Source: a virus. Taken from it: DNA of 45,817 nt. The notes under the pieces were generated by a model. The model had not been told where the DNA came from. It made no database searches and saw only the letters and a list, made by a program, of their open reading frames with translations. The DNA lies in IMG/VR virus record IMGVR_UViG_3300036832_000526, positions 1 to 45,817 of that record. One strand, written 5' to 3'. A program made the translations under genes and the position numbers. This document shows, one piece after another, positions 1 through 45,817 of the stretch (position 1 is the first letter of the stretch; each line of letters starts with the position of its first letter).

Positions 1-231
1 GACGTAAACGACAAGCTCTCGATCTGGACGGTGTACGACCACCCGACCGATTACCCGAGCGAGTTCATCGCGCGCCGGTTCGAGGTCGACGCGGCCGGGT
101 CGCGCCCAACCGATGATGTGCTGGGCTCGCCCTCGCTCGACATGCTGCGTGATGCCTTGGAAGCAAAAGGCCTAACCATGATCAATCGCATGCCAGCCGA
201 CGACAAAAAAATCGTAGAGGTGTGGCTATGA
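1..231 (+). CDS. Small phage protein, 5' end cut by window edge
   Basis: The reading frame is open from base 1 and ends at TGA 229-231; the true start lies outside the window. The visible part reads DVNDKLSIWTVYDHPTDYP, then SEFIARRFEV. I recognise this WTVYDHPTDYP segment from small conserved phage and prophage proteins of alphaproteobacteria with no known function. A GTG at 31 would remove the conserved start, so I treat the gene as partial. The stop overlaps the next start (ATGA, 228-231), so it leads a tightly coupled early gene string. If the window is circular, a GTG at 45803 is in frame and would be the start. Confidence 0.75.
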   Translation, partial: DVNDKLSIWTVYDHPTDYPSEFIARRFEVDAAGSRPTDDVLGSPSLDMLRDALEAKGLTMINRMPADDKKIVEVWL

Positions 232-506
232 GCCGAGCAAAAAAACCCGAGATGCTGGGCGATGCACCCATCCAGCCGGAGGTGCACCAGATGATGAACG
301 ATCTGGGCCGCGCGCTCGACATGATGCTCAACCACGACCTGCCGAAAGACAAAAAAGAATGGGGCTTCGTGCTGCTGATGTTTCCGTTCGAGGCAGGCGG
401 GCGCTGCAACTACATCTCGAATGCCCGGCGCGAGGATGTCGTCATCATGCTCAAGGAGCAGATCAAGCGCTTCGAGGGCCAGCCCGATGTGAGTGGACAC
501 GCATGA
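228..506 (+). CDS. Conserved small phage protein, unknown function
   Basis: Encodes 92 residues starting MSRAKKPEML. The ATG at 228 overlaps the previous stop (ATGA) and is preferred to the in-frame GTG at 222 because it gives this coupling. The core (KEWGFVLLMFPF, then GRCNYISNARREDVV) has the look of a compact alpha/beta domain that I associate with small phage proteins found beside VYDHPTDYP-type proteins. There are no membrane segments and no catalytic motif that I can name. Its stop overlaps the next gene (ATGA, 503-506), so it is probably co-translated with both neighbours. Function unknown. Confidence 0.75.
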   Translation: MSRAKKPEMLGDAPIQPEVHQMMNDLGRALDMMLNHDLPKDKKEWGFVLLMFPFEAGGRCNYISNARREDVVIMLKEQIKRFEGQPDVSGHA

Positions 507-703
507 CCATTGGCCCCGGCAAATACGACGATGTTTGCACCATCGTGCGCGAGGAAACCGACGCCACCGTCGCCATCGTGATCGTGGTCGGCGGCAGTCG
601 CGGCGACGGCTTCTCGGTGCAGACCTCCGACCTGTCGTTGATGGCGCGGTTGCCTGACGTGCTGGAGACCATCGCCAAGCAGGTGCGCGAGGCCGCGTCA
701 TGA
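503..703 (+). CDS. Small hypothetical phage protein
   Basis: Encodes 66 residues starting MTIGPGKYDDVCTIVREETD. The start is set by the ATGA overlap with the preceding gene, and its own stop overlaps the following ATG at 700 in the same way. The sequence contains an alternating hydrophobic stretch (ATVAIVIVVGG) suggesting a beta strand, then a C-terminal helix (LPDVLETIAKQVREA). I do not recognise a family. A longer in-frame extension upstream would run through the previous gene and has no supporting ribosome binding site. Confidence 0.65.
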   Translation: MTIGPGKYDDVCTIVREETDATVAIVIVVGGSRGDGFSVQTSDLSLMARLPDVLETIAKQVREAAS

Positions 704-939
704 AACGCCACGCCAACTCGCCACGCTTTCGGGTCACGCTGGGGCCGGGCTATCCCGAGCCGCGTGCGCTGCGCGATGCGCTGGGTATGACGGCACAACA
801 ATTTGCGGACAGTTATGGAATTGCGGTCGGCACTGTCCGCGACTGGGACGTGAAGCGCTACAAGCCCGACCGCACCGCCCGCGCCTTCCTGCGCCGCATC
901 GCGCGCTACCCTGACCTGCTGCGCGAGGAAAACCTATGA
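700..939 (+). CDS. Helix-turn-helix DNA-binding protein
   Basis: Encodes 79 residues. A compact XRE-like helix-turn-helix is visible at about residues 22-55 (ALRDALGMTAQQFADSYGIA, then VGTVRDWDVKRYKPD). This layout resembles the antitoxin or small-regulator type of HTH (HigA/NadS-like) that ends with a helix such as RAFLRRIARYP. No toxin partner lies next to it, so a regulator of the early operon is a better guess than an antitoxin. Start and stop are both fixed by ATGA overlaps (700-703 and 936-939). Binding site unknown. Confidence 0.7.
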   Translation: MKRHANSPRFRVTLGPGYPEPRALRDALGMTAQQFADSYGIAVGTVRDWDVKRYKPDRTARAFLRRIARYPDLLREENL

Positions 940-1265
940 AAGCACCGCGCTGGTTTTTGTGGTTGACCGAGCATGTGATCCTGCCGCGCTGGATGGGGCC
1001 GGTGGTGCTGCTGCTCGCTGCTGCCGCCAACATCGTGAGCGGTGTGCGCTCCGAGAGCGTCTTTGGCTACATCAACCTGTTTGTCGCCGGGCTCTGCGTG
1101 GCGATGGCGGGGTTTCATTTCGTGCTGCCGGGCGTGTTCAAGATGACCACGGAGGTCGAGCGCGACCACCTGCGCAAGGAGGTCGAGACCTCGATGCAGC
1201 GGGCGTTCGAGCATTTCCGCGATGCCCAAGAGCGTGGCGACGAACCACCCCGGTACAAACAATGA
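936..1265 (+). CDS. Two-helix inner-membrane protein
   Basis: Encodes 109 residues. Two hydrophobic segments are visible, roughly residues 20-36 (WMGPVVLLLAAAANIV) and 44-66 (YINLFVAGLCVAMAGFHFVL), followed by a soluble charged tail (EVERDHLRKEVETSMQRAFE) that is probably helical and cytoplasmic. It could be a holin-like or superinfection-exclusion type protein, but neither is shown by the sequence, and it lies in the early region rather than near the endolysin. ATGA overlaps at both ends set the start and place it in the coupled early operon. Confidence 0.65.
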   Translation: MKAPRWFLWLTEHVILPRWMGPVVLLLAAAANIVSGVRSESVFGYINLFVAGLCVAMAGFHFVLPGVFKMTTEVERDHLRKEVETSMQRAFEHFRDAQERGDEPPRYKQ

Positions 1266-1474
1266 CCGACAAACCCGGCCCCACAGGTGAGTTTCCGAAA
1301 GGCAAGCTGCGCGCCGATGACCGGGGTGAACTCGCCGTGGCGATCAGCCTGCGGGCCGATGGCACGATCTTCATGGAGTTCGGCACGTCCGTCACATGGC
1401 TGGCGATGTCGAGAGAGGATGCCATCGTGCTGGCTCACCTGTTGCTGGAAAAAGCTGGGGGCAAATCGTCATGA
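1262..1474 (+). CDS. Small hypothetical phage protein
   Basis: Encodes 70 residues starting MTDKPGPTGEFPKGKLRADD. The body (GELAVAISLRADGTIFMEFG, then TSVTWLAMSREDAIVLAHLL) looks like a small beta-rich domain with a C-terminal helix. I have seen similar short proteins in alphaproteobacterial phages but know no function. The ATG overlaps the stop of the membrane protein (ATGA at 1262-1265). The following gene begins at 1471 and overlaps this stop in the same way. Confidence 0.65.
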   Translation: MTDKPGPTGEFPKGKLRADDRGELAVAISLRADGTIFMEFGTSVTWLAMSREDAIVLAHLLLEKAGGKSS

Positions 1475-1719
1475 CCGACGACCTCGACGCCGTTGATCAG
1501 GCGCTGCTGGCCAATCACTCCTGCTGTGACTGTGGCCACATGCTGATCGAAGGCCCGTGCGGGGGAGCTGCACAGAATTTTTATTGCACGAACCGTTCCG
1601 AGTGCCGCGCCGGGTTCAACCTGACGTTCTTGGGTGATCGTCTGGTGTTCTCGCAACGCATCGGTGAGGTCAGCGATGAGCGCTGGCAAATGTACTCGAA
1701 AGCCGATGACGCCAGTTGA
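1471..1719 (+). CDS. Cysteine-rich small phage protein, possible zinc binder
   Basis: Encodes 82 residues. Six cysteines cluster between about residues 18 and 46 (HSCCDCGHMLIEGPC, then FYCTNRSECRAGF), a pattern that could hold a zinc ion. The spacing fits a short treble-clef or ribbon fold but no standard motif exactly. ATGA overlap at 1471-1474 sets the start. The 3' end overlaps the next start by 14 bases. Whether it binds nucleic acid or protein cannot be read from the sequence. Confidence 0.65.
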   Translation: MTDDLDAVDQALLANHSCCDCGHMLIEGPCGGAAQNFYCTNRSECRAGFNLTFLGDRLVFSQRIGEVSDERWQMYSKADDAS

Positions 1720-1924
1720 GCGCCGTCTCCTGCAAACCCTGCTGAAGCGACCAGACCACGCCCTGCCCCTGCATTGGTTCAACAAGCGGACCCTGCAGCG
1801 CGGTGCGCGACCGCTCAGCCGACGCGGCTATGTGAATATTCTCGATGATGCCGTGCGCCTAACGGCGGCTGGTCTCATCATCGCGCGCAGCCGAGCAGAT
1901 GGCGGCAACAACAAAACCGATTGA
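1706..1924 (+). CDS. Small basic protein, winged-helix-like
   Basis: Encodes 72 residues starting MTPVERRLLQTLLKRPDHAL. The ATG at 1706 lies within the end of the previous gene; longer in-frame starts upstream would overlap that gene far more. The order of helix (VERRLLQTLLKR), basic helix (NKRTLQRGARPLSRRGYVN) and short strand (AVRLTAAG) resembles a small winged-helix domain, which is an inference from pattern only. It is the last gene of the first coupled early string; about 280 bases without a + gene follow. Confidence 0.5.
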   Translation: MTPVERRLLQTLLKRPDHALPLHWFNKRTLQRGARPLSRRGYVNILDDAVRLTAAGLIIARSRADGGNNKTD

Positions 1925-1978
1925 CGCGCCGACCGTCGCCGCGATGTACAGGAGACCGATGAGCTGGGCGGTTGTCAT
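1859..1978 (-). CDS. Possible 39-residue single-span membrane protein
   Basis: An ATG at 1978 on the reverse strand opens a 39-residue frame, MTTAQLIGLLYIAATVGASI, then GFVVAAICSAARDDETSRR. It would be one transmembrane helix with a charged tail. It overlaps the 3' end of the + gene at 1706-1924 tail to tail. No convincing Shine-Dalgarno sequence precedes it, and the strong reverse-strand terminator at 2043-2070 lies upstream of it, so it would need its own promoter. Tentative. Confidence 0.3.
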   Translation of the reverse strand: MTTAQLIGLLYIAATVGASIGFVVAAICSAARDDETSRR

Positions 1979-2042
1979 GCGGCATGGTGGTGGTTGAACT
2001 GTGCCGAGATCGTGGCAGCGGAGGTCGGGGCTTACCGAGTTG

Positions 2043-2070
2043 AAAAAAAATGGCCGTGCTTCCACGGCCA
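2043..2070 (-). terminator. Strong intrinsic terminator for reverse-strand transcription
   Basis: Perfect 8-bp stem TGGCCGTG / CACGGCCA (2051-2058 and 2063-2070) with a 4-base loop, preceded on the + strand by eight A residues (2043-2050). Read on the - strand this is a GC-rich hairpin followed by eight U. It lies downstream of the reverse-strand gene at 2329-2493 and supports that gene being transcribed. Confidence 0.8.
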
Positions 2071-2202
2071 GTCCATAGGGGGGATACCAAATCGAGTTAA
2101 GCTGAACGGCGGCGTCAGTCGACACTGTCCGCCTCCGATTGAGAGTATAGCTGAAGCGGGCCGGGATGCGAACGCACGAGCCCGTGAACCTTGGAGGTCA
2201 CC

Positions 2203-2580
2203 ATGACACCGATGTTGGCTGCAAAGTTGTGGGCGCGCATTGAGCGGGCGCTCGTGGCGCGTGGATTTTTGATGGATGGTCGGCGGCTCGATGAGATGCG
2301 GCCGGAGCTGATCAGGGCGGTCGGCCGGTCAGCGATGGTCGAAAGCGCGCCAGCCGCGTCTGCGGGCGTAGTCGAACACGCGCTGGCTGTCCCAGCCGAG
2401 CATGTAACCGATGATCGGAGCCGCCCGCGTCACACGGTTGTTCGTCAAGATCACCGCCGCGTAGAAATGTTTGGGCGCGTCAATGATGATCATGTGTTTG
2501 ACCCCAAGCTCGACGCCATGCTGGCAAAGGCCTGTTCCGGCACAGGCTATAGTGGCGACGACGAGGTGGGCTACTCGTGA
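2203..2580 (+). CDS. Hypothetical protein containing an antisense gene
   Basis: Encodes 125 residues from an ATG at 2203 with a strong ribosome binding site (GGAGGTCACC just upstream). The stop at 2578-2580 overlaps the GTG start of the next gene (GTGA), as expected for a real coupled gene. The N-terminus (AAKLWARIERALVARGF) and the last 30 residues (VFDPKLDAMLAKACSG) look protein-like. The middle third coincides with a convincing reverse-strand gene (2329-2493) and reads as low-quality sequence in this frame. The gene may therefore be a composite interrupted by an inserted segment, or the pair may be a true overlapping pair. I know no family. Confidence 0.45.
   Translation: MTPMLAAKLWARIERALVARGFLMDGRRLDEMRPELIRAVGRSAMVESAPAASAGVVEHALAVPAEHVTDDRSRPRHTVVRQDHRRVEMFGRVNDDHVFDPKLDAMLAKACSGTGYSGDDEVGYS
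2329..2493 (-). CDS. 54-residue conserved phage protein, antisense to its neighbour
   Basis: The reverse-strand ATG at 2493 encodes 54 residues starting MIIIDAPKHFYAAVILTNNR and continuing VTRAAPIIGYMLGWDSQRVF, ending ARRRGWRAFDHR. The layout of an APHFYAAV-like start, a TRAAPII--YM-GW centre and a Y--RRGW end matches, from memory, a widespread family of 50-60 residue alphaproteobacterial phage proteins of unknown function. It is completely nested, antisense, in the + gene at 2203-2580. An eight-U terminator follows downstream (2070-2043). The ribosome binding site is weak (GGGGT about 10 bases upstream). Confidence 0.6.
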   Translation of the reverse strand: MIIIDAPKHFYAAVILTNNRVTRAAPIIGYMLGWDSQRVFDYARRRGWRAFDHR

Positions 2581-2792
2581 TCTTCAAAATTCAGCGTCCG
2601 ATGATGCCAGCCGATGGCGACTGGATGGCGTACACGCGCGGCAAAAAGAACACCGTGTTCATCCCGCCCGAGCTGGTGAACGATGAGCTGCGCAAGTTGA
2701 TGGGCGATGCGCAAAAAATCTATGTCGAGGCCCACCTCGATGTTGAGGAAACGCTGGTCATTGCGCGCAAGGTGGCGGCGCAGGATTGGTGA
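2577..2792 (+). CDS. Small hypothetical phage protein
   Basis: Encodes 71 residues from GTG 2577, which overlaps the preceding TGA (GTGA). The sequence MIFKIQRPMMPADGDWMAYT, then RGKKNTVFIPPELVNDELRK, resembles small phage proteins that start FKIQRP and contain a Y--GR-N pattern; their role is unknown. It is the last + gene before a convergent reverse-strand operon, so transcription should stop in 2793-3052, although I see no classic terminator there. Confidence 0.65.
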   Translation: MIFKIQRPMMPADGDWMAYTRGKKNTVFIPPELVNDELRKLMGDAQKIYVEAHLDVEETLVIARKVAAQDW

Positions 2793-3052
2793 GCGCCAAT
2801 GTGGGCGGGGTGGAAATTTGCGGGGAGAGTGTTACGGCCGTGGGTGCTTTAAAAGTTGGGGGGTGGCAGGGGGCGGAGGTCGGCCCTCGGGTCGGGTGGC
2901 ACGCGCGGCAGCAGCGTGATGGCAGGGTGTGACACGTATACGGACGTCAGCCTGTCACGCTGTGGGCTGCTGACCGAGCCACTCGGGCAAGTGTTGGCGT
3001 GTGGGCCTGCCCGGCCAGCATCAGTGCGTTATTACTGGCCTACCTGACACGC
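2793..3052. other. Convergent intergenic region, no gene seen
   Basis: These 260 bases separate the end of the left + operon from the end of the reverse-strand replication operon. The first half is very G-rich on the + strand. Around 2930-2965 there is a short inverted repeat, GTGACA and TGTCAC 18 bases apart, and CTGACACGC recurs near 3045. No T-tract terminator and no credible open frame was found on either strand. Confidence 0.5.
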
Positions 3053-3304
3053 TCAAGACGTTCGGCCTGTGACCCTCGCGATCTCAGCATCCAGCTCGTC
3101 AGCGGTCATCTCAGTCATAGGCTTGCTGTTCGACGAGTGATCATCACTATCGCGCAGCATGTCGTACAACGTGCGGCAGGCGCTCGCGCGCGCGGTCGGC
3201 GGCGCGGATGTATCCCGCACGATGGCCAAGAGCGCATCACGCACCTCCGACCTCAGAGAATTAACGGTCGGCTCTGCTCGCTTTGTTGTCTGTCCACGCG
3301 GCAT
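3053..3304 (-). CDS. Small-terminase-like or hypothetical phage protein
   Basis: Encodes 83 residues from ATG 3304 (MPRGQTTKRAEPTVNSLRSE). A helical middle (SAPPTARASACRTLYDMLRD) and an acidic C-terminal helix (MTADELDAEIARVTGR) match a pattern I associate with small phage proteins sometimes annotated near terminases. This remains a guess: the large terminase is about 31 kb away on the linear map, and no small subunit candidate lies beside it. The start is preceded by GAGGAAG at a workable distance. Last gene of the replication operon. Confidence 0.5.
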   Translation of the reverse strand: MPRGQTTKRAEPTVNSLRSEVRDALLAIVRDTSAPPTARASACRTLYDMLRDSDDHSSNSKPMTEMTADELDAEIARVTGRTS

Positions 3305-3530
3305 ACCTAAGCTTCCTCGGCTTTCGCAGCCTTCGCCTGATCGCCACTGGCGCTGCACCATGCCAGTAGCAGCGTTGACATCCAGTGACAGCGATTGCGT
3401 AGCACGGTGTCCCATCCGCCTTCGTCACCATACAGCGACGTCGATTGATGTTGTGTCGCTGACACTGAACCATTCTTGCTGCAGCCTTGAACGCAATGTT
3501 CCCTGCCTGTGGCTGTGCCGCTCTCCTCAT
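3261..3530 (-). CDS. Cys/His zinc-binding-like phage protein, possibly frameshifted
   Basis: ATG 3530 has a strong ribosome binding site (GAGGAGATCAGCGG). The protein contains RRCMVTKADGTPCYAIAV, then TGCQRCYWHGAAP, which matches the C-x(n)-G-PC-x(n)-G--RC--HGG pattern of small phage proteins believed to bind zinc. As read, the frame overlaps the next gene by 44 bases and ends in a basic tail. A shift after HGAA into another frame gives SGDQAKAAKAEEA and a TAG two bases before the next ATG, a much more natural end. See findings. Function unknown. Confidence 0.55.
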   Translation of the reverse strand: MRRAAQPQAGNIAFKAAARMVQCQRHNINRRRCMVTKADGTPCYAIAVTGCQRCYWHGAAPVAIRRRLRKPRKLRYAAWTDNKASRADR

Positions 3531-3563
3531 CCGCTGATCTCCTCAAGTTCCAAGGTTGGTATT

Positions 3564-3610
3564 GGCCGACGAATTACACCCCCTAGGGGGGGTGTGTAAT
3601 ATCGTCGGCC
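3564..3610. repeat. Long near-perfect inverted repeat between operon genes
   Basis: GGCCGACGA (3564-3572) pairs perfectly with TCGTCGGCC (3602-3610). Inside, ATTACAC followed by C-runs pairs with G-runs followed by GTGTAAT, allowing for a bulge of two to three bases. The hairpin lies 20 bases downstream of the ATPase stop and 34 bases before the next gene. There is no U-tract on either side, so it is not a standard intrinsic terminator. It could be an RNA processing or stability element, a replication-related palindrome or a protein site. Confidence 0.6.
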
Positions 3611-3629
3611 GTAAATACTGCCGACAAAA

Positions 3630-4844
3630 TCATTTCGTCGCCTGCTGTCGGCTGCTGTCGGCGTCCATTCGCCAAACAAAATCGTCGCCATTATCAAACC
3701 GATAGCTCCCCACAATTCCCGACGATTTCATCTGTCGCATGGTTCGCGTGAAATTAGTCTGTAGCGTGTCATCACTCACTCCAGTTGTACCCGCCCGACG
3801 AAAATAGTTTTGTCGGCAAGAGTGGCCCGGTACCGCGAATATTCTCGCTCCGTTCACGGTGATGTGCTGACCGAGCCCCTCATCGTAGCAGTCGCTGATC
3901 GCCAGCAGCAGCTCCGACAATCGCTTCGACTTGCGCCCGGGCACATGATCGCTGCGCGCGACACCGTCGAGCCACGCGATGCGGACTGATGTGATTGCAT
4001 CTCCATCACTATCGACGCCGCGCTTGACCACACTGAGCTTAAACCCAACCTCGGCACCACCCTCACCGTCGCGCACCTTGTCGACAAACATCGTACGGTT
4101 CTCGCCCTCACCAACCGCAATCCGCATGATGCTGTCGGCGGCATCGTATTTTGCCGACCCACCACGCGGCCTTGTTGCGTTCTCATCCTTCGGTAAATGG
4201 TCCGTGGTGAGCGCAAACAGACCCGCTGGCTGTGCGATGCGGTCGAGCGTCTGAAACGCCGCTGTGCACTGCGCGTTGTCGTTTTCATCCTTGAAGCCCG
4301 CGATCTTGGCCAGCGTGTCGAACACCGCCAGCACCACCGGCACCTTGAACTTTTTCTCGAACACGCTCGCTGCCTCGGCAATTGCGTCGCTATACCATTT
4401 GATTGCTTCATCAATTTTCGGCAGCAGCGGCGGCATCTCGGTGATCAGTGCGAACGGGAACTCAGTTGGCATGCGCTCCTCGTACTGCTCGAACCACGGC
4501 TTGATCACCAAATCCTTCACCGCGTGCCATGAGCGCATGACACCGAGCCCGCCTTCGGCCGAGAAATAGATCACGCCGCCCGGCCGCATCACGCGCGCAC
4601 CGCCCCAGTTGCGCTCAGTGACCACGGCCCAACTGAGGTCGACCAAGGCCTGCGTCTTGCCGGTGTAGCCACGCCCGATGAGCGCGCCGACGCCGGTCGA
4701 GGCTAATCGGTTCTTCACCAGCCAGCCGATGTTACTGTTGAGCGGTTCCCACTCGTAGCGCAGTGCCCGCGCTCCACCGCGCCCGTTCGGGCGGATCGGC
4801 ACCACCTTGGGCTCATGCGGCACGCCGGGATACTCGTCAGCCAT
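3630..4844 (-). CDS. RepA-like AAA ATPase, replication helicase/loader type
   Basis: Encodes 404 residues from ATG 4844, with GGGGAGG upstream; the TTG at 4850 is also in frame but has worse spacing. A Walker A motif is clear (GRGYTGKT, about residues 57-64), followed by a Walker B-like strand (VVLAVFD, about 170-176) and a THD-LPKDE / RPRGGSAK segment typical of the RecA-like AAA_25 (RepA/DnaB-type) family. Phages often pair such ATPases with a CHC2/Toprim primase, and here the primase gene lies directly upstream and overlaps by 8 bases. The likely role is helicase or helicase-loader at phage replication forks. The C-terminal 100 residues may be a DNA-binding winged-helix region. Confidence 0.8.
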   Translation of the reverse strand: MADEYPGVPHEPKVVPIRPNGRGGARALRYEWEPLNSNIGWLVKNRLASTGVGALIGRGYTGKTQALVDLSWAVVTERNWGGARVMRPGGVIYFSAEGGLGVMRSWHAVKDLVIKPWFEQYEERMPTEFPFALITEMPPLLPKIDEAIKWYSDAIAEAASVFEKKFKVPVVLAVFDTLAKIAGFKDENDNAQCTAAFQTLDRIAQPAGLFALTTDHLPKDENATRPRGGSAKYDAADSIMRIAVGEGENRTMFVDKVRDGEGGAEVGFKLSVVKRGVDSDGDAITSVRIAWLDGVARSDHVPGRKSKRLSELLLAISDCYDEGLGQHITVNGARIFAVPGHSCRQNYFRRAGTTGVSDDTLQTNFTRTMRQMKSSGIVGSYRFDNGDDFVWRMDADSSRQQATK

Positions 4845-5715
4845 CGGCAAAATCCTCCCCCTCAGCCGCCCGCTTGCGGATCACAGCCCACTGATGCGGT
4901 AAGCCAGCCTGCCAGCGCACAAAGCACGCCTCGGCCGCTGATAGGCCCGGCAGATCGTTGTCGGCACAGATCACGAGTTGGCCGACGCCAAAAAGCAGCG
5001 GCAATGTGCGGATGTGGCCAGCATCTCCGCACGCCCACAACGGCGCAAAGCCGTCGCGCATCAGGGCTAATCCGGTCTCAAACCCTTCACAGACAAATAG
5101 TTTTGGACAAAACGACATGCAATCCGAGAATGCCGCCGCCCACGCGGTCAGCATCATAGCGCAGTTGCCTGATGGCCCCAGCATCATCGGCTTGCCGTCC
5201 TTGGCACCACGGGCGTTGAGGAAAATCCGCTGAATGGCGCGCGGCTCATCGGTCTCGACATCGCGCATCAACACCACCAGCGCCGGAACTCGCTCGCTTC
5301 CGCGCGGGCAGCGCGCATGAAAGCGCACGACCTCGCTGCCCGCCTTCGGTAGCTCCAGCTTGCGAGACCACAGATAAATCTCAGCCAGCGTGTTGCGCGC
5401 ATCGCGCGCCTCGCCCCAGATCGCGAGCGCCAGCGCACGGTTGCGGCGTGCGGCAGCATCGCTGTCGTTTGTTTCACGTCGAACATTTTTTACACTCTGT
5501 GTGTGATCGCCGTTGCTCCACAGCCCGCGCACGCGCAGCGCTGCGATCACATCGAGCGGCTCACAGCCCGACAGACAGCGCACCTGCACCTTGCCCTCGC
5601 GACCATCGAAGATGATCAGCGACGGGTCACGGTCGTTGTGCGCGGGACAGCGCGCGCTCCACTGATTGCCCGAGCGCTTGCCGCCAAGCGCGGTTGCGAT
5701 CTCAGCCGCGTTCAT
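4837..5715 (-). CDS. Phage primase with CHC2-like zinc finger and Toprim domain
   Basis: Encodes 292 residues. The N-terminus has a zinc-binding pattern (ARCPAHNDRDPSL with Cys23 and His26, then VRCLSGC with Cys47 and Cys51), as in CHC2-type primases. The C-terminal half holds Toprim signatures: FVCEGFETGLAL (acidic residue of motif I) and LVICADND (DxD-like motif II). Such proteins synthesise RNA primers at phage origins. The length is short compared with DnaG, as is usual for phage forms lacking a helicase domain, and the ATPase next door would supply that function. The start at 5715 overlaps the upstream stop (ATGA). Confidence 0.85.
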   Translation of the reverse strand: MNAAEIATALGGKRSGNQWSARCPAHNDRDPSLIIFDGREGKVQVRCLSGCEPLDVIAALRVRGLWSNGDHTQSVKNVRRETNDSDAAARRNRALALAIWGEARDARNTLAEIYLWSRKLELPKAGSEVVRFHARCPRGSERVPALVVLMRDVETDEPRAIQRIFLNARGAKDGKPMMLGPSGNCAMMLTAWAAAFSDCMSFCPKLFVCEGFETGLALMRDGFAPLWACGDAGHIRTLPLLFGVGQLVICADNDLPGLSAAEACFVRWQAGLPHQWAVIRKRAAEGEDFADG

Positions 5716-5921
5716 GGGTCACCAGTTTCGTCGTGGGCGTCGAGATCAGCAGAAATGCCCTGCAGTATTTCGATCAGCCTCGGCAGATTTGTTTCGTGCG
5801 CCTCAATCTGCTCAGTGAAGCCTCGCGTGCGATATTGAGCGCAAACGGTGATGCGAGGCACGGCGCTGCGTGTGCGCTTGATGCGAACGACAACCTCCAT
5901 CGCTGCGCTCATGCTCGTCAT
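5712..5921 (-). CDS. Small hypothetical protein of the replication operon
   Basis: Encodes 69 residues from ATG 5921, two bases after the stop of the upstream gene; ATG 5912 is an alternative. The N-terminal half is basic and beta-like (MEVVVRIKRTRSAVPRITVC) and the C-terminus is an acidic helix (LPRLIEILQGISADL). I recognise no family. Its stop overlaps the primase start, so its amount is probably coupled to primase translation. Confidence 0.6.
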   Translation of the reverse strand: MTSMSAAMEVVVRIKRTRSAVPRITVCAQYRTRGFTEQIEAHETNLPRLIEILQGISADLDAHDETGDP

Positions 5922-5923
5922 GC

Positions 5924-6526
5924 TCACACCCGCGTCGAGAGCGCTGCGCGTTCGACCTCGGTCAAATCCCAGTGTGCGACCACGAGCCACAAATCAGCTT
6001 TGCCGATGCGGCGCAGCAGATACGGGTCACGCGGCGGCACCGGCTCCCACTCGGCCTCCCACAGGATGTGATAGTTTTCGAGGCCACGACGCGGTCGCAG
6101 ATGCACCGGAATGGTCGGCACCATCGCCTTGTGATCACTGCGAAACAGACGATGTTTGCCGTCCCAACCCATCGGAAAACTCTCGGCCGGAAACACGAAC
6201 GTGTTCTCGCGGAAATTCAGATTGTGTTTGCGCGCACGCGAGAAGCCGTCATTGGGCGACATCGAGAGCTGGCCGTCCTTGTAGCGCATGAGATGGCAGT
6301 GCTTGGCGTTGGCCGGTGTGAGCGCGAGCTTGGGCAGAAACGCCCGATTGAGCCCGGCTTGCTTGATGCTCTCGATGGCGCGGATGATCACCTTGCCCTT
6401 GCGCAAGAGATCGTAGGTGCGCTGCACCTCCCAATCGATGGGCTCCGAGTACGCCGCATGCTCCTTGTATTTACGATAGAGGTCGGCCGCTTCGTGACGG
6501 CTCACGTTGATCTTCTGTGTCTCCAT
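5924..6526 (-). CDS. Conserved phage protein, unknown function
   Basis: Encodes 200 residues from ATG 6526 with GGGAGA at good spacing. It starts METQKINVSRHEAADLYRKY, then KEHAAYSEPIDWEVQRTYDL. The predicted N-terminal helices are followed by a mixed alpha/beta region rich in aromatic and basic residues (GWDGKHRLFRSDHKAMVPTI). I associate it with alphaproteobacterial phage replication regions but know no activity. No nuclease or helicase motif is evident. The operon position suggests an accessory replication role, which is inference only. Confidence 0.7.
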   Translation of the reverse strand: METQKINVSRHEAADLYRKYKEHAAYSEPIDWEVQRTYDLLRKGKVIIRAIESIKQAGLNRAFLPKLALTPANAKHCHLMRYKDGQLSMSPNDGFSRARKHNLNFRENTFVFPAESFPMGWDGKHRLFRSDHKAMVPTIPVHLRPRRGLENYHILWEAEWEPVPPRDPYLLRRIGKADLWLVVAHWDLTEVERAALSTRV

Positions 6527-6540
6527 ATGGTCTCTCCCTG

Positions 6541-6732
6541 TCAGGCTGGATTTTCTGTCGCGATCTCGTAGGCAACGCTGCGCATTTTTTCGGTGAAGCT
6601 GCGCACGTCCTCAACACCAAGCGCGGCGCAGGCAATTACCTGTTCGTCGCTGGCGAGCAGATCGATGTGGATCGATTTGCAGTTTGGGTCGCCGCAACGG
6701 CTAATCGTGATGGCGTCGGCGTGGATGATCAT
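6541..6732 (-). CDS. Small hypothetical phage protein
   Basis: Encodes 63 residues, MIIHADAITISRCGDPNCKS, then IHIDLLASDEQVIACAALG. A C-x4-C pair (CGDPNC) and an alternating beta pattern are visible. Similar short proteins with a GDP-C--IH--L segment occur in alphaproteobacterial phages, to my recollection, without known function. The start at 6732 overlaps the preceding stop (ATGA), placing it in the coupled string of the replication operon. Confidence 0.6.
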   Translation of the reverse strand: MIIHADAITISRCGDPNCKSIHIDLLASDEQVIACAALGVEDVRSFTEKMRSVAYEIATENPA

Positions 6733-6980
6733 TGCAGTTGTTCTCCTCCGTCACTCGTGACCCAATCTTCGCGCACAACATCGCGCAACAGGTCCATGTG
6801 CTTAATGGCTTCCTCGCGCGTGTCTGACAGCATGATGATCGCCCGCGTCAGCATATGAGCCAGCACATTGACGGTTGCTGCCAGCGGTATTTTGTTCTCG
6901 GCTTCGTTGTGGATTGTCTCAAACAGCGCTTCCATCAGCGCTTCCTGATCGGGCGTGAACTCGGCGCGCGGCAGCGTCAT
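6729..6980 (-). CDS. Small helical phage protein, paralogue-like of 11454-11738
   Basis: Encodes 83 residues. The segment LAHMLTRAIIMLSDTREEAI, then KHMDLLRDVVREDW, is strongly helical and resembles MMLLTRAVVQVSESKFEAMQ of the protein encoded at 11454-11738: both have an LTRA--- - S- - - EA pattern and acidic flanks. This suggests two copies of one small phage family in the two early operons. Function unknown. Both ends are ATGA overlaps, fixing the start. Confidence 0.6.
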   Translation of the reverse strand: MTLPRAEFTPDQEALMEALFETIHNEAENKIPLAATVNVLAHMLTRAIIMLSDTREEAIKHMDLLRDVVREDWVTSDGGEQLQ

Positions 6981-7183
6981 TGTGGCTTGCTCCTTCGCTT
7001 GTAGAATTTTTCGACCAGCACCGTGCAGGCTCTAATCTCTTCGCCCTCGCGCTTCTCTTCGTGCGCCAGCAACAGGCCCCACACCACGCGGCGGATGTGG
7101 AAGCCGTTGCTCATCTGCGTACCGAGCGCCCACGCCGCGCAATTGCTGGCGTGCTTCATCGCACTCGCAAGCCGTTCAGACAT
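6977..7183 (-). CDS. Small hypothetical phage protein
   Basis: Encodes 68 residues from ATG 7183, chosen because a GGAG lies nine bases upstream and because longer in-frame starts would run deep into the upstream gene. The sequence MSERLASAMKHASNCAAWAL ends in a basic tail (EKFYKRRSKPQ). It is probably helical throughout and I recognise no domain. It overlaps the upstream gene by 8 bases and the downstream gene by ATGA, so it is translated as part of the coupled cluster. Confidence 0.55.
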   Translation of the reverse strand: MSERLASAMKHASNCAAWALGTQMSNGFHIRRVVWGLLLAHEEKREGEEIRACTVLVEKFYKRRSKPQ

Positions 7184-7658
7184 GCAGAAGCTCCGCGTTT
7201 GTCGTGTCGATGTAGGCGTTGTCGCGCAGCGCGCTCCCGCCGTTGCAGGTTGCTTGCGTCTCAGTCTTGTTGACACTGAAGCACACCAGCCAGCCGCGCT
7301 CCGGTGACCACAGTTTGACGCGCAGGACTGTGTCATCAGGGACCAGATACAGGATGCCCCAGAGTTCGACGCACATCGCTTGTGCGATGCGCTGACCTTC
7401 GACAATCTTGCTGTAGGTGAGCAGCCATGCGTCGTGAAAGGTTGTGCGCAACGTGCTGAGGTTACAATTCCGACAACTCGCGAGCACTACAGCGCGCACG
7501 GTGCCGCTCTTGCACAACACCGCGTCGATTGCTGCAGCTTGATCTTTCGGTGTGTGAATGTAGGCACAGCCGGGCCATGTCTTGCAGATGATCTCCGCAG
7601 CGCGGCGCTCCTGCTCCAGCGTCACGAGACCGCGAGGTGTATTGACGTCAAGGTTCAT
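7176..7658 (-). CDS. PD-(D/E)XK-like protein lacking the usual catalytic residues
   Basis: Encodes 160 residues from ATG 7658. The layout matches a phage family with a restriction-endonuclease-like fold that I know from memory: an N-terminal helix (RRAAEIICKTWP), an Asp-bearing strand (AAAIDAVLCKSG), a second strand (TVRAVVLASCRN), then a conserved helical segment (LLTYSKIVEGQRIAQAM) and strand (GILYLVPDDTVL). In active members the second strand carries E-x-K before the C-R pair; here that site reads L-A-S. It would therefore be catalytically dead or structural. It lies directly downstream of an intact VRR-NUC nuclease gene. The fold assignment is an inference and needs structure prediction. 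Confidence 0.55.
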   Translation of the reverse strand: MNLDVNTPRGLVTLEQERRAAEIICKTWPGCAYIHTPKDQAAAIDAVLCKSGTVRAVVLASCRNCNLSTLRTTFHDAWLLTYSKIVEGQRIAQAMCVELWGILYLVPDDTVLRVKLWSPERGWLVCFSVNKTETQATCNGGSALRDNAYIDTTNAELLHV

Positions 7659-8077
7659 GCCGCCACCCGCACGCGCAGCGCGCCCCAGACCTTCAGCGTG
7701 TCGATGGCGTCCTTGTAATTGTCGTGGAAAGCGTAGGGGTAACCGTTGACTGCGCACCAGATTGCGAACGCGCGCTGCCAGTCGGTGAGCGTCTTGCCCT
7801 GCTTCTTCAGCTCAAGGAAATGCGCGCCGCCTTCCGGTGCCAGTAGGATGAAATCGGGCCAGCCGACCTGCACGCCCATGCGCTTGAGCCGCATCGCGGT
7901 GCTGGGATGACGCCACTCACCAGCCGGGAAATGCGACCAGCGCCACCCCGGCGTCTGCCAGCGGCGCAGCGTATCGGCCACCATGACGTGCGTGTTGTAC
8001 TCGGGTGCTGCGGGTGCTTTCACACCACGCTGGCGCTTGCTCTTGAATAGGCTGAGCTGTCCCGGCATTGATCTCAC
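7655..8077 (-). CDS. VRR-NUC domain nuclease
   Basis: Encodes 140 residues from GTG 8077, which overlaps the upstream TGA (GTGA); ATG 8068 is an equally possible start. The catalytic pattern is clear: GWPDFILLAPEGGAHFLELK holds the Asp of the first strand and the E-x-K (ELK) of the second, followed by LTDWQRAFAIWCAVNGYPYA. VRR-NUC proteins are small PD-(D/E)XK nucleases common in phages, thought to act on branched or flapped DNA during replication or repair. The residue pattern and length fit an active single-domain phage enzyme. Confidence 0.85.
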   Translation of the reverse strand: MRSMPGQLSLFKSKRQRGVKAPAAPEYNTHVMVADTLRRWQTPGWRWSHFPAGEWRHPSTAMRLKRMGVQVGWPDFILLAPEGGAHFLELKKQGKTLTDWQRAFAIWCAVNGYPYAFHDNYKDAIDTLKVWGALRVRVAA

Positions 8078-8310
8078 GCCGCATCGGCATTCTGTTGTTC
8101 GACCTCTTCAAACTGAAACAGAGAGCGTGCGGCCTCGCAGCCGCGCGCCTCCAGCTTGTGCGCAATCACAAAATAAACCTTGGGCGGGAAAAATCCGCGT
8201 GCGCGCCAGTTCCACACATTCTGCGGCGAGCGTTTGGTCAACGCCGCCATCTTTGCAATGCCGCCGAGTTCTTTCTCGACGGCAGCGAAGCTCGTCAGTC
8301 GTTTTGTCAT
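8074..8310 (-). CDS. Cro-like helix-turn-helix regulator
   Basis: Encodes 78 residues from ATG 8310. The helix-turn-helix FAAVEKELGGIAKMAALTKR, then SPQNVWNWRARGFFPPKVYF, resembles the Cro/CII-like or YdaS-like small regulators of alphaproteobacterial phages. It is the first gene of the reverse-strand replication operon and faces the control region at 8311-8684, so it probably binds the repeats or palindrome there and sets the early or lysogenic switch. No clear Shine-Dalgarno precedes the ATG, which may mean a leaderless or weakly translated message. Confidence 0.75.
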   Translation of the reverse strand: MTKRLTSFAAVEKELGGIAKMAALTKRSPQNVWNWRARGFFPPKVYFVIAHKLEARGCEAARSLFQFEEVEQQNADAA

Positions 8311-8352
8311 GAGCGGCAGCGTATGCAAACTCAAAAACAAAAATCAAATTTG

Positions 8353-8392
8353 CATTCGTTCACATGCGTTCACATGCGTTCACTCGCGTACA
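8353..8392. repeat. Left array of 10-bp direct repeats (operator or iteron)
   Basis: Four abutting 10-bp units: CATTCGTTCA, CATGCGTTCA, CATGCGTTCA and the degenerate CTCGCGTACA. They lie 43-82 bases upstream of the Cro-like gene. The unit is almost the reverse complement of the unit in the right array (8501-8530), so the two arrays point in opposite directions around an AT-rich core. The strict 10-bp phasing puts each unit on the same DNA face. Confidence 0.8.
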
Positions 8393-8420
8393 GCTTAGAA
8401 AATATTTCATTTTTTTTGAG

Positions 8421-8436
8421 CGATCTGGCCAGATCG
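8421..8436. promoter_or_regulatory. 16-bp perfect palindrome, likely operator
   Basis: CGATCTGGCCAGATCG is a perfect palindrome with 8-bp arms. It lies between the two repeat arrays and just upstream (for the - strand) of an AT-rich stretch with a possible -10 box. I noticed no second copy in the window. The size and symmetry fit a site for a dimeric HTH repressor such as the Cro-like protein or the XRE protein at 45426. Confidence 0.65.
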
Positions 8437-8500
8437 TAGCTTCGTACAAATTGCAAATCGATTTTTGTTTCTAGTGACACGCGAACAACGCGGACGCGTA

Positions 8501-8530
8501 TGAACGCATCTGAACGCATCTGAACGAGTA
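8501..8530. repeat. Right array of 10-bp direct repeats, inverted to left array
   Basis: Three abutting units: TGAACGCATC, TGAACGCATC and TGAACGAGTA. The reverse complement of the unit (GATGCGTTCA) matches the left-array unit CATGCGTTCA at nine of ten positions. A weaker unit may precede at 8491-8500. The array ends 32 bases before the -35 box of the + promoter at 8563. Confidence 0.8.
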
Positions 8531-8562
8531 GGTCGGGGCTTACCTCCTCGCAGAAAAGTCTG

Positions 8563-8591
8563 TTGACAATTTCACGACAGAAAAATTTAAT
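8563..8591 (+). promoter_or_regulatory. Near-consensus sigma-70 promoter for the + recombination operon
   Basis: TTGACA (8563-8568), a 17-base spacer and TTTAAT (8586-8591) form a near-perfect housekeeping promoter. It reads toward the HTH_17 gene at 8685 and the YqaJ and RecT genes beyond. With the right repeat array directly upstream, repression or activation from that array is likely. Confidence 0.75.
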
Positions 8592-8684
8592 CACATATCA
8601 ACTTTGGATTTCGTTCAAACCCCGGCTGCAGAAAAACATGCCTCGCGCGTGAACAGAACTCCTTTGCCTTAGCGGAGCGTTTCG

Positions 8685-8927
8685 ATGAGACGGCCGCGAC
8701 CACGACAGCGAAAGCGCCGCACACCAGCGACACCAGCGCCCGCGCACGTCAACGGTTCGCCTCGAATGGTGCCAGTGCTTGAGGCCTGCGCTTACAGTCA
8801 TGTGAAGCGCACTAAACTGTTCAAGCTGATCCACGACAAAAAGGTCGTCAGCACGAAGGTGGGCCGCGACCGGCTGGTCGATCTCGACAGCGTTGATCGC
8901 TATTTCAAGGAACTCATCGCATGCTGA
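8685..8927 (+). CDS. HTH_17-type DNA-binding protein
   Basis: Encodes 80 residues with a very basic N-terminus (RRPRPRQRKRRTP) and an excisionase/MerR-type HTH_17 domain at about residues 29-78: VPVLEACAYSHVKRTKLFKL, then IHDKKVVSTKVGRDRLVDLD, which shows the helix, wing (GRDRLVD) and final helix (VDRYFKEL). It is the first gene after the strong promoter at 8563, with GGAG eight bases before the ATG. As it lies 6 kb from the integrase, an operon regulator is more likely than a true excisionase. It overlaps the next gene by seven bases. Confidence 0.75.
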   Translation: MRRPRPRQRKRRTPATPAPAHVNGSPRMVPVLEACAYSHVKRTKLFKLIHDKKVVSTKVGRDRLVDLDSVDRYFKELIAC

Positions 8928-9727
8928 CCGCCGAGCAACTTGCGAAGCGCCGGGAGTTCGGAGCCAGCGATGCGCCGACGATCATGAGCGGCGATGCCGA
9001 AAAATTGATAGACCTTTGGCGTGTAAAAATTGGCACTACCCCGCCGCATGATTTCTCCGACGACTGGCCGGTGCAGTGGGGCTCACACGGTGAGCAGTTC
9101 ATCCTCAACTGGCACGAGCGTAAGACTGGCCACGCGCTGGTTGAGCGCGGCAGCGTGATCTATCACCCGACGCTGCACTTTGTGTCGGCAACACTCGATG
9201 CATACCGCGCCTTCGATGACTGCGTCATCGACGCCAAGGTGGTCAATGCGTGGTACCCGCTGCGCGATGTCGTTGCGTTCTACACACCGCAGATGCTGGT
9301 GCAGCGCGACTGCAGGGGTGCAACACGCGCCGCGCTGCTGATCGTTCACGGCACGTCCGAGCCGGTCGAGATCGAGGTGCAGTCTGATTTGGCCTACACC
9401 AAAGAACTCTGGACGCGCATCGCTGCGTTTCAGCTCTGCGTCGAGACACTGACGCCACCGGCAACACTGCCACGGGTCGTGCCGCCAGAAGAGTACCGCA
9501 CCATCGATCTCGATTTCACGACCGATGATTGGCCCAACTGGGCGCACGAGATGGTGCCCAGCCTGCAGGCATGGTCCGCGACCAAGGACGCGCACGACAG
9601 CAATGCTGCAGCGGCCGACGCCATCAAGAAGCTCCTTCCCGACGATGTCGGACGCCTGCGCTACTCCGATGTCGCCATCACCCGCAATCGACGCGGCGCA
9701 CTCACCATCAAACGCGAGGCAGCATGA
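8921..9727 (+). CDS. YqaJ-like phage recombination exonuclease
   Basis: Encodes 268 residues. The N-terminal half has the YqaJ signature: REFGASDAPTIMSGDAEKL, DLWRVKIG, PVQWGSHGEQFILNWHERKT and YHPTLHFVSATLDAY, with catalytic candidates Glu in GEQFILNW, Asp in TLDAY and the D-x-K of VIDAKVVN, followed by YTPQM. These enzymes resect double-strand ends 5' to 3' and work with a RecT-type annealing protein, which is encoded by the next, ATGA-coupled gene. The pair should provide phage homologous recombination. Confidence 0.85.
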   Translation: MLTAEQLAKRREFGASDAPTIMSGDAEKLIDLWRVKIGTTPPHDFSDDWPVQWGSHGEQFILNWHERKTGHALVERGSVIYHPTLHFVSATLDAYRAFDDCVIDAKVVNAWYPLRDVVAFYTPQMLVQRDCRGATRAALLIVHGTSEPVEIEVQSDLAYTKELWTRIAAFQLCVETLTPPATLPRVVPPEEYRTIDLDFTTDDWPNWAHEMVPSLQAWSATKDAHDSNAAAADAIKKLLPDDVGRLRYSDVAITRNRRGALTIKREAA

Positions 9728-10683
9728 ACACCGCAGTCGCCACCACGCAATCCCGCCTGCCCGCCCCTCCCGGCATCGAGCCCGGCTACTGGCGCGTGCT
9801 GACCGAAGCGATCTACCCGAATGCCAAATCGGCACAGTCGATCATGCTGGCGCTCGACTACTGCCGGGCGCGCAAGCTCGACCCCATCAAGAAGCCGGTC
9901 AACATCGTGTCGGTGTGGGACAGCCGTCAGCGCAAATACGTCGAGCAGATTTGGCCGTCGATCAACGAGACCGAGATCACCGCCGCGCGCACCAGCGAAT
10001 GGGGTGGCGTCGATGCCCCGGTGTTTGGTCCCGACAAGACCCAGCAGTTCAAGGGCCGGGTCAAAGAAGATCAGGGCTGGAAGGACGTCACCGTCAACGT
10101 CACGTTCCCCGAGTGGTGCGAGCGCACGGTGTACCGCGTCATCAAAGGCATCCGCTGCCCGTTCACCGAGCGCATCTACTGGGCCGAAGAGTATTCGCAC
10201 GCGGGCGGCGGTGAGCTGCCAAACCATATGTGGGCCAAGCGGCCGAAGGGTCAGTTTGCCAAGGTGGCGAAGGCTGCAGCGTTGCGCACTGCGTTTCCTG
10301 AAGAGGAAGGCGCAGAGCCGACCGACGAAGAGATGGTCGGCGTGGTCGAGACCGACCGTGCGCCGCTGCAGCCGATTGCCGAGCCTGCGCCAGCCGCAGC
10401 CCCGGCAGCCGAGCCAGCGCACGACACCGAGACCGGCGAGGTCATCGACGACGACCTTGTCGGCCTCACCAAGGCCGACGCTGAGAGCTGGGAGCAGTGG
10501 GGCCAACGCTTCCTTGCCGCCGTGCGCGCCTCGCCGCATATCGACGACCTTGAGCTGCTGGTCGACGAGAATGGCGCAACCCTCAATCAAGCGCGCGAGG
10601 AGCTGCCGGAGTTTCACAAAAAGACGATGCAGCGCGTGCAGGCCCGCAAGTTGGAGCTGCTGCCTGACGGTGATCCGGCATGA
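9724..10683 (+). CDS. recT: RecT/Bet-type single-strand annealing protein
   Basis: Encodes 319 residues from ATG 9724 (ATGA overlap with the exonuclease). The core shows RecT features: LTEAIYPNAKSAQSIMLALD, CRARKLDPIKKPVNIV, WPSINETEITAARTSEWGG, TFPEWCERTVYRVIKGIRCP and PNHMWAKRPKGQFAKVAKAA. An Ala/Pro/Glu-rich linker (about residues 210-245) separates a small C-terminal helical domain that may contact the exonuclease or SSB. It anneals resected strands and coats single-stranded DNA. The tight coupling to the YqaJ gene supports the call. Confidence 0.9.
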   Translation: MNTAVATTQSRLPAPPGIEPGYWRVLTEAIYPNAKSAQSIMLALDYCRARKLDPIKKPVNIVSVWDSRQRKYVEQIWPSINETEITAARTSEWGGVDAPVFGPDKTQQFKGRVKEDQGWKDVTVNVTFPEWCERTVYRVIKGIRCPFTERIYWAEEYSHAGGGELPNHMWAKRPKGQFAKVAKAAALRTAFPEEEGAEPTDEEMVGVVETDRAPLQPIAEPAPAAAPAAEPAHDTETGEVIDDDLVGLTKADAESWEQWGQRFLAAVRASPHIDDLELLVDENGATLNQAREELPEFHKKTMQRVQARKLELLPDGDPA

Positions 10684-11132
10684 AAGCGAACATTGGCAAG
10701 AGCGTGATGACCCCGGCCAACGAGGAGACGCGCGACTGGCTTGCCAAGCAGCATGTCGGTGACGAGGTCGAGTTCGAGCCGCTCAATTGGCGCTCGACCA
10801 AGTTCAACAGCTACATCTTCGCGGTGATCGGCAAGCTCGCGGCAGCGCGCGGCGTTTCCACCAACGATATGCAGGCGCAGCTTCTGGTCGAGACCGGCCG
10901 CTTCCGCATGATCAAGCTGAGCAACACCAAGCGGGCAATGGTGCTGCCGTCGATGCGCAAGGGTGCGTGGACGATGAAGCAATTGACCGAGTTCTGGGAT
11001 GACGCGCGCAAAATCATTCTGGATCACCTGCTCATCGGCCTGCGCGATGCCGACGCCGACGAGATCAGAAACATGCTGAACGACCAAACAGCGGGAGATG
11101 ACGATGGAAGAACTGACACGGCGCGTGGTTGA
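10680..11132 (+). CDS. Phage recombination-operon protein, DUF1367-like
   Basis: Encodes 150 residues from ATG 10680 (ATGA overlap). The middle section WRSTKFNSYIFAVIGKLAAA, LLVETGRFRMI, RAMVLPSMRKGAWTMKQLTE and FWDDARKIILDHLLIGL recalls phage proteins of the DUF1367 or NinB region type, where the N-terminal part resembles an RSxKHN motif. I am not sure of the family. Genes of this kind sit beside recombination functions and may modulate them. A later gene starts inside its 3' end. Confidence 0.5.
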   Translation: MKANIGKSVMTPANEETRDWLAKQHVGDEVEFEPLNWRSTKFNSYIFAVIGKLAAARGVSTNDMQAQLLVETGRFRMIKLSNTKRAMVLPSMRKGAWTMKQLTEFWDDARKIILDHLLIGLRDADADEIRNMLNDQTAGDDDGRTDTARG

Positions 11133-11322
11133 GTGTTCGTTGCTGCTGCTGATGGCGATCTTCGGCACGGTCGGCTTCATGCTGGCCGGTGGTCAGGTCT
11201 CCGGCGCGTGGCTGCAGCTCCTCGGCATCGGCATTGGCGTTGACATCCCGCTGGTCGCCCTGTGCGGCTGGTGGCAGTTCAATGGCCTCAGCTTCGATTG
11301 GCGTGCCGATGTCGTTCGATGA
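11104..11322 (+). CDS. Small two-helix membrane protein
   Basis: Encodes 72 residues. ATG 11104 is favoured over ATG 11098 because GGGAG then sits six bases upstream. Two hydrophobic segments are clear: SLLLLMAIFGTVGFMLAGG and LQLLGIGIGVDIPLVALCGW, with a short tail ending DWRADVVR. It is likely an inner-membrane protein made early in infection. Holin, exclusion or host-takeover roles are possible but not supported by motifs. It overlaps the preceding gene by 29 bases in another frame. Confidence 0.6.
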   Translation: MEELTRRVVECSLLLLMAIFGTVGFMLAGGQVSGAWLQLLGIGIGVDIPLVALCGWWQFNGLSFDWRADVVR

Positions 11323-11536
11323 TTACACCAAGCTGCGCGAGTGCGACCGCGAGGCCTCATTCCGCAGGCACATCTACCCGCGACAGGTCGCTGCCGGGCG
11401 GATGTCACAAGCTGAAGCTGAACGTCGCATCCTTGTGATGGAAGAGATTGCCAATGAGTACCGAGCCAAAGTTAGAGACGCCCAGCCCGAGCTGCTCGCC
11501 GCAAGAGCAGGAGGTCAGCCTCCTCGATCAGATTAA
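11309..11536 (+). CDS. Conserved small phage protein
   Basis: Encodes 75 residues from ATG 11309 (MSFDDYTKLRECDREASFRR), which overlaps the preceding stop region by 14 bases. The segment HIYPRQVAAGRMSQAEAERR, then ILVMEEIANEYR, matches a common alphaproteobacterial phage pattern (R-x-YP--VAAG-M-Q-A---I--M--I--DYR) known to me only as a hypothetical family. It is helical and possibly a small adaptor. The next gene begins inside it at 11454. Confidence 0.65.
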   Translation: MSFDDYTKLRECDREASFRRHIYPRQVAAGRMSQAEAERRILVMEEIANEYRAKVRDAQPELLAARAGGQPPRSD

Positions 11537-11738
11537 ATATGTGGTCGAGGGCCACCGGATCGATGACGTTGCAGCCGTTGCGATGATGCTGCTCACCCGC
11601 GCTGTTGTGCAGGTAAGCGAAAGCAAGTTCGAGGCGATGCAGGCGCTCAGCAAACTCGGTGACAAAATGGCCGTCATCGTTGATCGCGATTACGACGAGC
11701 TGATTGAGGAAGTTGCTGCTGCTGCAAGGAGACAGTGA
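11454..11738 (+). CDS. Small helical phage protein, paralogue-like of 6729-6980
   Basis: Encodes 94 residues from ATG 11454 with GAAGAG upstream; the TTG at 11448 is a less likely start. The central part AVAMMLLTRAVVQVSESKFE, then AMQALSKLGDKMAVIVDRDY, resembles the helical core of the protein at 6729-6980, so two related small proteins may be made from the two early operons. The first 30 residues are rich in Pro, Ser and Glu. It overlaps the upstream gene by 83 bases in a different frame, which is more than usual here. Confidence 0.55.
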   Translation: MSTEPKLETPSPSCSPQEQEVSLLDQIKYVVEGHRIDDVAAVAMMLLTRAVVQVSESKFEAMQALSKLGDKMAVIVDRDYDELIEEVAAAARRQ

Positions 11739-12406
11739 TGGTCGATCTGCCTGATGGGATGCCACTGCGCATCGAACGCCTGCCGCGTGATCACCGTGGC
11801 TTCCCGGTGCCGTGGTTTGTGCAATGGTTTCGCGATGGCGAGCCCGGCCTGCCCGGCTTCGGTGAGCCGGATTTCCGCGTCATCGACACCCGCAAGTTTT
11901 CAATCGCGCTCAAGCAATGGCGCTGCTGGATTTGCGGCGAGCCGATGGGACGCCACAAGGTGTTCGTGATCGGACCAATGTGCGTCGTGAACAAAGTTAC
12001 ATCGGAGCCACCAAATCACCGCGACTGCGCCGAGTACGCAGCACGCGCCTGCCCGTTCCTCGCGCGCCCGGCGATGCGCCGCAACACCAAGAACCTGCCA
12101 GAGGGTGGCGAGGTTGCTGGCTTCCACATCGACCGCAACCCCGGCGCAATGTGTCTCTACGAGACGATGGCCTACAAGGCATTCCGGCCGCAGCAAGGCG
12201 GCGACGGCATCCTGTTCAGGCTCGACAATCCGACGCGCGTTGACTGGTACGCCAACGGCCGCACGGCCACGCGCGCTGAGGTGTTGCACTCCATCGAGAC
12301 CGGCTTCCCGATACTGGAAGAGATGGCGCGCAAGGATGGCCCCGAGAGTGTCAAAGAACTTTTGGACAGCCGCGACCGTGCCATGAACCTGTTACCACCA
12401 GCGTGA
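11738..12406 (+). CDS. Conserved phage protein with CxxC pair, unknown function
   Basis: Encodes 222 residues from ATG 11738 with AAGGAG six bases upstream and a TGATG junction. Recognisable elements are DHRGFPVPWFVQWF, then CWICGEPMGRHKVFVIGPMC, EPPNHRDCAEYAARACPFLA and a C-terminal YETMAYKAF / VDWYANGRTATRAEVLHSIE. The Cys and His residues in the centre probably bind a metal. The family is widespread in alphaproteobacterial phages and prophages, to my knowledge without an assigned role. The position after the recombination genes suggests an accessory or anti-host function, which is inference. Confidence 0.7.
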   Translation: MVDLPDGMPLRIERLPRDHRGFPVPWFVQWFRDGEPGLPGFGEPDFRVIDTRKFSIALKQWRCWICGEPMGRHKVFVIGPMCVVNKVTSEPPNHRDCAEYAARACPFLARPAMRRNTKNLPEGGEVAGFHIDRNPGAMCLYETMAYKAFRPQQGGDGILFRLDNPTRVDWYANGRTATRAEVLHSIETGFPILEEMARKDGPESVKELLDSRDRAMNLLPPA

Positions 12407-13047
12407 TCGCGATGACCTGCGGACCCCTCACCCCACTCGGCAGTCTCGGCATAGGAGATTTCAATGGCCAACATCGGAGCGCCGCTGCGCAGGCGAACAG
12501 TTATTCCGCTCAACAGGCCTATCTCGCCAACCAAGGAGCCGACCCCAATCTCACTGCCGCAGCGCTCTACGCCCAGCACGTCGCCACCGCCAACGCCATC
12601 GCCGCCAATGCCGAGCGCGCCCAGCGCGCCGTCCACTACGCCATCAAAAGCACCGGCATAGAGGCTGGCGAGATCACGGCATGGCGCTGCTGGCGCGTCG
12701 TGCCCGCGCTTGTGAAAGACGAGCTGTACTGCTGCAGCGTTGTGCGAATGGTGGTGTGGCCTCCCAGCGAACCAATGACCGGCGATGTTGTGGCCGGTCT
12801 CGGCGTGTTCTCGTGGAAGAGCAAGAGCGCGGCCCGCAGTTATGGTCGCGCCCAGTATTCAACGGGGGACCGTCTGGTCATGGGCAGCATCAAAATTTGG
12901 GGCGAGGTCGTCGAACATGAGGACGGCTACCGCGCCGAGTACGCCCAGATCGAGAGCATCGATGAGGTCGTGTGCTTTCCGAGCTGGCTCAGCGGCAAGA
13001 AAAACCTGAATGCGCTGCGCGCCAAATACGGAGTGAGCGGTGGATGA
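12403..13047 (+). CDS. Conserved phage protein, unknown function
   Basis: Encodes 214 residues from GTG 12403, which overlaps the previous stop (GTGA); ATG 12412 is possible. The N-terminal 80 residues are Ala/Gln/Asn-rich and helical. The C-terminal 110 residues (EAGEITAWRCWRV, VVWPPSEPMTGDVV, VMGSIKIWGEVVEHEDGYRA) resemble a small domain seen in many phage and plasmid proteins with a W-GxVVEHE-GYRAEYA ending. The function of that domain is unknown. A second in-frame-shifted ATG at 12464 with a good ribosome binding site opens a proline-rich overlapping frame that I consider spurious. Confidence 0.65.
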   Translation: MIAMTCGPLTPLGSLGIGDFNGQHRSAAAQANSYSAQQAYLANQGADPNLTAAALYAQHVATANAIAANAERAQRAVHYAIKSTGIEAGEITAWRCWRVVPALVKDELYCCSVVRMVVWPPSEPMTGDVVAGLGVFSWKSKSAARSYGRAQYSTGDRLVMGSIKIWGEVVEHEDGYRAEYAQIESIDEVVCFPSWLSGKKNLNALRAKYGVSGG

Positions 13048-13262
13048 CCTTTTGCGCCCGCAACAGCAGGAGAGTTCACCCTCGCCTGCTGGACGCGCAA
13101 TGCCGGAGCTGGCGACTGAGAGCGGGATAACCAGCCTCGGACCCTTGGCGGTAGCACGGAGTAAACCGCCCTCTTGCCCGTAACAGAGTGAACGGGATGG
13201 GTCTGCACAGGCAGAACGCGGTTGTCGGTGACGCAGGTTAGGAACCGTCAAAGGAGGTCACG
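13048..13262 (+). ncRNA. Possible structured RNA or long 5' leader
   Basis: In this 215-base gap inside the operon four separate stems are visible: CAGCAGG/CCTGCTG (13064-13091), GGCGGT/ACCGCC (13147-13170), CCCGT/ACGGG (13177-13196) and TCTGC/GCAGA with a four-base loop (13202-13215). The next gene has a near-perfect ribosome binding site after a further unpaired stretch. Genes elsewhere in this operon overlap, so a gap this long with several stems suggests an RNA element. I cannot match it to a known class. Confidence 0.35.
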
Positions 13263-13439
13263 ATGTACGTCCACAGATACAGCCGCACGGAGCGCCTGTG
13301 GGAGGTTGGCTATATCGGCAGCGACGGAGAATTTCACGTCATCCGCGACTGCGGCACCAACGATGAGGCTGCGGCCTTCATCAACTATCTCAACGGTGGC
13401 AACGGCAACCCGTTCGATTGGGAGAAGGCAAATGGCTGA
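13263..13439 (+). CDS. 58-residue hypothetical protein
   Basis: ATG 13263 follows a near-perfect AAAGGAGG Shine-Dalgarno. The protein starts MYVHRYSRTERLWEVGYIGS, then DGEFHVIRDCGTNDEAAAFI, and ends FDWEKANG: a small beta-hairpin plus a helix. The pattern W-VGYI----EF--------EAAAFINYLNGG resembles tiny phage or plasmid proteins with a conserved V-DC-----A---V--LNGG-. Function unknown. It overlaps the next gene by eight bases, which supports translation. Confidence 0.7.
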   Translation: MYVHRYSRTERLWEVGYIGSDGEFHVIRDCGTNDEAAAFINYLNGGNGNPFDWEKANG

Positions 13440-13608
13440 CGCGGTGATTGCCGAGATCGCACGCCGCACTGCAATCGCTGCAGCAGTCGTCGGCTATGAG
13501 CGCTCACCTGATGCCAAGAAGCAGTTTCAGATTGTGCTGACTGAGTTGTGTACGGCCGTGAAGGCCGAGCGTAGCGAGGAGGAGCCGAAAGATGTCAAAC
13601 CTGCTTAG
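13432..13608 (+). CDS. 58-residue helical hypothetical protein
   Basis: ATG 13432 is preceded by GGAGAAGG and overlaps the previous gene by eight bases. The protein (MADAVIAEIARRTAIAAAVV, GYERSPDAKKQFQIVLTELC) is predicted to be two helices with an acidic and basic tail. I recognise no family. The reading frame extends further upstream, but no ribosome binding site supports a longer product. The next gene starts inside its 3' end at 13592. Confidence 0.6.
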   Translation: MADAVIAEIARRTAIAAAVVGYERSPDAKKQFQIVLTELCTAVKAERSEEEPKDVKPA

Positions 13609-13978
13609 CGTCTACAATCGCCAAGGCTTCGTCGGTTTTTGTTCAGCGCGTTGCTACAACGCCAGACTGCCATCGACGTTGAGCGACACCTCTCACACCT
13701 CGCGCGAGCCCTGCGACTGTGTATGCGGCGGTGCCAATCACGCGGCAGGGTTCGAGCGCGCCTTCAAGAATGTGACGCAGGGTGTCGGCTTCCGGCCCGG
13801 CGATCTCGAACATTTTGCGCGCACGCATGGGCTGCGGGTCGAGGACCTCGTGGTCGTTGACCGCACCCGCTACAAGACCGAGCGCGCGCGTAGGATTGCC
13901 AAGGTGCAGCTCGAAGAGCGCGACAACCTGCATCCCATCACCGAGCTGCCGCTGTTTTCGTGCGAGGCCGTTTCATGA
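13592..13978 (+). CDS. Phage/plasmid protein with CDCVCGGxNH motif
   Basis: Encodes 128 residues from ATG 13592 with GAGGAGGAG upstream. The N-terminal part carries a metal-binding-like motif (GFCSARCYNA and CDCVCGGANHAAGFERAFKN) matching a C-x-C-x-CGG-x-NHG pattern I know from phage and plasmid hypothetical proteins. The C-terminal half is mostly helical and basic (RARRIAKVQLEERDNLH). The cysteines may coordinate zinc. Its role is not established. The stop at 13978 overlaps a possible tiny gene (ATGA at 13975). Confidence 0.65.
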   Translation: MSNLLSVYNRQGFVGFCSARCYNARLPSTLSDTSHTSREPCDCVCGGANHAAGFERAFKNVTQGVGFRPGDLEHFARTHGLRVEDLVVVDRTRYKTERARRIAKVQLEERDNLHPITELPLFSCEAVS

Positions 13979-14097
13979 CTTGGCTGAGCTTGCCACCTCT
14001 GAGGGTCCGGTGGGTTCTGCCTTGGGGTCCGACGAGGGGCGCACCAACAACGCACCCTCGTCGGATGACCGCCAGTGAGGAATGCAATGACAACTGA
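13975..14097 (+). CDS. Possible 40-residue protein, weak
   Basis: ATG 13975 overlaps the previous stop (ATGA) and opens a 40-residue frame, MTWLSLPPLRVRWVLPWGPT and onward, ending ECNDN. It has no recognisable feature and is rich in Pro, Arg and Trp, as shadow frames often are. Support is limited to the ATGA coupling and to its filling the gap before the Xis-like gene. Confidence 0.25.
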   Translation: MTWLSLPPLRVRWVLPWGPTRGAPTTHPRRMTASEECNDN

Positions 14098-14311
14098 CCA
14101 AGCACTCGGTGGTGCGTACACAATCAAAGAGTTCTGCAGAGCGCACCGCATCTCGGAGGGGCTGTACTACAAAATGCAAAACGCGGGCGAAGGCCCGCGC
14201 GTAATGGAGGTCGGCACCAGACGGCTGATCTCGCAGGAGGCTGCGGCTGCGTGGCGGCGAGCCCGGGAAAGCTCGCCGCCCACCGTGCCGTCAGGCGGCG
14301 ATGTCGGGTAG
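14087..14311 (+). CDS. AlpA/Xis-like HTH protein, candidate excisionase
   Basis: Encodes 74 residues from ATG 14087 with GAGG upstream. The helix-turn-helix (YTIKEFCRAHRISEGLYYKM) and wing (GPRVMEVGTRRLISQEAAAA) are typical of small AlpA-like or excisionase proteins: the motif pattern YTI-EFC-AHRIS---YY---GxGPRVM-VGxR-LIS matches proteins I know beside alphaproteobacterial integrases. It ends tail to tail with the integrase gene, overlapping by 21 bases, so the pair probably controls integration and excision. Candidate binding repeats lie in the attP region at 15646-15717. Confidence 0.75.
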   Translation: MTTDQALGGAYTIKEFCRAHRISEGLYYKMQNAGEGPRVMEVGTRRLISQEAAAAWRRARESSPPTVPSGGDVG

Positions 14312-15559
14312 CGAATTGCGCAGCAGATCGTCAGCGTGATCGGTGATGTGGACGCTGTAGTTTTTCTCGATCATCGCAACACTGGTGTCGTGGCTGGCAG
14401 CGACAATGCGCGTCGGCACACTCCGCAGGAGCCGGTTCACAATCGAGGTGTGGCGGAATGCGTAGATTGTGATGCCGCGCCCGGCGCAGCCCGCAGCCTT
14501 CACCGCACGCCGGAACGGGCGGCTGTGATCTGACTTGCCCCACGGCTCGCCGCTCGCCTTCACCAGCAACCGCTCAGTCGGCTTGCGGTCTGCAGCCGCC
14601 GTCACGAGCGCACGGTAGAGTTTGGCCGAGATCGGCGTGGCGATATGCGTGACCTTCTTTTTGCCCCTGCCCTTGCGCGACACCGGCATCATCAGGAGCG
14701 GCCGGTTATCACCGCCCTGCAGATTTGCGATCAGGAGGTTAGCCGCTTGAGAGATCGGGCGTGCGCCGCTCTCGGCGCAAACGTGGGCCAGAAGGCCGAT
14801 GTCGTTACCCTCGACGTAGCAGCAGTCGACAATGGCACTCACGTCATTGGGGTCGTCGATGATGACGTTGCGCGCCTTGTTGCTATCCTCGATGGTGCCA
14901 AGGCCGACCTCCCACTGGTGCCGGTTGAGGCCATCGTCGGAGAGGTCAGCGGTGCGGTTGAGCGCCGCCTTGAGCGTGGCGCAAAGGCGATTGATGGTCG
15001 CAGGCGAGAGCGGTTCTACACCTTTGATCTCCTCAGCCTTGCCCTTCATGTAGCGACCGCGCGCTGACTGCTCGTCGCGCCATTTGCGCCAGTCGGTTTT
15101 CTTCACCAGCTTGATCGCCGTAGCGAGGAAGGCGGCGGTCATCGACTTGCGGATGCGGACCACCTCGCCAGTGCCTTTGCCAGCCCGCCTGAGATCGGCC
15201 TCATAGCCTTCGAGCGACTGCTTCACCGTAGTCAGGTTGCCAGAGGGTGGGCCGCTGCTGGGGCCGCTCTCGTCGCCGCTCGCCAGCTTGCGCGCACGCG
15301 CGGTGGCTTGGTCGTAGGTGAAGATCGTGTCGTTGTTGGCGTCCTGATAGTCATCGGCGCGGCCGATGGCGCGGTGCGTGTTCGACTGCTTGCCGTCAGC
15401 AACCCGCAGCACCCATGCGCCGTCAACCTGCGCTTTCGGTTTGCGGTAGCCGAGACTGAGGCCCTGCCCGATGCGAACAAAGTACGGCTTGCGGCGCGCG
15501 TCGAGCTGCAGGCGCTGCGTGCGTGTTTCGATTTCTGATGAGCGGATTTTGCGTGCCAT
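14291..15559 (-). CDS. int: Tyrosine-type phage integrase
   Basis: Encodes 422 residues. The catalytic domain shows Arg267 in CAESGARPISQ, Lys candidates near 296-302 (RKGRGKKK), the box II arginine in YAFRHTSI (Arg369), His390 in AASHDTS and the nucleophile Tyr401 in EKNYSVH. The usual HxxR histidine of box II is Tyr366 here. The N-terminal 100 residues form a DUF4102-like or arm-binding region, followed by a SAM-like core-binding domain at about 110-205. It inserts the phage at a tRNA-Glu site (see attP). The ATG at 15559 lies four bases from the first of a set of arm-type repeats, so the protein may repress its own gene. Confidence 0.9.
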   Translation of the reverse strand: MARKIRSSEIETRTQRLQLDARRKPYFVRIGQGLSLGYRKPKAQVDGAWVLRVADGKQSNTHRAIGRADDYQDANNDTIFTYDQATARARKLASGDESGPSSGPPSGNLTTVKQSLEGYEADLRRAGKGTGEVVRIRKSMTAAFLATAIKLVKKTDWRKWRDEQSARGRYMKGKAEEIKGVEPLSPATINRLCATLKAALNRTADLSDDGLNRHQWEVGLGTIEDSNKARNVIIDDPNDVSAIVDCCYVEGNDIGLLAHVCAESGARPISQAANLLIANLQGGDNRPLLMMPVSRKGRGKKKVTHIATPISAKLYRALVTAAADRKPTERLLVKASGEPWGKSDHSRPFRRAVKAAGCAGRGITIYAFRHTSIVNRLLRSVPTRIVAASHDTSVAMIEKNYSVHITDHADDLLRNSLPDIAA

Positions 15560-15563
15560 GTTG

Positions 15564-15605
15564 GTGTCCCGTTGTGTCCCGTTTGGTGTCCCGTTGTGTC
15601 CCGTT
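15564..15605. repeat. Integrase arm-type sites, left arm (four copies)
   Basis: Four copies of GTGTCCCGTT at 15564-15573, 15574-15583, 15586-15595 and 15596-15605. They form two abutting pairs separated by two bases. Two more copies lie on the far side of the tRNA-derived core (15815-15835). Repeats placed on both sides of an attP core and next to int are what arm-type integrase sites look like. Confidence 0.75.
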
Positions 15606-15645
15606 CGTGTGTGAAAAGTGCTCTGCTAGTTCGGTTAAGTCGCAT

Positions 15646-15717
15646 GCAGTGAAAGTTCAAGAAGCCTCACTGCCCCAATTGTTTGTGTGAAGTTCTGTGT
15701 GCACGCAGTGAAGTTCA
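15646..15717. repeat. Repeats in attP, possible Xis or accessory sites
   Basis: GCAGTGAAAGTTCA (15646-15659), GTGTGAAGTTCT (15685-15696) and GCAGTGAAGTTCA (15705-15717) share the core GTGAA(A)GTTC and lie between the left arm sites and the core. They could bind the Xis-like protein or a host bending factor. Inference from position and similarity only. Confidence 0.45.
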
Positions 15718-15735
15718 CAAACACGTCAGCAAACA

Positions 15736-15779
15736 CTTTCACGGCGGTAACAGGGGTTCGAATCCCCTAGGGCGCGCCA
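15736..15779 (+). other. attP core: 3' half of a tRNA-Glu(UUC) gene
   Basis: From the anticodon loop CTTTCAC (15736-15742, anticodon TTC at 15738-15740) the sequence continues GGCGG (anticodon stem 3' side), a variable loop, the T arm AGGGG-TTCGAAT-CCCCT (15752-15768), the acceptor strand AGGGCGC, discriminator G and CCA (15777-15779). This matches the 3' half of bacterial tRNA-Glu, including E. coli's as I remember it. Upstream of the loop the expected stem CCGCC is absent, so this is a fragment and not a working tRNA. Integration into a host tRNA-Glu gene would rebuild an intact tRNA. Confidence 0.85.
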
Positions 15780-15814
15780 GCAAAATAAGGGGTTTCTTGC
15801 ATTTCGTCAATCCA

Positions 15815-15835
15815 GTGTCCCGTTTGTGTCCCGTT
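15815..15835. repeat. Integrase arm-type sites, right arm (two copies)
   Basis: GTGTCCCGTT at 15815-15824 and 15826-15835, one base apart and in the same orientation as the four left-arm copies. They lie 36 bases past the CCA of the tRNA fragment and complete the arm-core-arm layout of an attP. Confidence 0.75.
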
Positions 15836-15865
15836 TAGCCTCGGACCCGCATATAAGATGACAAA

Positions 15866-15891
15866 AAACCCCGGCATCACTGCCGGGGTTT
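15866..15891 (-). terminator. Intrinsic terminator for the reverse-strand gene at 15914
   Basis: Stem AAACCCCGGCA (15866-15876) and TGCCGGGGTTT (15881-15891) with a TCAC loop, extended by more A residues to 15863. On the - strand the hairpin is followed by six U. It lies 22 bases beyond the stop of the 15914-16288 gene and insulates attP from that transcript. Confidence 0.85.
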
Positions 15892-15913
15892 CTGCATTCG
15901 GGGTGCCGGGCGA

Positions 15914-16288
15914 TCAGCGCCCGCGCGCCTCCAGCTTCTCGCAGACCTCGTGCGCGCCCTTGAGCGCGTCCTCAAGGCTCGCGCCGTAGTCGCAGATCAC
16001 CTCCCAGCTATCGTTGCCGTACACGAAGCGCACGAAGCTGTTTTTGCAGCCCTCCTTGAACGTGTAGAGGTAGTCCTCGTCGGTGGTCATCAGCGCGTCG
16101 ACGATCTGCTTGAATTTCGTCGACTTGATCACGGTCTCTTCCTCGCCGTCGAACACGCTAAGCGAGTAGCCCGCCGCCAGCAGGTCACGCACCACCCGGC
16201 GCGCCACGCGCTTCTCGCCTGCGATGCGCTTGCGGTTGGCGGCGATCTCCCGGGCGCGTTCCGGGGTCATTTCGTTCGATAACTGCAT
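15914..16288 (-). CDS. 124-residue protein of unknown function, divergent from serine recombinase
   Basis: Encodes 124 residues from ATG 16288 with AGGAAGGA upstream. The N-terminus is a very basic helix (ERAREIAANRKRIAGEKRVA, RRVVRDLLAAG), followed by an alternating region (YSLSVFDGEEETVIKSTKFK) and a C-terminal mixed region (LYTFKEGCKNSFVRFVYGND). I recognise it only as a small hypothetical protein type in alphaproteobacterial mobile elements. It has its own consensus promoter with an operator in the spacer and its own terminator, so it is a one-gene unit expressed separately from the phage operons. This resembles a lysogenic-conversion or moron gene, which is inference. Confidence 0.65.
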   Translation of the reverse strand: MQLSNEMTPERAREIAANRKRIAGEKRVARRVVRDLLAAGYSLSVFDGEEETVIKSTKFKQIVDALMTTDEDYLYTFKEGCKNSFVRFVYGNDSWEVICDYGASLEDALKGAHEVCEKLEARGR

Positions 16289-16313
16289 AATGGGTCCTTC
16301 CTGTTGATGCCGG

Positions 16314-16343
16314 AATATAGGGGCCATTGGCCGGGGGTGTCAA
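16314..16343 (-). promoter_or_regulatory. Consensus promoter for the 15914-16288 gene
   Basis: On the - strand TTGACA (16343-16338) and TATATT (16319-16314) are 18 bases apart, a near-perfect sigma-70 promoter. One GGCCATTGGCC operator (16322-16332) lies inside the spacer. Confidence 0.8.
16322..16332. promoter_or_regulatory. Operator copy 1, GGCCA-T-TGGCC
   Basis: Perfect inverted repeat with five-base arms around one base, placed between the -10 and -35 boxes of the reverse promoter. A protein bound here would block RNA polymerase. Same motif as the copies at 16355, 16377, 17570 and 18042. Confidence 0.7.
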
Positions 16344-16354
16344 TATGGAACCTC

Positions 16355-16367
16355 GGGCCAATGGCCC
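16355..16367. promoter_or_regulatory. Operator copy 2, GGGCCAATGGCCC
   Basis: Six-base arms around a central A. It ends at the base before the -35 hexamer of the serine recombinase promoter (16368). Its centre is 22 bases from copy 3, about two helical turns. Confidence 0.7.
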
Positions 16368-16396
16368 TTGCGGCCGGGGCCAATGGCCCGTATATT
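16368..16396 (+). promoter_or_regulatory. Promoter of the serine recombinase operon
   Basis: TTGCGG (16368-16373), 17 bases, TATATT (16391-16396). It is divergent from the promoter at 16314-16343. Operator copy 3 fills the spacer and copy 2 abuts the -35 box. Confidence 0.75.
16377..16389. promoter_or_regulatory. Operator copy 3, GGGCCAATGGCCC
   Basis: Identical to copy 2 and located between the -35 and -10 boxes of the serine recombinase promoter, the classic position for steric repression. Confidence 0.7.
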
Positions 16397-16423
16397 GTGG
16401 GCACATCAGAATAGGACCCCAAA

Positions 16424-17065
16424 ATGAGATCGCTGATTGCCTACTACCGCGTATCTACCCAGCAGCAAGGCCGCTCCGGCCTTGGGCTCGACGCGCAGCG
16501 CGCCGCCATCGCGGCCTTTGCTGCGGCCGAAGGCCTGCAGATCGCTGGCGAGTTCACCGAGATCGAGACCGGCAAAGGTGCCGACGCGCTCGACCGCCGC
16601 CCGCAGCTCGCTGCCGCGCTCAAGGCGGCAAAGAAGGCGAAGGCTGCGGTGTGCGTGGCCAAGCTGGACCGTTTGTCACGCGACGTCGCCTTCATCGCCA
16701 CGCTGATGGTGCAGAAGGTGCCGTTCATTGTGGCGGCTCTCGGCCGGGACGCCGACCCGTTCATGCTGCACATCTACGCGGCGTTGGCTGAGCAGGAGCG
16801 CCGCATGATCTCAGAGCGCACCAAGGCGGGCCTCGCGCAGGCCAAGCGCCGGGGTGTGCGGCTGGGCAACAGCAAACAGGCCGAGATCAATGCCGATGCA
16901 GCACAGGCATTCGCTGAAGCACTGCGCCCCGAGATCGAGCCAATCCGCAATCTGTCGGCCACGCGCATCGCGCACATCCTCAACGACCGCAAGATCGCCA
17001 CGCCGACCGGCGCGCGCTGGTCAGCCAAGACCGTCATCCGCGTACAAGAAAGGCTCGCAGCATGA
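16424..17065 (+). CDS. Serine recombinase (resolvase/invertase family)
   Basis: Encodes 213 residues from ATG 16424. The N-terminal catalytic domain has [20 protein letters not shown] with nucleophile Ser11 and Arg9, then the KLDRLSRD motif (Asp82, Arg83, Arg86) and the linker helix region [20 protein letters not shown]. The C-terminal part ([32 protein letters not shown]) is the small HTH found in resolvase-type enzymes of alphaproteobacterial elements. It is much shorter than large serine integrases. Substrate sites are not obvious; the palindromes upstream are more likely operators. Roles could include multimer resolution, inversion or regulation of its own region. Confidence 0.9.
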
Positions 17066-17277
17066 TGTCGTCTGACCAATATCAGCGCGCGCTGGCGCGG
17101 CTCGATCTGTCCATTGCACGCGCGGCCGTGCTGCTCGACGTTGACCGGCGCACATCCGAGCGCTGGGCGAGCGGCGACCGCGACGTGCCCGGCCCAGTAG
17201 GGCGCTTCCTCACCTATCTGCTCTCGACCGGAAAATCCGGCGAGAGCGTCATCAAAAAACTGGAGACCAAAAAATGA
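17062..17277 (+). CDS. Small HTH phage protein
   Basis: Encodes 71 residues from ATG 17062 (ATGA overlap with the recombinase). The helix-turn-helix [20 protein letters not shown], then [20 protein letters not shown], is the short type with an RRTSxRWxxGxRxVPGPVxxxL ending, common in alphaproteobacterial phages and plasmids. It is a good candidate for the protein binding the five GGGCCA-N-TGGCCC operators around it, because it is co-transcribed from a promoter carrying two of them. That link is inference. Confidence 0.75.
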
Positions 17278-17549
17278 TGTGGGTTGTTTTGTTTCTTGGC
17301 GTTGCGTTTCTCGCGATCATCTCGCCCGGGTTTCGCATTCTCGCTTTCATCGGCGTGGTCGTGTTGGGCGGCGGCTTGCTGTGGCAGATGCACGTCGACA
17401 ATACGCAGGCTGCAGCGTGGCTGCAGCGCGCCCAAACCGGCACCGCAGAGGACGCAGGCAATTGGCTGCTCGTGCATCAAGATGCAAACCCTAACGAGCG
17501 CGCGTTGGTGGTAAAGCGCTATATGGAGCTGCAGCCAAAATCACGGTAA
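17274..17549 (+). CDS. Small membrane protein
   Basis: Encodes 91 residues from ATG 17274 (ATGA overlap). The first 45 residues form two closely spaced hydrophobic segments (VVLFLGVAFLAIISPGF and ILAFIGVVVLGGGLLWQM). The remainder is soluble (NTQAAAWLQRAQTGTAEDAG, NWLLVHQDANPNERALVVKR). It is the last gene of the recombinase operon, and a terminator follows at 17595. No family is recognised; inner-membrane location is likely. Confidence 0.65.
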   Translation: MMWVVLFLGVAFLAIISPGFRILAFIGVVVLGGGLLWQMHVDNTQAAAWLQRAQTGTAEDAGNWLLVHQDANPNERALVVKRYMELQPKSR

Positions 17550-17562
17550 GCGCAGCACACGC

Positions 17563-17591
17563 TTGACCGGGCCATTGGCCTGATCAAAACT
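17563..17591 (+). promoter_or_regulatory. Possible promoter with operator copy 4 in its spacer
   Basis: TTGACC (17563-17568) is followed by GGCCATTGGCC (17570-17580) and a weak -10 candidate AAAACT (17586-17591). The arrangement copies the two promoters at 16.3 kb. A terminator lies directly downstream (17595-17621), before the next gene at 17632. Confidence 0.5.
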
Positions 17592-17594
17592 GAG

Positions 17595-17621
17595 CGCCGC
17601 CCTCGGGCGGCGTTTTCTTTT
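17595..17621 (+). terminator. Intrinsic terminator after the recombinase operon
   Basis: Stem CGCCGCCC / GGGCGGCG (17595-17602 and 17605-17612) with a two-base gap at the tip, followed by TTTTCTTTT (17613-17621). It ends the recombinase-HTH-membrane transcript and lies only ten bases before the ATG of the next gene. Confidence 0.8.
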
Positions 17622-17631
17622 GGAGCGCATC

Positions 17632-17841
17632 ATGCCAGTCAAAATTTGCACGATTGCCACCGTGCCCGACAGCCTCACGAATGCGTGGCTGCAGCATCTG
17701 CGCGACTTTGATACCGCGCACGCGGATTGCCATTTTGAGGTGATGGCAGAAGCGCCCGACATGAGCATGCAGGACATCATCGAAGCCATCACGATTAACC
17801 CGCACCTTGGTTTTGTCGATTTCATGAAGCGCAAGCCCTGA
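17632..17841 (+). CDS. Small hypothetical protein
   Basis: Encodes 69 residues from ATG 17632; GGAG (17622-17625) sits six bases upstream, directly after the terminator T-tract. The sequence MPVKICTIATVPDSLTNAWL, then QHLRDFDTAHADCHFEVMAE, has an alpha/beta look and resembles small phage proteins with a WLQHLRDFD segment. A transcript reaching it must either pass the terminator or begin inside it, so expression may depend on read-through or antitermination. Function unknown. Confidence 0.6.
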   Translation: MPVKICTIATVPDSLTNAWLQHLRDFDTAHADCHFEVMAEAPDMSMQDIIEAITINPHLGFVDFMKRKP

Positions 17842-18152
17842 TCTCAACCGGCGCGAGCGCACACAACCTCGGCTCAGAAAAAATATTTTCTCAAGGACTT
17901 AGCGGCAGGTTTCGACTGACACTGCTCGCGAATTTGGTTTGGGTTGTAGTCGAGATGTACCAGTGTTTTCGTAATTTCCATTTTCAAAAAGTTTGAATTT
18001 CGTTAGCGCGATCAAACAGCGCAGCACCCAAAAACGACCACGGGCCAATGGCCCCTCGCGATCTGTGGTAGACTGTGTCTGTCAGTCAAAGACGGCTGGC
18101 GCGGGCACGTCGCCCGGGTTCTTTGAAAATCAAATCAGACAGGAGAATGCCA
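17842..18152. other. Intergenic AT-rich control region
   Basis: This 311-base gap holds no convincing gene. It has an AT-rich stretch at about 17875-18010, a small stem GAAAA/TTTTC near 17880, operator copy 5 at 18042-18054, a possible -10 box TAGACT (18069-18074) without a good -35 box, and a CGGGC/GCCCG stem at about 18102-18116. It is probably the promoter region of the 18153 gene. Confidence 0.5.
18042..18054. promoter_or_regulatory. Operator copy 5, GGGCCAATGGCCC
   Basis: Identical to copies 2 and 3. It overlaps the position expected for the -35 region of the promoter whose -10 candidate is TAGACT at 18069, so the 18153 gene probably belongs to the same regulon. Confidence 0.65.
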
Positions 18153-18413
18153 ATGGCTGACACAGCCATCGACACGTCAAACTACGTCTACCTCTGCATG
18201 ACCGCAAACTTTTGGGGCAACAGCAAGTCTCAACAGCAGGCGATCAGAAACTGCCGCGAGGCGGGAGGAGCAAGCCGGATCGAAAAGTATGGGTACATCG
18301 TCTATCGCGTGCATCCAGACTTTGAGATCGACGCCGTCCACGGTGATGTCAGGACACCGATTGGCCATCCAGCCATCAAGGTGTTGGACAAGCGAAAGCC
18401 GAAGGCTGCGTAA
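18153..18413 (+). CDS. Small hypothetical protein
   Basis: Encodes 86 residues. ATG 18153 (MADTAIDTSNYVYLCMTANF) has AGGAG seven bases upstream and is preferred to ATG 18147. The pattern NYVYLCMTANFWGNSKSQQQ, AIRNCREAGG, YIVYRVHPDFEIDAVHGDVR looks like a small alpha/beta phage protein; I recall similar short proteins in prophages and metagenomic phages without a function. It is monocistronic or paired with the next gene, with a strong hairpin between them. Confidence 0.6.
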   Translation: MADTAIDTSNYVYLCMTANFWGNSKSQQQAIRNCREAGGASRIEKYGYIVYRVHPDFEIDAVHGDVRTPIGHPAIKVLDKRKPKAA

Positions 18414-18420
18414 AACAAAA

Positions 18421-18448
18421 CCCGGTGACCGCTCGAACGGTCACCGGG
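18421..18448. terminator. Strong hairpin, T-tract on the wrong strand
   Basis: An 11-bp perfect stem CCCGGTGACCG / CGGTCACCGGG with loop CTCGAA. On the + strand no U-tract follows; on the - strand TTTTGTTTT follows. It could stop antisense transcription, pause the + transcript or stabilise the upstream mRNA. It lies between two + genes. Confidence 0.5.
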
Positions 18449-18474
18449 TCAGTCAAACCAGAAAGGAGTTAACG

Positions 18475-18825
18475 ATGCAAAACGTAACGCAAAAACTGGA
18501 AGGCGTCGAGACCAGCATGCGCCGCTGGCACACCCGGCTCACCCGGGCGAGCAACATGCTGCACAAGCTGGAGCGGCAGCGCCGCAGGCTTCAGCAGCAG
18601 GGCCAGACCACCGGCACCGCAAAGCCGAAGGTCTCAACCATCGACGTCGATGAGGTGAAGCGGCAGCTCGATGCTGCCATCGACACCACCATCCCGCCTC
18701 TTCTCAAGCGCGATGTCGATGTCGACAGGCTCAAGGCCGAGCGCGTGGCCAAGGTCGACAAGAGCAAGATGCCACTCACCGGGCGCGCCGCGCTCGATGC
18801 GATCAGGCCGAAGAAGAAGGCCTGA
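18475..18825 (+). CDS. Basic coiled-coil-like hypothetical protein
   Basis: Encodes 116 residues from ATG 18475 with AAAGGAG upstream. The first half is a long, heavily charged helix (MRRWHTRLTRASNMLHKLER, QRRRLQQQGQ) likely to form a coiled coil. The second half includes VDEVKRQLDAAIDTTIPPLL and ends in a lysine-rich tail (IRPKKKA). A DNA- or RNA-binding role would fit the charge, but there is no known domain. It is the last + gene before the late operon's end and is followed by a bidirectional terminator. Confidence 0.6.
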   Translation: MQNVTQKLEGVETSMRRWHTRLTRASNMLHKLERQRRRLQQQGQTTGTAKPKVSTIDVDEVKRQLDAAIDTTIPPLLKRDVDVDRLKAERVAKVDKSKMPLTGRAALDAIRPKKKA

Positions 18826-18826
18826 C

Positions 18827-18859
18827 AAAAACCCCGCCCCTCACCGGGCGGGGTTTTTT
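18827..18859. terminator. Bidirectional intrinsic terminator between converging operons
   Basis: ACCCCGCCC (18831-18839) pairs with GGGCGGGGT (18846-18854) across a short loop. T residues follow on the + strand (18854-18859) and A residues precede (18827-18831), giving U-tracts in both directions. It ends both the + accessory transcript and the - late transcript. Confidence 0.85.
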
Positions 18860-19427
18860 AATGCACCGTCAGCCGGTCAGGTGTGGCGAATGACTGCGCG
18901 GCGGCAACTTGCCACCGATGATGCGAGCGTGCGCTCGCCACCATCGTCGTCGGCGCATCACGGTGCTGACCACAAGCCGCCGCACTCACGCCGACCTGCG
19001 CGTGACCGTAGTCGGAATGACACCACTGCCCGCCCTCGAACAGCCCGTGCGCTGCTGCGATGTGCGCCAGCTCATGCCGGGATGGCAGATGACAGCGAGC
19101 ATCGACGCGACCGCGCCCGGTCTGGCACACGTCGAGAGCGCGGCCACACGGGTGCATACTGCTCGATGAGCAGTGGCCACGTCGAATGCCGCCCATGAAG
19201 CGGACTATGCCGCCACGAGCTTCGATGTCGTCGACGTAGGCTTGGAATTGACCGGCGTGCGCCGAGCTGACGCGCGCTGTCGCGCCGGTCTTGTGCGAAA
19301 CAACATTGCCGCTGGCGTCAGACGGTGCAGCAGAAAAGTGCCGGTGGTGGTAGCGAGCGATTGCTGATGAGTTCGCGATCACGCACGCAAGCATGAGCGC
19401 GACGGCTATTGCTAGTCGTCGTTGCAT
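18858..19427 (-). CDS. Exported M15-type peptidase endolysin
   Basis: Encodes 189 residues. A signal peptide or signal-anchor is clear (MQRRLAIAVALMLACVIANS). The catalytic domain shows VRFMGGIRRGHCSSSS, MHPCGRALDVCQ (His92 and Asp99) and SDYGHAQVG (His142), the zinc-binding His-x6-Asp...His set of D-Ala-D-Ala carboxypeptidase-like (M15) or extensin-like murein peptidases. It is the last gene of the late operon, where phage lysis enzymes commonly sit, and should cut cell-wall peptide bridges. The hydrophobic N-terminus suggests Sec-dependent export, so a pinholin type of release is possible. Confidence 0.75.
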   Translation of the reverse strand: MQRRLAIAVALMLACVIANSSAIARYHHRHFSAAPSDASGNVVSHKTGATARVSSAHAGQFQAYVDDIEARGGIVRFMGGIRRGHCSSSSMHPCGRALDVCQTGRGRVDARCHLPSRHELAHIAAAHGLFEGGQWCHSDYGHAQVGVSAAACGQHRDAPTTMVASARSHHRWQVAAAQSFATPDRLTVH

Positions 19428-19447
19428 GATGTGTACCTTTCGGGTGA

Positions 19448-20959
19448 TCAGTACGGCAGGAAGGCATAGTCGTTGCTCACGTCAGGCTGTTGCATCGATG
19501 CAAAGTCTGTCGCGAACGGCCACAGGGGTAAATTCGCCATGTTGGTGTTGGGCGGTGGCAAGTTACCAAATGGGGACAATCCTGCCGGGATTTGCGCCTG
19601 CAGCGACGGCGGGATTGGTGCTTGCGGGTTCATCGGCTGCGGCGCTGGCGGTGTTGCATCAGGCGGCGGCATGCCAACCCCGTTGTAGGGCGCGAGTGGC
19701 AGGCCCTGCATCGTTGTCGGCTGCTTCGGTGTGGCATCGCCTGCCAGCAGGCCAGCTTGCTCCGGCGCGAGCGGTGTACCGCCCGGCGTGCGCCGCTGTC
19801 CTTGCGCGAGCAGACTGCTGCCAAAGTCTTGCTGGCCAACGCCCGGTGCGTGCTGCACGCCCGTCATCGGGTCCATCATTCCGCCGAATGGCAGCGCTGA
19901 CGGCTGATCTGGAGCAGGCGGCGGTAGCGATGGTTGTGGCACCGGCCCTTGTGCAGGACGAGCTGCCATAGCAGGGGCTGCAGGAGCAGCAGATCGCTGC
20001 GGGGCCGGTGCCGGTCGAGCTGGTCCGATGTCGCGCGTCAGACCCATTGCCTGTTCGCCGGAGCCACTCGGATTGACGATCTGATGACCAGTGTTCGGGT
20101 CGACGTAGGATGATGCAGCGCTGCCACCGCGCGGCGCGAGCGCGCTCGCCATAGTGGCTCCAAGCGATTTCGCTGATGGCACAGATTGCGCTGCGGCAGG
20201 TGGTGCGCCACCGCCTGCGCGCGGATCGCGATACGGCAACGGCGTTGAGCCGCCGCCCTCGACCGGCATCTGGATTGGCAACTTGGAGCCGGGATAGATC
20301 GATGACGGGGTCGTGCTGACGAGACCTTTGTCAGTCATCGCTGAGCCGAGCGGTAGCGAGCCCGCCGCCGCCTGCTGCTGCGCACCGCCACCGGGCTGCG
20401 CTGCGGCGTTCGTTTGATTTGGGACATCGGCCGGAGGTCGCGGCGGAATTGGCGTGCCCTCGACTTTCTTTTTCCAGATGTCCATGAACTGTTGCGACGT
20501 CAGACTGTCGACGCCACCGGGATAATTTTTCTTGAGATCGTTGGGCACATTGCCCCAGACCGCGCGCTTGGCCCATGCCTCGCCTTTCTGCTGGCCTTCG
20601 GCCGTGCGGGCCATGTTCTGCCACGCAGGCGCGCCGGGATTGTTCATGTGCGCAGCGACACCGCCCTCGCCCTGCTGATTGACGAGGTACAGCTCAGTCG
20701 GTGATGGCGCGCGACCGAATTTCTGCTGAAACCAATTGGCGCGGTCGGCATACATCTGCGAGCCCTGCTCCAGCCCGCTGCCGCCATAGCGCCGGATTTC
20801 ACTCGGCCCCATCTGCAACAGACCTGAGTACGAGCCGGTGCGCGCGTTCGGGTTGCCGCCGCTCTCGATCTGAACGTAGCGCGGCATGTACGCGGCGAGA
20901 TCAGGCGACAACCCCATCCTGCGCGCAACCGCAATCCTCGGGTCGTTCGGGTCCATCAT
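19448..20959 (-). CDS. Virion protein with N-terminal lytic transglycosylase domain
   Basis: Encodes 503 residues. The N-terminal 150 residues are an SLT-like domain: YVQIESGGNPNARTGSYSGL, with Glu32 as the probable catalytic residue, and LLQMGPSEIRRYGG. The remaining 350 residues are Pro/Ala/Gly/Gln-rich and probably disordered. In T7 a transglycosylase domain lies at the start of internal virion protein gp16, which opens the murein during DNA ejection; here it is a separate protein directly downstream of the gp16-position gene. ATG 20959 overlaps the upstream stop, and ATG 20956 is equally possible. Confidence 0.75.
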   Translation of the reverse strand: MMDPNDPRIAVARRMGLSPDLAAYMPRYVQIESGGNPNARTGSYSGLLQMGPSEIRRYGGSGLEQGSQMYADRANWFQQKFGRAPSPTELYLVNQQGEGGVAAHMNNPGAPAWQNMARTAEGQQKGEAWAKRAVWGNVPNDLKKNYPGGVDSLTSQQFMDIWKKKVEGTPIPPRPPADVPNQTNAAAQPGGGAQQQAAAGSLPLGSAMTDKGLVSTTPSSIYPGSKLPIQMPVEGGGSTPLPYRDPRAGGGAPPAAAQSVPSAKSLGATMASALAPRGGSAASSYVDPNTGHQIVNPSGSGEQAMGLTRDIGPARPAPAPQRSAAPAAPAMAARPAQGPVPQPSLPPPAPDQPSALPFGGMMDPMTGVQHAPGVGQQDFGSSLLAQGQRRTPGGTPLAPEQAGLLAGDATPKQPTTMQGLPLAPYNGVGMPPPDATPPAPQPMNPQAPIPPSLQAQIPAGLSPFGNLPPPNTNMANLPLWPFATDFASMQQPDVSNDYAFLPY

Positions 20960-23073
20960 TGCTGTGGCCTCGCCGCTTGAGCCGCCGCCAAGATCGCATT
21001 CAAGTCACCCGCCGATGGCAGTGGTCGCGAGAAATTGCCGGTCATGCCGCGCCGTGCTGCCTCGCTTTCGAGACCTCGGGCACGCGCGTAACCAAGCGCC
21101 GGATACGCGCCGAAATAACCGGCGATGCGGCCGACCGAGCCAGCGCCGGGAATGCCAGACGCCTGCAGGGCTTTCGACAGCAGGTCGGCAATCGAAAGAC
21201 GCGCGCCGATTTCACCCATCTGCCCGCCCATCGATTTGGTGAGGCCGGTCTGCTGCGTCGGGTAATTCAGACGGCCAGCGAGGTTGGAGAAATCCTGCAG
21301 CGCGGCCTGCTGATTGCCGCCGTACATGCGCTGCGCCTCTGGCGTCAGGTTGTCCCACCAGTTTTGGAAGCCTGACAGATTGGTCGCGCGCTTTGCTTCC
21401 AGCGTCTGCTGGATGCGATTGCGCAAAGCATCGCCCATAATCTGATCAAAAGCGCCGGGCGGTGCGTATTTCTCGAACGGCTGCAGGAGCTGCGGGCTCT
21501 GCTCCCCAGCTTTCACGACCGACGAATAGGCCTGCTGCGGTCGCATGCCGCCAATCGTTTCGCCAGACGTTCCCGGTTGCCCGGCGATGCGTGTGAAATA
21601 GTTCAGTGGGCCACCGCTGCCAGCAATCTGACGCGTCTCGTTCTGCGCTGCTGCAAACTCCTGCGGCGGGACGCCACGCGCGGCGGCAGCGTCCTGCATG
21701 GCCTTCGTGATCGGGCCATAGATTTGATCGGCCATGTGGCTGGGCACGCCTTCAGTCGATTGGGTCGTGCGGCCGAGATCGCTGCGGAAATTTTTCAAGG
21801 CCTCGTAGCGCACCGTCCCGGTGTTCGGGTCTTGCAGGTCCTGCAACGATTGAATGCGTGACGTCACCGGCTGCGCAGTTGTTGATGGTGCGCGCAGTTG
21901 ATTGGTCACTGGGTCGCGCACAACATTGTTCATCGCGCTCAGCACGCTCGACACATCAACCTGCGTGCCCGGGCCGACCCTGTTTTCCAGATCACTTTGC
22001 AGTGCCGAAACACGGTCTCCCAGATTTTGCCGGGCTGCACCTGCGGCCGTGATGACATCAGCGCCAATCGTCCCCGGCTCCGGCCGGTCGGTTGTCGCAC
22101 CGCGCGCCACGGCCGCTGTGTCGGCCGCGCTCGCAATCCCCGCCGATGCCTTCTGCCTTGCAGCGTCAATGACATCTCTACCGCCGCGCACGCCACTGAG
22201 CTGGTGTTCGAGCTGCTGCCCTGCGGTGTTGCCCAGCATCCCGGCTGTCGGCGTGATGCCATACTTGGCGGCGGTGTCTGCGATTTGTGCTGCGTCAGGA
22301 GCGCCATATTGCGCGTAGTGCTGCTCGACGCCGCGCCGGAGCATTGGGCCACCCATCACCGCAGCACCACCGAGCAGCGAGCCAATGTCTGCGCCGGTCT
22401 CACCGCCGAGACCCTCGCCCAGTTTGCCGCCGTAGTAGGAACCGGCAGCAGGGGCGACGGCCGTTGAGATCACCTTGCCGACCGCAGGCATCGCCCTTCG
22501 TGCCGCAAGCGCAGTGTTGTACGCGCCTGTTCCTAAGCCGCCCAAGACACCCGTCAATGCGCCTTCACCGATAGCCTGCGCTGGCCCGGCGTCGGCTGGC
22601 ATGTCGAGCCCGGCGCGCCCGCCCGTCGCTGATGCGAGCGCCTGTCGGGCGACCTGCGATGGAATTGGCAACCGTCCCTGCGATGCGTTGGCGCGCTCGA
22701 CAAACGCACGCGCTTCCGGCGTGGCGTCGGGCGCGGCGACGAGCGGCGGTTGAGAACCGCGCGGCGTGGCAATCCCGGCCTTCTCGGCCAGCCCGGCGAT
22801 TGCATTTGTCGCAGTTGCGAGCGTGTCTGGTACGCCGAAGGCAGCGCCTGCGGCGGCGCGCGCTCCGATGTTCAATGGGCTGTTCGGGTCAGGCTGGTCG
22901 CCTGCGGCCTGTGCAGGCGGCTGCATCTCGGCTTCGAGCTGCTTGCCGAATTTTGTGTCACCCAGTTTGAAGATGTTGGCATCCTGCACATAGGCAGGTG
23001 AGCCTTCCTTGCTCTCGCCGCTGAGCAGGCGCTGCGCCGCGCTCTTGTAATCTTCGTAATTCAGATCGGCCAT
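20956..23073 (-). CDS. Large internal virion (ejectosome-like) protein
   Basis: Encodes 705 residues from ATG 23073 with GAGG six bases upstream; the in-frame GTG at 23094 is less likely. It is rich in Ala, Gly and Gln, with a hydrophobic or glycine-rich stretch around residues 160-240 (GKVISTAVAPAAGSYYGGKL) and long helical segments. No enzymatic motif is seen. Position, size and composition fit a podovirus internal core protein that crosses the envelope during ejection (T7 gp15 or gp16 role), between a 465-residue protein and the transglycosylase. The assignment rests on gene order. Confidence 0.6.
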   Translation of the reverse strand: MADLNYEDYKSAAQRLLSGESKEGSPAYVQDANIFKLGDTKFGKQLEAEMQPPAQAAGDQPDPNSPLNIGARAAAGAAFGVPDTLATATNAIAGLAEKAGIATPRGSQPPLVAAPDATPEARAFVERANASQGRLPIPSQVARQALASATGGRAGLDMPADAGPAQAIGEGALTGVLGGLGTGAYNTALAARRAMPAVGKVISTAVAPAAGSYYGGKLGEGLGGETGADIGSLLGGAAVMGGPMLRRGVEQHYAQYGAPDAAQIADTAAKYGITPTAGMLGNTAGQQLEHQLSGVRGGRDVIDAARQKASAGIASAADTAAVARGATTDRPEPGTIGADVITAAGAARQNLGDRVSALQSDLENRVGPGTQVDVSSVLSAMNNVVRDPVTNQLRAPSTTAQPVTSRIQSLQDLQDPNTGTVRYEALKNFRSDLGRTTQSTEGVPSHMADQIYGPITKAMQDAAAARGVPPQEFAAAQNETRQIAGSGGPLNYFTRIAGQPGTSGETIGGMRPQQAYSSVVKAGEQSPQLLQPFEKYAPPGAFDQIMGDALRNRIQQTLEAKRATNLSGFQNWWDNLTPEAQRMYGGNQQAALQDFSNLAGRLNYPTQQTGLTKSMGGQMGEIGARLSIADLLSKALQASGIPGAGSVGRIAGYFGAYPALGYARARGLESEAARRGMTGNFSRPLPSAGDLNAILAAAQAARPQQ

Positions 23074-23080
23074 GATCGCC

Positions 23081-24478
23081 TCATTGTGGGACACTCAGGC
23101 GGCGGCGCAGATCGTTGAGCGAGTTGCTGGGCGGGGCTTTGCCGCCCAGCATCGTGATGTCGTAGGAAGGCACGCCCGAGAATTTCGGCACGGCAATATC
23201 TGGGTTGATGCCCTGCTGTCCGGTGAAGCGTCCGCGCGTCGGCGCAACCTCGGCCTCATAAGCCTGCTGCGCACTGCGCGCTGTGCTGACGGCCGTACCG
23301 ACAATGCCCATACGCACCTCTGGCGACAGCTCGCGGCCTTTGCCAACCTGCGACAGCAGGTCCTCAATATTTTTCAGATACGACTGCGATTGAGAAACAT
23401 CGGTCGCGCCGAGCTGCACCATGCGCGATTGCTTCGCCTGCACAGCCTCGCGCATTTTGCTCAGCGCGGCTTGATCGCGGAACCAGCCGGGCTCACCGGG
23501 CTGACGCGGTGTCGTATAGGCGTCGACAATTGACTGTGCAGCATCGGATGCAGTCTTTGCGTCCTGATAGGCTGGCGACTTGAGAACGGTTTCTCGGTTC
23601 ACATAGTCCGCGCCCGGCGCGAGCTGGAGCTGGACAGCCGGTGTCTGCGGCGGTGTGCTGGGCGCTCCCTGCGTGAGCGGCGCGGCACCGACAGAAGGTT
23701 GCTGCGGCATCATTGCGCCGCTGACGTCGAGATGATGCCCGGCGAGTTGCCCGGCCAGCGCCGGTGACCACGGCTGAAATTCCCGCGATGTTTGATAGGT
23801 CGGTAAGCCGCCAACCGTTGTCACGCTGGTCTTGGCGCGCGCCAGTTGATTGCCAGCCTGATGCGCGGCAAATGCTTCCTGCGGGCTGAGCTGCTGACCG
23901 CTCTGCACTTTCTGTTCGATGGCGTAGAGCGTCGAGCGCGCCACCTCATCATTCGAGCCCGGCGTTAACGGTGCGGCCGGGATGTCGACACCCTGCGCCT
24001 TGGCCAGCTCGCGCTGACCGAGATCGGCCGGTGAATGCCCGGCAACGTCCATCGCGCCGAGCGCCTGCAGCTTCTGTGCTTGCGGGTAATCACCCTTCGC
24101 AATCGCTGCGGCAATGGCATCACGATAATATTGCACCTTCTTTTGCCGTATGACGTCAACCTGTGGATTGGCCTGCGCTGGCGGTGCTGCTTGCGGCTGC
24201 ACGTCACCCCAGACGTTTGTCGTCGGCGCTGCAACGGCAGGCGGCGCTGCGTTGGCTCCCGGCTGAATGTTTGTGTTGAAAAGATCGGTCGTGCTTTGAC
24301 CGAGCTGCCGCTCCGTATCCATCTGCTGTTGGAGCTTCTGGCGCTCCAGATTTTTGGTCATCAGGTCACCGTAAGCCGACGCCGCTTTCAACTGCAGCAT
24401 CGGGCCACCCATGATGGTGTCGCCAATGCCAGCGAGCGCGCTACCGATGGTCGGGTCCTCGACGAATTGTGCGGGCAT
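23081..24478 (-). CDS. Internal virion protein candidate
   Basis: Encodes 465 residues starting MPAQFVEDPTIGSALAGIGD. It has helical, Gln-rich N-terminal stretches (TKNLERQKLQQQMDTERQLG), a Pro/Ala-rich middle and a helical C-terminus (QSQSYLKNIEDLLSQVGKGR). The order after two shorter Gln-rich proteins mirrors T7 gp14 followed by gp15. No enzymatic motif is visible. The TGATG junction with the upstream gene shows co-translation. Structural function is inferred from context. Confidence 0.6.
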   Translation of the reverse strand: MPAQFVEDPTIGSALAGIGDTIMGGPMLQLKAASAYGDLMTKNLERQKLQQQMDTERQLGQSTTDLFNTNIQPGANAAPPAVAAPTTNVWGDVQPQAAPPAQANPQVDVIRQKKVQYYRDAIAAAIAKGDYPQAQKLQALGAMDVAGHSPADLGQRELAKAQGVDIPAAPLTPGSNDEVARSTLYAIEQKVQSGQQLSPQEAFAAHQAGNQLARAKTSVTTVGGLPTYQTSREFQPWSPALAGQLAGHHLDVSGAMMPQQPSVGAAPLTQGAPSTPPQTPAVQLQLAPGADYVNRETVLKSPAYQDAKTASDAAQSIVDAYTTPRQPGEPGWFRDQAALSKMREAVQAKQSRMVQLGATDVSQSQSYLKNIEDLLSQVGKGRELSPEVRMGIVGTAVSTARSAQQAYEAEVAPTRGRFTGQQGINPDIAVPKFSGVPSYDITMLGGKAPPSNSLNDLRRRLSVPQ

Positions 24479-25179
24479 CAGATGGTCCCTGACAGGCTTG
24501 CATAGCCACCGCCGCCGAAGGCTTTACCGGCGATGCCAGCGAGCGAGTTTGCGATGCTGCCAAACGGTGACGGCGTGGATTGGTATTTGATCGGCTCGAC
24601 GTTCTTGGCCACGCTGTAGGCCGCGAGATCGCCGCGCCGGTAATTGTTGTAGAGGTCGATGCCTTGGTTGCCTTGCTGGAACGCCGTGTTGGTGTAGTTG
24701 GTCAGGCCGAATTGCGACGGGCCGTAGGACTGCAGCGTTGCCAGCGCGGCGATGCGGCTGCGCGCATCCTGCGCGGCCGACGCGATCTGCTGGCCGATAG
24801 CAGCCTTGACCGGCGCAGCCGCGTTCTTTTGACCGGAGAGAAGCTGACCTGCAATCGCGTTCGGGTCACCGGACGATTGCGCAGCGAGCTGCTCCGGCGT
24901 GAGCGCCGTGTTCAGGCGGTCCTGTTCGGTCTGCTGCTGAGTTTTTTGCTGGTTTGCAGAAATCTGCTGCTGCGTGGTGTCCATCGCTGTCTGGGCCTTG
25001 GCGCGGTTTTCCTGATCGCGCGCAAAAGCTTCCTGCGATTGCTGACGCTGATAGGCAATCCACTGCGCATTGGCGTCGTTCTGTTTGTTCATCATGTCTT
25101 GCTGTTGAGAATAGTTGATGCCAGCAGACGCGATGGAGCCAATCGCACCCAGAAGCCCGCCAACGAGAGGATCACACAT
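24478..25179 (-). CDS. Gln-rich internal virion protein candidate (gp14-like position)
   Basis: Encodes 233 residues. The N-terminus has a short apolar, glycine-rich stretch (DPLVGGLLGAIGSIASAGIN) followed by a long Gln/Ala/Asn-rich helical region (QQQDMMNKQNDANAQWIAYQ). This composition is typical of podovirus internal virion proteins that insert in the host envelope during infection, such as T7 gp14. ATG 25179 has GAGG nine bases upstream. It resembles the upstream protein (25194-25841) in composition; the two may be paralogues. Confidence 0.6.
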   Translation of the reverse strand: MCDPLVGGLLGAIGSIASAGINYSQQQDMMNKQNDANAQWIAYQRQQSQEAFARDQENRAKAQTAMDTTQQQISANQQKTQQQTEQDRLNTALTPEQLAAQSSGDPNAIAGQLLSGQKNAAAPVKAAIGQQIASAAQDARSRIAALATLQSYGPSQFGLTNYTNTAFQQGNQGIDLYNNYRRGDLAAYSVAKNVEPIKYQSTPSPFGSIANSLAGIAGKAFGGGGYASLSGTI

Positions 25180-25193
25180 AGGTCATGTCCTCA

Positions 25194-25841
25194 TCAGACC
25201 GCGTTGACCGTGTTGATTGCGCCCGGCCCTTGCCCGCTCTGGCTGGCGATGCCCTTGTTGAAATAGTAGTTGTTCAGTGCGCTGTTGGCGTAACCGATGC
25301 CGCCAACCGCGAGCGGCGTGAACATCGCGCCAAGCGGGTTGAGGTTCGGCGTTGCGACCGCACCCTGTTGCACCATGCCGGTCGCCGTGTTGGCGGCGAC
25401 AGTCGGGTCCTCAGTCGCGTAGAGCTGATTGATGGCCTGCTGCTTCTCGTTGGAGATGTTCGAGCGCAGCGCGGCCGTCTGCTGGTCGGCCTGCGCACGC
25501 AATGCCGCGTCGTTGGTCAGGTTCTCGGTATTGAGAATGCCCTGCGCCTGCCCGGCAGCGGTCGAACGCAACGTACCAGCGCGTGCCAGATCGTAGGTGA
25601 GCTTGCGCTGCGCCTGCTCATATTGCGTTTGCAATTGCGGCTGCGTGTAGTCGAGGCTGGCCTGATTATATTTGTTGTAGAAGCTGTCATCGAAATTGCC
25701 GCTGGCGAAGATGTTGTTGACGGCATCGGTACCCGACGCAAGCCGTGCCTGACGGTCAGCCTCTTTTTGCTTGGCCTCAGCGGCCTGCTGCATTTCAAAA
25801 TTGACCATCTGGTCGTTTGACGGTTTTGATTTTCCACCCAT
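25194..25841 (-). CDS. Gln/Asn-rich virion protein candidate
   Basis: Encodes 215 residues from ATG 25841 (MGGKSKPSNDQMVNFEMQQA), with AAAGG upstream and a TGATG junction to the GNAT gene. Long helices dominate (QPQLQTQYEQAQRKLTYDLA, ALRAQADQQTAALRSNISNE), and the C-terminus is more hydrophobic (GAMFTPLAVGGIGYANSALN). Together with the next gene it takes the place of T7 gp14. There is no catalytic signature. The virion role is inferred from order and composition. Confidence 0.6.
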   Translation of the reverse strand: MGGKSKPSNDQMVNFEMQQAAEAKQKEADRQARLASGTDAVNNIFASGNFDDSFYNKYNQASLDYTQPQLQTQYEQAQRKLTYDLARAGTLRSTAAGQAQGILNTENLTNDAALRAQADQQTAALRSNISNEKQQAINQLYATEDPTVAANTATGMVQQGAVATPNLNPLGAMFTPLAVGGIGYANSALNNYYFNKGIASQSGQGPGAINTVNAV

Positions 25842-26329
25842 CACAGCACCTTTCGCATGACGACACCGATTTCCTCGGCACCGAATTTTTTGAAAAGATT
25901 GACGAGCGTCGGCATGCGTTCGTGACCGCTCGTCAGCGGAATGTGCATGCAATCTGCGCCGTCACCTTTGGCCAAACTCATTGCAGCGCTGACGAGCGCA
26001 CGGCCAACCGGCGTGCCGCGATATTCGCGCACGACGAACACCTCACCGAGTACAGCGAGCTTGTCGGTGAAGCTGTCGTCGATGTGATAGGAAATCGTGC
26101 CGATGATGCGGCCGTTGTGTTCGGCAACGATGTAGGGCGCAAACCCGGTCTTGATCGCCGTGGTCAGAAAGCGCGTGCTGATCTCGGGTTTAAATTCAAG
26201 ACACGACTTGTACTGCGCCTCAGCAAAGAACGTCGCGAACAGCTCGACGAGCTGCTCGACGTCTGAGACGTTCGCCAAGCGCAATTGGGGTACAGCCTGC
26301 GCGCTTTGTTGCTGCGGGGCGGCGCTCAT
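25841..26329 (-). CDS. GNAT-family acetyltransferase
   Basis: Encodes 162 residues. The acetyl-CoA binding region is recognisable: AVLGEVFVVREYRGTPVGRA (motif A with R-x-x-G-x-x-x/G-R) preceded by IGTISYHIDDS and PYIVAEHNGRI. It ends FKKFGAEEIGVVMRKVL, typical of GNAT proteins. The target could be a host protein, a small molecule or a virion component. A second GNAT-like (gp13-type) gene lies directly upstream. The N-terminus (SAAPQQQSAQAVPQL) looks like a flexible extension. A GNAT gene between tail and ejection genes is known from several podoviruses of this type, from memory. Confidence 0.75.
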   Translation of the reverse strand: MSAAPQQQSAQAVPQLRLANVSDVEQLVELFATFFAEAQYKSCLEFKPEISTRFLTTAIKTGFAPYIVAEHNGRIIGTISYHIDDSFTDKLAVLGEVFVVREYRGTPVGRALVSAAMSLAKGDGADCMHIPLTSGHERMPTLVNLFKKFGAEEIGVVMRKVL

Positions 26330-26786
26330 TGCTGAGCCACCTGTAGATTATGAAATCTTCGCCGCGCTTGCCGGAGGAGCGCATGACGGCTTCCTGTGTG
26401 GCATCGAACAGTGCGACGAAACGACCGACATCTTCGCGGTCGGAAAGCGCACGGCACTCGACGCGGTGGTAGCCGTGTTCCAGCAGAAGCGGCATCATAA
26501 ACCTGCGGACGTGCCTTGTCATCGGCCAAAGCGCCCGGCCCCATTCGTCGGTGCCGAAGGCAAAAGCCGAGCCCACGCCCGGCCAGAGGTCCACCAACCC
26601 CCACGCGCTGATCGGTTGCTGATCGGAGGCCACAAAGGCCATCACCGCAGCCGCCATCACCCGGTCTGCGAGACGGAACTGGGTGTCGCTGAAGGACGTC
26701 GCCGCCAGCTCGCGGCGATCTATGTCGCGCAGGTTGCGCTCGATGTAGTCGAGCGCCGGGCGGGTTGCCGGTGCGATGCGGATCAT
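26220..26786 (-). CDS. T7 gp13-like protein with GNAT-like fold, 3' end uncertain
   Basis: ATG 26786 overlaps the upstream stop (ATGA). The frame encodes 188 residues: MIRIAPATRPALDYIERNLR, DIDRRELAATSFSDTQFRLA, GLVDLWPGVGSAFAFGTDEW and HGYHRVECRALSDREDVGRF. This pattern (RPAT--D---I--NLR--D--EL) matches the phage gp13/DUF2833-like internal virion proteins related to acetyltransferases. The last 35 residues run through the start of the next gene and are an Arg-rich shadow. A shift just after DFIIY would give QVAQQ and a stop overlapping the next ATG (ATGA at 26326-26329), so a frameshift or sequence error is likely. Confidence 0.65.
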   Translation of the reverse strand: MIRIAPATRPALDYIERNLRDIDRRELAATSFSDTQFRLADRVMAAAVMAFVASDQQPISAWGLVDLWPGVGSAFAFGTDEWGRALWPMTRHVRRFMMPLLLEHGYHRVECRALSDREDVGRFVALFDATQEAVMRSSGKRGEDFIIYRWLSNERRPAATKRAGCTPIALGERLRRRAARRAVRDVLC

Positions 26787-28165
26787 CCGGTTTCGGCCAG
26801 ATCATAATGCACAATCATGTTTGAAAGGGTGAGCGGGCCGTCAGAGGTCGAGCGCAGGCGCAGCGAGATGTGCGTGCCGTGGCCCTCCATCGGGATGCGA
26901 CCCTGCAGGAAGGTCGGACCAATCAGCTTGCCGATGTAATCCTCAGCGCCGGTCGTCGGGTCGAACGAGGCGTAGACGTCCCACTCGCCTTCGCAGATCG
27001 CGTCAAGGCCGTGGAATTTCTTGAACGTCGCGGGTTGGTCACCGCCGTGATACGGCAGCACTGCCTCAACCGGACTGGTGTCAAAAATAGGCTGCGTCGG
27101 GTCGGTGCCGCCAAAGACGTAGACGTTGTCCGCATCATCGCGCACATAAACGCGCTGCTGAGATGAAGCGGCGGCGGTGATCGTGAACCCCGGGTCGTAC
27201 TCCGACCACGCGGTGATCTTCGGGCCGGGAAACGCCGACAGGATGTAAATGCGGTCGGGCAGGATAATCCAGAAGCGACCGGCGACCGGCTGCAGCAGCG
27301 AGATTGTCGGGTTGAGAAACGCCTTGCCTTGACTACGAAACAGGTCCTGCATCACCGGGTCGAGCGGTGAGCCGATGTCTGACACAGCGGCAGCGAGTGA
27401 AGCGTTGCGGGCACGCAGCGAGCGCACGCCGTCAGGCGCGACATAAAGCACGTCGCCGGAGCCGTACTGCAGCACTGACTTTGGCGCGATGGTGCCCGCC
27501 TGCCGCAGCGTCTGCTGATAGGTGTTCTGCAGCGGGTCGGGGTCGATTGTCCAAAGCTGCGTTGCGGTCTCCGACATGATGGCGAGGTTGTTGTAGTAGA
27601 CCTCAAGGCCCTGACAGTCGGTCATGTCGCTGTCCTCAAGCGACAGGTCAATCGAGCCAGAGCCGGTGCCACCCCAGTCGTCGGCCGCGCCGACTGCGGA
27701 GAAATACAGGACCGAGCCCGCAACCGTGTGCATCTTGGTCTTGTAGGTGCGGCAATAAAGACCGTTGGCACCGGGCACGCTGTTGCCATCGTAGAACCGC
27801 ATGATGGTGCCAACGTCATCGGTCTGCACGATGGCGAATGCTTTGTTGTCGAAGAGATCGTGGTCGATAATGGCGCTGATGTTCGGCGTGTTGAGCATCA
27901 GCGTGCCAACGTCAAACGGGCCGCTTGGGTCGATTTGCCCGGGACCATTGGGGCCAAAGACATAGATGTTTTGCAACAGCTCGATCAGACCCTTGCTCTC
28001 AGGATCAACCGATTTGATCTTGGTGAAGGCGTAGCGCTTCTCGATCTCACCGCCCGGCGTGATGTGCAGATTTTTCAGACTGCGTAATGTGCCAGCCGGT
28101 GCTGCCAGCGGTGAGCGCCGGAGATCGAGGCCAGCCGCAAAATTCTCAATCGTGAAATACGGCAC
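26783..28165 (-). CDS. Tail tubular protein B-like (gp12-like) structural protein
   Basis: Encodes 460 residues from GTG 28165, which has GAGG six bases upstream and follows the previous stop by seven bases; the frame is open far upstream, but that part is a shadow of the previous gene. It starts with VPYFTIENFAAGLDLRRSPL and LRSLKNLHITPGGEIEKRYA, the typical opening of short-tail nozzle proteins in podoviruses, and continues as a beta-rich protein (WTIDPDPLQNTYQQTL, AGRFWIILPDRIYILSAFPG). It should form the tail nozzle with the product of the preceding gene. The length is shorter than T7 gp12 (about 790). Confidence 0.75.
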   Translation of the reverse strand: MPYFTIENFAAGLDLRRSPLAAPAGTLRSLKNLHITPGGEIEKRYAFTKIKSVDPESKGLIELLQNIYVFGPNGPGQIDPSGPFDVGTLMLNTPNISAIIDHDLFDNKAFAIVQTDDVGTIMRFYDGNSVPGANGLYCRTYKTKMHTVAGSVLYFSAVGAADDWGGTGSGSIDLSLEDSDMTDCQGLEVYYNNLAIMSETATQLWTIDPDPLQNTYQQTLRQAGTIAPKSVLQYGSGDVLYVAPDGVRSLRARNASLAAAVSDIGSPLDPVMQDLFRSQGKAFLNPTISLLQPVAGRFWIILPDRIYILSAFPGPKITAWSEYDPGFTITAAASSQQRVYVRDDADNVYVFGGTDPTQPIFDTSPVEAVLPYHGGDQPATFKKFHGLDAICEGEWDVYASFDPTTGAEDYIGKLIGPTFLQGRIPMEGHGTHISLRLRSTSDGPLTLSNMIVHYDLAETG

Positions 28166-28172
28166 TGCGGCC

Positions 28173-28907
28173 TCACGATGGGATGTAGTCGAGGTACGGT
28201 ATCGGGCGATAACCAGATCGCTGCTGGGTGATGCCGTGACGTCCGCCCATGTTGTAGTTGCGGCGCTTGTCGGCACCCTGATTGGCGAGCAAGCGGCGCA
28301 GGTACTGCTGCGCCTTGAGCAGCTTGAGCTGGGCGGCTTCGACCTTTTGCGTGGCGAGAATTTCCGACGCGGCAAACAGTACAATCGCCTTGCTGTCGAG
28401 CATGCAGGTGTCGTCGTCGGCAACCAGCGGATTGAGCGGCGCGGAGCCCTCAAGCCGTATCGTGCCGTCCATCGCAGGCACCGGGAGAAGCTGAATTTGA
28501 CCAACTGGATTGGTGATGGCGGTGTTGGGGTCGACACTGACCTTGTTCGCCCAGCGCAACGGCACGCCGATGAGCGGTGAGTTCGGCCGGATGTAACTGC
28601 CGTGGATGCCGTAGGCCAATGGCGGACGCCAGATCGTGGTGCCACCAATCGCAAAATAAATGTAGTTGATCTGATCGAACGGCATCGACGGCGGATAGTT
28701 GTAGACGTCCTGTCCCTTCATCACCGGCACATCGACGTAATATTTCAGATGAGGCCAGTCGAAATTTTCCCACAGCTCACGCTGCTGGCGGTCAAGCTGA
28801 TTGTCCTGCGTTGCCTGAGACTGGACGCCCTGTGCCATGTTCAGGGACTGCCCAGTCTCCGCACGCAGATCGACGCGCAAATTTGCCAGTGTTACGCCGA
28901 CCGGCAT
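28173..28907 (-). CDS. Tail tubular protein A-like head-to-tail adaptor
   Basis: Encodes 244 residues from ATG 28907 with GAGG upstream. The N-terminal region (LRVDLRAETGQSLNMAQGVQ, DRQQRELWENFDWPHLKYYV) and the QDVYNYP / QINYIYFAIGGTTIWRPPLA segments match the adaptor or tail tubular A proteins (T7 gp11-like) of podoviruses. The C-terminal helix (LKLLKAQQYLRRLLANQGAD) would dock on the portal. It precedes the nozzle gene, as in T7, and fits the virion order portal, scaffold, capsid, adaptor, nozzle. Confidence 0.75.
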   Translation of the reverse strand: MPVGVTLANLRVDLRAETGQSLNMAQGVQSQATQDNQLDRQQRELWENFDWPHLKYYVDVPVMKGQDVYNYPPSMPFDQINYIYFAIGGTTIWRPPLAYGIHGSYIRPNSPLIGVPLRWANKVSVDPNTAITNPVGQIQLLPVPAMDGTIRLEGSAPLNPLVADDDTCMLDSKAIVLFAASEILATQKVEAAQLKLLKAQQYLRRLLANQGADKRRNYNMGGRHGITQQRSGYRPIPYLDYIPS

Positions 28908-28914
28908 CTCGACC

Positions 28915-29256
28915 TCACTTGTTGCGGATGACGTGTCGCTGTCGATGGTACGAGACAGGCTGCGCGCACACGGGCGGCGGCGGCTTCACCGTCGACGCGG
29001 GAGACCACGGCTCGCTGAAGCCGGGGCCACCGAGCCGCAGATAATCGCCAGAGCAGGTCCAGCGGCGCTGGATGTCGTACAGCACCAGCGCAGCGACGAA
29101 TGCCTCGAACCCAATGACACCGGCCGCGCCTGAGCCAATCGCGCCGCCGTGCGGCTGATGTGGAATTGGGGGTGGCGGCTTGTAGTAAATCGCGTGCGCA
29201 GCAGACTGCGAGAACAGCAGCGCGAGCGCCGTTGTTGCCGCCAGCAATAGTCTCAT
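28915..29256 (-). CDS. Secreted or membrane protein with signal peptide
   Basis: Encodes 113 residues from ATG 29256 with GGAGG upstream. A signal peptide is evident (LLLAATTALALLFSQSAAHA, cleavage after AHA), followed by a proline-rich stretch (IYYKPPPPIPHQPHGG), a possible transmembrane helix (AAGVIGFEAFVAALVLYDIQ) and a short tail. It could be an envelope-facing accessory protein; a spanin-like or exclusion role is possible but unproven. Its position between capsid and adaptor genes is unusual for a secreted protein. Confidence 0.6.
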   Translation of the reverse strand: MRLLLAATTALALLFSQSAAHAIYYKPPPPIPHQPHGGAIGSGAAGVIGFEAFVAALVLYDIQRRWTCSGDYLRLGGPGFSEPWSPASTVKPPPPVCAQPVSYHRQRHVIRNK

Positions 29257-29268
29257 CTCAGCCTCCGT

Positions 29269-29715
29269 TTAGTTGCGCGGCGGCGGTGCCGTTCGGCTGG
29301 GTTTGAACACGGCTTGCCCAGTCGGCGGCTCTGCCGGTTTGGTTTCGGTTCCATCGTCGTCGTCATCGTCTGGCCCCGGCCCCGGCGTGCCGTTGGTGTG
29401 GAGAGCTTCGCCCTCGTCATCCACGCGCGGCTGATCTTCGGTCTCACCCGGCATCAACATCTCGATGCGCGGCGTGTGCCCGGGGAAAATCTTTTCAACG
29501 ACTGCGCCGTACTTGCCGAGCAGCCGATTTTTTTCAGCGCGTACCGATGTGTCAGAAATCCGGCATGGCTTGATGTCGATGACATTCTCGTCGCCGTGCA
29601 ACGCCTGCAGGACCTGCAGCTCAGGCCACGATGCCGGTCGCGTGGCTTCGATTTTGACGAATGTGTAGCTCTGACCTGCGAGATTTATTTTGCCGGTACA
29701 CCAGTGCATCTTCAT
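29269..29715 (-). CDS. Hypothetical protein next to capsid gene
   Basis: Encodes 148 residues from ATG 29715 with AAAGGAAA upstream. The first 95 residues are a compact alpha/beta region (GQSYTFVKIEATRPASWPEL, VLQALHGDENVIDIKPCRIS). The C-terminus is acidic and proline-rich with a run of Asp (DDDDDD). Proteins of this type follow the major capsid gene in related phages as I recall; a head decoration or accessory role is plausible but not shown. Confidence 0.6.
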   Translation of the reverse strand: MKMHWCTGKINLAGQSYTFVKIEATRPASWPELQVLQALHGDENVIDIKPCRISDTSVRAEKNRLLGKYGAVVEKIFPGHTPRIEMLMPGETEDQPRVDDEGEALHTNGTPGPGPDDDDDDGTETKPAEPPTGQAVFKPSRTAPPPRN

Positions 29716-29741
29716 CGCGGTTTCCTTTTGCGTTTGGAGAA

Positions 29742-29775
29742 ACCGCTGGGGCTCATGCCAGTAAACCCCAGCGGT
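29742..29775 (-). terminator. Hairpin after the major capsid gene
   Basis: ACCGCTGGGG (29742-29751) pairs with CCCCAGCGGT (29766-29775), a perfect 10-bp stem with a 14-base loop, 12 bases after the capsid stop. Only a few U follow on the - strand, so it may be a partial terminator or an mRNA-end protector that raises capsid expression over downstream genes. Confidence 0.6.
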
Positions 29776-29786
29776 GCTTTACCCCG

Positions 29787-30902
29787 TCAGGCAATATCGA
29801 TTACGAGCGCCGAGTTGAGGCGGCGTGCGCAGAGTTGCCCGGTGGAGGTGATGCCTCGGTAGAGGACGTACTGATCAGGCGGTCGTGCGGGTGAGTGCTG
29901 GTGCCGCCACTCGTCCTGCATCTTGACGAGATAAATGTCGCGGTTGTCGAACCAGTACGCACGCTTCGCCTGCCCGAGATCGTCGAGCGTCGGGTCGTAC
30001 TCAAAGTCAGTGCCCATGTAGCTGATGGTGCCGACCGAGATGTCTTTGCCACCAGCGAAGCCCTGCATCGAGTAGTTGCCGTTTGCCCGCAGTTCGCTCT
30101 CAAGAGCCGAAAGCCACGCGCTGCCGCAGAAGCCGGTATTCGGACGCCCACCAAAGCGGGAGAGCTGCCGATACTCGTTCTGCAGTTTTGCAATCAGCGC
30201 GCCGCCGCCAGTCGCGGATGACGCAACAGGTCCGCCACCCCACGCTGCCAGCGTGCTGTCACCGCCAACTGCCGTCCCCATCGCGGCCGTGTAAGCGCGA
30301 TTGCGCCACCACGGCTTCTGCGCACGGTCGATTGTCGCGACCACGCCAGTCGTCGGGTTGTCGGTGATAAGCGCTTGCATCCCGGCCAACGCCTTCGGGT
30401 CGGCAGTGCCGTCCGACCACAGCAGCTTGTTGAGCGAGATCGCGTAGCGCTCGCTCACATCCTGCAGTGCATCGTCGAGCAGGCCGACGAGAACGGTGTC
30501 GTCGCGGCCAGAATGTTCAGAGGTACTTTCCCCGTTGGTGTCGACAACACTGATGCCATCCGCTTTGAGTTCGGAGTGCGTCAGCGTGATGCCGATGTGA
30601 TGCTCTTTCCACGGGAAGCGCGCCTGCTTGAGGTTGGCAGGCGTGTAGTAGTTGACCGTGTCGTCCAACTGGTAGCCGACAAGGCTATCGTTTGTGCCGG
30701 GGGCTGCAGTGTTACCGTAGTCGCCCTTGACGGACTGTACGATGTCACTCTTGCCACCGGGGAAGGACTTGGCCTTGCTCTCGAACATGCCGAGCAGAGG
30801 CTTTTCCTGAATGGCTTCTTGGAACGCCGTTCCCTTGGTCAGCCACCAGTCGAGAGCAGCCGTAGTGATGTGATCCAGCAACGGCTGGGTGTAGGTAGGC
30901 AT
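29787..30902 (-). CDS. Major capsid protein
   Basis: Encodes 371 residues from ATG 30902 with AAGGG upstream. Recognised from the pattern of the N-terminal region (TTAALDWWLTKGTAFQEAIQ, EKPLLGMFESKAKSFPGGKS), the middle (FPWKEHHIGITLTHSELKAD, YAISLNKLLWSDGTADPKAL) and the end (YWFDNRDIYLVKMQDEWRHQ, PPDQYVLYRGITSTGQLCAR), which match HK97-fold major capsid proteins of alphaproteobacterial podoviruses as I know them. It follows the scaffold gene and has a strong hairpin directly downstream. It forms the icosahedral head. Confidence 0.85.
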   Translation of the reverse strand: MPTYTQPLLDHITTAALDWWLTKGTAFQEAIQEKPLLGMFESKAKSFPGGKSDIVQSVKGDYGNTAAPGTNDSLVGYQLDDTVNYYTPANLKQARFPWKEHHIGITLTHSELKADGISVVDTNGESTSEHSGRDDTVLVGLLDDALQDVSERYAISLNKLLWSDGTADPKALAGMQALITDNPTTGVVATIDRAQKPWWRNRAYTAAMGTAVGGDSTLAAWGGGPVASSATGGGALIAKLQNEYRQLSRFGGRPNTGFCGSAWLSALESELRANGNYSMQGFAGGKDISVGTISYMGTDFEYDPTLDDLGQAKRAYWFDNRDIYLVKMQDEWRHQHSPARPPDQYVLYRGITSTGQLCARRLNSALVIDIA

Positions 30903-30920
30903 TGACGTGCGCCCTTAAGG

Positions 30921-32078
30921 TCAGGCGCTTGCGCGTGTTCGCTCAATTGCTTGAGCGACAGCATCCTTCAATGTTTTGGCTTCAGGCGCAGCGCCGTTGG
31001 TTCGACCTGTGCTGCTTGGCTGTCGCGATGTCGGGCGTTTCGGAGGTGCCCATCGAGCTGAATGCTCGTTTACCCGCCGATACGCTTCCTTTGCGATTTC
31101 TACGGCGGCATCCGGTGAGCTTGGTGCGCCTCGTTCGCGCACCACGCTCCACATCACTTCCTGTAGCAGCGGTTTTTTCGCCGCATAATCCGGGTCGGAC
31201 TGCATCGTCGCCGCTTCCCATGCGTTGACAGTGTCACGCACCGAGTTGGAGAGGTTCTGCTGAGCGTTTGCTATCTGCGACTGGTCGTACTGCTGCGCCG
31301 TCCGCATTCTGGCGTTTTCAGCCAGACTGCGGTCCATGCGCTCGCGTGCGTACAATCGAGCAGCGTCGTTTGACATGTGACCTTCTCGAACCCGCTGCTG
31401 CAGGTCCTGCGGTAAGGTCACGCCCAGATACTCTTCTGCCAATGAAACGTAAGGCTTCACACCCTCGTAGAATGTTCTGAAATCGCCACGGCGCATGGCT
31501 GCGCCCAGCTCCAGAAGCAACAGAAAATCGTCACGGCCAATGTCATTGTCCTTGAGATATTTCTGCACGCTGGCAGCGGCCTCGGCTTGCGGGATACGCG
31601 CGTTCGCCTCGGCCAGTTGCTTCGCAGCGGTGTCTACTTTGGACCTCAGTTCACGCCGCTGCTCGATGAGCTTATCGACGCGGCGCTTGGCACTCGGATG
31701 GTAAGCAGCCAGCTCCTCAGCCGTGACCTCGTCAGGCAGATCATCTTGCGATGCCTGCGCTGCCTTGGCGGCTTCGGTTGCTGGTGCAGTCGTGTCGGCT
31801 TGTGCAGCGGGCGCGGGCGACACGCCTCCCGTTTGATCTGCTTTGGGCTGTGAGGTGCGCGGCTCTCGATCTTTGACCGCCTTCTGCACAGCTTGCAGCA
31901 AGCTCTCGCGGGCTTCGCCCTTTTCGGGTTTTGCGCTTGGCGACGGCGCAGGTTTTTCGCCGGGAGATGGTGACGTCGATGACGTCGCCGGAGTTACCGC
32001 CGACTGGGTGGTATCGGTAGTTGTCGATGGTGCTGCAGGTTCAGGCGCAGCAGGCGCTGTGGGTTGAGCGTCGGCCAT
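30921..32078 (-). CDS. Capsid scaffolding protein
   Basis: Encodes 385 residues from ATG 32078 (MADAQPTAPAAPEPAAPSTT), with GAGAGG upstream. The N-terminal 130 residues are low-complexity Pro/Ala/Ser/Thr/Glu. The middle is a strong coiled coil (AKRRVDKLIEQRRELRSKVD, TAAKQLAEANARIPQAEAAA), then helices (QQYDQSQIANAQQNLSNSVR) and a basic C-terminus (LKDAVAQAIERTRASA). This layout and the position between portal and capsid genes are typical of a scaffold protein. A capsid-binding basic helix at the end fits the same model. Confidence 0.75.
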   Translation of the reverse strand: MADAQPTAPAAPEPAAPSTTTDTTQSAVTPATSSTSPSPGEKPAPSPSAKPEKGEARESLLQAVQKAVKDREPRTSQPKADQTGGVSPAPAAQADTTAPATEAAKAAQASQDDLPDEVTAEELAAYHPSAKRRVDKLIEQRRELRSKVDTAAKQLAEANARIPQAEAAASVQKYLKDNDIGRDDFLLLLELGAAMRRGDFRTFYEGVKPYVSLAEEYLGVTLPQDLQQRVREGHMSNDAARLYARERMDRSLAENARMRTAQQYDQSQIANAQQNLSNSVRDTVNAWEAATMQSDPDYAAKKPLLQEVMWSVVRERGAPSSPDAAVEIAKEAYRRVNEHSARWAPPKRPTSRQPSSTGRTNGAAPEAKTLKDAVAQAIERTRASA

Positions 32079-32148
32079 AGGCCAGACACCTCTCAACGCC
32101 AAACTCCCCGAGTGCGCGGACCTTACGCCGAAATATTTGGGGGCGCAA

Positions 32149-34452
32149 TCAGCCGCCCGGAGGCGGTGGTCCACCGGCAGCGCCGGGCGGCGGCGTGCCT
32201 GTCATCTGGCCGGTCATATCGGGCGGTCCTGCCGGTGGCTGCATGCCGGGCCGTGCCGAATTGTTGGCACCCTGCGGTCCTTGCAGTGCGCCCGGTGGCG
32301 CGCCGGTTCCGCCAGCTTGCCCGCGTATCATGCCGTTCATTGCGACGATTGACGGGAGCTGTGACTTGAACGCCTGCGTGAGATCGAGACGGTCGTCGAG
32401 CCGACGCAGCAGGTCTTTCGCCAAAAATTCCGGGTCGATGCCGGGCAATTGGATAAGCAGCGGGTAGACGCGCTGCGCATTCGCGATCTCCTGCGCGGCG
32501 TTCGGCCGACCCATCGAACCGGCCTCGATCTCCAGCAACACCTCGTTGGCGATGTCCTGCGCGGAGAATTGCGGCCACACGGCACCGACACCGACGATCT
32601 TTTGAACTTGCTCTTTCGACACCTCGGACAGCAGCATCTGGCCACCATTGCGCGCGAGCTGCGTGAGCATGTCGTTGAGATCGTCGATGTTCGAGCCCAT
32701 CGACGTCATGCGCGAACCTTCGGCAATGTTGGCCTGCGTGGCGGTCGCCTCGGACGTGCCACCCAAATTGGCTTCCTGAATGCCGGTGGCGCGCAGAATG
32801 TCCTCGTAGACCGGATTGACCTCGTACAGGTTGGGGTCGATGCCCGGGCCGGAATAGGCCTGCAGCAGGTTCTTGATGTCCTGATTGGGCTGCAGTGCGT
32901 TCAGCTCGACGATGGCGTTGGCCTCGCGCTCACTGAGTTTTTCGAGGTCCTCCTCCTCCATCGTCCCGGCCACAATGGCGGTGAACGGTCGCGCCGCAAT
33001 GCGCTGCTCCTTGAGACCTTCACGGCAGCGGTTGTATTCGCGCTGCATGTCCTTCATCAGCCGCACATCGGACGGCGGGAAGATTTCGGTCTCGTGATCG
33101 GCCTCGTTGAACACGAGCGGGTACCACGGCCAGAAGCGCTCGTTGTAGATTTCAGGGGCTGCGGGCTCGCGCAGGAAATCGCCGTAGCCGTCACAGATTG
33201 TGTAAACGAGACCATCCTTGCGGCAGTAGATGTCCCACACGCAGCCAAAATCATATTGCTTGTCGGCCGCGCGCCCGCCTTCCGACCACTGATAACCGGC
33301 GAGCATTTCGCGTGCCATCTGCGTCGGGTCGGGGCCGCGCAGGTTGTCCCAGATCGTGTACGAATTATAATCGCTGCCGACATCGACACCGTAGATTTCC
33401 TCGATGTCGTTTTTGCTCAGCATGTACTGCTCAGCGACGTACTCGGCCCCGAGAAAATTGCGCAGCTCGACCGTCTTGACGTCAGGGATGATGTTGGTCG
33501 ACAGCGGGTAATCGAACGTCAGACCCTCGCGCGTGACAAACTCAACCGTCTGCGACAGGTCGTTGATCAGCAACCGCAACTGTTCGGCTTCCTTGCTATC
33601 CTCGTCGGTGATGTCGTCGGCCATGTCGGCCGCGAGCCGCTCCAGCGTTGCGAGCTTCTCGCTGGCTTCAGCGATGCCCCTCTCCATGTCGGGGCGCTTA
33701 TCCATCACGCGCTCAAACCCGAGCTTGACGTAGCCGACGCCGGTCGTCACCGCGCGCCGCACGACCATCTTCATCATCGCTTTGAACGGGTGAACCTGCT
33801 GGTCGACGTTGTAGGCGTAGAGCAGCTCCAGCGTCTGCCCGAGCTTGTCGAGCATCACGTTTTCCTGCTTGACGCGCAGCGCATCCTGCATGATCGCCAT
33901 GCCCTGCTGCGCGGCCTGCATCAGCATCGGGCTCTGCATGCCAGCGCCCATCAGCGCGCCGGGCGCGCCGCCGCCGCCCATCGGCATGCCGGGAGGGCCG
34001 CTCTGCGCGATTTGCGCTGCCATCATGCCGCCAGATGCGACGAGCTGTTGCAGCGTCGATTGGCTCTCATCCCAGAGGGTGGCATTGAGCCGCTCGCGTC
34101 TGCGCGCCACGGCCTTCGGATTTTTTGCGTACAGAAATGCGGTTTTCTGCGCGACCAGCCGCAGTGTCAGATTGGCAACGTAGCGCGTGTCAGCATCGTT
34201 CTTCGACCACTGTCGTCCGTAGCAAAAATCCTGATCTTCGCGCATGCGCTTGAATGCTTTATCCCAGTGCGTGCGTGCCGACTTGATGCGGCTTGTCCAC
34301 GCCGAGACCAGCGCCTTGCGCTTGTCGGTCGGGTCAGGGTCATCGCGCGGAATGACATCCTTTTCCTTGCCGGTCAGCGCCGCCATCAAACCAGAGCCAG
34401 CGTTCTCATCGACGCCCGGCGTGGTGCCACCATCGGTGATGTCTAGAGCCAT
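32149..34452 (-). CDS. Portal protein (podovirus head-tail connector)
   Basis: Encodes 767 residues from ATG 34452, overlapping the terminase stop by ten bases. Recognisable parts are AFKRMREDQDFCYGRQW, TLRLVAQKTAFLYAKNPKAV and the long helical middle, then RLMKDMQREYNRCREGLKEQ and ATGIQEANLGGTSEATATQA. The C-terminus is Pro/Gly/Ala-rich and disordered (GMQPPAGPPDMTGQMTG). Portals of this size and pattern form the dodecameric ring at one capsid vertex through which DNA is packaged. Gene order terminase-portal-scaffold-capsid supports it. Confidence 0.85.
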   Translation of the reverse strand: MALDITDGGTTPGVDENAGSGLMAALTGKEKDVIPRDDPDPTDKRKALVSAWTSRIKSARTHWDKAFKRMREDQDFCYGRQWSKNDADTRYVANLTLRLVAQKTAFLYAKNPKAVARRRERLNATLWDESQSTLQQLVASGGMMAAQIAQSGPPGMPMGGGGAPGALMGAGMQSPMLMQAAQQGMAIMQDALRVKQENVMLDKLGQTLELLYAYNVDQQVHPFKAMMKMVVRRAVTTGVGYVKLGFERVMDKRPDMERGIAEASEKLATLERLAADMADDITDEDSKEAEQLRLLINDLSQTVEFVTREGLTFDYPLSTNIIPDVKTVELRNFLGAEYVAEQYMLSKNDIEEIYGVDVGSDYNSYTIWDNLRGPDPTQMAREMLAGYQWSEGGRAADKQYDFGCVWDIYCRKDGLVYTICDGYGDFLREPAAPEIYNERFWPWYPLVFNEADHETEIFPPSDVRLMKDMQREYNRCREGLKEQRIAARPFTAIVAGTMEEEDLEKLSEREANAIVELNALQPNQDIKNLLQAYSGPGIDPNLYEVNPVYEDILRATGIQEANLGGTSEATATQANIAEGSRMTSMGSNIDDLNDMLTQLARNGGQMLLSEVSKEQVQKIVGVGAVWPQFSAQDIANEVLLEIEAGSMGRPNAAQEIANAQRVYPLLIQLPGIDPEFLAKDLLRRLDDRLDLTQAFKSQLPSIVAMNGMIRGQAGGTGAPPGALQGPQGANNSARPGMQPPAGPPDMTGQMTGTPPPGAAGGPPPPGG

Positions 34453-36008
34453 CCGTTGAGGCTCCTTTTGATTTTGTCGAGCCCTTCACGCCGTTGCGTT
34501 TGCTCGATCATCGATCTGAACGTGCCCGCTTTGACCTCAGCCTTCTGCGGACGCTGATGCGAACGCGGTCGCATTTTTGTGAGACCGAGCCCGACCAGCG
34601 AGAGCGTGTCGACAAAATCGTCCTTGTTGCCCATCGGGAATTTTAAAATCTGGTCCTGCGCATCCGGCCACCAGCGGCACCAACCGGGAAAATGAACCAT
34701 CTTCATCGCGCTGCGTGCCTGAATGGCTTGCGCGCGCTGCTGCTTGTCATGTGCGGGAGTGATCGGGTCCATTGCGCAAAAGACGCGCTTCTCCAGCATG
34801 CGCTTGCGCAAAAACGGGCCGATGCTTTTGGCGATTGAGCCCTGTTCGGCCCACCAAAATTGCGGCTTATATTTTTCGATCAAGGCGACCATGCTCTCGA
34901 CTGCGGCGTGACTATCGAGCCGCATCCAAACGACGTCTGGCATGATCCAAAGGTGATCGGCGGTATCGACACCGACGACCATCAGGCAGGTTTTATCGCC
35001 TTTTTGGTTCAACGTCACGGCATGATCTGATGCCGCGTAGAAACGCATCTCCTCGTAGGCGGGCAGGTCCCGCATCGAGTTGTAGGTGATCAGGTCCTCG
35101 GCGCGGAAAAACGCGCCTTCGCGCGGCGCAGGCCTGCCCTGATAGAGCGCCATGAAACCGCGTGGGTCGGTCGAGCGGATTTCCTCAAGGAACTCTTTGT
35201 CGAAGCGCTCCGGCCACAACGCCTCGCCCTCGGCACGGCCGAGAATGTCGTTGTCCTCGGCCAGCGCTGGCAGATCGATCTTGTGCCAGTTGCGCGCCTC
35301 GTCGATGTTGTAGAACGGATTGAGCGGGTCGGTGAGCCGACCGATGAGATCGTCCTCGGTCCATTGCGTGGTGATCAGCACAATGGTGCCGGTCTTGTTC
35401 ATCAACCGGGTGCGCAGCACCTGATTGTACCATTGCCACAGATTGTCGCGGATGGTCGGGCTGTCGGCTTCTTTGCGGTCCTTGATCGGGTCGTCCAGCA
35501 CGATGAGATGCGCGCCACGGCCGGTGATGGCAGAGCCACGACCGACGCAGAAGATCACGCCGCCTTCGGTCGTTTCGATACGATTGACTGCGGCAGAGCG
35601 CTGTTTGATTTGCAGCTCTGGAAAGACCTGCTGGTAGGCGCTCGACAGCATGATGTCGCGAATGCCACGGCCCAAATCCCATGAGTAGGCCTCGTTGTAA
35701 GTTGCAACGATGATCGAATGGCTGGGGTGTCGGCCCGCGTACCATGCCGGAAACATTTTTGCCGACAGGGTCGTCTTGCCGAAGCGCGGGCCGAGCTTGA
35801 TGATTAGGCGGCGGAATTTGCGCGCCTCGACCTCCTCAAGGCCCGCACCCATCACGCGATGAAATTTCTGCGGCGAATAAAGCGAGAAGGCCGCGTCATC
35901 CGCCGCATCAGGGTCTGGCATCATCAGGCATGTGAAATCGATCAAGTTGTCGCGAGCCTTCAGGATCGCGCGCTTGCGTTTCAGCAGAATGAGATGCCGG
36001 TTGCTCAT
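34443..36008 (-). CDS. terL: Large terminase subunit, packaging ATPase and nuclease
   Basis: Encodes 521 residues from ATG 36008 (TGATG junction). The ATPase half has Walker A GPRFGKTT (residues 73-80), Walker B LIVLDDP (168-174) and the coupling motif LITTQW (about 211-216). The C-terminal RNase H-like nuclease shows candidate acidic residues in AASDHAVTL (Asp328), WWAEQGSIAKS (Glu388) and NKDDFVDTLS (Asp463/464 and Asp467). It cuts concatemers and drives DNA into the head through the portal encoded next. No recognisable small subunit gene is adjacent. Confidence 0.9.
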   Translation of the reverse strand: MSNRHLILLKRKRAILKARDNLIDFTCLMMPDPDAADDAAFSLYSPQKFHRVMGAGLEEVEARKFRRLIIKLGPRFGKTTLSAKMFPAWYAGRHPSHSIIVATYNEAYSWDLGRGIRDIMLSSAYQQVFPELQIKQRSAAVNRIETTEGGVIFCVGRGSAITGRGAHLIVLDDPIKDRKEADSPTIRDNLWQWYNQVLRTRLMNKTGTIVLITTQWTEDDLIGRLTDPLNPFYNIDEARNWHKIDLPALAEDNDILGRAEGEALWPERFDKEFLEEIRSTDPRGFMALYQGRPAPREGAFFRAEDLITYNSMRDLPAYEEMRFYAASDHAVTLNQKGDKTCLMVVGVDTADHLWIMPDVVWMRLDSHAAVESMVALIEKYKPQFWWAEQGSIAKSIGPFLRKRMLEKRVFCAMDPITPAHDKQQRAQAIQARSAMKMVHFPGWCRWWPDAQDQILKFPMGNKDDFVDTLSLVGLGLTKMRPRSHQRPQKAEVKAGTFRSMIEQTQRREGLDKIKRSLNGWL

Positions 36009-36298
36009 CAGTAGTTGTTGCGGTTCTTCGGTCGGCCGACCGGCTCCGGGTGTTTGACAACATGGTCGGGCATTTGCGGTGTGCGAACGGTGCCGGTGAC
36101 CGGCCGCGTACCCGGGCGCGCGCTGCCCGAGATGTTGGTCGTTGGCTGCGGCACCATTGGTGTCTGCACATCGTCCTGCGGTGACGAGTGATGATCATAG
36201 GTGTCGCGCGTGAGTGACGGCGGTGGCGGCGCGTCACTCGTGTACTGTGCCTTGTTGTCGGCAACCGCGTCGGCTTTCTTGTCTTTGTCGTCTTGCAT
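36008..36298 (-). CDS. Disordered small protein upstream of terL
   Basis: Encodes 96 residues from ATG 36298 with GTAGGAGACCACC. The protein is strongly hydrophilic and rich in Pro, Thr, Asp and Asn (MQDDKDKKADAVADNKAQYT, PQDDVQTPMVPQPTTNIS), so it is probably disordered. It occupies the position where many phages encode the small terminase, but it has neither a helix-turn-helix nor an oligomerisation helix, so I do not call it terS. It is co-translated with terL. Confidence 0.6.
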   Translation of the reverse strand: MQDDKDKKADAVADNKAQYTSDAPPPPSLTRDTYDHHSSPQDDVQTPMVPQPTTNISGSARPGTRPVTGTVRTPQMPDHVVKHPEPVGRPKNRNNY

Positions 36299-36307
36299 GG
36301 TGGTCTC

Positions 36308-37561
36308 CTACTGTTGATTTTGCTCAAGCCATTTCGACACGCTGTCGACCCAGCGCTGATTGGCGCGCTGATAGATCGGTGCGCCCTGCACACCGCGCGC
36401 CATCAGGTAGTCGTACTGATGCGGGTCGTAACCGAGCTTGCGGTAGGCGCTGATCATGTCGGGATACATCACCTCCTTCGGCACTGAGGTGCCGAAGCCG
36501 CCGAGATATTCGCCCGCAAGTTTCGACGGGTAGGTCAGATGCGGCGTGCCGCTGGTGATCACGCCTGCGGCCGGGTCGAGCTGCGAGATCGACAGGCCTG
36601 CAGCGCCGGTCGGCTGATTGAGCAGACGCGGGTCGGTGACGGCAAAGCGCGCCTCGGCAACGCTGGGGAACCCCACGTCTTGGAAGCGCCGCGTGTCCAT
36701 CGTCTTGGCGAATTTGTTGCGCGCATCGCCGGGAGCGGCGCGCAGATAATCGGCAAGCTGCGGGCTGGCAGCGCCGGGGAAATCCGCAATGGCTCCGAAA
36801 TTTGCGTTCGGCGTTTTCATCGCCCGGTTGAACGCACCGATGTCTTTCGAGCCGACCGCTGTGTTGGCCAACATGTTGGCCAGCGTGTCGGAGACGTGGT
36901 GCGAGAAATCGACAGCGCGCTCGCCCATCGCCGTGTACGGAAAATAAACCGGCTTGCCGGTGTCCTCGACCGCGTTGCGTGCTGCATTGGCAAGCCGCGA
37001 GGCAACACTCTCGCCCGACGCCCACACCGCGCCTTCCGGCGACATCGCCGCCATGTAGCCGTGACCGCCCTGCATCGGCACAGCGTTTGCCAGCGACGTG
37101 TCACCAACGGCCGTGAGATTGCTGCCAGCGACAGAACGATCACCGAGCGCAGGAAGCAGCACCCCGCCCTGCAGGTCAGAGGGTGAGACAGCTTTCTCGG
37201 CAATCGGCACATCGAGCGGGACGTGCGTTGCCGACATTTCCGCAATCGGACGCGGCAGTTTTACCTTTGAAATGCCGTGCCACATCTCGGGGATGCGTGC
37301 GCCAGCACCAAGACCGCCGACGCCTGACGGTGTGCCGACCATGTTCATCGCCATGTCGGCCGCAGGCTGGATGAGCTGATCGGTCGTGACCGGATTGTCA
37401 GGCGTTGATTGCAGCGCCTGACCCGGCACCATTGCTAATTGCGCGAGCGATTGCGCAATGCCGAGCCCCTTCGTTTTCAGATACTGGGCAAGCGGCGTTG
37501 GATCGCCGCCGAGCGGCGCAAAAACATAGTCAGTCTGGTCGGCCGAGACATCGTCAGCCAC
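36308..37561 (-). CDS. Conserved phage protein, possibly structural
   Basis: Encodes 417 residues from GTG 37561 with GAGGTGCAGCA upstream. It starts MADDVSADQTDYVFAPLGGD and has a glycine-rich section (VGTPSGVGGLGAGARIPEM), then a long globular part with NAVPMQGGHGYMAAMSPEGA, FPGAASPQLADYLRAAPGDA and RNKFAKTMDTRRFQDVGFPS, ending near PIYQRANQRWVDSVSKWLEQ. I recall similar proteins in Bradyrhizobium-type phages without known function. Its place in the late operon suggests a virion or assembly protein. Confidence 0.6.
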   Translation of the reverse strand: MADDVSADQTDYVFAPLGGDPTPLAQYLKTKGLGIAQSLAQLAMVPGQALQSTPDNPVTTDQLIQPAADMAMNMVGTPSGVGGLGAGARIPEMWHGISKVKLPRPIAEMSATHVPLDVPIAEKAVSPSDLQGGVLLPALGDRSVAGSNLTAVGDTSLANAVPMQGGHGYMAAMSPEGAVWASGESVASRLANAARNAVEDTGKPVYFPYTAMGERAVDFSHHVSDTLANMLANTAVGSKDIGAFNRAMKTPNANFGAIADFPGAASPQLADYLRAAPGDARNKFAKTMDTRRFQDVGFPSVAEARFAVTDPRLLNQPTGAAGLSISQLDPAAGVITSGTPHLTYPSKLAGEYLGGFGTSVPKEVMYPDMISAYRKLGYDPHQYDYLMARGVQGAPIYQRANQRWVDSVSKWLEQNQQ

Positions 37562-37587
37562 TGCTGCACCTCAGAACATTCTGTTCG

Positions 37588-37809
37588 TCATACGAGCAGC
37601 GGCAACATGCCGACGAGCTTGCCCATGTGGGGTAGAAGCAACCTCACAAGGATGAGCAGGCACACGAGTGCGAAGATCACCCAGATGATCTGGATAACTT
37701 TCGGCGGCAACGCCACGCCAACAACAGTGCCCAGCACCCAGATGATCAGATAGATCACAAGCGCGAGCAGGCAGATGTAAATCAGCGCGTAGATGACTGC
37801 TTCGATCAT
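37588..37809 (-). CDS. Small two-helix membrane protein, holin-like
   Basis: Encodes 73 residues from ATG 37809 with GGGAGGAGACC. Two long hydrophobic segments cover most of it: AVIYALIYICLLALVIYLII and VIQIIWVIFALVCLLILVRL, joined by a GVALPPK turn. The size and topology fit a class II holin, but similar two-helix proteins are also common in alphaproteobacterial chromosomes and prophages. The endolysin gene is 18 kb downstream in the same operon, so a lysis role is a guess. Confidence 0.55.
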   Translation of the reverse strand: MIEAVIYALIYICLLALVIYLIIWVLGTVVGVALPPKVIQIIWVIFALVCLLILVRLLLPHMGKLVGMLPLLV

Positions 37810-37824
37810 GGTCTCCTCCCTAAT

Positions 37825-38124
37825 TCACCGCTTCGGCTGTGGCCCGCTGCCTGCCGGGTACCAGACCCAGCCGTACTCGGGGAAAAACCCCCAGCCGCCT
37901 TCTGCCGGTGGCGGCTTGGCGACCAGCGTGAGCATCTGATCGACTGGCGTTTCCGGTGGCGGCTCTTCAATCGGTGGCTCTGTCGGTGGCGGCAATGGAC
38001 CGCCGCTAACAGTCAGGCCTGTGAGCCACGCATAGCCGACGATGGTGACCGGGAACGGCTGCATGTCGGCGCTTTTTTCTTTCGGATAAGCGACACCGTT
38101 GATGGTGATCGGAACGACTGACAT
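37825..38124 (-). CDS. Proline-rich hypothetical protein
   Basis: Encodes 99 residues from ATG 38124 with AAGGAGATGAGGAA. A short N-terminal beta region (VVPITINGVAYPKEKSADM, VTIVGYAWLTGLTVSGGPLP) is followed by a Pro/Glu-rich linker (PPPTEPPIEEPPPETP) and an aromatic end (GGWGFFPEYGWVWYPAGSGP). I recognise the pattern only loosely as a phage small protein. It may be a minor virion or host-surface related protein; no evidence decides. Confidence 0.5.
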   Translation of the reverse strand: MSVVPITINGVAYPKEKSADMQPFPVTIVGYAWLTGLTVSGGPLPPPTEPPIEEPPPETPVDQMLTLVAKPPPAEGGWGFFPEYGWVWYPAGSGPQPKR

Positions 38125-38182
38125 TTCCTCATCTCCTTGGCCTGCACTGGTGAGACGACCGGGTCAGCAGGCGATGACGCAG

Positions 38183-38404
38183 TCACCGTTTCTTTTGCTC
38201 GACGGGCGCACTCGGCGCGCACGCCTTCTGCAGCTCCTGAATGAGTTGGTCGCGCTGTTCGTCGCGGCGCTGATTTGCCTGCGACACGCCGTGAAAGACC
38301 CAGACCAGCACGACAATGAACATCACGTTGACGACGACCAGCGCGAGCGCGAGCGGCTGCGACTTGAGGCTCTCCGCGACAGTCAGCGCAATTTTTTTGA
38401 CCAC
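38183..38404 (-). CDS. Small single-span membrane protein
   Basis: Encodes 73 residues from GTG 38404 with GGAGACGCAAC. One transmembrane helix (LALALVVVNVMFIVVLVWVF) is followed by a charged helix (QANQRRDEQRDQLIQELQKA) and a Cys/Lys-rich tail. The layout (N-terminal anchor plus a soluble coiled helix) resembles an i-spanin (Rz) in outline, though it is short. Similar proteins are frequent in alphaproteobacterial phages and are usually labelled hypothetical. Confidence 0.6.
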   Translation of the reverse strand: MVKKIALTVAESLKSQPLALALVVVNVMFIVVLVWVFHGVSQANQRRDEQRDQLIQELQKACAPSAPVEQKKR

Positions 38405-38417
38405 GTTGCGTCTCCGC

Positions 38418-39950
38418 TCATGTCGTGACGAACGTCCCGTTCGCTGTGAATGTGTGGATGGTGTTGCCGCCCGCCGTTGTGATCACGCCACCGGTCGCCC
38501 GTGCCGTGGTGCCAGCGTATGAAATGATGAACACACCACTGCCGCCGTTGGTGCGACCGCCGCCGCCGTTGCCGGTGTTCGCAGCACCAGCAGCACCGCC
38601 GCCATCGCCACCCTTGCTGTAGACAACTGCTGCGCCGGAAATTGATGACGACACACCAGCGCCGCCCGCGCCCGAAGCGCCGTTGACACCATTGGCTCCC
38701 ACAGCGGACGCGCCACCACCGCCAGCGCCCCAACCCACGCCACCAGAGCCAGACGAATAACTGGCCCCGCCAGCATTGCCTTGCCCGGCAGTGCCTGCTC
38801 CCCCTACTCCACCGCTCACGCCATTTGTGCCGCCGCCGCCGCCTGACCCACCGAGCGCTCCGTTGTAAGCGCCGTAGCCGCCACCGCCGCCGCCACCAAG
38901 CGCTGTCACGCCTAACCCGGTGGTGTTGCCGCCATTGCCGCCATTGCCGCCAGCATTGGTGCCCAACCCCGCGCCGCCAGCGCCGACGACAATCGGATAG
39001 GAGCCGCTCAGGTTCGCGGCGCTGCCTGACAGAAGGCCACCAGCACCGCCGCCCGCATCATTTGCGCCGCCACCACCGCCGCCACCGACCGCGAGATAAT
39101 CGACGTTGAGCGGCGTTGGCGGTGAAACGCCGTTGGAAAACAAACCGGACGCCGTGAAAGTATGGATGGTGTAACCGCCAGCGGAGGTGACAGTGCCGCC
39201 GCTCGCTTTCTGCGAGCCGCGATAGGCGATGATCACAACGCCGTTGCCACCCTTGGCACCTATGCGAACAGCGCCAGAAGCACCGTCCTGACCAGCGCCG
39301 CCACCACCGCCGCCTAAACCATCTGTCCCGGCAGTGCCGACCGCGTTGGTGCCACCAGCGCCACCACCACCGGCACCGCCAGCACCGCCAGCCGTGTTTG
39401 GACCACAACCGCCGCCACCACCACCGGCATAGGTGACAGCCGCGCCGCTGATTGACGACGAGCCGCCAGCACCGCCAGCACCGCCGACGCTGGTGCCGGT
39501 GGCCCCAACCCCGGTCTTGCCACCACCGCCGCCACTGCCACGGTTGTTGGCAATGCCAGCGCCACCAGAATTTCCTTGACCGGCAGTGCCTGTGCCGGGC
39601 GTTGTCACAAACCAAGTGCCGCCACCGCCCGAGCCGCCGTTGCCAGCAGCAACAGTATTGCCACCACCGCCGCCACCCTTCGCAACCAGCGACTGGAATG
39701 AACTGTCGGCACCGTTACCCCCTTCATAGGGGCTTGTGCTTGGCCCGGCAAAACCGCCAGCACCGACAACAACGGCAAGGTTGCCAACCGGGATTGGCAG
39801 CGCAGTGCCTGCCAGCATGCCGCCAGCACCACCGCCAGCGCCGCCAAACGAACCGCCCGTGCCCGCGCCGCCACCACCACCGGCAACGACAAGGTAATCC
39901 ACGGCGGGGATAAAAGAGGGAGCGAAAATTGATGACAGGCCGGGCAGCAT
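38418..39950 (-). CDS. Glycine-rich tail fibre tip or adhesin
   Basis: Encodes 510 residues of which a very large fraction is Gly, in long runs (DYLVVAGGGGGAGTGGS, DYLAVGGGGGGGANDAGG). Two modules are visible: each starts VDYL-V-GGGGGG and ends with a near-identical segment (TVTSAGGYTIHTFTASGLF and VITTAGGNTIHTFTANGTF). Such glycine-rich domains are common in phage receptor-binding tips and may form polyglycine-II sandwiches, as in the S16-type adhesin. The tail fibre gene is directly upstream. It probably contacts the host surface. Confidence 0.7.
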   Translation of the reverse strand: MLPGLSSIFAPSFIPAVDYLVVAGGGGGAGTGGSFGGAGGGAGGMLAGTALPIPVGNLAVVVGAGGFAGPSTSPYEGGNGADSSFQSLVAKGGGGGGNTVAAGNGGSGGGGTWFVTTPGTGTAGQGNSGGAGIANNRGSGGGGGKTGVGATGTSVGGAGGAGGSSSISGAAVTYAGGGGGGCGPNTAGGAGGAGGGGAGGTNAVGTAGTDGLGGGGGGAGQDGASGAVRIGAKGGNGVVIIAYRGSQKASGGTVTSAGGYTIHTFTASGLFSNGVSPPTPLNVDYLAVGGGGGGGANDAGGGAGGLLSGSAANLSGSYPIVVGAGGAGLGTNAGGNGGNGGNTTGLGVTALGGGGGGGYGAYNGALGGSGGGGGTNGVSGGVGGAGTAGQGNAGGASYSSGSGGVGWGAGGGGASAVGANGVNGASGAGGAGVSSSISGAAVVYSKGGDGGGAAGAANTGNGGGGRTNGGSGVFIISYAGTTARATGGVITTAGGNTIHTFTANGTFVTT

Positions 39951-41312
39951 TTAACGCATGTCCGCTACAAAGACGCACTCAATTTCGGTTGCTGATTTCA
40001 CCGCATAGGAGAGAAGATCAACGGCATTCGCTGCGGTGGACAGCACCGGCTTCACACCGGCCGGGAATTTTAAGTTCGTGCCCCACCCCGTGACGGTGCA
40101 GTTGCCCGTCGAGTTCTGAACCAAATAAATGACGCCCTTCTGGCCGGGCTTCGCGTTTGTAGGATTGCTCAACGTGCAGCCGACGCCTGTCAGCGTCCAG
40201 ACGTAGTCGATTGCCGCGTTGAAATCGGGTGCGAAAGCTGTGTTGTTATTAGCAACCGGCACTGCTGCCGCCCACACCCGGTCTGCGGTGAGAATTTTAT
40301 TGGCGGTGTTCGACAGAAAATCCGCTGACGATGCGATGGCTGACGCCGCCATCTTGATGAACGAAACGATGCCGTTCGCAATATTCGTGACCGGCTGCGC
40401 CAGCACGAACGCTGTGGTCGCGAGGCTGTTGGAATTGTCGTTGACCGCAGGTGTCGGGGCGGTCGGATTGCCGCCGAAAGCTGGCGAGTTAACCGGTGCA
40501 CGCGAGGTGTCGGTCGGATGAACGTGATCGCCGCGCGCAAATGTCAGCGATGTACCGGGCGCTACCGCGCCATCCATCGCCGGGTTTGCTGCCGAAGCCT
40601 GCCCGGCAAACCACTGGCTGTTGATCATCTTGGTCGAGTTGTCGTTGGCCGGAGGCGGTGGCGCGGTCGGCGTATTGACGAAGCCGGGATTGCCGCTCGA
40701 CGGCACCTTCTCGTTGTCGAGTTCATTCAAGGCCGACTGCACATCGGTTGCCGCGATATTGCCCGCAGGCACGTTGGCGATGTCGGCAGCGGTTGCACCG
40801 CCGCCGCCAGTTGCGGCTGTGATCGCGTCGTCAACGTATTTCTTGTTCGCTGCCTGTTGATCAGCCGTAGGAGCGGCGGGTAGCACCAACGGCCCGGTCA
40901 TGCTGTCACCAGCCTTCGCCACCCTGCTGTTGGCATTGGTCGTCAGCGTGGCGTCGGCCGCTTGGAAAGCCGTGGTGACGTTTGCATCACCCGTGTCGGC
41001 GTAAGCCTTTATGGTGGCATCGCTGGAGTACACATCCCAGTTGGCGGCATTGAATGCGCCCGGCAGGATCGCCGCCTTGGCGCGATAGAGTGCACTCGCC
41101 TGCCAGACAAAATCACCGGCCGCGTACTGCGCGCGCGCATCGAAATAGCGCACCGGCAGCAGCGGCTCCGGCACGCCGGTCGTCGATGCATTGGCGTCAC
41201 CGACAGCGATCTGCCGGTTGGCGGTGTTGACCGCGATCTCACCGGGCTCAATCGTCGCCGGGAATGCGCGCGTCGGGTCCGATGTGCGTCGATGCCGATA
41301 TTGCGAAGCCAT
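39951..41312 (-). CDS. Tail fibre protein
   Basis: Encodes 453 residues from ATG 41312 with AGAGGAG upstream. The N-terminus (HRRTSDPTRAFPATIEPGEI, AVNTANRQIAVGDAN) and the carbohydrate-binding-like segment AQYAAGDFVWQASALYRAKA precede repeated fibre motifs: AKAGDSMTGPLVLPAAPTAD, then AANKKYVDDAI, and the related NPTAPTPAVNDNSNSLATTA. These are standard phage tail fibre repeat modules. The C-terminus is a beta-rich region (VWTLTGVGCTLSNPTNAKPG). The glycine-rich adhesin gene follows with no gap. Confidence 0.75.
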   Translation of the reverse strand: MASQYRHRRTSDPTRAFPATIEPGEIAVNTANRQIAVGDANASTTGVPEPLLPVRYFDARAQYAAGDFVWQASALYRAKAAILPGAFNAANWDVYSSDATIKAYADTGDANVTTAFQAADATLTTNANSRVAKAGDSMTGPLVLPAAPTADQQAANKKYVDDAITAATGGGGATAADIANVPAGNIAATDVQSALNELDNEKVPSSGNPGFVNTPTAPPPPANDNSTKMINSQWFAGQASAANPAMDGAVAPGTSLTFARGDHVHPTDTSRAPVNSPAFGGNPTAPTPAVNDNSNSLATTAFVLAQPVTNIANGIVSFIKMAASAIASSADFLSNTANKILTADRVWAAAVPVANNNTAFAPDFNAAIDYVWTLTGVGCTLSNPTNAKPGQKGVIYLVQNSTGNCTVTGWGTNLKFPAGVKPVLSTAANAVDLLSYAVKSATEIECVFVADMR

Positions 41313-41314
41313 GA

Positions 41315-41533
41315 TCAATCACTCCTCTTAATCTCCGGTGTGGCTGGCATGGGCACTGCTTCGGTGGTGGTGTTGGTTTCGTAGTTTTTGATGACTTGGT
41401 CGGCGGCGTTGTAAGCACCCATCGCACCGAGCAGCCCGCGCTGTACGTTCATGTGAACGGCTGTTGGCGGCAGCGGGACCTGCGCCGTCGCCAACAGCTC
41501 GCGGATTGTTTTGCCACTCGGTAAAATCATCAT
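41315..41533 (-). CDS. Small hypothetical protein in tail fibre cluster
   Basis: Encodes 72 residues (MMILPSGKTIRELLATAQVP, then HMNVQRGLLGAMGAYNAADQ). ATG 41533 overlaps the preceding stop region; ATG 41530 is also possible. It is mostly helical with a flexible end (TTTEAVPMPATPEIKRSD). I recognise no family. The surrounding genes are tail fibre components, so a chaperone or minor tail role is possible. Confidence 0.5.
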   Translation of the reverse strand: MMILPSGKTIRELLATAQVPLPPTAVHMNVQRGLLGAMGAYNAADQVIKNYETNTTTEAVPMPATPEIKRSD

Positions 41534-41871
41534 TCGTCCTTGGATGTCTCGACGTGCGGCGCGGCTGCGGTGTCGTGATCAGCCGGTTCGGGCGGCGCGC
41601 CTTCAGCGTGTTCAGGCTCAGGCGGCGGCGTTCCGACTACGTCTCCACCCGGCGCGCTTTCCGGGTTCGGCGCGAACGGGTCGTGCGTTTCTTCTTTTTT
41701 GGGCGCTTGCGCTGGTTGCGCAGTGTCATGCTTCTTCTCCTCGTGCTTGTTGGTCTCGTGCTTGTGTGTCGTCACTGGTTTTTTCCTCTGTGGTTTGCGT
41801 TTGACCGCGCGCCGTTTTTTGCGGCGAGGGCCAGATACCCGGCGTGTTGTTTTTTTCTTTTTGCTTTTCAT
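41530..41871 (-). CDS. Charged low-complexity protein
   Basis: Encodes 113 residues from ATG 41871 (ATGA overlap with the upstream gene). The first 45 residues are extremely basic (MKSKKKKTTRRVSGPRRKKR), and the rest is acidic, Pro- and His-rich (KHETNKHEEKKHDTAQPAQA, APGGDVVGTPPPEPEHAEG). It is probably disordered and may bind DNA or form complexes. It has no known domain. The A-rich codons differ from neighbouring genes. Confidence 0.5.
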   Translation of the reverse strand: MKSKKKKTTRRVSGPRRKKRRAVKRKPQRKKPVTTHKHETNKHEEKKHDTAQPAQAPKKEETHDPFAPNPESAPGGDVVGTPPPEPEHAEGAPPEPADHDTAAAPHVETSKDE

Positions 41872-42311
41872 TTTCGCTTCGACGATTTTTTGTGATCGGC
41901 GTGTCCGCTGCGCGCTTCGGCGGTGAACGTGAACGTCAATTCGTTGCTCGATTGCGCACCGTTGCGCACGCTGACGGGACATTCAGCCGGGACGACGAAC
42001 AGCGACGGCTTGACCCCCGTCGACACCTGCGTGTCGGAGATAAACGTGGTGGGCTCGTCATGACCGTCGAACACGATGACGCTGTCGGCGGTAAAGCCGG
42101 TGCCATCGACAATCATTGTCACGTCTGGGCCACCAGACACTGCGGTGTCGGGGGCCAGCTCGTTGACCTCCGGGGCCGCGCCAGAGCCAGCGCCGCCACC
42201 ATCACCGCCACTCGTCGAGATTTGATCTTCGTGGTCGACAGTGACGACGACCTTGGCCGGGCCGGTGATTGTGACCGACTTGCCTGTATCAACCTCAATT
42301 GTAACAGCCAT
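41868..42311 (-). CDS. IPT/TIG-domain protein in tail cluster
   Basis: Encodes 147 residues from ATG 42311 with GAAGGAGGAGATC. Residues about 50-130 (PEVNELAPDTAVSGGPDVTM, IVDGTGFTADSVIVFDGHDE, PTTFISDTQVSTGVKPSLF) have the beta-sandwich pattern of an IPT/TIG immunoglobulin-like domain. Such domains occur on phage virions, where they may bind the host surface or stabilise fibres. The basic C-terminus (HADHKKSSKRK) overlaps the next gene (ATGA). Confidence 0.65.
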   Translation of the reverse strand: MAVTIEVDTGKSVTITGPAKVVVTVDHEDQISTSGGDGGGAGSGAAPEVNELAPDTAVSGGPDVTMIVDGTGFTADSVIVFDGHDEPTTFISDTQVSTGVKPSLFVVPAECPVSVRNGAQSSNELTFTFTAEARSGHADHKKSSKRK

Positions 42312-42322
42312 GATCTCCTCCT

Positions 42323-42559
42323 TCAGAATGTGCCGCCGTCGATCTTGTCGAACACGACCCACGCCGCGTTCTGGCGCACATACGGTTTGCCATCGCTGGG
42401 TGCTTCGCTGACGCCACCACCGCCGCCCGAGCCACCGAGCTGGAACATGGTGTCGATTGATTTGTTGGCGGTCGGCGGATTGACAGTGACAACGCCGTCA
42501 CCGATGTCGGCCGGGTCAGCCACCGGCACAAAGCGCGCAACTCGCAGACACTGGGTCAT
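42323..42559 (-). CDS. Small tail-associated protein
   Basis: Encodes 78 residues from ATG 42559 (ATGA overlap). A beta-like N-terminus (MTQCLRVARFVPVADPADIG), a Gly-rich linker (GGSGGGGGVSEAPSDGKPY) and the ending VRQNAAWVVFDKIDGGTF are visible. The EAP-DGKPYVRQN-AWV pattern is common near the ends of phage tail fibre and collar proteins. It probably accompanies the main fibre encoded upstream. Confidence 0.6.
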   Translation of the reverse strand: MTQCLRVARFVPVADPADIGDGVVTVNPPTANKSIDTMFQLGGSGGGGGVSEAPSDGKPYVRQNAAWVVFDKIDGGTF

Positions 42560-43953
42560 GATGCGGGCGCTCCCGGCTGATACCAGACCGCCCACAGATG
42601 CGCGTCAGCCGAAGGGGCAACCGCCATGTGCAACGTCGCGCCGGTCGCGGTGAAATCAATGCCCGGCTCCTGCACGATGCCGTCGAGCGAAAGGAGCAGC
42701 TCTGGCGTGGCGCTGACCGCCGCGTCGGTCGGCAATCCGCTGTTCGGGTCGATGTACTGCAGCGGGAAATCGGTGAGTGTGCCATCAGGCGCGAGCGGCT
42801 CTATTTTGAAGGCGTTGACCGAGCCCGGCGCGAGCTTGCCCGCAGGCACCAGCAAATCCCATTGCACGATGGAGCCAGCAGCGAGTGGGTCGACGATGGT
42901 CAGTGAATTGGCAACCGCGTCGATAGTGTAGTCGGCATCGGCCAAGCGCACGCCGTTGACGAACACGCTCGACGGTGAAACCCCGACGACCGGCGAGCCG
43001 CCGTTCTCATCGGGACCGGAGAACACAGTCTGGCCAGCGGTCGCGACGTAGGTGAAGCGGCTCTCGAACGCCGCCGTCAGCGTGGCGGGCTGCGACCAAT
43101 CGGTGCCGTTCCAGACATTGAGTGTGTTCGAGGTGTTGTCGTAATAGAGCGAGCCCGCTGCCAGCGGGTTGGGCACGGGCTGGCCGGTTGCCGGATTGGT
43201 ACTGCCCGGCAGCGGCGGTGTGTCCCACGCGCCGAGATAATAAAAGGCGGTCGCGCCAACGAGATTGTAGGCCTGCAACGCCCACCACTTGGCCGACCAC
43301 AAACCGGCAACGCCGCCAGCAACCGGCTGATAGTAGAGCCCTGACGGGAACGGCGTGCCCGCAATGTAGGCCGGAGCTTCGGCCGCGTTGACGATGGGAC
43401 CGGCGAGATACTCGGCCCATTGCAGCGCCTCGTTCTTGGCGGCGATGGCGTTGTCGGATTGTGCCTTGGCGTAGTCCGCCCAGTTTTCGGCGTCGGTGCT
43501 TTCGGTGTCGAGTGTCGCTGCGACCGTGATGATGTAGTCGGCGCTGCGCTGCACCTTCGTCATCAGCGCGCCGACACCGCTGGCGAGCTGCCGCGCAACA
43601 TCGACAGCACGCAGCGCATCGTCGGCCGAGAGCTGCGCGTTGCGCTCACTCTCCAGCGCGTTCGATGCGGTGCCGACGATGTTGTGTTTGATCGGTTCAA
43701 GTTCGCTGGCGATGTCACCAACGATCTGCGCGCGCAGACCCGGGAGCAGTTGCTCTTCACCGACCAGCCCGTTGCGCAGCAGTCCGTCATCGCGGCGCAG
43801 ATCGTTGAGCGCGGCTTGCGTGGTGCGGATGGCGTCGATCAGCTCAAAAAATTGCGCGTCCAGTCGGTCGCCGGGTACCGGTTCACGGGGACGTGATTTC
43901 TGCCAGTCGGTAAACGAGAACAAGCGGCTGGGCCGCTTAATGATCGTCGTCAC
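42556..43953 (-). CDS. Tail fibre or tail spike protein, virion-attached
   Basis: Encodes 465 residues from GTG 43953. The N-terminus (FSFTDWQKSRPREPVPGDRL, DAQFFELIDAIRTTQAALND) matches the virion-binding end of tail fibre proteins in podoviruses of alphaproteobacteria, as I remember them. It is followed by a coiled-coil section (SADDALRAVDVARQLASGVG, AKAQSDNAIAAKNEALQWAE) and beta-rich domains (GSLYYDNTSNTLNVWNGTDW, SPSSVFVNGVRLADADYTID). First gene of the late operon. The ribosome binding site before the GTG is weak. Confidence 0.7.
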   Translation of the reverse strand: MTTIIKRPSRLFSFTDWQKSRPREPVPGDRLDAQFFELIDAIRTTQAALNDLRRDDGLLRNGLVGEEQLLPGLRAQIVGDIASELEPIKHNIVGTASNALESERNAQLSADDALRAVDVARQLASGVGALMTKVQRSADYIITVAATLDTESTDAENWADYAKAQSDNAIAAKNEALQWAEYLAGPIVNAAEAPAYIAGTPFPSGLYYQPVAGGVAGLWSAKWWALQAYNLVGATAFYYLGAWDTPPLPGSTNPATGQPVPNPLAAGSLYYDNTSNTLNVWNGTDWSQPATLTAAFESRFTYVATAGQTVFSGPDENGGSPVVGVSPSSVFVNGVRLADADYTIDAVANSLTIVDPLAAGSIVQWDLLVPAGKLAPGSVNAFKIEPLAPDGTLTDFPLQYIDPNSGLPTDAAVSATPELLLSLDGIVQEPGIDFTATGATLHMAVAPSADAHLWAVWYQPGAPAS

Positions 43954-44195
43954 GGGGGGATGTGCGAGCTTCCCGTCGAAATTCGGCGCTGGAAGCCTTA
44001 GAGCGCTGCCCTGCCGGGGGCGTGACGAGCGTTAACCTTGTACACCCGGTCTCACCAAACGGGAAGCGCTATGGGAGCACCCCACCTAGCCCGAGTGTAT
44101 TACGACGTATACACTTTGAGTGTTTTCAAGGCGTGAATGTTCCCAAACTTTAAGTAACGTCATCTGTGCGCCGCAACTGGAGGGTGAGTTAGAAT
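43954..44195. other. Divergent intergenic control region
   Basis: These 242 bases separate the late - operon from the + regulator operon and should hold promoters for both. I see an inverted repeat at 44094-44115 and a smaller ACACT/AGTGT one next to it, but no clear -35/-10 pair on either strand. No open frame here looks real. Confidence 0.5.
44094..44115. promoter_or_regulatory. Inverted repeat AGTGTAT-N8-ATACACT
   Basis: Perfect seven-base arms around eight bases, in the middle of the divergent region between late and regulator operons. The size fits a dimeric repressor site, possibly for one of the HTH proteins encoded directly downstream (44196, 44649 or 45426). Confidence 0.6.
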
Positions 44196-44612
44196 ATGCC
44201 AAAGTTATTTCCCATCAACATCGAGGTCGAGGAGCTGGCGGTTGGCAAAGTGATGCGGCTGCTCAACTCGACACCCGGCGTTGCCAAGCTGCATCTCGAT
44301 CTCGAACACAAAAACAACAAGCTCAACGGCGGCACACCGCGCGGACCCTACGCACCGCGCAAGCAGCCGGTGTCTCTGGAAGAAACCGGCGAAGAGGTGG
44401 TCGGCAAGGCGCTGTACGCCAAGTCACCGATGACCGTCAGCGAGCTGCGTGAAAAATTTCTGGAGCAAGGCCGCTCAAAATCGTCGATCAGCTCGGTCGT
44501 CCACACCATGAAAAACAATGGCGATCTCGTCTCTGGTCCTGACGGCTACTCGCTCAGCAAAAAAATGCGCGACCGCATGCGGCACAAAAAATCCAACAAG
44601 AAAAAAAGATAA
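44196..44612 (+). CDS. Basic winged-helix-like regulator candidate
   Basis: Encodes 138 residues from ATG 44196; GGAGGG lies rather far upstream (44180-44185). Residues about 78-122 (SPMTVSELREKFLEQGRSKS, SISSVVHTMKNNGDLVSGPD, GYSL) have the order of a winged helix, and the C-terminus is very Lys/Arg-rich (RMRHKKSNKKKR). It is the first gene of the right-hand + operon and faces an inverted repeat. A DNA-binding regulator is likely; the target is unknown. Confidence 0.6.
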   Translation: MPKLFPINIEVEELAVGKVMRLLNSTPGVAKLHLDLEHKNNKLNGGTPRGPYAPRKQPVSLEETGEEVVGKALYAKSPMTVSELREKFLEQGRSKSSISSVVHTMKNNGDLVSGPDGYSLSKKMRDRMRHKKSNKKKR

Positions 44613-44648
44613 GTCTCACTCCCGACAACCATCTACGGAGATTGATCG

Positions 44649-45038
44649 GTGGCAAAGGTACACGTTTATCGGACCTACCGTTGGGTCGACAAAGACCCCA
44701 TCATTGACGCAGTACGCACCGTGGTGAACGACGAACACCTGAAAAACTCAGCGGTGCATTCAATCTCAGGCGTAGCAACTGCCACGCTCGACAACTGGTT
44801 CGGCGGTGTCACCAAGAAACCGCAAAACTCCACGATCTGCGCGGTGACCAGCGCGCTGGGTTATGTGCGGCGCGACAGCCTCAACAAAGACGGCACCGTT
44901 GCCGTTGGCTTCACCAAGGCCCGCAGTCTCGACTACCGCGATGAGATCGAGAAGCAGGCTGACTGGGTCCTCAAGCACAGCGCGCCAAAAAAGAAGCGCG
45001 CGAAGAAGAAAAAACCCGCCAACGGACACGGCAAGTAG
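44649..45038 (+). CDS. HTH protein with lysine-rich tail
   Basis: Encodes 129 residues from GTG 44649 with GGAG upstream. A helix-turn-helix is visible in VHSISGVATATLDNWFGGVT, then KKPQNSTICAVTSALGY: the second helix and the xxTLxNWFxGxTKxPQxxT pattern are typical of short phage DNA-binding proteins. The tail (APKKKRAKKKKPANGHGK) is lysine-rich like histone-type or nucleoid proteins. It may regulate early or late transcription. The three following genes read in the same direction. Confidence 0.7.
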   Translation: MAKVHVYRTYRWVDKDPIIDAVRTVVNDEHLKNSAVHSISGVATATLDNWFGGVTKKPQNSTICAVTSALGYVRRDSLNKDGTVAVGFTKARSLDYRDEIEKQADWVLKHSAPKKKRAKKKKPANGHGK

Positions 45039-45050
45039 GAGTGAAATGCA

Positions 45051-45305
45051 ATGGGACGCCCAAAAGGTTCGCGGAACAAGCGAGCGAAGCGAGTAAAGCG
45101 CAAGTATCAGCGACGTGCGGCTGCAGCGCCCGTCGACAATGGCAGCAGTGACGAGGTCTACCTGCAAGCCAGAGCATTGACCGCGCAGATCAAAGCGGAG
45201 CTGGCAGACGCTGATGCAGCGGTTGCCAAGATCGCCATTACCGACCTGATCGGTGATCTGCAGTTCATCCTCAACATTGGCAACGGCAATCCGCCCGCGC
45301 CGTAA
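45051..45305 (+). CDS. Small basic protein with AT-hook-like start
   Basis: Encodes 84 residues from ATG 45051. The start MGRPKGSRNKRAKRVKRKYQ contains a GRPKGSRNK segment similar to an AT hook. The rest is a moderately acidic helix (LTAQIKAELADADAAVAKIA, ITDLIGDLQFILNIG). It could be a small nucleoid-associated or DNA-binding protein. It follows the HTH gene by 12 bases with GGAG just upstream and is likely in the same transcript. Confidence 0.55.
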   Translation: MGRPKGSRNKRAKRVKRKYQRRAAAAPVDNGSSDEVYLQARALTAQIKAELADADAAVAKIAITDLIGDLQFILNIGNGNPPAP

Positions 45306-45337
45306 GATTTCAATGCAGAGGTTCGCTATGATGTGGC

Positions 45338-45421
45338 ATGCGAGATGCTCTAATCACTTTTGCGTACATGGCGGGGATGATCGTCATCCTGCTGATCATC
45401 GCGGCCTTCATCTTCGGGTGA
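45338..45421 (+). CDS. Possible 27-residue membrane peptide
   Basis: ATG 45338 opens a 27-residue frame MRDALITFAYMAGMIVILLI, then IAAFIFG, a nearly pure transmembrane segment. It ends four bases before the start of the XRE gene. The nearest AGAGG is too far upstream for a good ribosome binding site, so translation is uncertain. Hydrophobic mini-genes of this type are common in phages. Confidence 0.35.
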   Translation: MRDALITFAYMAGMIVILLIIAAFIFG

Positions 45422-45425
45422 TGGC

Positions 45426-45806
45426 ATGATGGTATCCGCACGATCAAAGACCGACCGCAACAACGACACGGCGGTCGGTGCGCGCGTTCGCGCGCTGCGC
45501 ATCCAGCGCAAGATGTCGCAGGAAAAACTCGGTGACGCGCTGGGGCTCACGTTCCAGCAGGTGCAGAAATACGAGAAAGGCACCAACCGCATCTCGGCCT
45601 CGCGGCTGATCGCCATCTCGAAAATCCTCAAGGTGCCGGTGGTCCACCTTCTCGGTGAGGACGCGCTGGGCAACAAGATCGAGGTCGATACCAACGTCGA
45701 TAGCCGCCAGCGCGTGCGAATTTTCGAGCTGCTGGAAAAACTCAAAAACCCCAAAGCGGAACAGATCGTCATCAACCTGCTGGAGGTCCTCGGCAGCAAT
45801 AGGTGA
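45426..45806 (+). CDS. XRE-family transcriptional regulator, CI-like candidate
   Basis: Encodes 126 residues from ATG 45426; ATG 45429 is possible. A classic helix-turn-helix is present: GARVRALRIQRKMSQEKLGD, ALGLTFQQVQKYEKGTNRIS, ASRLIAISKILKVPVVHLL. The C-terminus (RIFELLEKLKNPKAEQIVIN) is a helical dimerisation-type tail rather than a LexA-like peptidase. The family is common in alphaproteobacteria and their phages. It is a candidate lysogeny repressor, but its position at the far end from the 8.3-8.6 kb control region leaves the target open. The stop overlaps a GTG (45803) that may start the gene truncated at base 1 if the genome is circular. Confidence 0.8.
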   Translation: MMVSARSKTDRNNDTAVGARVRALRIQRKMSQEKLGDALGLTFQQVQKYEKGTNRISASRLIAISKILKVPVVHLLGEDALGNKIEVDTNVDSRQRVRIFELLEKLKNPKAEQIVINLLEVLGSNR

Positions 45807-45817
45807 GGCATTGCGAG

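Follow-up and report, generated by a model that had tools for sequence, protein, structure and literature searches.

A very probable lambda-type phage attachment site with a predicted tRNA-Glu(UUC) anticodon-loop target, and its most likely host genus, Pseudolabrys

Lambda Int is a heterobivalent tyrosine integrase that recognizes arm-type and core-type sites, and the sites of lambda Xis lie in the P arm. In tRNA-dependent lysogeny of the Fionnbharth type, a short core does not rebuild the target tRNA, and the phage encodes a tRNA itself. In the Islander work, the 'A' subsite denotes the integration site in the anticodon loop (PMC4383910). Integrators that use this subsite carry a 30-45 bp core equivalent to the tRNA 3' half, by which the tRNA is rebuilt (PMC4383910; PMC10865867). 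In ICEKp1 and ICEclc, transcription from a promoter at the far end of the element passes through the joined attP and enters int, in the circular form only (PMC13023037).

The window, which is the whole stretch of DNA analysed (45,817 nucleotides of an IMG/VR virus record), contains a candidate attachment site (Table 1). This site very probably (roughly 0.93) represents the attP of a temperate tailed phage with a lambda-type tyrosine integrase, which targets the anticodon loop of a tRNA-Glu(UUC) gene and rebuilds the tRNA. In the proposed mechanism, the N-terminal domain of Int would bind paired GTGTCCCGTT sites on both arms, its other domains would bind the core, and the strands would be exchanged within the 7 bp that form the anticodon loop in the tRNA-Glu(UUC) gene of the host. 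The segment from tRNA position 32 to CCA would come from the phage, so that an intact tRNA is rebuilt at attL, and the displaced host tRNA 3' half would end up at attR beside int. The convergent HTH protein is probably the excisionase and would act at the inner repeats.

Table 1. Features of the predicted attachment region and its neighbours, in window coordinates
Feature	Position	Strand	Remarks
Small HTH protein, candidate excisionase (RDF)	14087..14311	+	convergent with int; homologues beside int in 13 relatives
int, tyrosine integrase, 422 aa	14291..15559	-	arm-binding (putative, residues 26-93), core-binding and catalytic domains; ATG at 15557-15559
P arm, four arm-type sites GTGTCCCGTT	15564..15605	+	15564, 15574, 15586, 15596; duplicated pair
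Conserved 16-nt block CGTGTGTGAAAAGTGC in P arm	15606..15621	+	identical in L002
Inner repeats GTGAA(A)GTTC x3, candidate Xis sites	15649..15716	+	between P arm and core; GTGAAAGTTC at 15649-15658, GTGAAGTTC at 15687-15695 and 15708-15716
attP core, tRNA-Glu(UUC) 3' half, position 32 to CCA	15736..15779	+	identical to intact Pseudolabrys tRNA-Glu(ttc) genes
Predicted 7-bp strand-exchange (overlap) region CTTTCAC	15736..15742	+	left edge of attP/attB identity; anticodon 15738-15740
Candidate int promoter TTGACG-17-TATTTT	15782..15810	-	P' side, reads across core into int
P' arm, two arm-type sites GTGTCCCGTT	15815..15835	+	15815, 15826; pair kept in L002 and at L027 attL
Terminator-like hairpin AAACCCCGGCA/TGCCGGGGTTT closing attP region	15866..15891		similar hairpin at same place in L002
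Small serine resolvase/invertase-type gene, 213 aa	16424..17065	+	P' side; Pfam Resolvase 8.9e-28

The six copies of GTGTCCCGTT are exact, and their 4+2 arrangement around the core is precisely that given by the sequence-only reading. No further exact copy occurs within the 45.8 kb window. In a dinucleotide-Markov control of 30 windows, no 10-mer exceeded 3 copies per 300 bp, so the six exact repeats are far above chance. The four P-arm copies form a perfect 22-bp duplication of one pair. The P arm of L002, a separate IMG/VR contig whose integrase is 62% identical, has a single pair, and the quartet of the window looks like the result of a 22-bp pair duplication. L002 has an arm pair beside int, a tRNA-Glu core at a similar distance, a second arm pair and a hairpin, and its arm-type sites thus flank the core in a 2+2 arrangement. 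The block CGTGTGTGAAAAGTGC, which adjoins the P-arm sites, is fully kept in L002, but the DNA beyond it is not. The inner repeats, which had also been placed correctly, are recognisable in L002 in two of three cases: GTGGAGTT versions of the last two, with a common G-for-A change, lie at aligned positions. By analogy with lambda, these repeats are plausible Xis sites. A T-stem pair of the core is G-C in the window and C-G in L002, both sides having changed, in keeping with the pairing in a tRNA. Such a change would fit phages that each copy their own host's tRNA. The L002 core was found in none of 248 genomes of the host family. A broader search for the integrase among viral contigs gave no relative closer than L002, and the INPHARED phages contained no match to the integrase at the protein level. 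In another IMG/VR phage (L112, 2217-2439), pairs of GTGTCCCGTTTGTGTCCCG separated by 204 bp lie close to the 3' half of a tRNA-Arg gene. The stretch of L112 examined has no match to the window integrase, and the arm motif is shared with a different system.

The int start codon is four bases from the first GTGTCCCGTT, as the sequence-only reading had observed. Its further proposal, that integrase binding may shut off the int promoter, is weakened because the candidate promoter lies beyond the core at a distance of about 220 nt, which makes autorepression by arm-bound Int less direct. Within 341 nt of the int strand, nothing else matches a promoter at 8/12 or better; no such match lies at the P-arm sites on that strand. 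L002 has TTGACG-17-TATTTC at the same place. Arm-bound Int might act as a roadblock or occlude the ribosome-binding site. If the candidate promoter is real, its position on the P' side means that integration separates it from int. A tentative scheme, which we hold to be less probable than not, is that integration severs the promoter and so forms a repressor-free switch by which int is expressed from the circular phage only; in addition, the convergent early operon would give rise to int antisense transcripts, by which the excisionase would gain over the integrase in the lytic cycle. If true, such an integration-severed int promoter, known for ICEs, would have a clean phage example here.

The four GTGTCCCGTT copies directly upstream of the int start codon, together with the autorepression already proposed, might suggest that the repeats are operators for an int repressor and not arm sites of the integrase. 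However, two copies lie beyond the core in the arrangement of P'-arm sites, the same sites recur in L002 and at the attL of a Pseudolabrys metagenome-assembled genome (MAG), and the strongest promoter match lies elsewhere than at the P-arm copies. A purely operator function is therefore very improbable, and the operator and arm-site roles are not exclusive.

The integrase matches Pfam PF00589 (Phage_integrase) weakly but the PHROG 1 integrase clearly (1.9e-14), and a profile of its 14-member family retrieves lambda Int, XerA and several transposon and phage Int structures from the PDB. The catalytic residues are R267, R369, H390 and Y401, of which all except H390 are invariant in the 14-member alignment. 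H390 is present at the expected place, and the histidine of the HxxR motif is a tyrosine here. With a lysine near residue 296 that is less certain than the others, the sequence appears to contain the R, K, R, H and Y residues of a tyrosine recombinase catalytic domain. An AlphaFold model of moderate confidence (mean pLDDT 70) consists of an N-terminal domain, core-binding helices and a catalytic domain. At its N-terminus, strands in residues 26-68 and a helix in residues 82-93 precede the core-binding helices (block pLDDT 55-84), and this block is a putative arm-binding domain in the model. The neighbouring HTH ORF has a homologue in L002 (76%). Its orientation relative to int and the recurrence of its homologues near int (Table 1) provide good circumstantial evidence that it encodes the excisionase, and its weak HTH_17 match fits such a role.

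The 44-base core is an exact copy of the tRNA-Glu(UUC) gene from position 32 to CCA according to ARAGORN annotation of bacterial genomes, and the earlier assignment of these bases, from the anticodon loop to CCA, is exact to the base. Rfam searches of the att region gave sub-threshold matches only and none to tRNA, as expected because the core is half a gene. The core begins with tRNA position 32, where the anticodon loop (CTTTCAC) starts, and contiguous attP/attB identity is absent to the left of this base. The host site forms a perfect dyad, ACCGCC-CTTTCAC-GGCGGT, and the identity between attP and attB extends leftwards to the edge of the loop and no further. By the rules for tyrosine recombinases, the dyad and this edge together predict that the loop is the overlap region. 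Carrying a tRNA 3' half that starts at the anticodon loop, the attP has the sequence expected of an anticodon-loop integrator.

A collection of 84,980 genomes contains the exact core in only 21 stretches, nearly all of them from Pseudolabrys or unclassified Hyphomicrobiales MAGs, and most of these stretches are intact tRNA-Glu(ttc) genes according to ARAGORN. Among 391 genomes sampled from the family, the core is present in 20 of the 43 assigned to the genus of Pseudolabrys sp. Root1462 but in none of the 348 others. The tRNA-Glu(UUC) attB predicted by the sequence-only reading was thus recovered in genes of candidate hosts, and these matches narrow the host, which is most likely a Pseudolabrys or a bacterium very closely related to this genus.

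A search for integrase relatives next to tRNA-Glu(UUC), which had been suggested as a check, revealed occupied sites of both types. Relatives were found via a DNA scan with the core followed by a protein search of the genomes of the host family; a protein scan of genome contigs with two close integrase sequences found no relative. In L027, a short contig of a Pseudolabrys MAG, an intact tRNA-Glu is followed by GTGTCCCGTTaGTGTCCCGG from about 36 nt after CCA and then by phage genes. At this distance from CCA the window has its P' arm, and the paired arm sites are the same. By these sequence features, L027 is an attL, and the integrase that formed it had the arm specificities of the window integrase; its own integrase is absent from the contig. 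Four other loci (L007, L010, L011 and L029) have an integrase relative (28-36% identical), then the core without a tRNA 5' half and then host DNA, and are attR-type junctions. Their right flanks are about 73-83% identical to the empty tRNA-Glu loci L012, L013 and L023. The L027 attL and these four junctions indicate that related elements integrate at tRNA-Glu and rebuild the gene. The relatives integrated at exactly the same tRNA-Glu gene are only 28-36% identical, and no integrated copy, either of the window phage or of any relative above 62%, was found in the genomes searched. The MAG that contains L027 (G001) has a second core copy, L020, with different arm sequences, and the two probably represent different elements at one tRNA-Glu gene. 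L020 was considered as the attR partner of L027 and dropped, because its P-arm side has no GTGTCC repeats; it is probably that of another element.

Such junctions raise the question of whether the 44-mer in the window itself belongs to the attR junction of a prophage or to a host flank, with bacterial DNA beyond the core, since L007, L011 and L029 do show the core followed by host DNA. However, the P'-arm pair and the hairpin beyond the core are common to phage L002, phage structural genes run far beyond the core, and the host flanks of the attR loci look different. The window encodes RecT, a RecE-like exonuclease, a primase, a helicase, a portal protein, a large terminase, a major head protein and tail fibres. 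Because phage genes flank the site on both sides, it is an attP and not a junction; the common P' arm and these genes already refute the junction reading, to which we attach very little probability.

On the P' side, the serine resolvase gene is conserved in L002 (66% identical) on the same side of attP (L002 2361-2987). It may be asked whether the site belongs to this resolvase and the tyrosine integrase is a remnant. However, the protein has the size of a small resolvase/invertase, arm repeats combined with half a tRNA typify tyrosine integrases, and many tyrosine integrase relatives keep the spacing from int to the site with no resolvase homologue in the stretch examined. It is highly unlikely that the site serves the resolvase. 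The attP reading does not depend on this gene, which might function, for example, in dimer resolution or inversion. Between the divergent ORFs at 15914-16327 and 16424-17065, several GGCCAATGGCC-type palindromes (16323-16390) have an operator-like appearance and overlap a strong promoter match, TTGACA-18-TATATT, on the minus strand (16343-16314). Finally, a tRNA-dependent lysogeny, in which the host tRNA is lost on integration and replaced by one from the phage, as the tRNA target of the integrase could allow, has a negligible probability, because the core is a complete 3' half identical to that of the host, from which the tRNA is rebuilt, and the window has no phage tRNA gene.

The wider integrase family keeps one attP architecture while changing its target. 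Relatives at E<=1e-10 are present in 64 of 391 family genomes. Many distant relatives (25-30% identical) have a tRNA-Glu(UUC) or tRNA-Glu(CUC) 3' half 160-190 nt from the start codon. When the tRNA identities are judged by eye from the anticodon loops, tRNA-Glu 3' halves lie beside L044, L052, L054-L059, L061 and L062, and a few relatives are at tRNA-Arg (L033, L053) or tRNA-Thr (L049, L050) 3' halves. About 20 of 35 distant relatives have a pair of tandem arm repeats that is reached by at most 5% of shuffles, so the arm-repeat trend is real, but at this sensitivity it does not extend to all relatives. In another branch (L034-L039, L041-L043, L045-L047 and L051, from genomes G331, G330, G336, G383 and G251), relatives about 33-41% identical in Bradyrhizobium-size genomes have half of a dispersed REP-like palindrome at the core position and no tRNA. 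TCTCCCCTTGTGGGAGAAGGTGGC has 18-78 copies per genome in four of these five genomes, and GCGCAGGGAAGGCCGG has 25-94 copies. Candidates for the other ends are short repeats (12-17 bp) that reappear at a distance of 12-44 kb downstream. These sequences suggest a switch of target from tRNA stem-loops to dispersed palindromes, and target choice, as read from them, is not fixed across the whole family. A point against the attP reading of the window is that integrases of about 40% identity have other targets, tRNA-Arg and REP-like repeats.

The analysis gives a host genus for an uncultivated environmental phage from sequence alone and defines a matching integrase, attP and attB in soil Hyphomicrobiales of a group on which the literature searched contains essentially no prophage work. 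The mechanism is classic, and the case is ordinary though well supported; the phage and the host genus are new. As in phage lambda, arm repeats flank the core, int is next to attP with a small HTH gene as its neighbour, the integrase appears to have three domains, and direct repeats lie between the P arm and the core, where lambda has its Xis sites. Unlike in lambda, the target is a tRNA gene, only 4 nt separate the arm repeats from the start codon of int, the reading direction of int is away from attP, and the xis candidate is convergent with int; no IHF site was identified in the window attP in this comparison. The candidate promoter beyond attP, here a sequence match only, resembles the arrangement in ICEKp1 and ICEclc. 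However, the tRNA promoter drives int in ICEKp1, whereas the window phage would rebuild the tRNA at the end opposite int, so that the tRNA promoter could not drive int in the lysogen. The locus also differs from the Fionnbharth type, since it has a 44-nt core identical to the host sequence and no tRNA gene. It is most like the Islander and mycobacteriophage anticodon-loop integrators, with which it shares a tRNA 3'-half core, a predicted crossover in the anticodon loop and a rebuilt tRNA; compared with these, it adds a new phage and a new host genus, with no mechanistic difference seen.

Follow-up and report, generated by a model that had tools for sequence, protein, structure and literature searches.

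Gene content of the locus

The DNA analysed here (the window, 45,817 nucleotides) is the record of a temperate tailed phage, with an integrase gene (14291-15559) beside a tRNA-like attP core and genes for a portal protein (32149-34452) and a terminase (34443-36008). A block of small genes accompanied by operators is located between attP and the late genes, as was proposed in the initial annotation, which described a small accessory regulon at this position. The block contains the following genes and signals:

15914-16288, minus strand: 124-aa protein, function unassigned
16424-17065, plus strand: small serine recombinase with a Resolvase domain, 213 aa
17062-17277, plus strand: 71-aa helix-turn-helix (HTH) protein, probable repressor; overlaps the recombinase stop
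17274-17549, plus strand: 91-aa membrane protein, final gene ahead of the terminator
17592-17615, plus strand: terminator of the recombinase-HTH-membrane protein operon
17632-17841, plus strand: 69-aa protein, 50% identical to the ORF downstream of the HTH gene in L069
18153-18413, plus strand: 86-aa protein; its gene follows the O5 promoter and a structured leader that is conserved
18475-18825, plus strand: 116-aa protein; its counterpart downstream of the equivalent L095 operator shares 43% identity

Relatives of the recombinase with 84, 74 and 75% identity are encoded in the loci L004, L005 and L069, respectively. All three loci keep two divergent operators ahead of the recombinase gene and carry extra operator copies upstream of a small gene, behind which lies a tyrosine integrase gene; in L004 the product of this small gene is HTH_17-like, in L005 the resemblance is weak, and in L069 there is no Pfam match. 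The 124-aa protein has a homologue (57% identity) at the same place in L004, and an unrelated gene occupies that place in L005 and L069. The constant partner of the operator across these relatives is the HTH gene. In L069, the same phage has, besides the normal HTH gene, another copy that has diverged (3307-3636) and is preceded by a separate pair of variant operators GGCCACTGGCC. Since the relatives derive from a Bradyrhizobium prophage and a Boseongicola MAG, the Alphaproteobacteria are suggested as the host group.

Operator sites and promoters

The 11-bp sequence GGCCAWTGGCC, a perfect palindrome around one unpaired base, has five exact copies in the whole 45.8-kb record, starting at 16322, 16356, 16378, 17570 and 18043. 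All five are intergenic and clustered in 1.73 kb, which bears out the earlier claim of five palindromes outside genes, and the scan of the whole record found no exact copy outside the module. The full 13-mer GGGCCANTGGCCC is perfect at 16355, 16377 and 18042 only, with one mismatch each at 16321 and 17569. In 200 dinucleotide shuffles of the window, the 11-bp sequence occurred 0.11 times on average and at most twice; because some 11-bp palindrome reached at least five copies in 16 of these shuffles, the copy count alone is unconvincing, and conviction rests on the tight clustering, the positions in the gaps and the conservation of the sites. The sites and the promoters around them are:

16314-16343, minus strand (16343 to 16314): promoter P_L, TTGACA-18-TATATT, drives the 124-aa gene
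16321-16333: O1, inside the P_L spacer, one mismatch to the 13-mer
16355-16367, no strand: O2, GGGCCAATGGCCC, abuts the -35 box of P_R; present in the window only
16368-16396, plus strand: promoter P_R, TTGCGG-17-TATATT, drives the recombinase, HTH and membrane protein genes
16377-16389: O3, inside the P_R spacer, perfect 13-mer
17569-17581, no strand: O4, operator-like, one mismatch, just before the terminator; role doubtful
18042-18054: O5, covering the -35 position in a promoter of the extended -10 type, perfect 13-mer
18042-18074, plus strand: O5 together with its promoter, extended -10 element TAGACT at 18069-18074

The initial annotation had placed the first and third sites in the spacers of two divergent near-consensus promoters. 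Both placements hold; the -35 box of P_R in the window (TTGCGG) is poor and matches the consensus at three of six positions, and the corresponding box is TTGACN in L004, L005, L069 and L095. The layout of P_L is the same in L004 and L095, where the arrangement of O5 over the -35 position and a leader is also conserved. The overlap of the fifth copy with a -35 region and the contact of the second copy with a -35 box (that of P_R) were likewise described correctly. A third promoter at the fourth copy was not supported: its putative elements (TTGACC ... AAAACT) are weak and the terminator follows directly, and O4 is therefore not counted as a promoter operator. O2 and O4 have no counterparts in the relatives, and both are unexplained. 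The proposal of one dedicated repressor over a small regulon was largely right, with operators inside promoters, except for the promoter at site 4.

Association of the operator with the HTH gene

A single-sequence search of viral contigs with the HTH protein gave no confirmed relatives, and a search with a five-sequence alignment gave 27 viral loci. The operator GGCCANTGGCC lies within about 1.1 kb of the HTH gene in 14 of the 15 contigs with a close HTH relative (the window and L084-L097), and the majority of these operator-bearing contigs have no recombinase nearby; L089, which has a close HTH relative, contains no exact operator. The recombinase loci without the HTH gene carry the operator in one case of 37 (L137), kilobases away from the recombinase.

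The reverse search, in which the promoter-operator pattern TTGACN6GGCCAWTGGCCYTAT was run across 2.9 million viral contigs, matched 27 contigs, 25 of which encode an HTH protein of this family, the sequences in both linkage tests being related and the contigs thus not fully independent. The HTH gene is found at a median distance of 373 bp from the pattern and, in 21 contigs, downstream on the same strand; the two contigs without it break off no more than 0.3 and 0.7 kb from the promoter. Among control loci of similar total length, mostly chance double sites, the HTH gene was present in 2 of 24. The controls came from a scan for two close operator copies, whose 28 stretches served only as a control set, many of them representing tandem repeats or chance matches rich in GGCC (L111, L112, L118, L121, L138).

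The earlier list of candidate repressors named the HTH protein, the 124-aa protein and the recombinase, and a search for the operator with the neighbouring gene set in other genomes had been proposed. The operator recurs with the HTH gene, often where the recombinase is absent, and this linkage points to the 71-aa HTH protein as the probable cognate regulator. The 124-aa protein was rejected, as an unrelated gene replaces it in L005 and L069, where the operator is kept. The recombinase was rejected as the operator binder as well; it is absent beside the operator in most relatives, and its similarity does not track that of the operator.

That the serine recombinase might bind the palindromes as res-like or crossover sites and regulate its own gene is nonetheless worth weighing, given that its gene adjoins O3 and that resolvases repress at their own sites. 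The sites of such a system follow the recombinase, whereas here the operator follows the HTH gene, persists with it where no recombinase is nearby, and does not track the recombinase once the HTH protein is accounted for. No convincing invertible segment for the recombinase was found in the window either, and we consider this explanation very unlikely.

The palindromes might also belong to a regulator of the host, the phage imitating the promoters of that regulator, and the module promoters do resemble good host sigma-70 promoters. In 385 Alphaproteobacteria genomes searched with one mismatch allowed, however, the pattern has a single match, with one mismatch, as against its close association with a phage gene among the viral contigs; the pattern is therefore not a host promoter motif, and a host origin of the sites appears extremely unlikely. 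A profile search of the same genomes with the HTH family gave 11 weak matches, and the only site in the loci retrieved around them was the already known one in L139. The pair of site and predicted repressor recurs in dozens of uncultured phages, ahead of small uncharacterised genes.

Co-diversification of operators and HTH proteins

The succession of a recombinase gene and a small HTH gene recurs, and in more distant pairs the promoter slot is occupied by other palindromes, e.g., TAGGCANCCATTGCCTA, ATAGGAAACCATTTCCTAT, CGGGCATTATGCCCG and AGGGTGAAATACCCT; the operator is TAGGCA...TGCCTA in L050 and AGGGT...ACCCT in L072. Palindromes in the spacer slot were detected in 18 of 74 upstream regions, as compared with 1.5% of shuffled segments and 3 of 51 downstream controls. 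Across 19 recombinase-HTH modules, operator similarity correlated with HTH similarity after removal of the recombinase contribution (partial r 0.66, permutation p 0.0002, a value that is a guide and not proof because the loci are related and their operators were chosen by eye from upstream regions and the spacer scan). In the same modules, the correlation of the operator with the recombinase after removal of the HTH contribution was near zero (partial r 0.05, p 0.29). This is what should be expected if the HTH protein and the operator form a cognate repressor-operator pair. Another family of spacer palindromes (TCCAATTTATTTGGA) is located upstream of the recombinase in L008, L013 and L019, with no HTH partner detected downstream.

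Operator types that diversify between phages are also reminiscent of immunity types, and in L004, L005 and L069 the operator is additionally found upstream of the integrase and of the small gene whose L004 version is HTH_17-like. The HTH protein could accordingly be the main lysis-lysogeny repressor in a CI/Cro role, with the sites as immunity operators. We regard this assignment as quite unlikely, since other proteins encoded in the window are candidates for that role, the exact sites are confined to the module, and the HTH protein is without a separate dimerisation or cleavage domain. The three further HTH genes in the window, 45426-45806 (Cro/C1 type), 700-939 and 8074-8340, are likely the main phage regulators.

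Comparison with known repressor families

The structural model of the 71-aa HTH protein has five helices (pLDDT 95.9), and its best fold matches include Aca2 (Z 9.6), MqsA (9.3), HigA2 (9.3), Aca10 (8.9) and Aca1 (8.0); because the XRE-type MqsA and HigA2 score as high, the Aca-like fold does not single out Aca proteins. The model superimposes on Aca10 with 1.4 A over 55 residues. Aca10 is also the best PDB match of the HTH sequence profile, with an E value of 0.0011 over 37 residues, which any XRE-type HTH could reach.

Aca10 from Pseudomonas citronellolis (PDB 7XI5) recognises a minimal 19-bp palindrome, ATACGCTCA-T-TGAGCGTAT, that overlaps its promoter, and a change of its R44 abolishes binding (PMC9410881). 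R44 aligns with R40 of the present protein, which is invariant in the HTH alignment. The operator consensus of the relatives, ATAGGGCCA-A-TGGCCCTAT, of which the 13-bp core is retained in the window copies while their ends vary more, resembles the Aca10 site in its length, single central base, CA-N-TG centre, ATA ends and position over the -35/-10 region. In contrast, the two proteins share about 22% identity, the half-site is ATAGGGCCA here and ATACGCTCA in Aca10, the co-operonic genes encode a recombinase and uncharacterised proteins instead of acrIC6/7, and several promoters per phage carry the site.

A similar geometry is known for the AcrIF24 operon, whose promoter TTGCAT-N17-TATAGT contains a 17-bp inverted repeat, which consists of two 8-bp half-sites separated by 1 bp and lies almost exactly between the -35 and -10 boxes (PMC9638941). 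An inverted repeat fills the same gap here, although AcrIF24 is a larger, dual Acr-Aca protein with another operator sequence. All tested Aca families repress via a repeat in the core promoter, and Aca1 and Aca2, which share the HTH fold with the present protein, use inverted repeats of the acr promoter for this purpose (PMC9410906); their sequences and operators differ from those described here, and Aca2 has an extra dimerisation domain.

The protein analysed here is likewise a small HTH protein (71 aa, with Aca2, Aca10 and Aca1 among its best fold matches), with an inverted repeat in its own core promoter (O3 in P_R, and 25 of the 27 pattern contigs). In the relatives without a recombinase, the operon consists of the promoter, one to three small proteins and the HTH gene, which by analogy is the layout of acr-aca operons. 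The claim that the module is not a described system therefore needs correcting: its design, with the operator in the core promoter, small genes and a co-operonic HTH gene, is that of Aca autorepressors. None of the 24 co-operonic or divergent small proteins of the relatives gave a match to a known Acr family in Pfam, NCBIfam, PHROGs or PADLOC, and membership of the Aca group is not claimed for this reason. By sequence, model and analogy, the HTH protein probably works like an Aca, with no recognised anti-CRISPR gene beside it.

The MqsA and HigA2 antitoxins, which match the HTH fold as well as the Aca proteins do, raise the alternative that the protein is the antitoxin half of a toxin-antitoxin pair autorepressing its operon, a behaviour common to Aca proteins and antitoxins (PMC9410906). 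The HTH partners are dozens of unrelated small proteins, in the window a recombinase, and a single antitoxin serving so many unrelated toxins would be odd. Among the 24 small proteins (two divergent neighbours included), the only clear Pfam match is LPD29; there is one weak PHROG toxin match and no conserved partner of the HTH protein. An antitoxin role seems unlikely on these grounds.

The operator strings were not found in the phage and bacterial regulation literature searched, which likewise describes neither how widely this operator occurs nor its deployment at genes for recombinases and integrases.

Leader elements and neighbouring genes

A GGGC-N6-GCCC element or near variant is located between the -10 box and the first start codon in 20 relatives. 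It follows directly after the operator promoter, adjoining the first gene's ribosome-binding site, in L086 (2090-2140) and is at the same place in L087, L088, L090-L093, L131, L139, L166, L168, L178, L182, L183, L186, L189 and L190. In the L086-L093 type, the outer stem of the leader hairpin extends to the ribosome-binding site. No covariation was detected in the 5' hairpin across the 20 loci, and with its core nearly invariant, an RNA structure and a conserved second DNA site look the same. The element is absent at P_R and P_L of the window, and O5 is followed by a different structured element with a GGGC-N5-GCCC hairpin. The latter is part of a long leader that is both structured and conserved, UGUCAG ... 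CUGACAGGAG; this leader contains two hairpins and precedes the gene downstream of O5 (18076-18150 in the window, 6600-6680 in L004 and 6420-6500 in L095). Rfam gave no match in the window or in the leaders tested. Aca2 reportedly binds both RNA and DNA.

Across the operator from the HTH operon, several relatives carry a divergent gene for a C5 cytosine DNA methyltransferase (PF00145) on the minus strand (L086 1217-2068, L088 2454-4085, L090 3125-4417), which is a candidate anti-restriction function. L131 (IMGVR_UViG_2824205890_000003) is a phage-like region with an LPD29-domain gene and an HTH relative, with operator pairs on both sides; its isolate-style record number makes it a possible cultivable test system.

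Proposed regulatory mechanism and its implications

We propose, with a probability of roughly 0.85 judged from sequence and structural modelling, that the 71-aa HTH protein is an Aca-like autorepressor that binds the palindrome as a dimer and controls the module promoters. The dimer would contact a core of 13-17 bp, (TA)GGGCCAWTGGCCC(TA). At P_R and P_L, the bound dimer would exclude RNA polymerase because the site fills the gap between the -35 and -10 boxes, and at O5 it would cover the -35 region. Early after infection, the promoters, still free of repressor, would be active, and the HTH protein would build up from the recombinase-HTH operon until it shut off that operon together with the divergent 124-aa gene and the genes behind O5. 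The control logic of the Aca type would here act on a serine recombinase and small proteins, and in the relatives also on an excisionase-like gene and a tyrosine integrase. More tentatively, the repressor may represent an Aca-type family of alphaproteobacterial phages whose regulon has extended past anti-defence genes to recombinase, excisionase-like and integrase genes of the phage itself, many relatives perhaps combining DNA control with RNA control through the hairpin.

If this reading is true, the 26-base pattern TTGAC-N6-GGCCAWTGGCC-YTAT finds operons run by this HTH repressor. The pattern already points to about two dozen small phage proteins, which would be natural anti-defence candidates in Alphaproteobacteria, a class for which a regulator of this kind is not named in the literature searched. 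With repressor and operator varying in concert in a fixed promoter slot, the recombinase-HTH modules would provide a natural series for the DNA-recognition code of Aca-like proteins. The finding further suggests that one such switch would time phage recombination as well as defence evasion.
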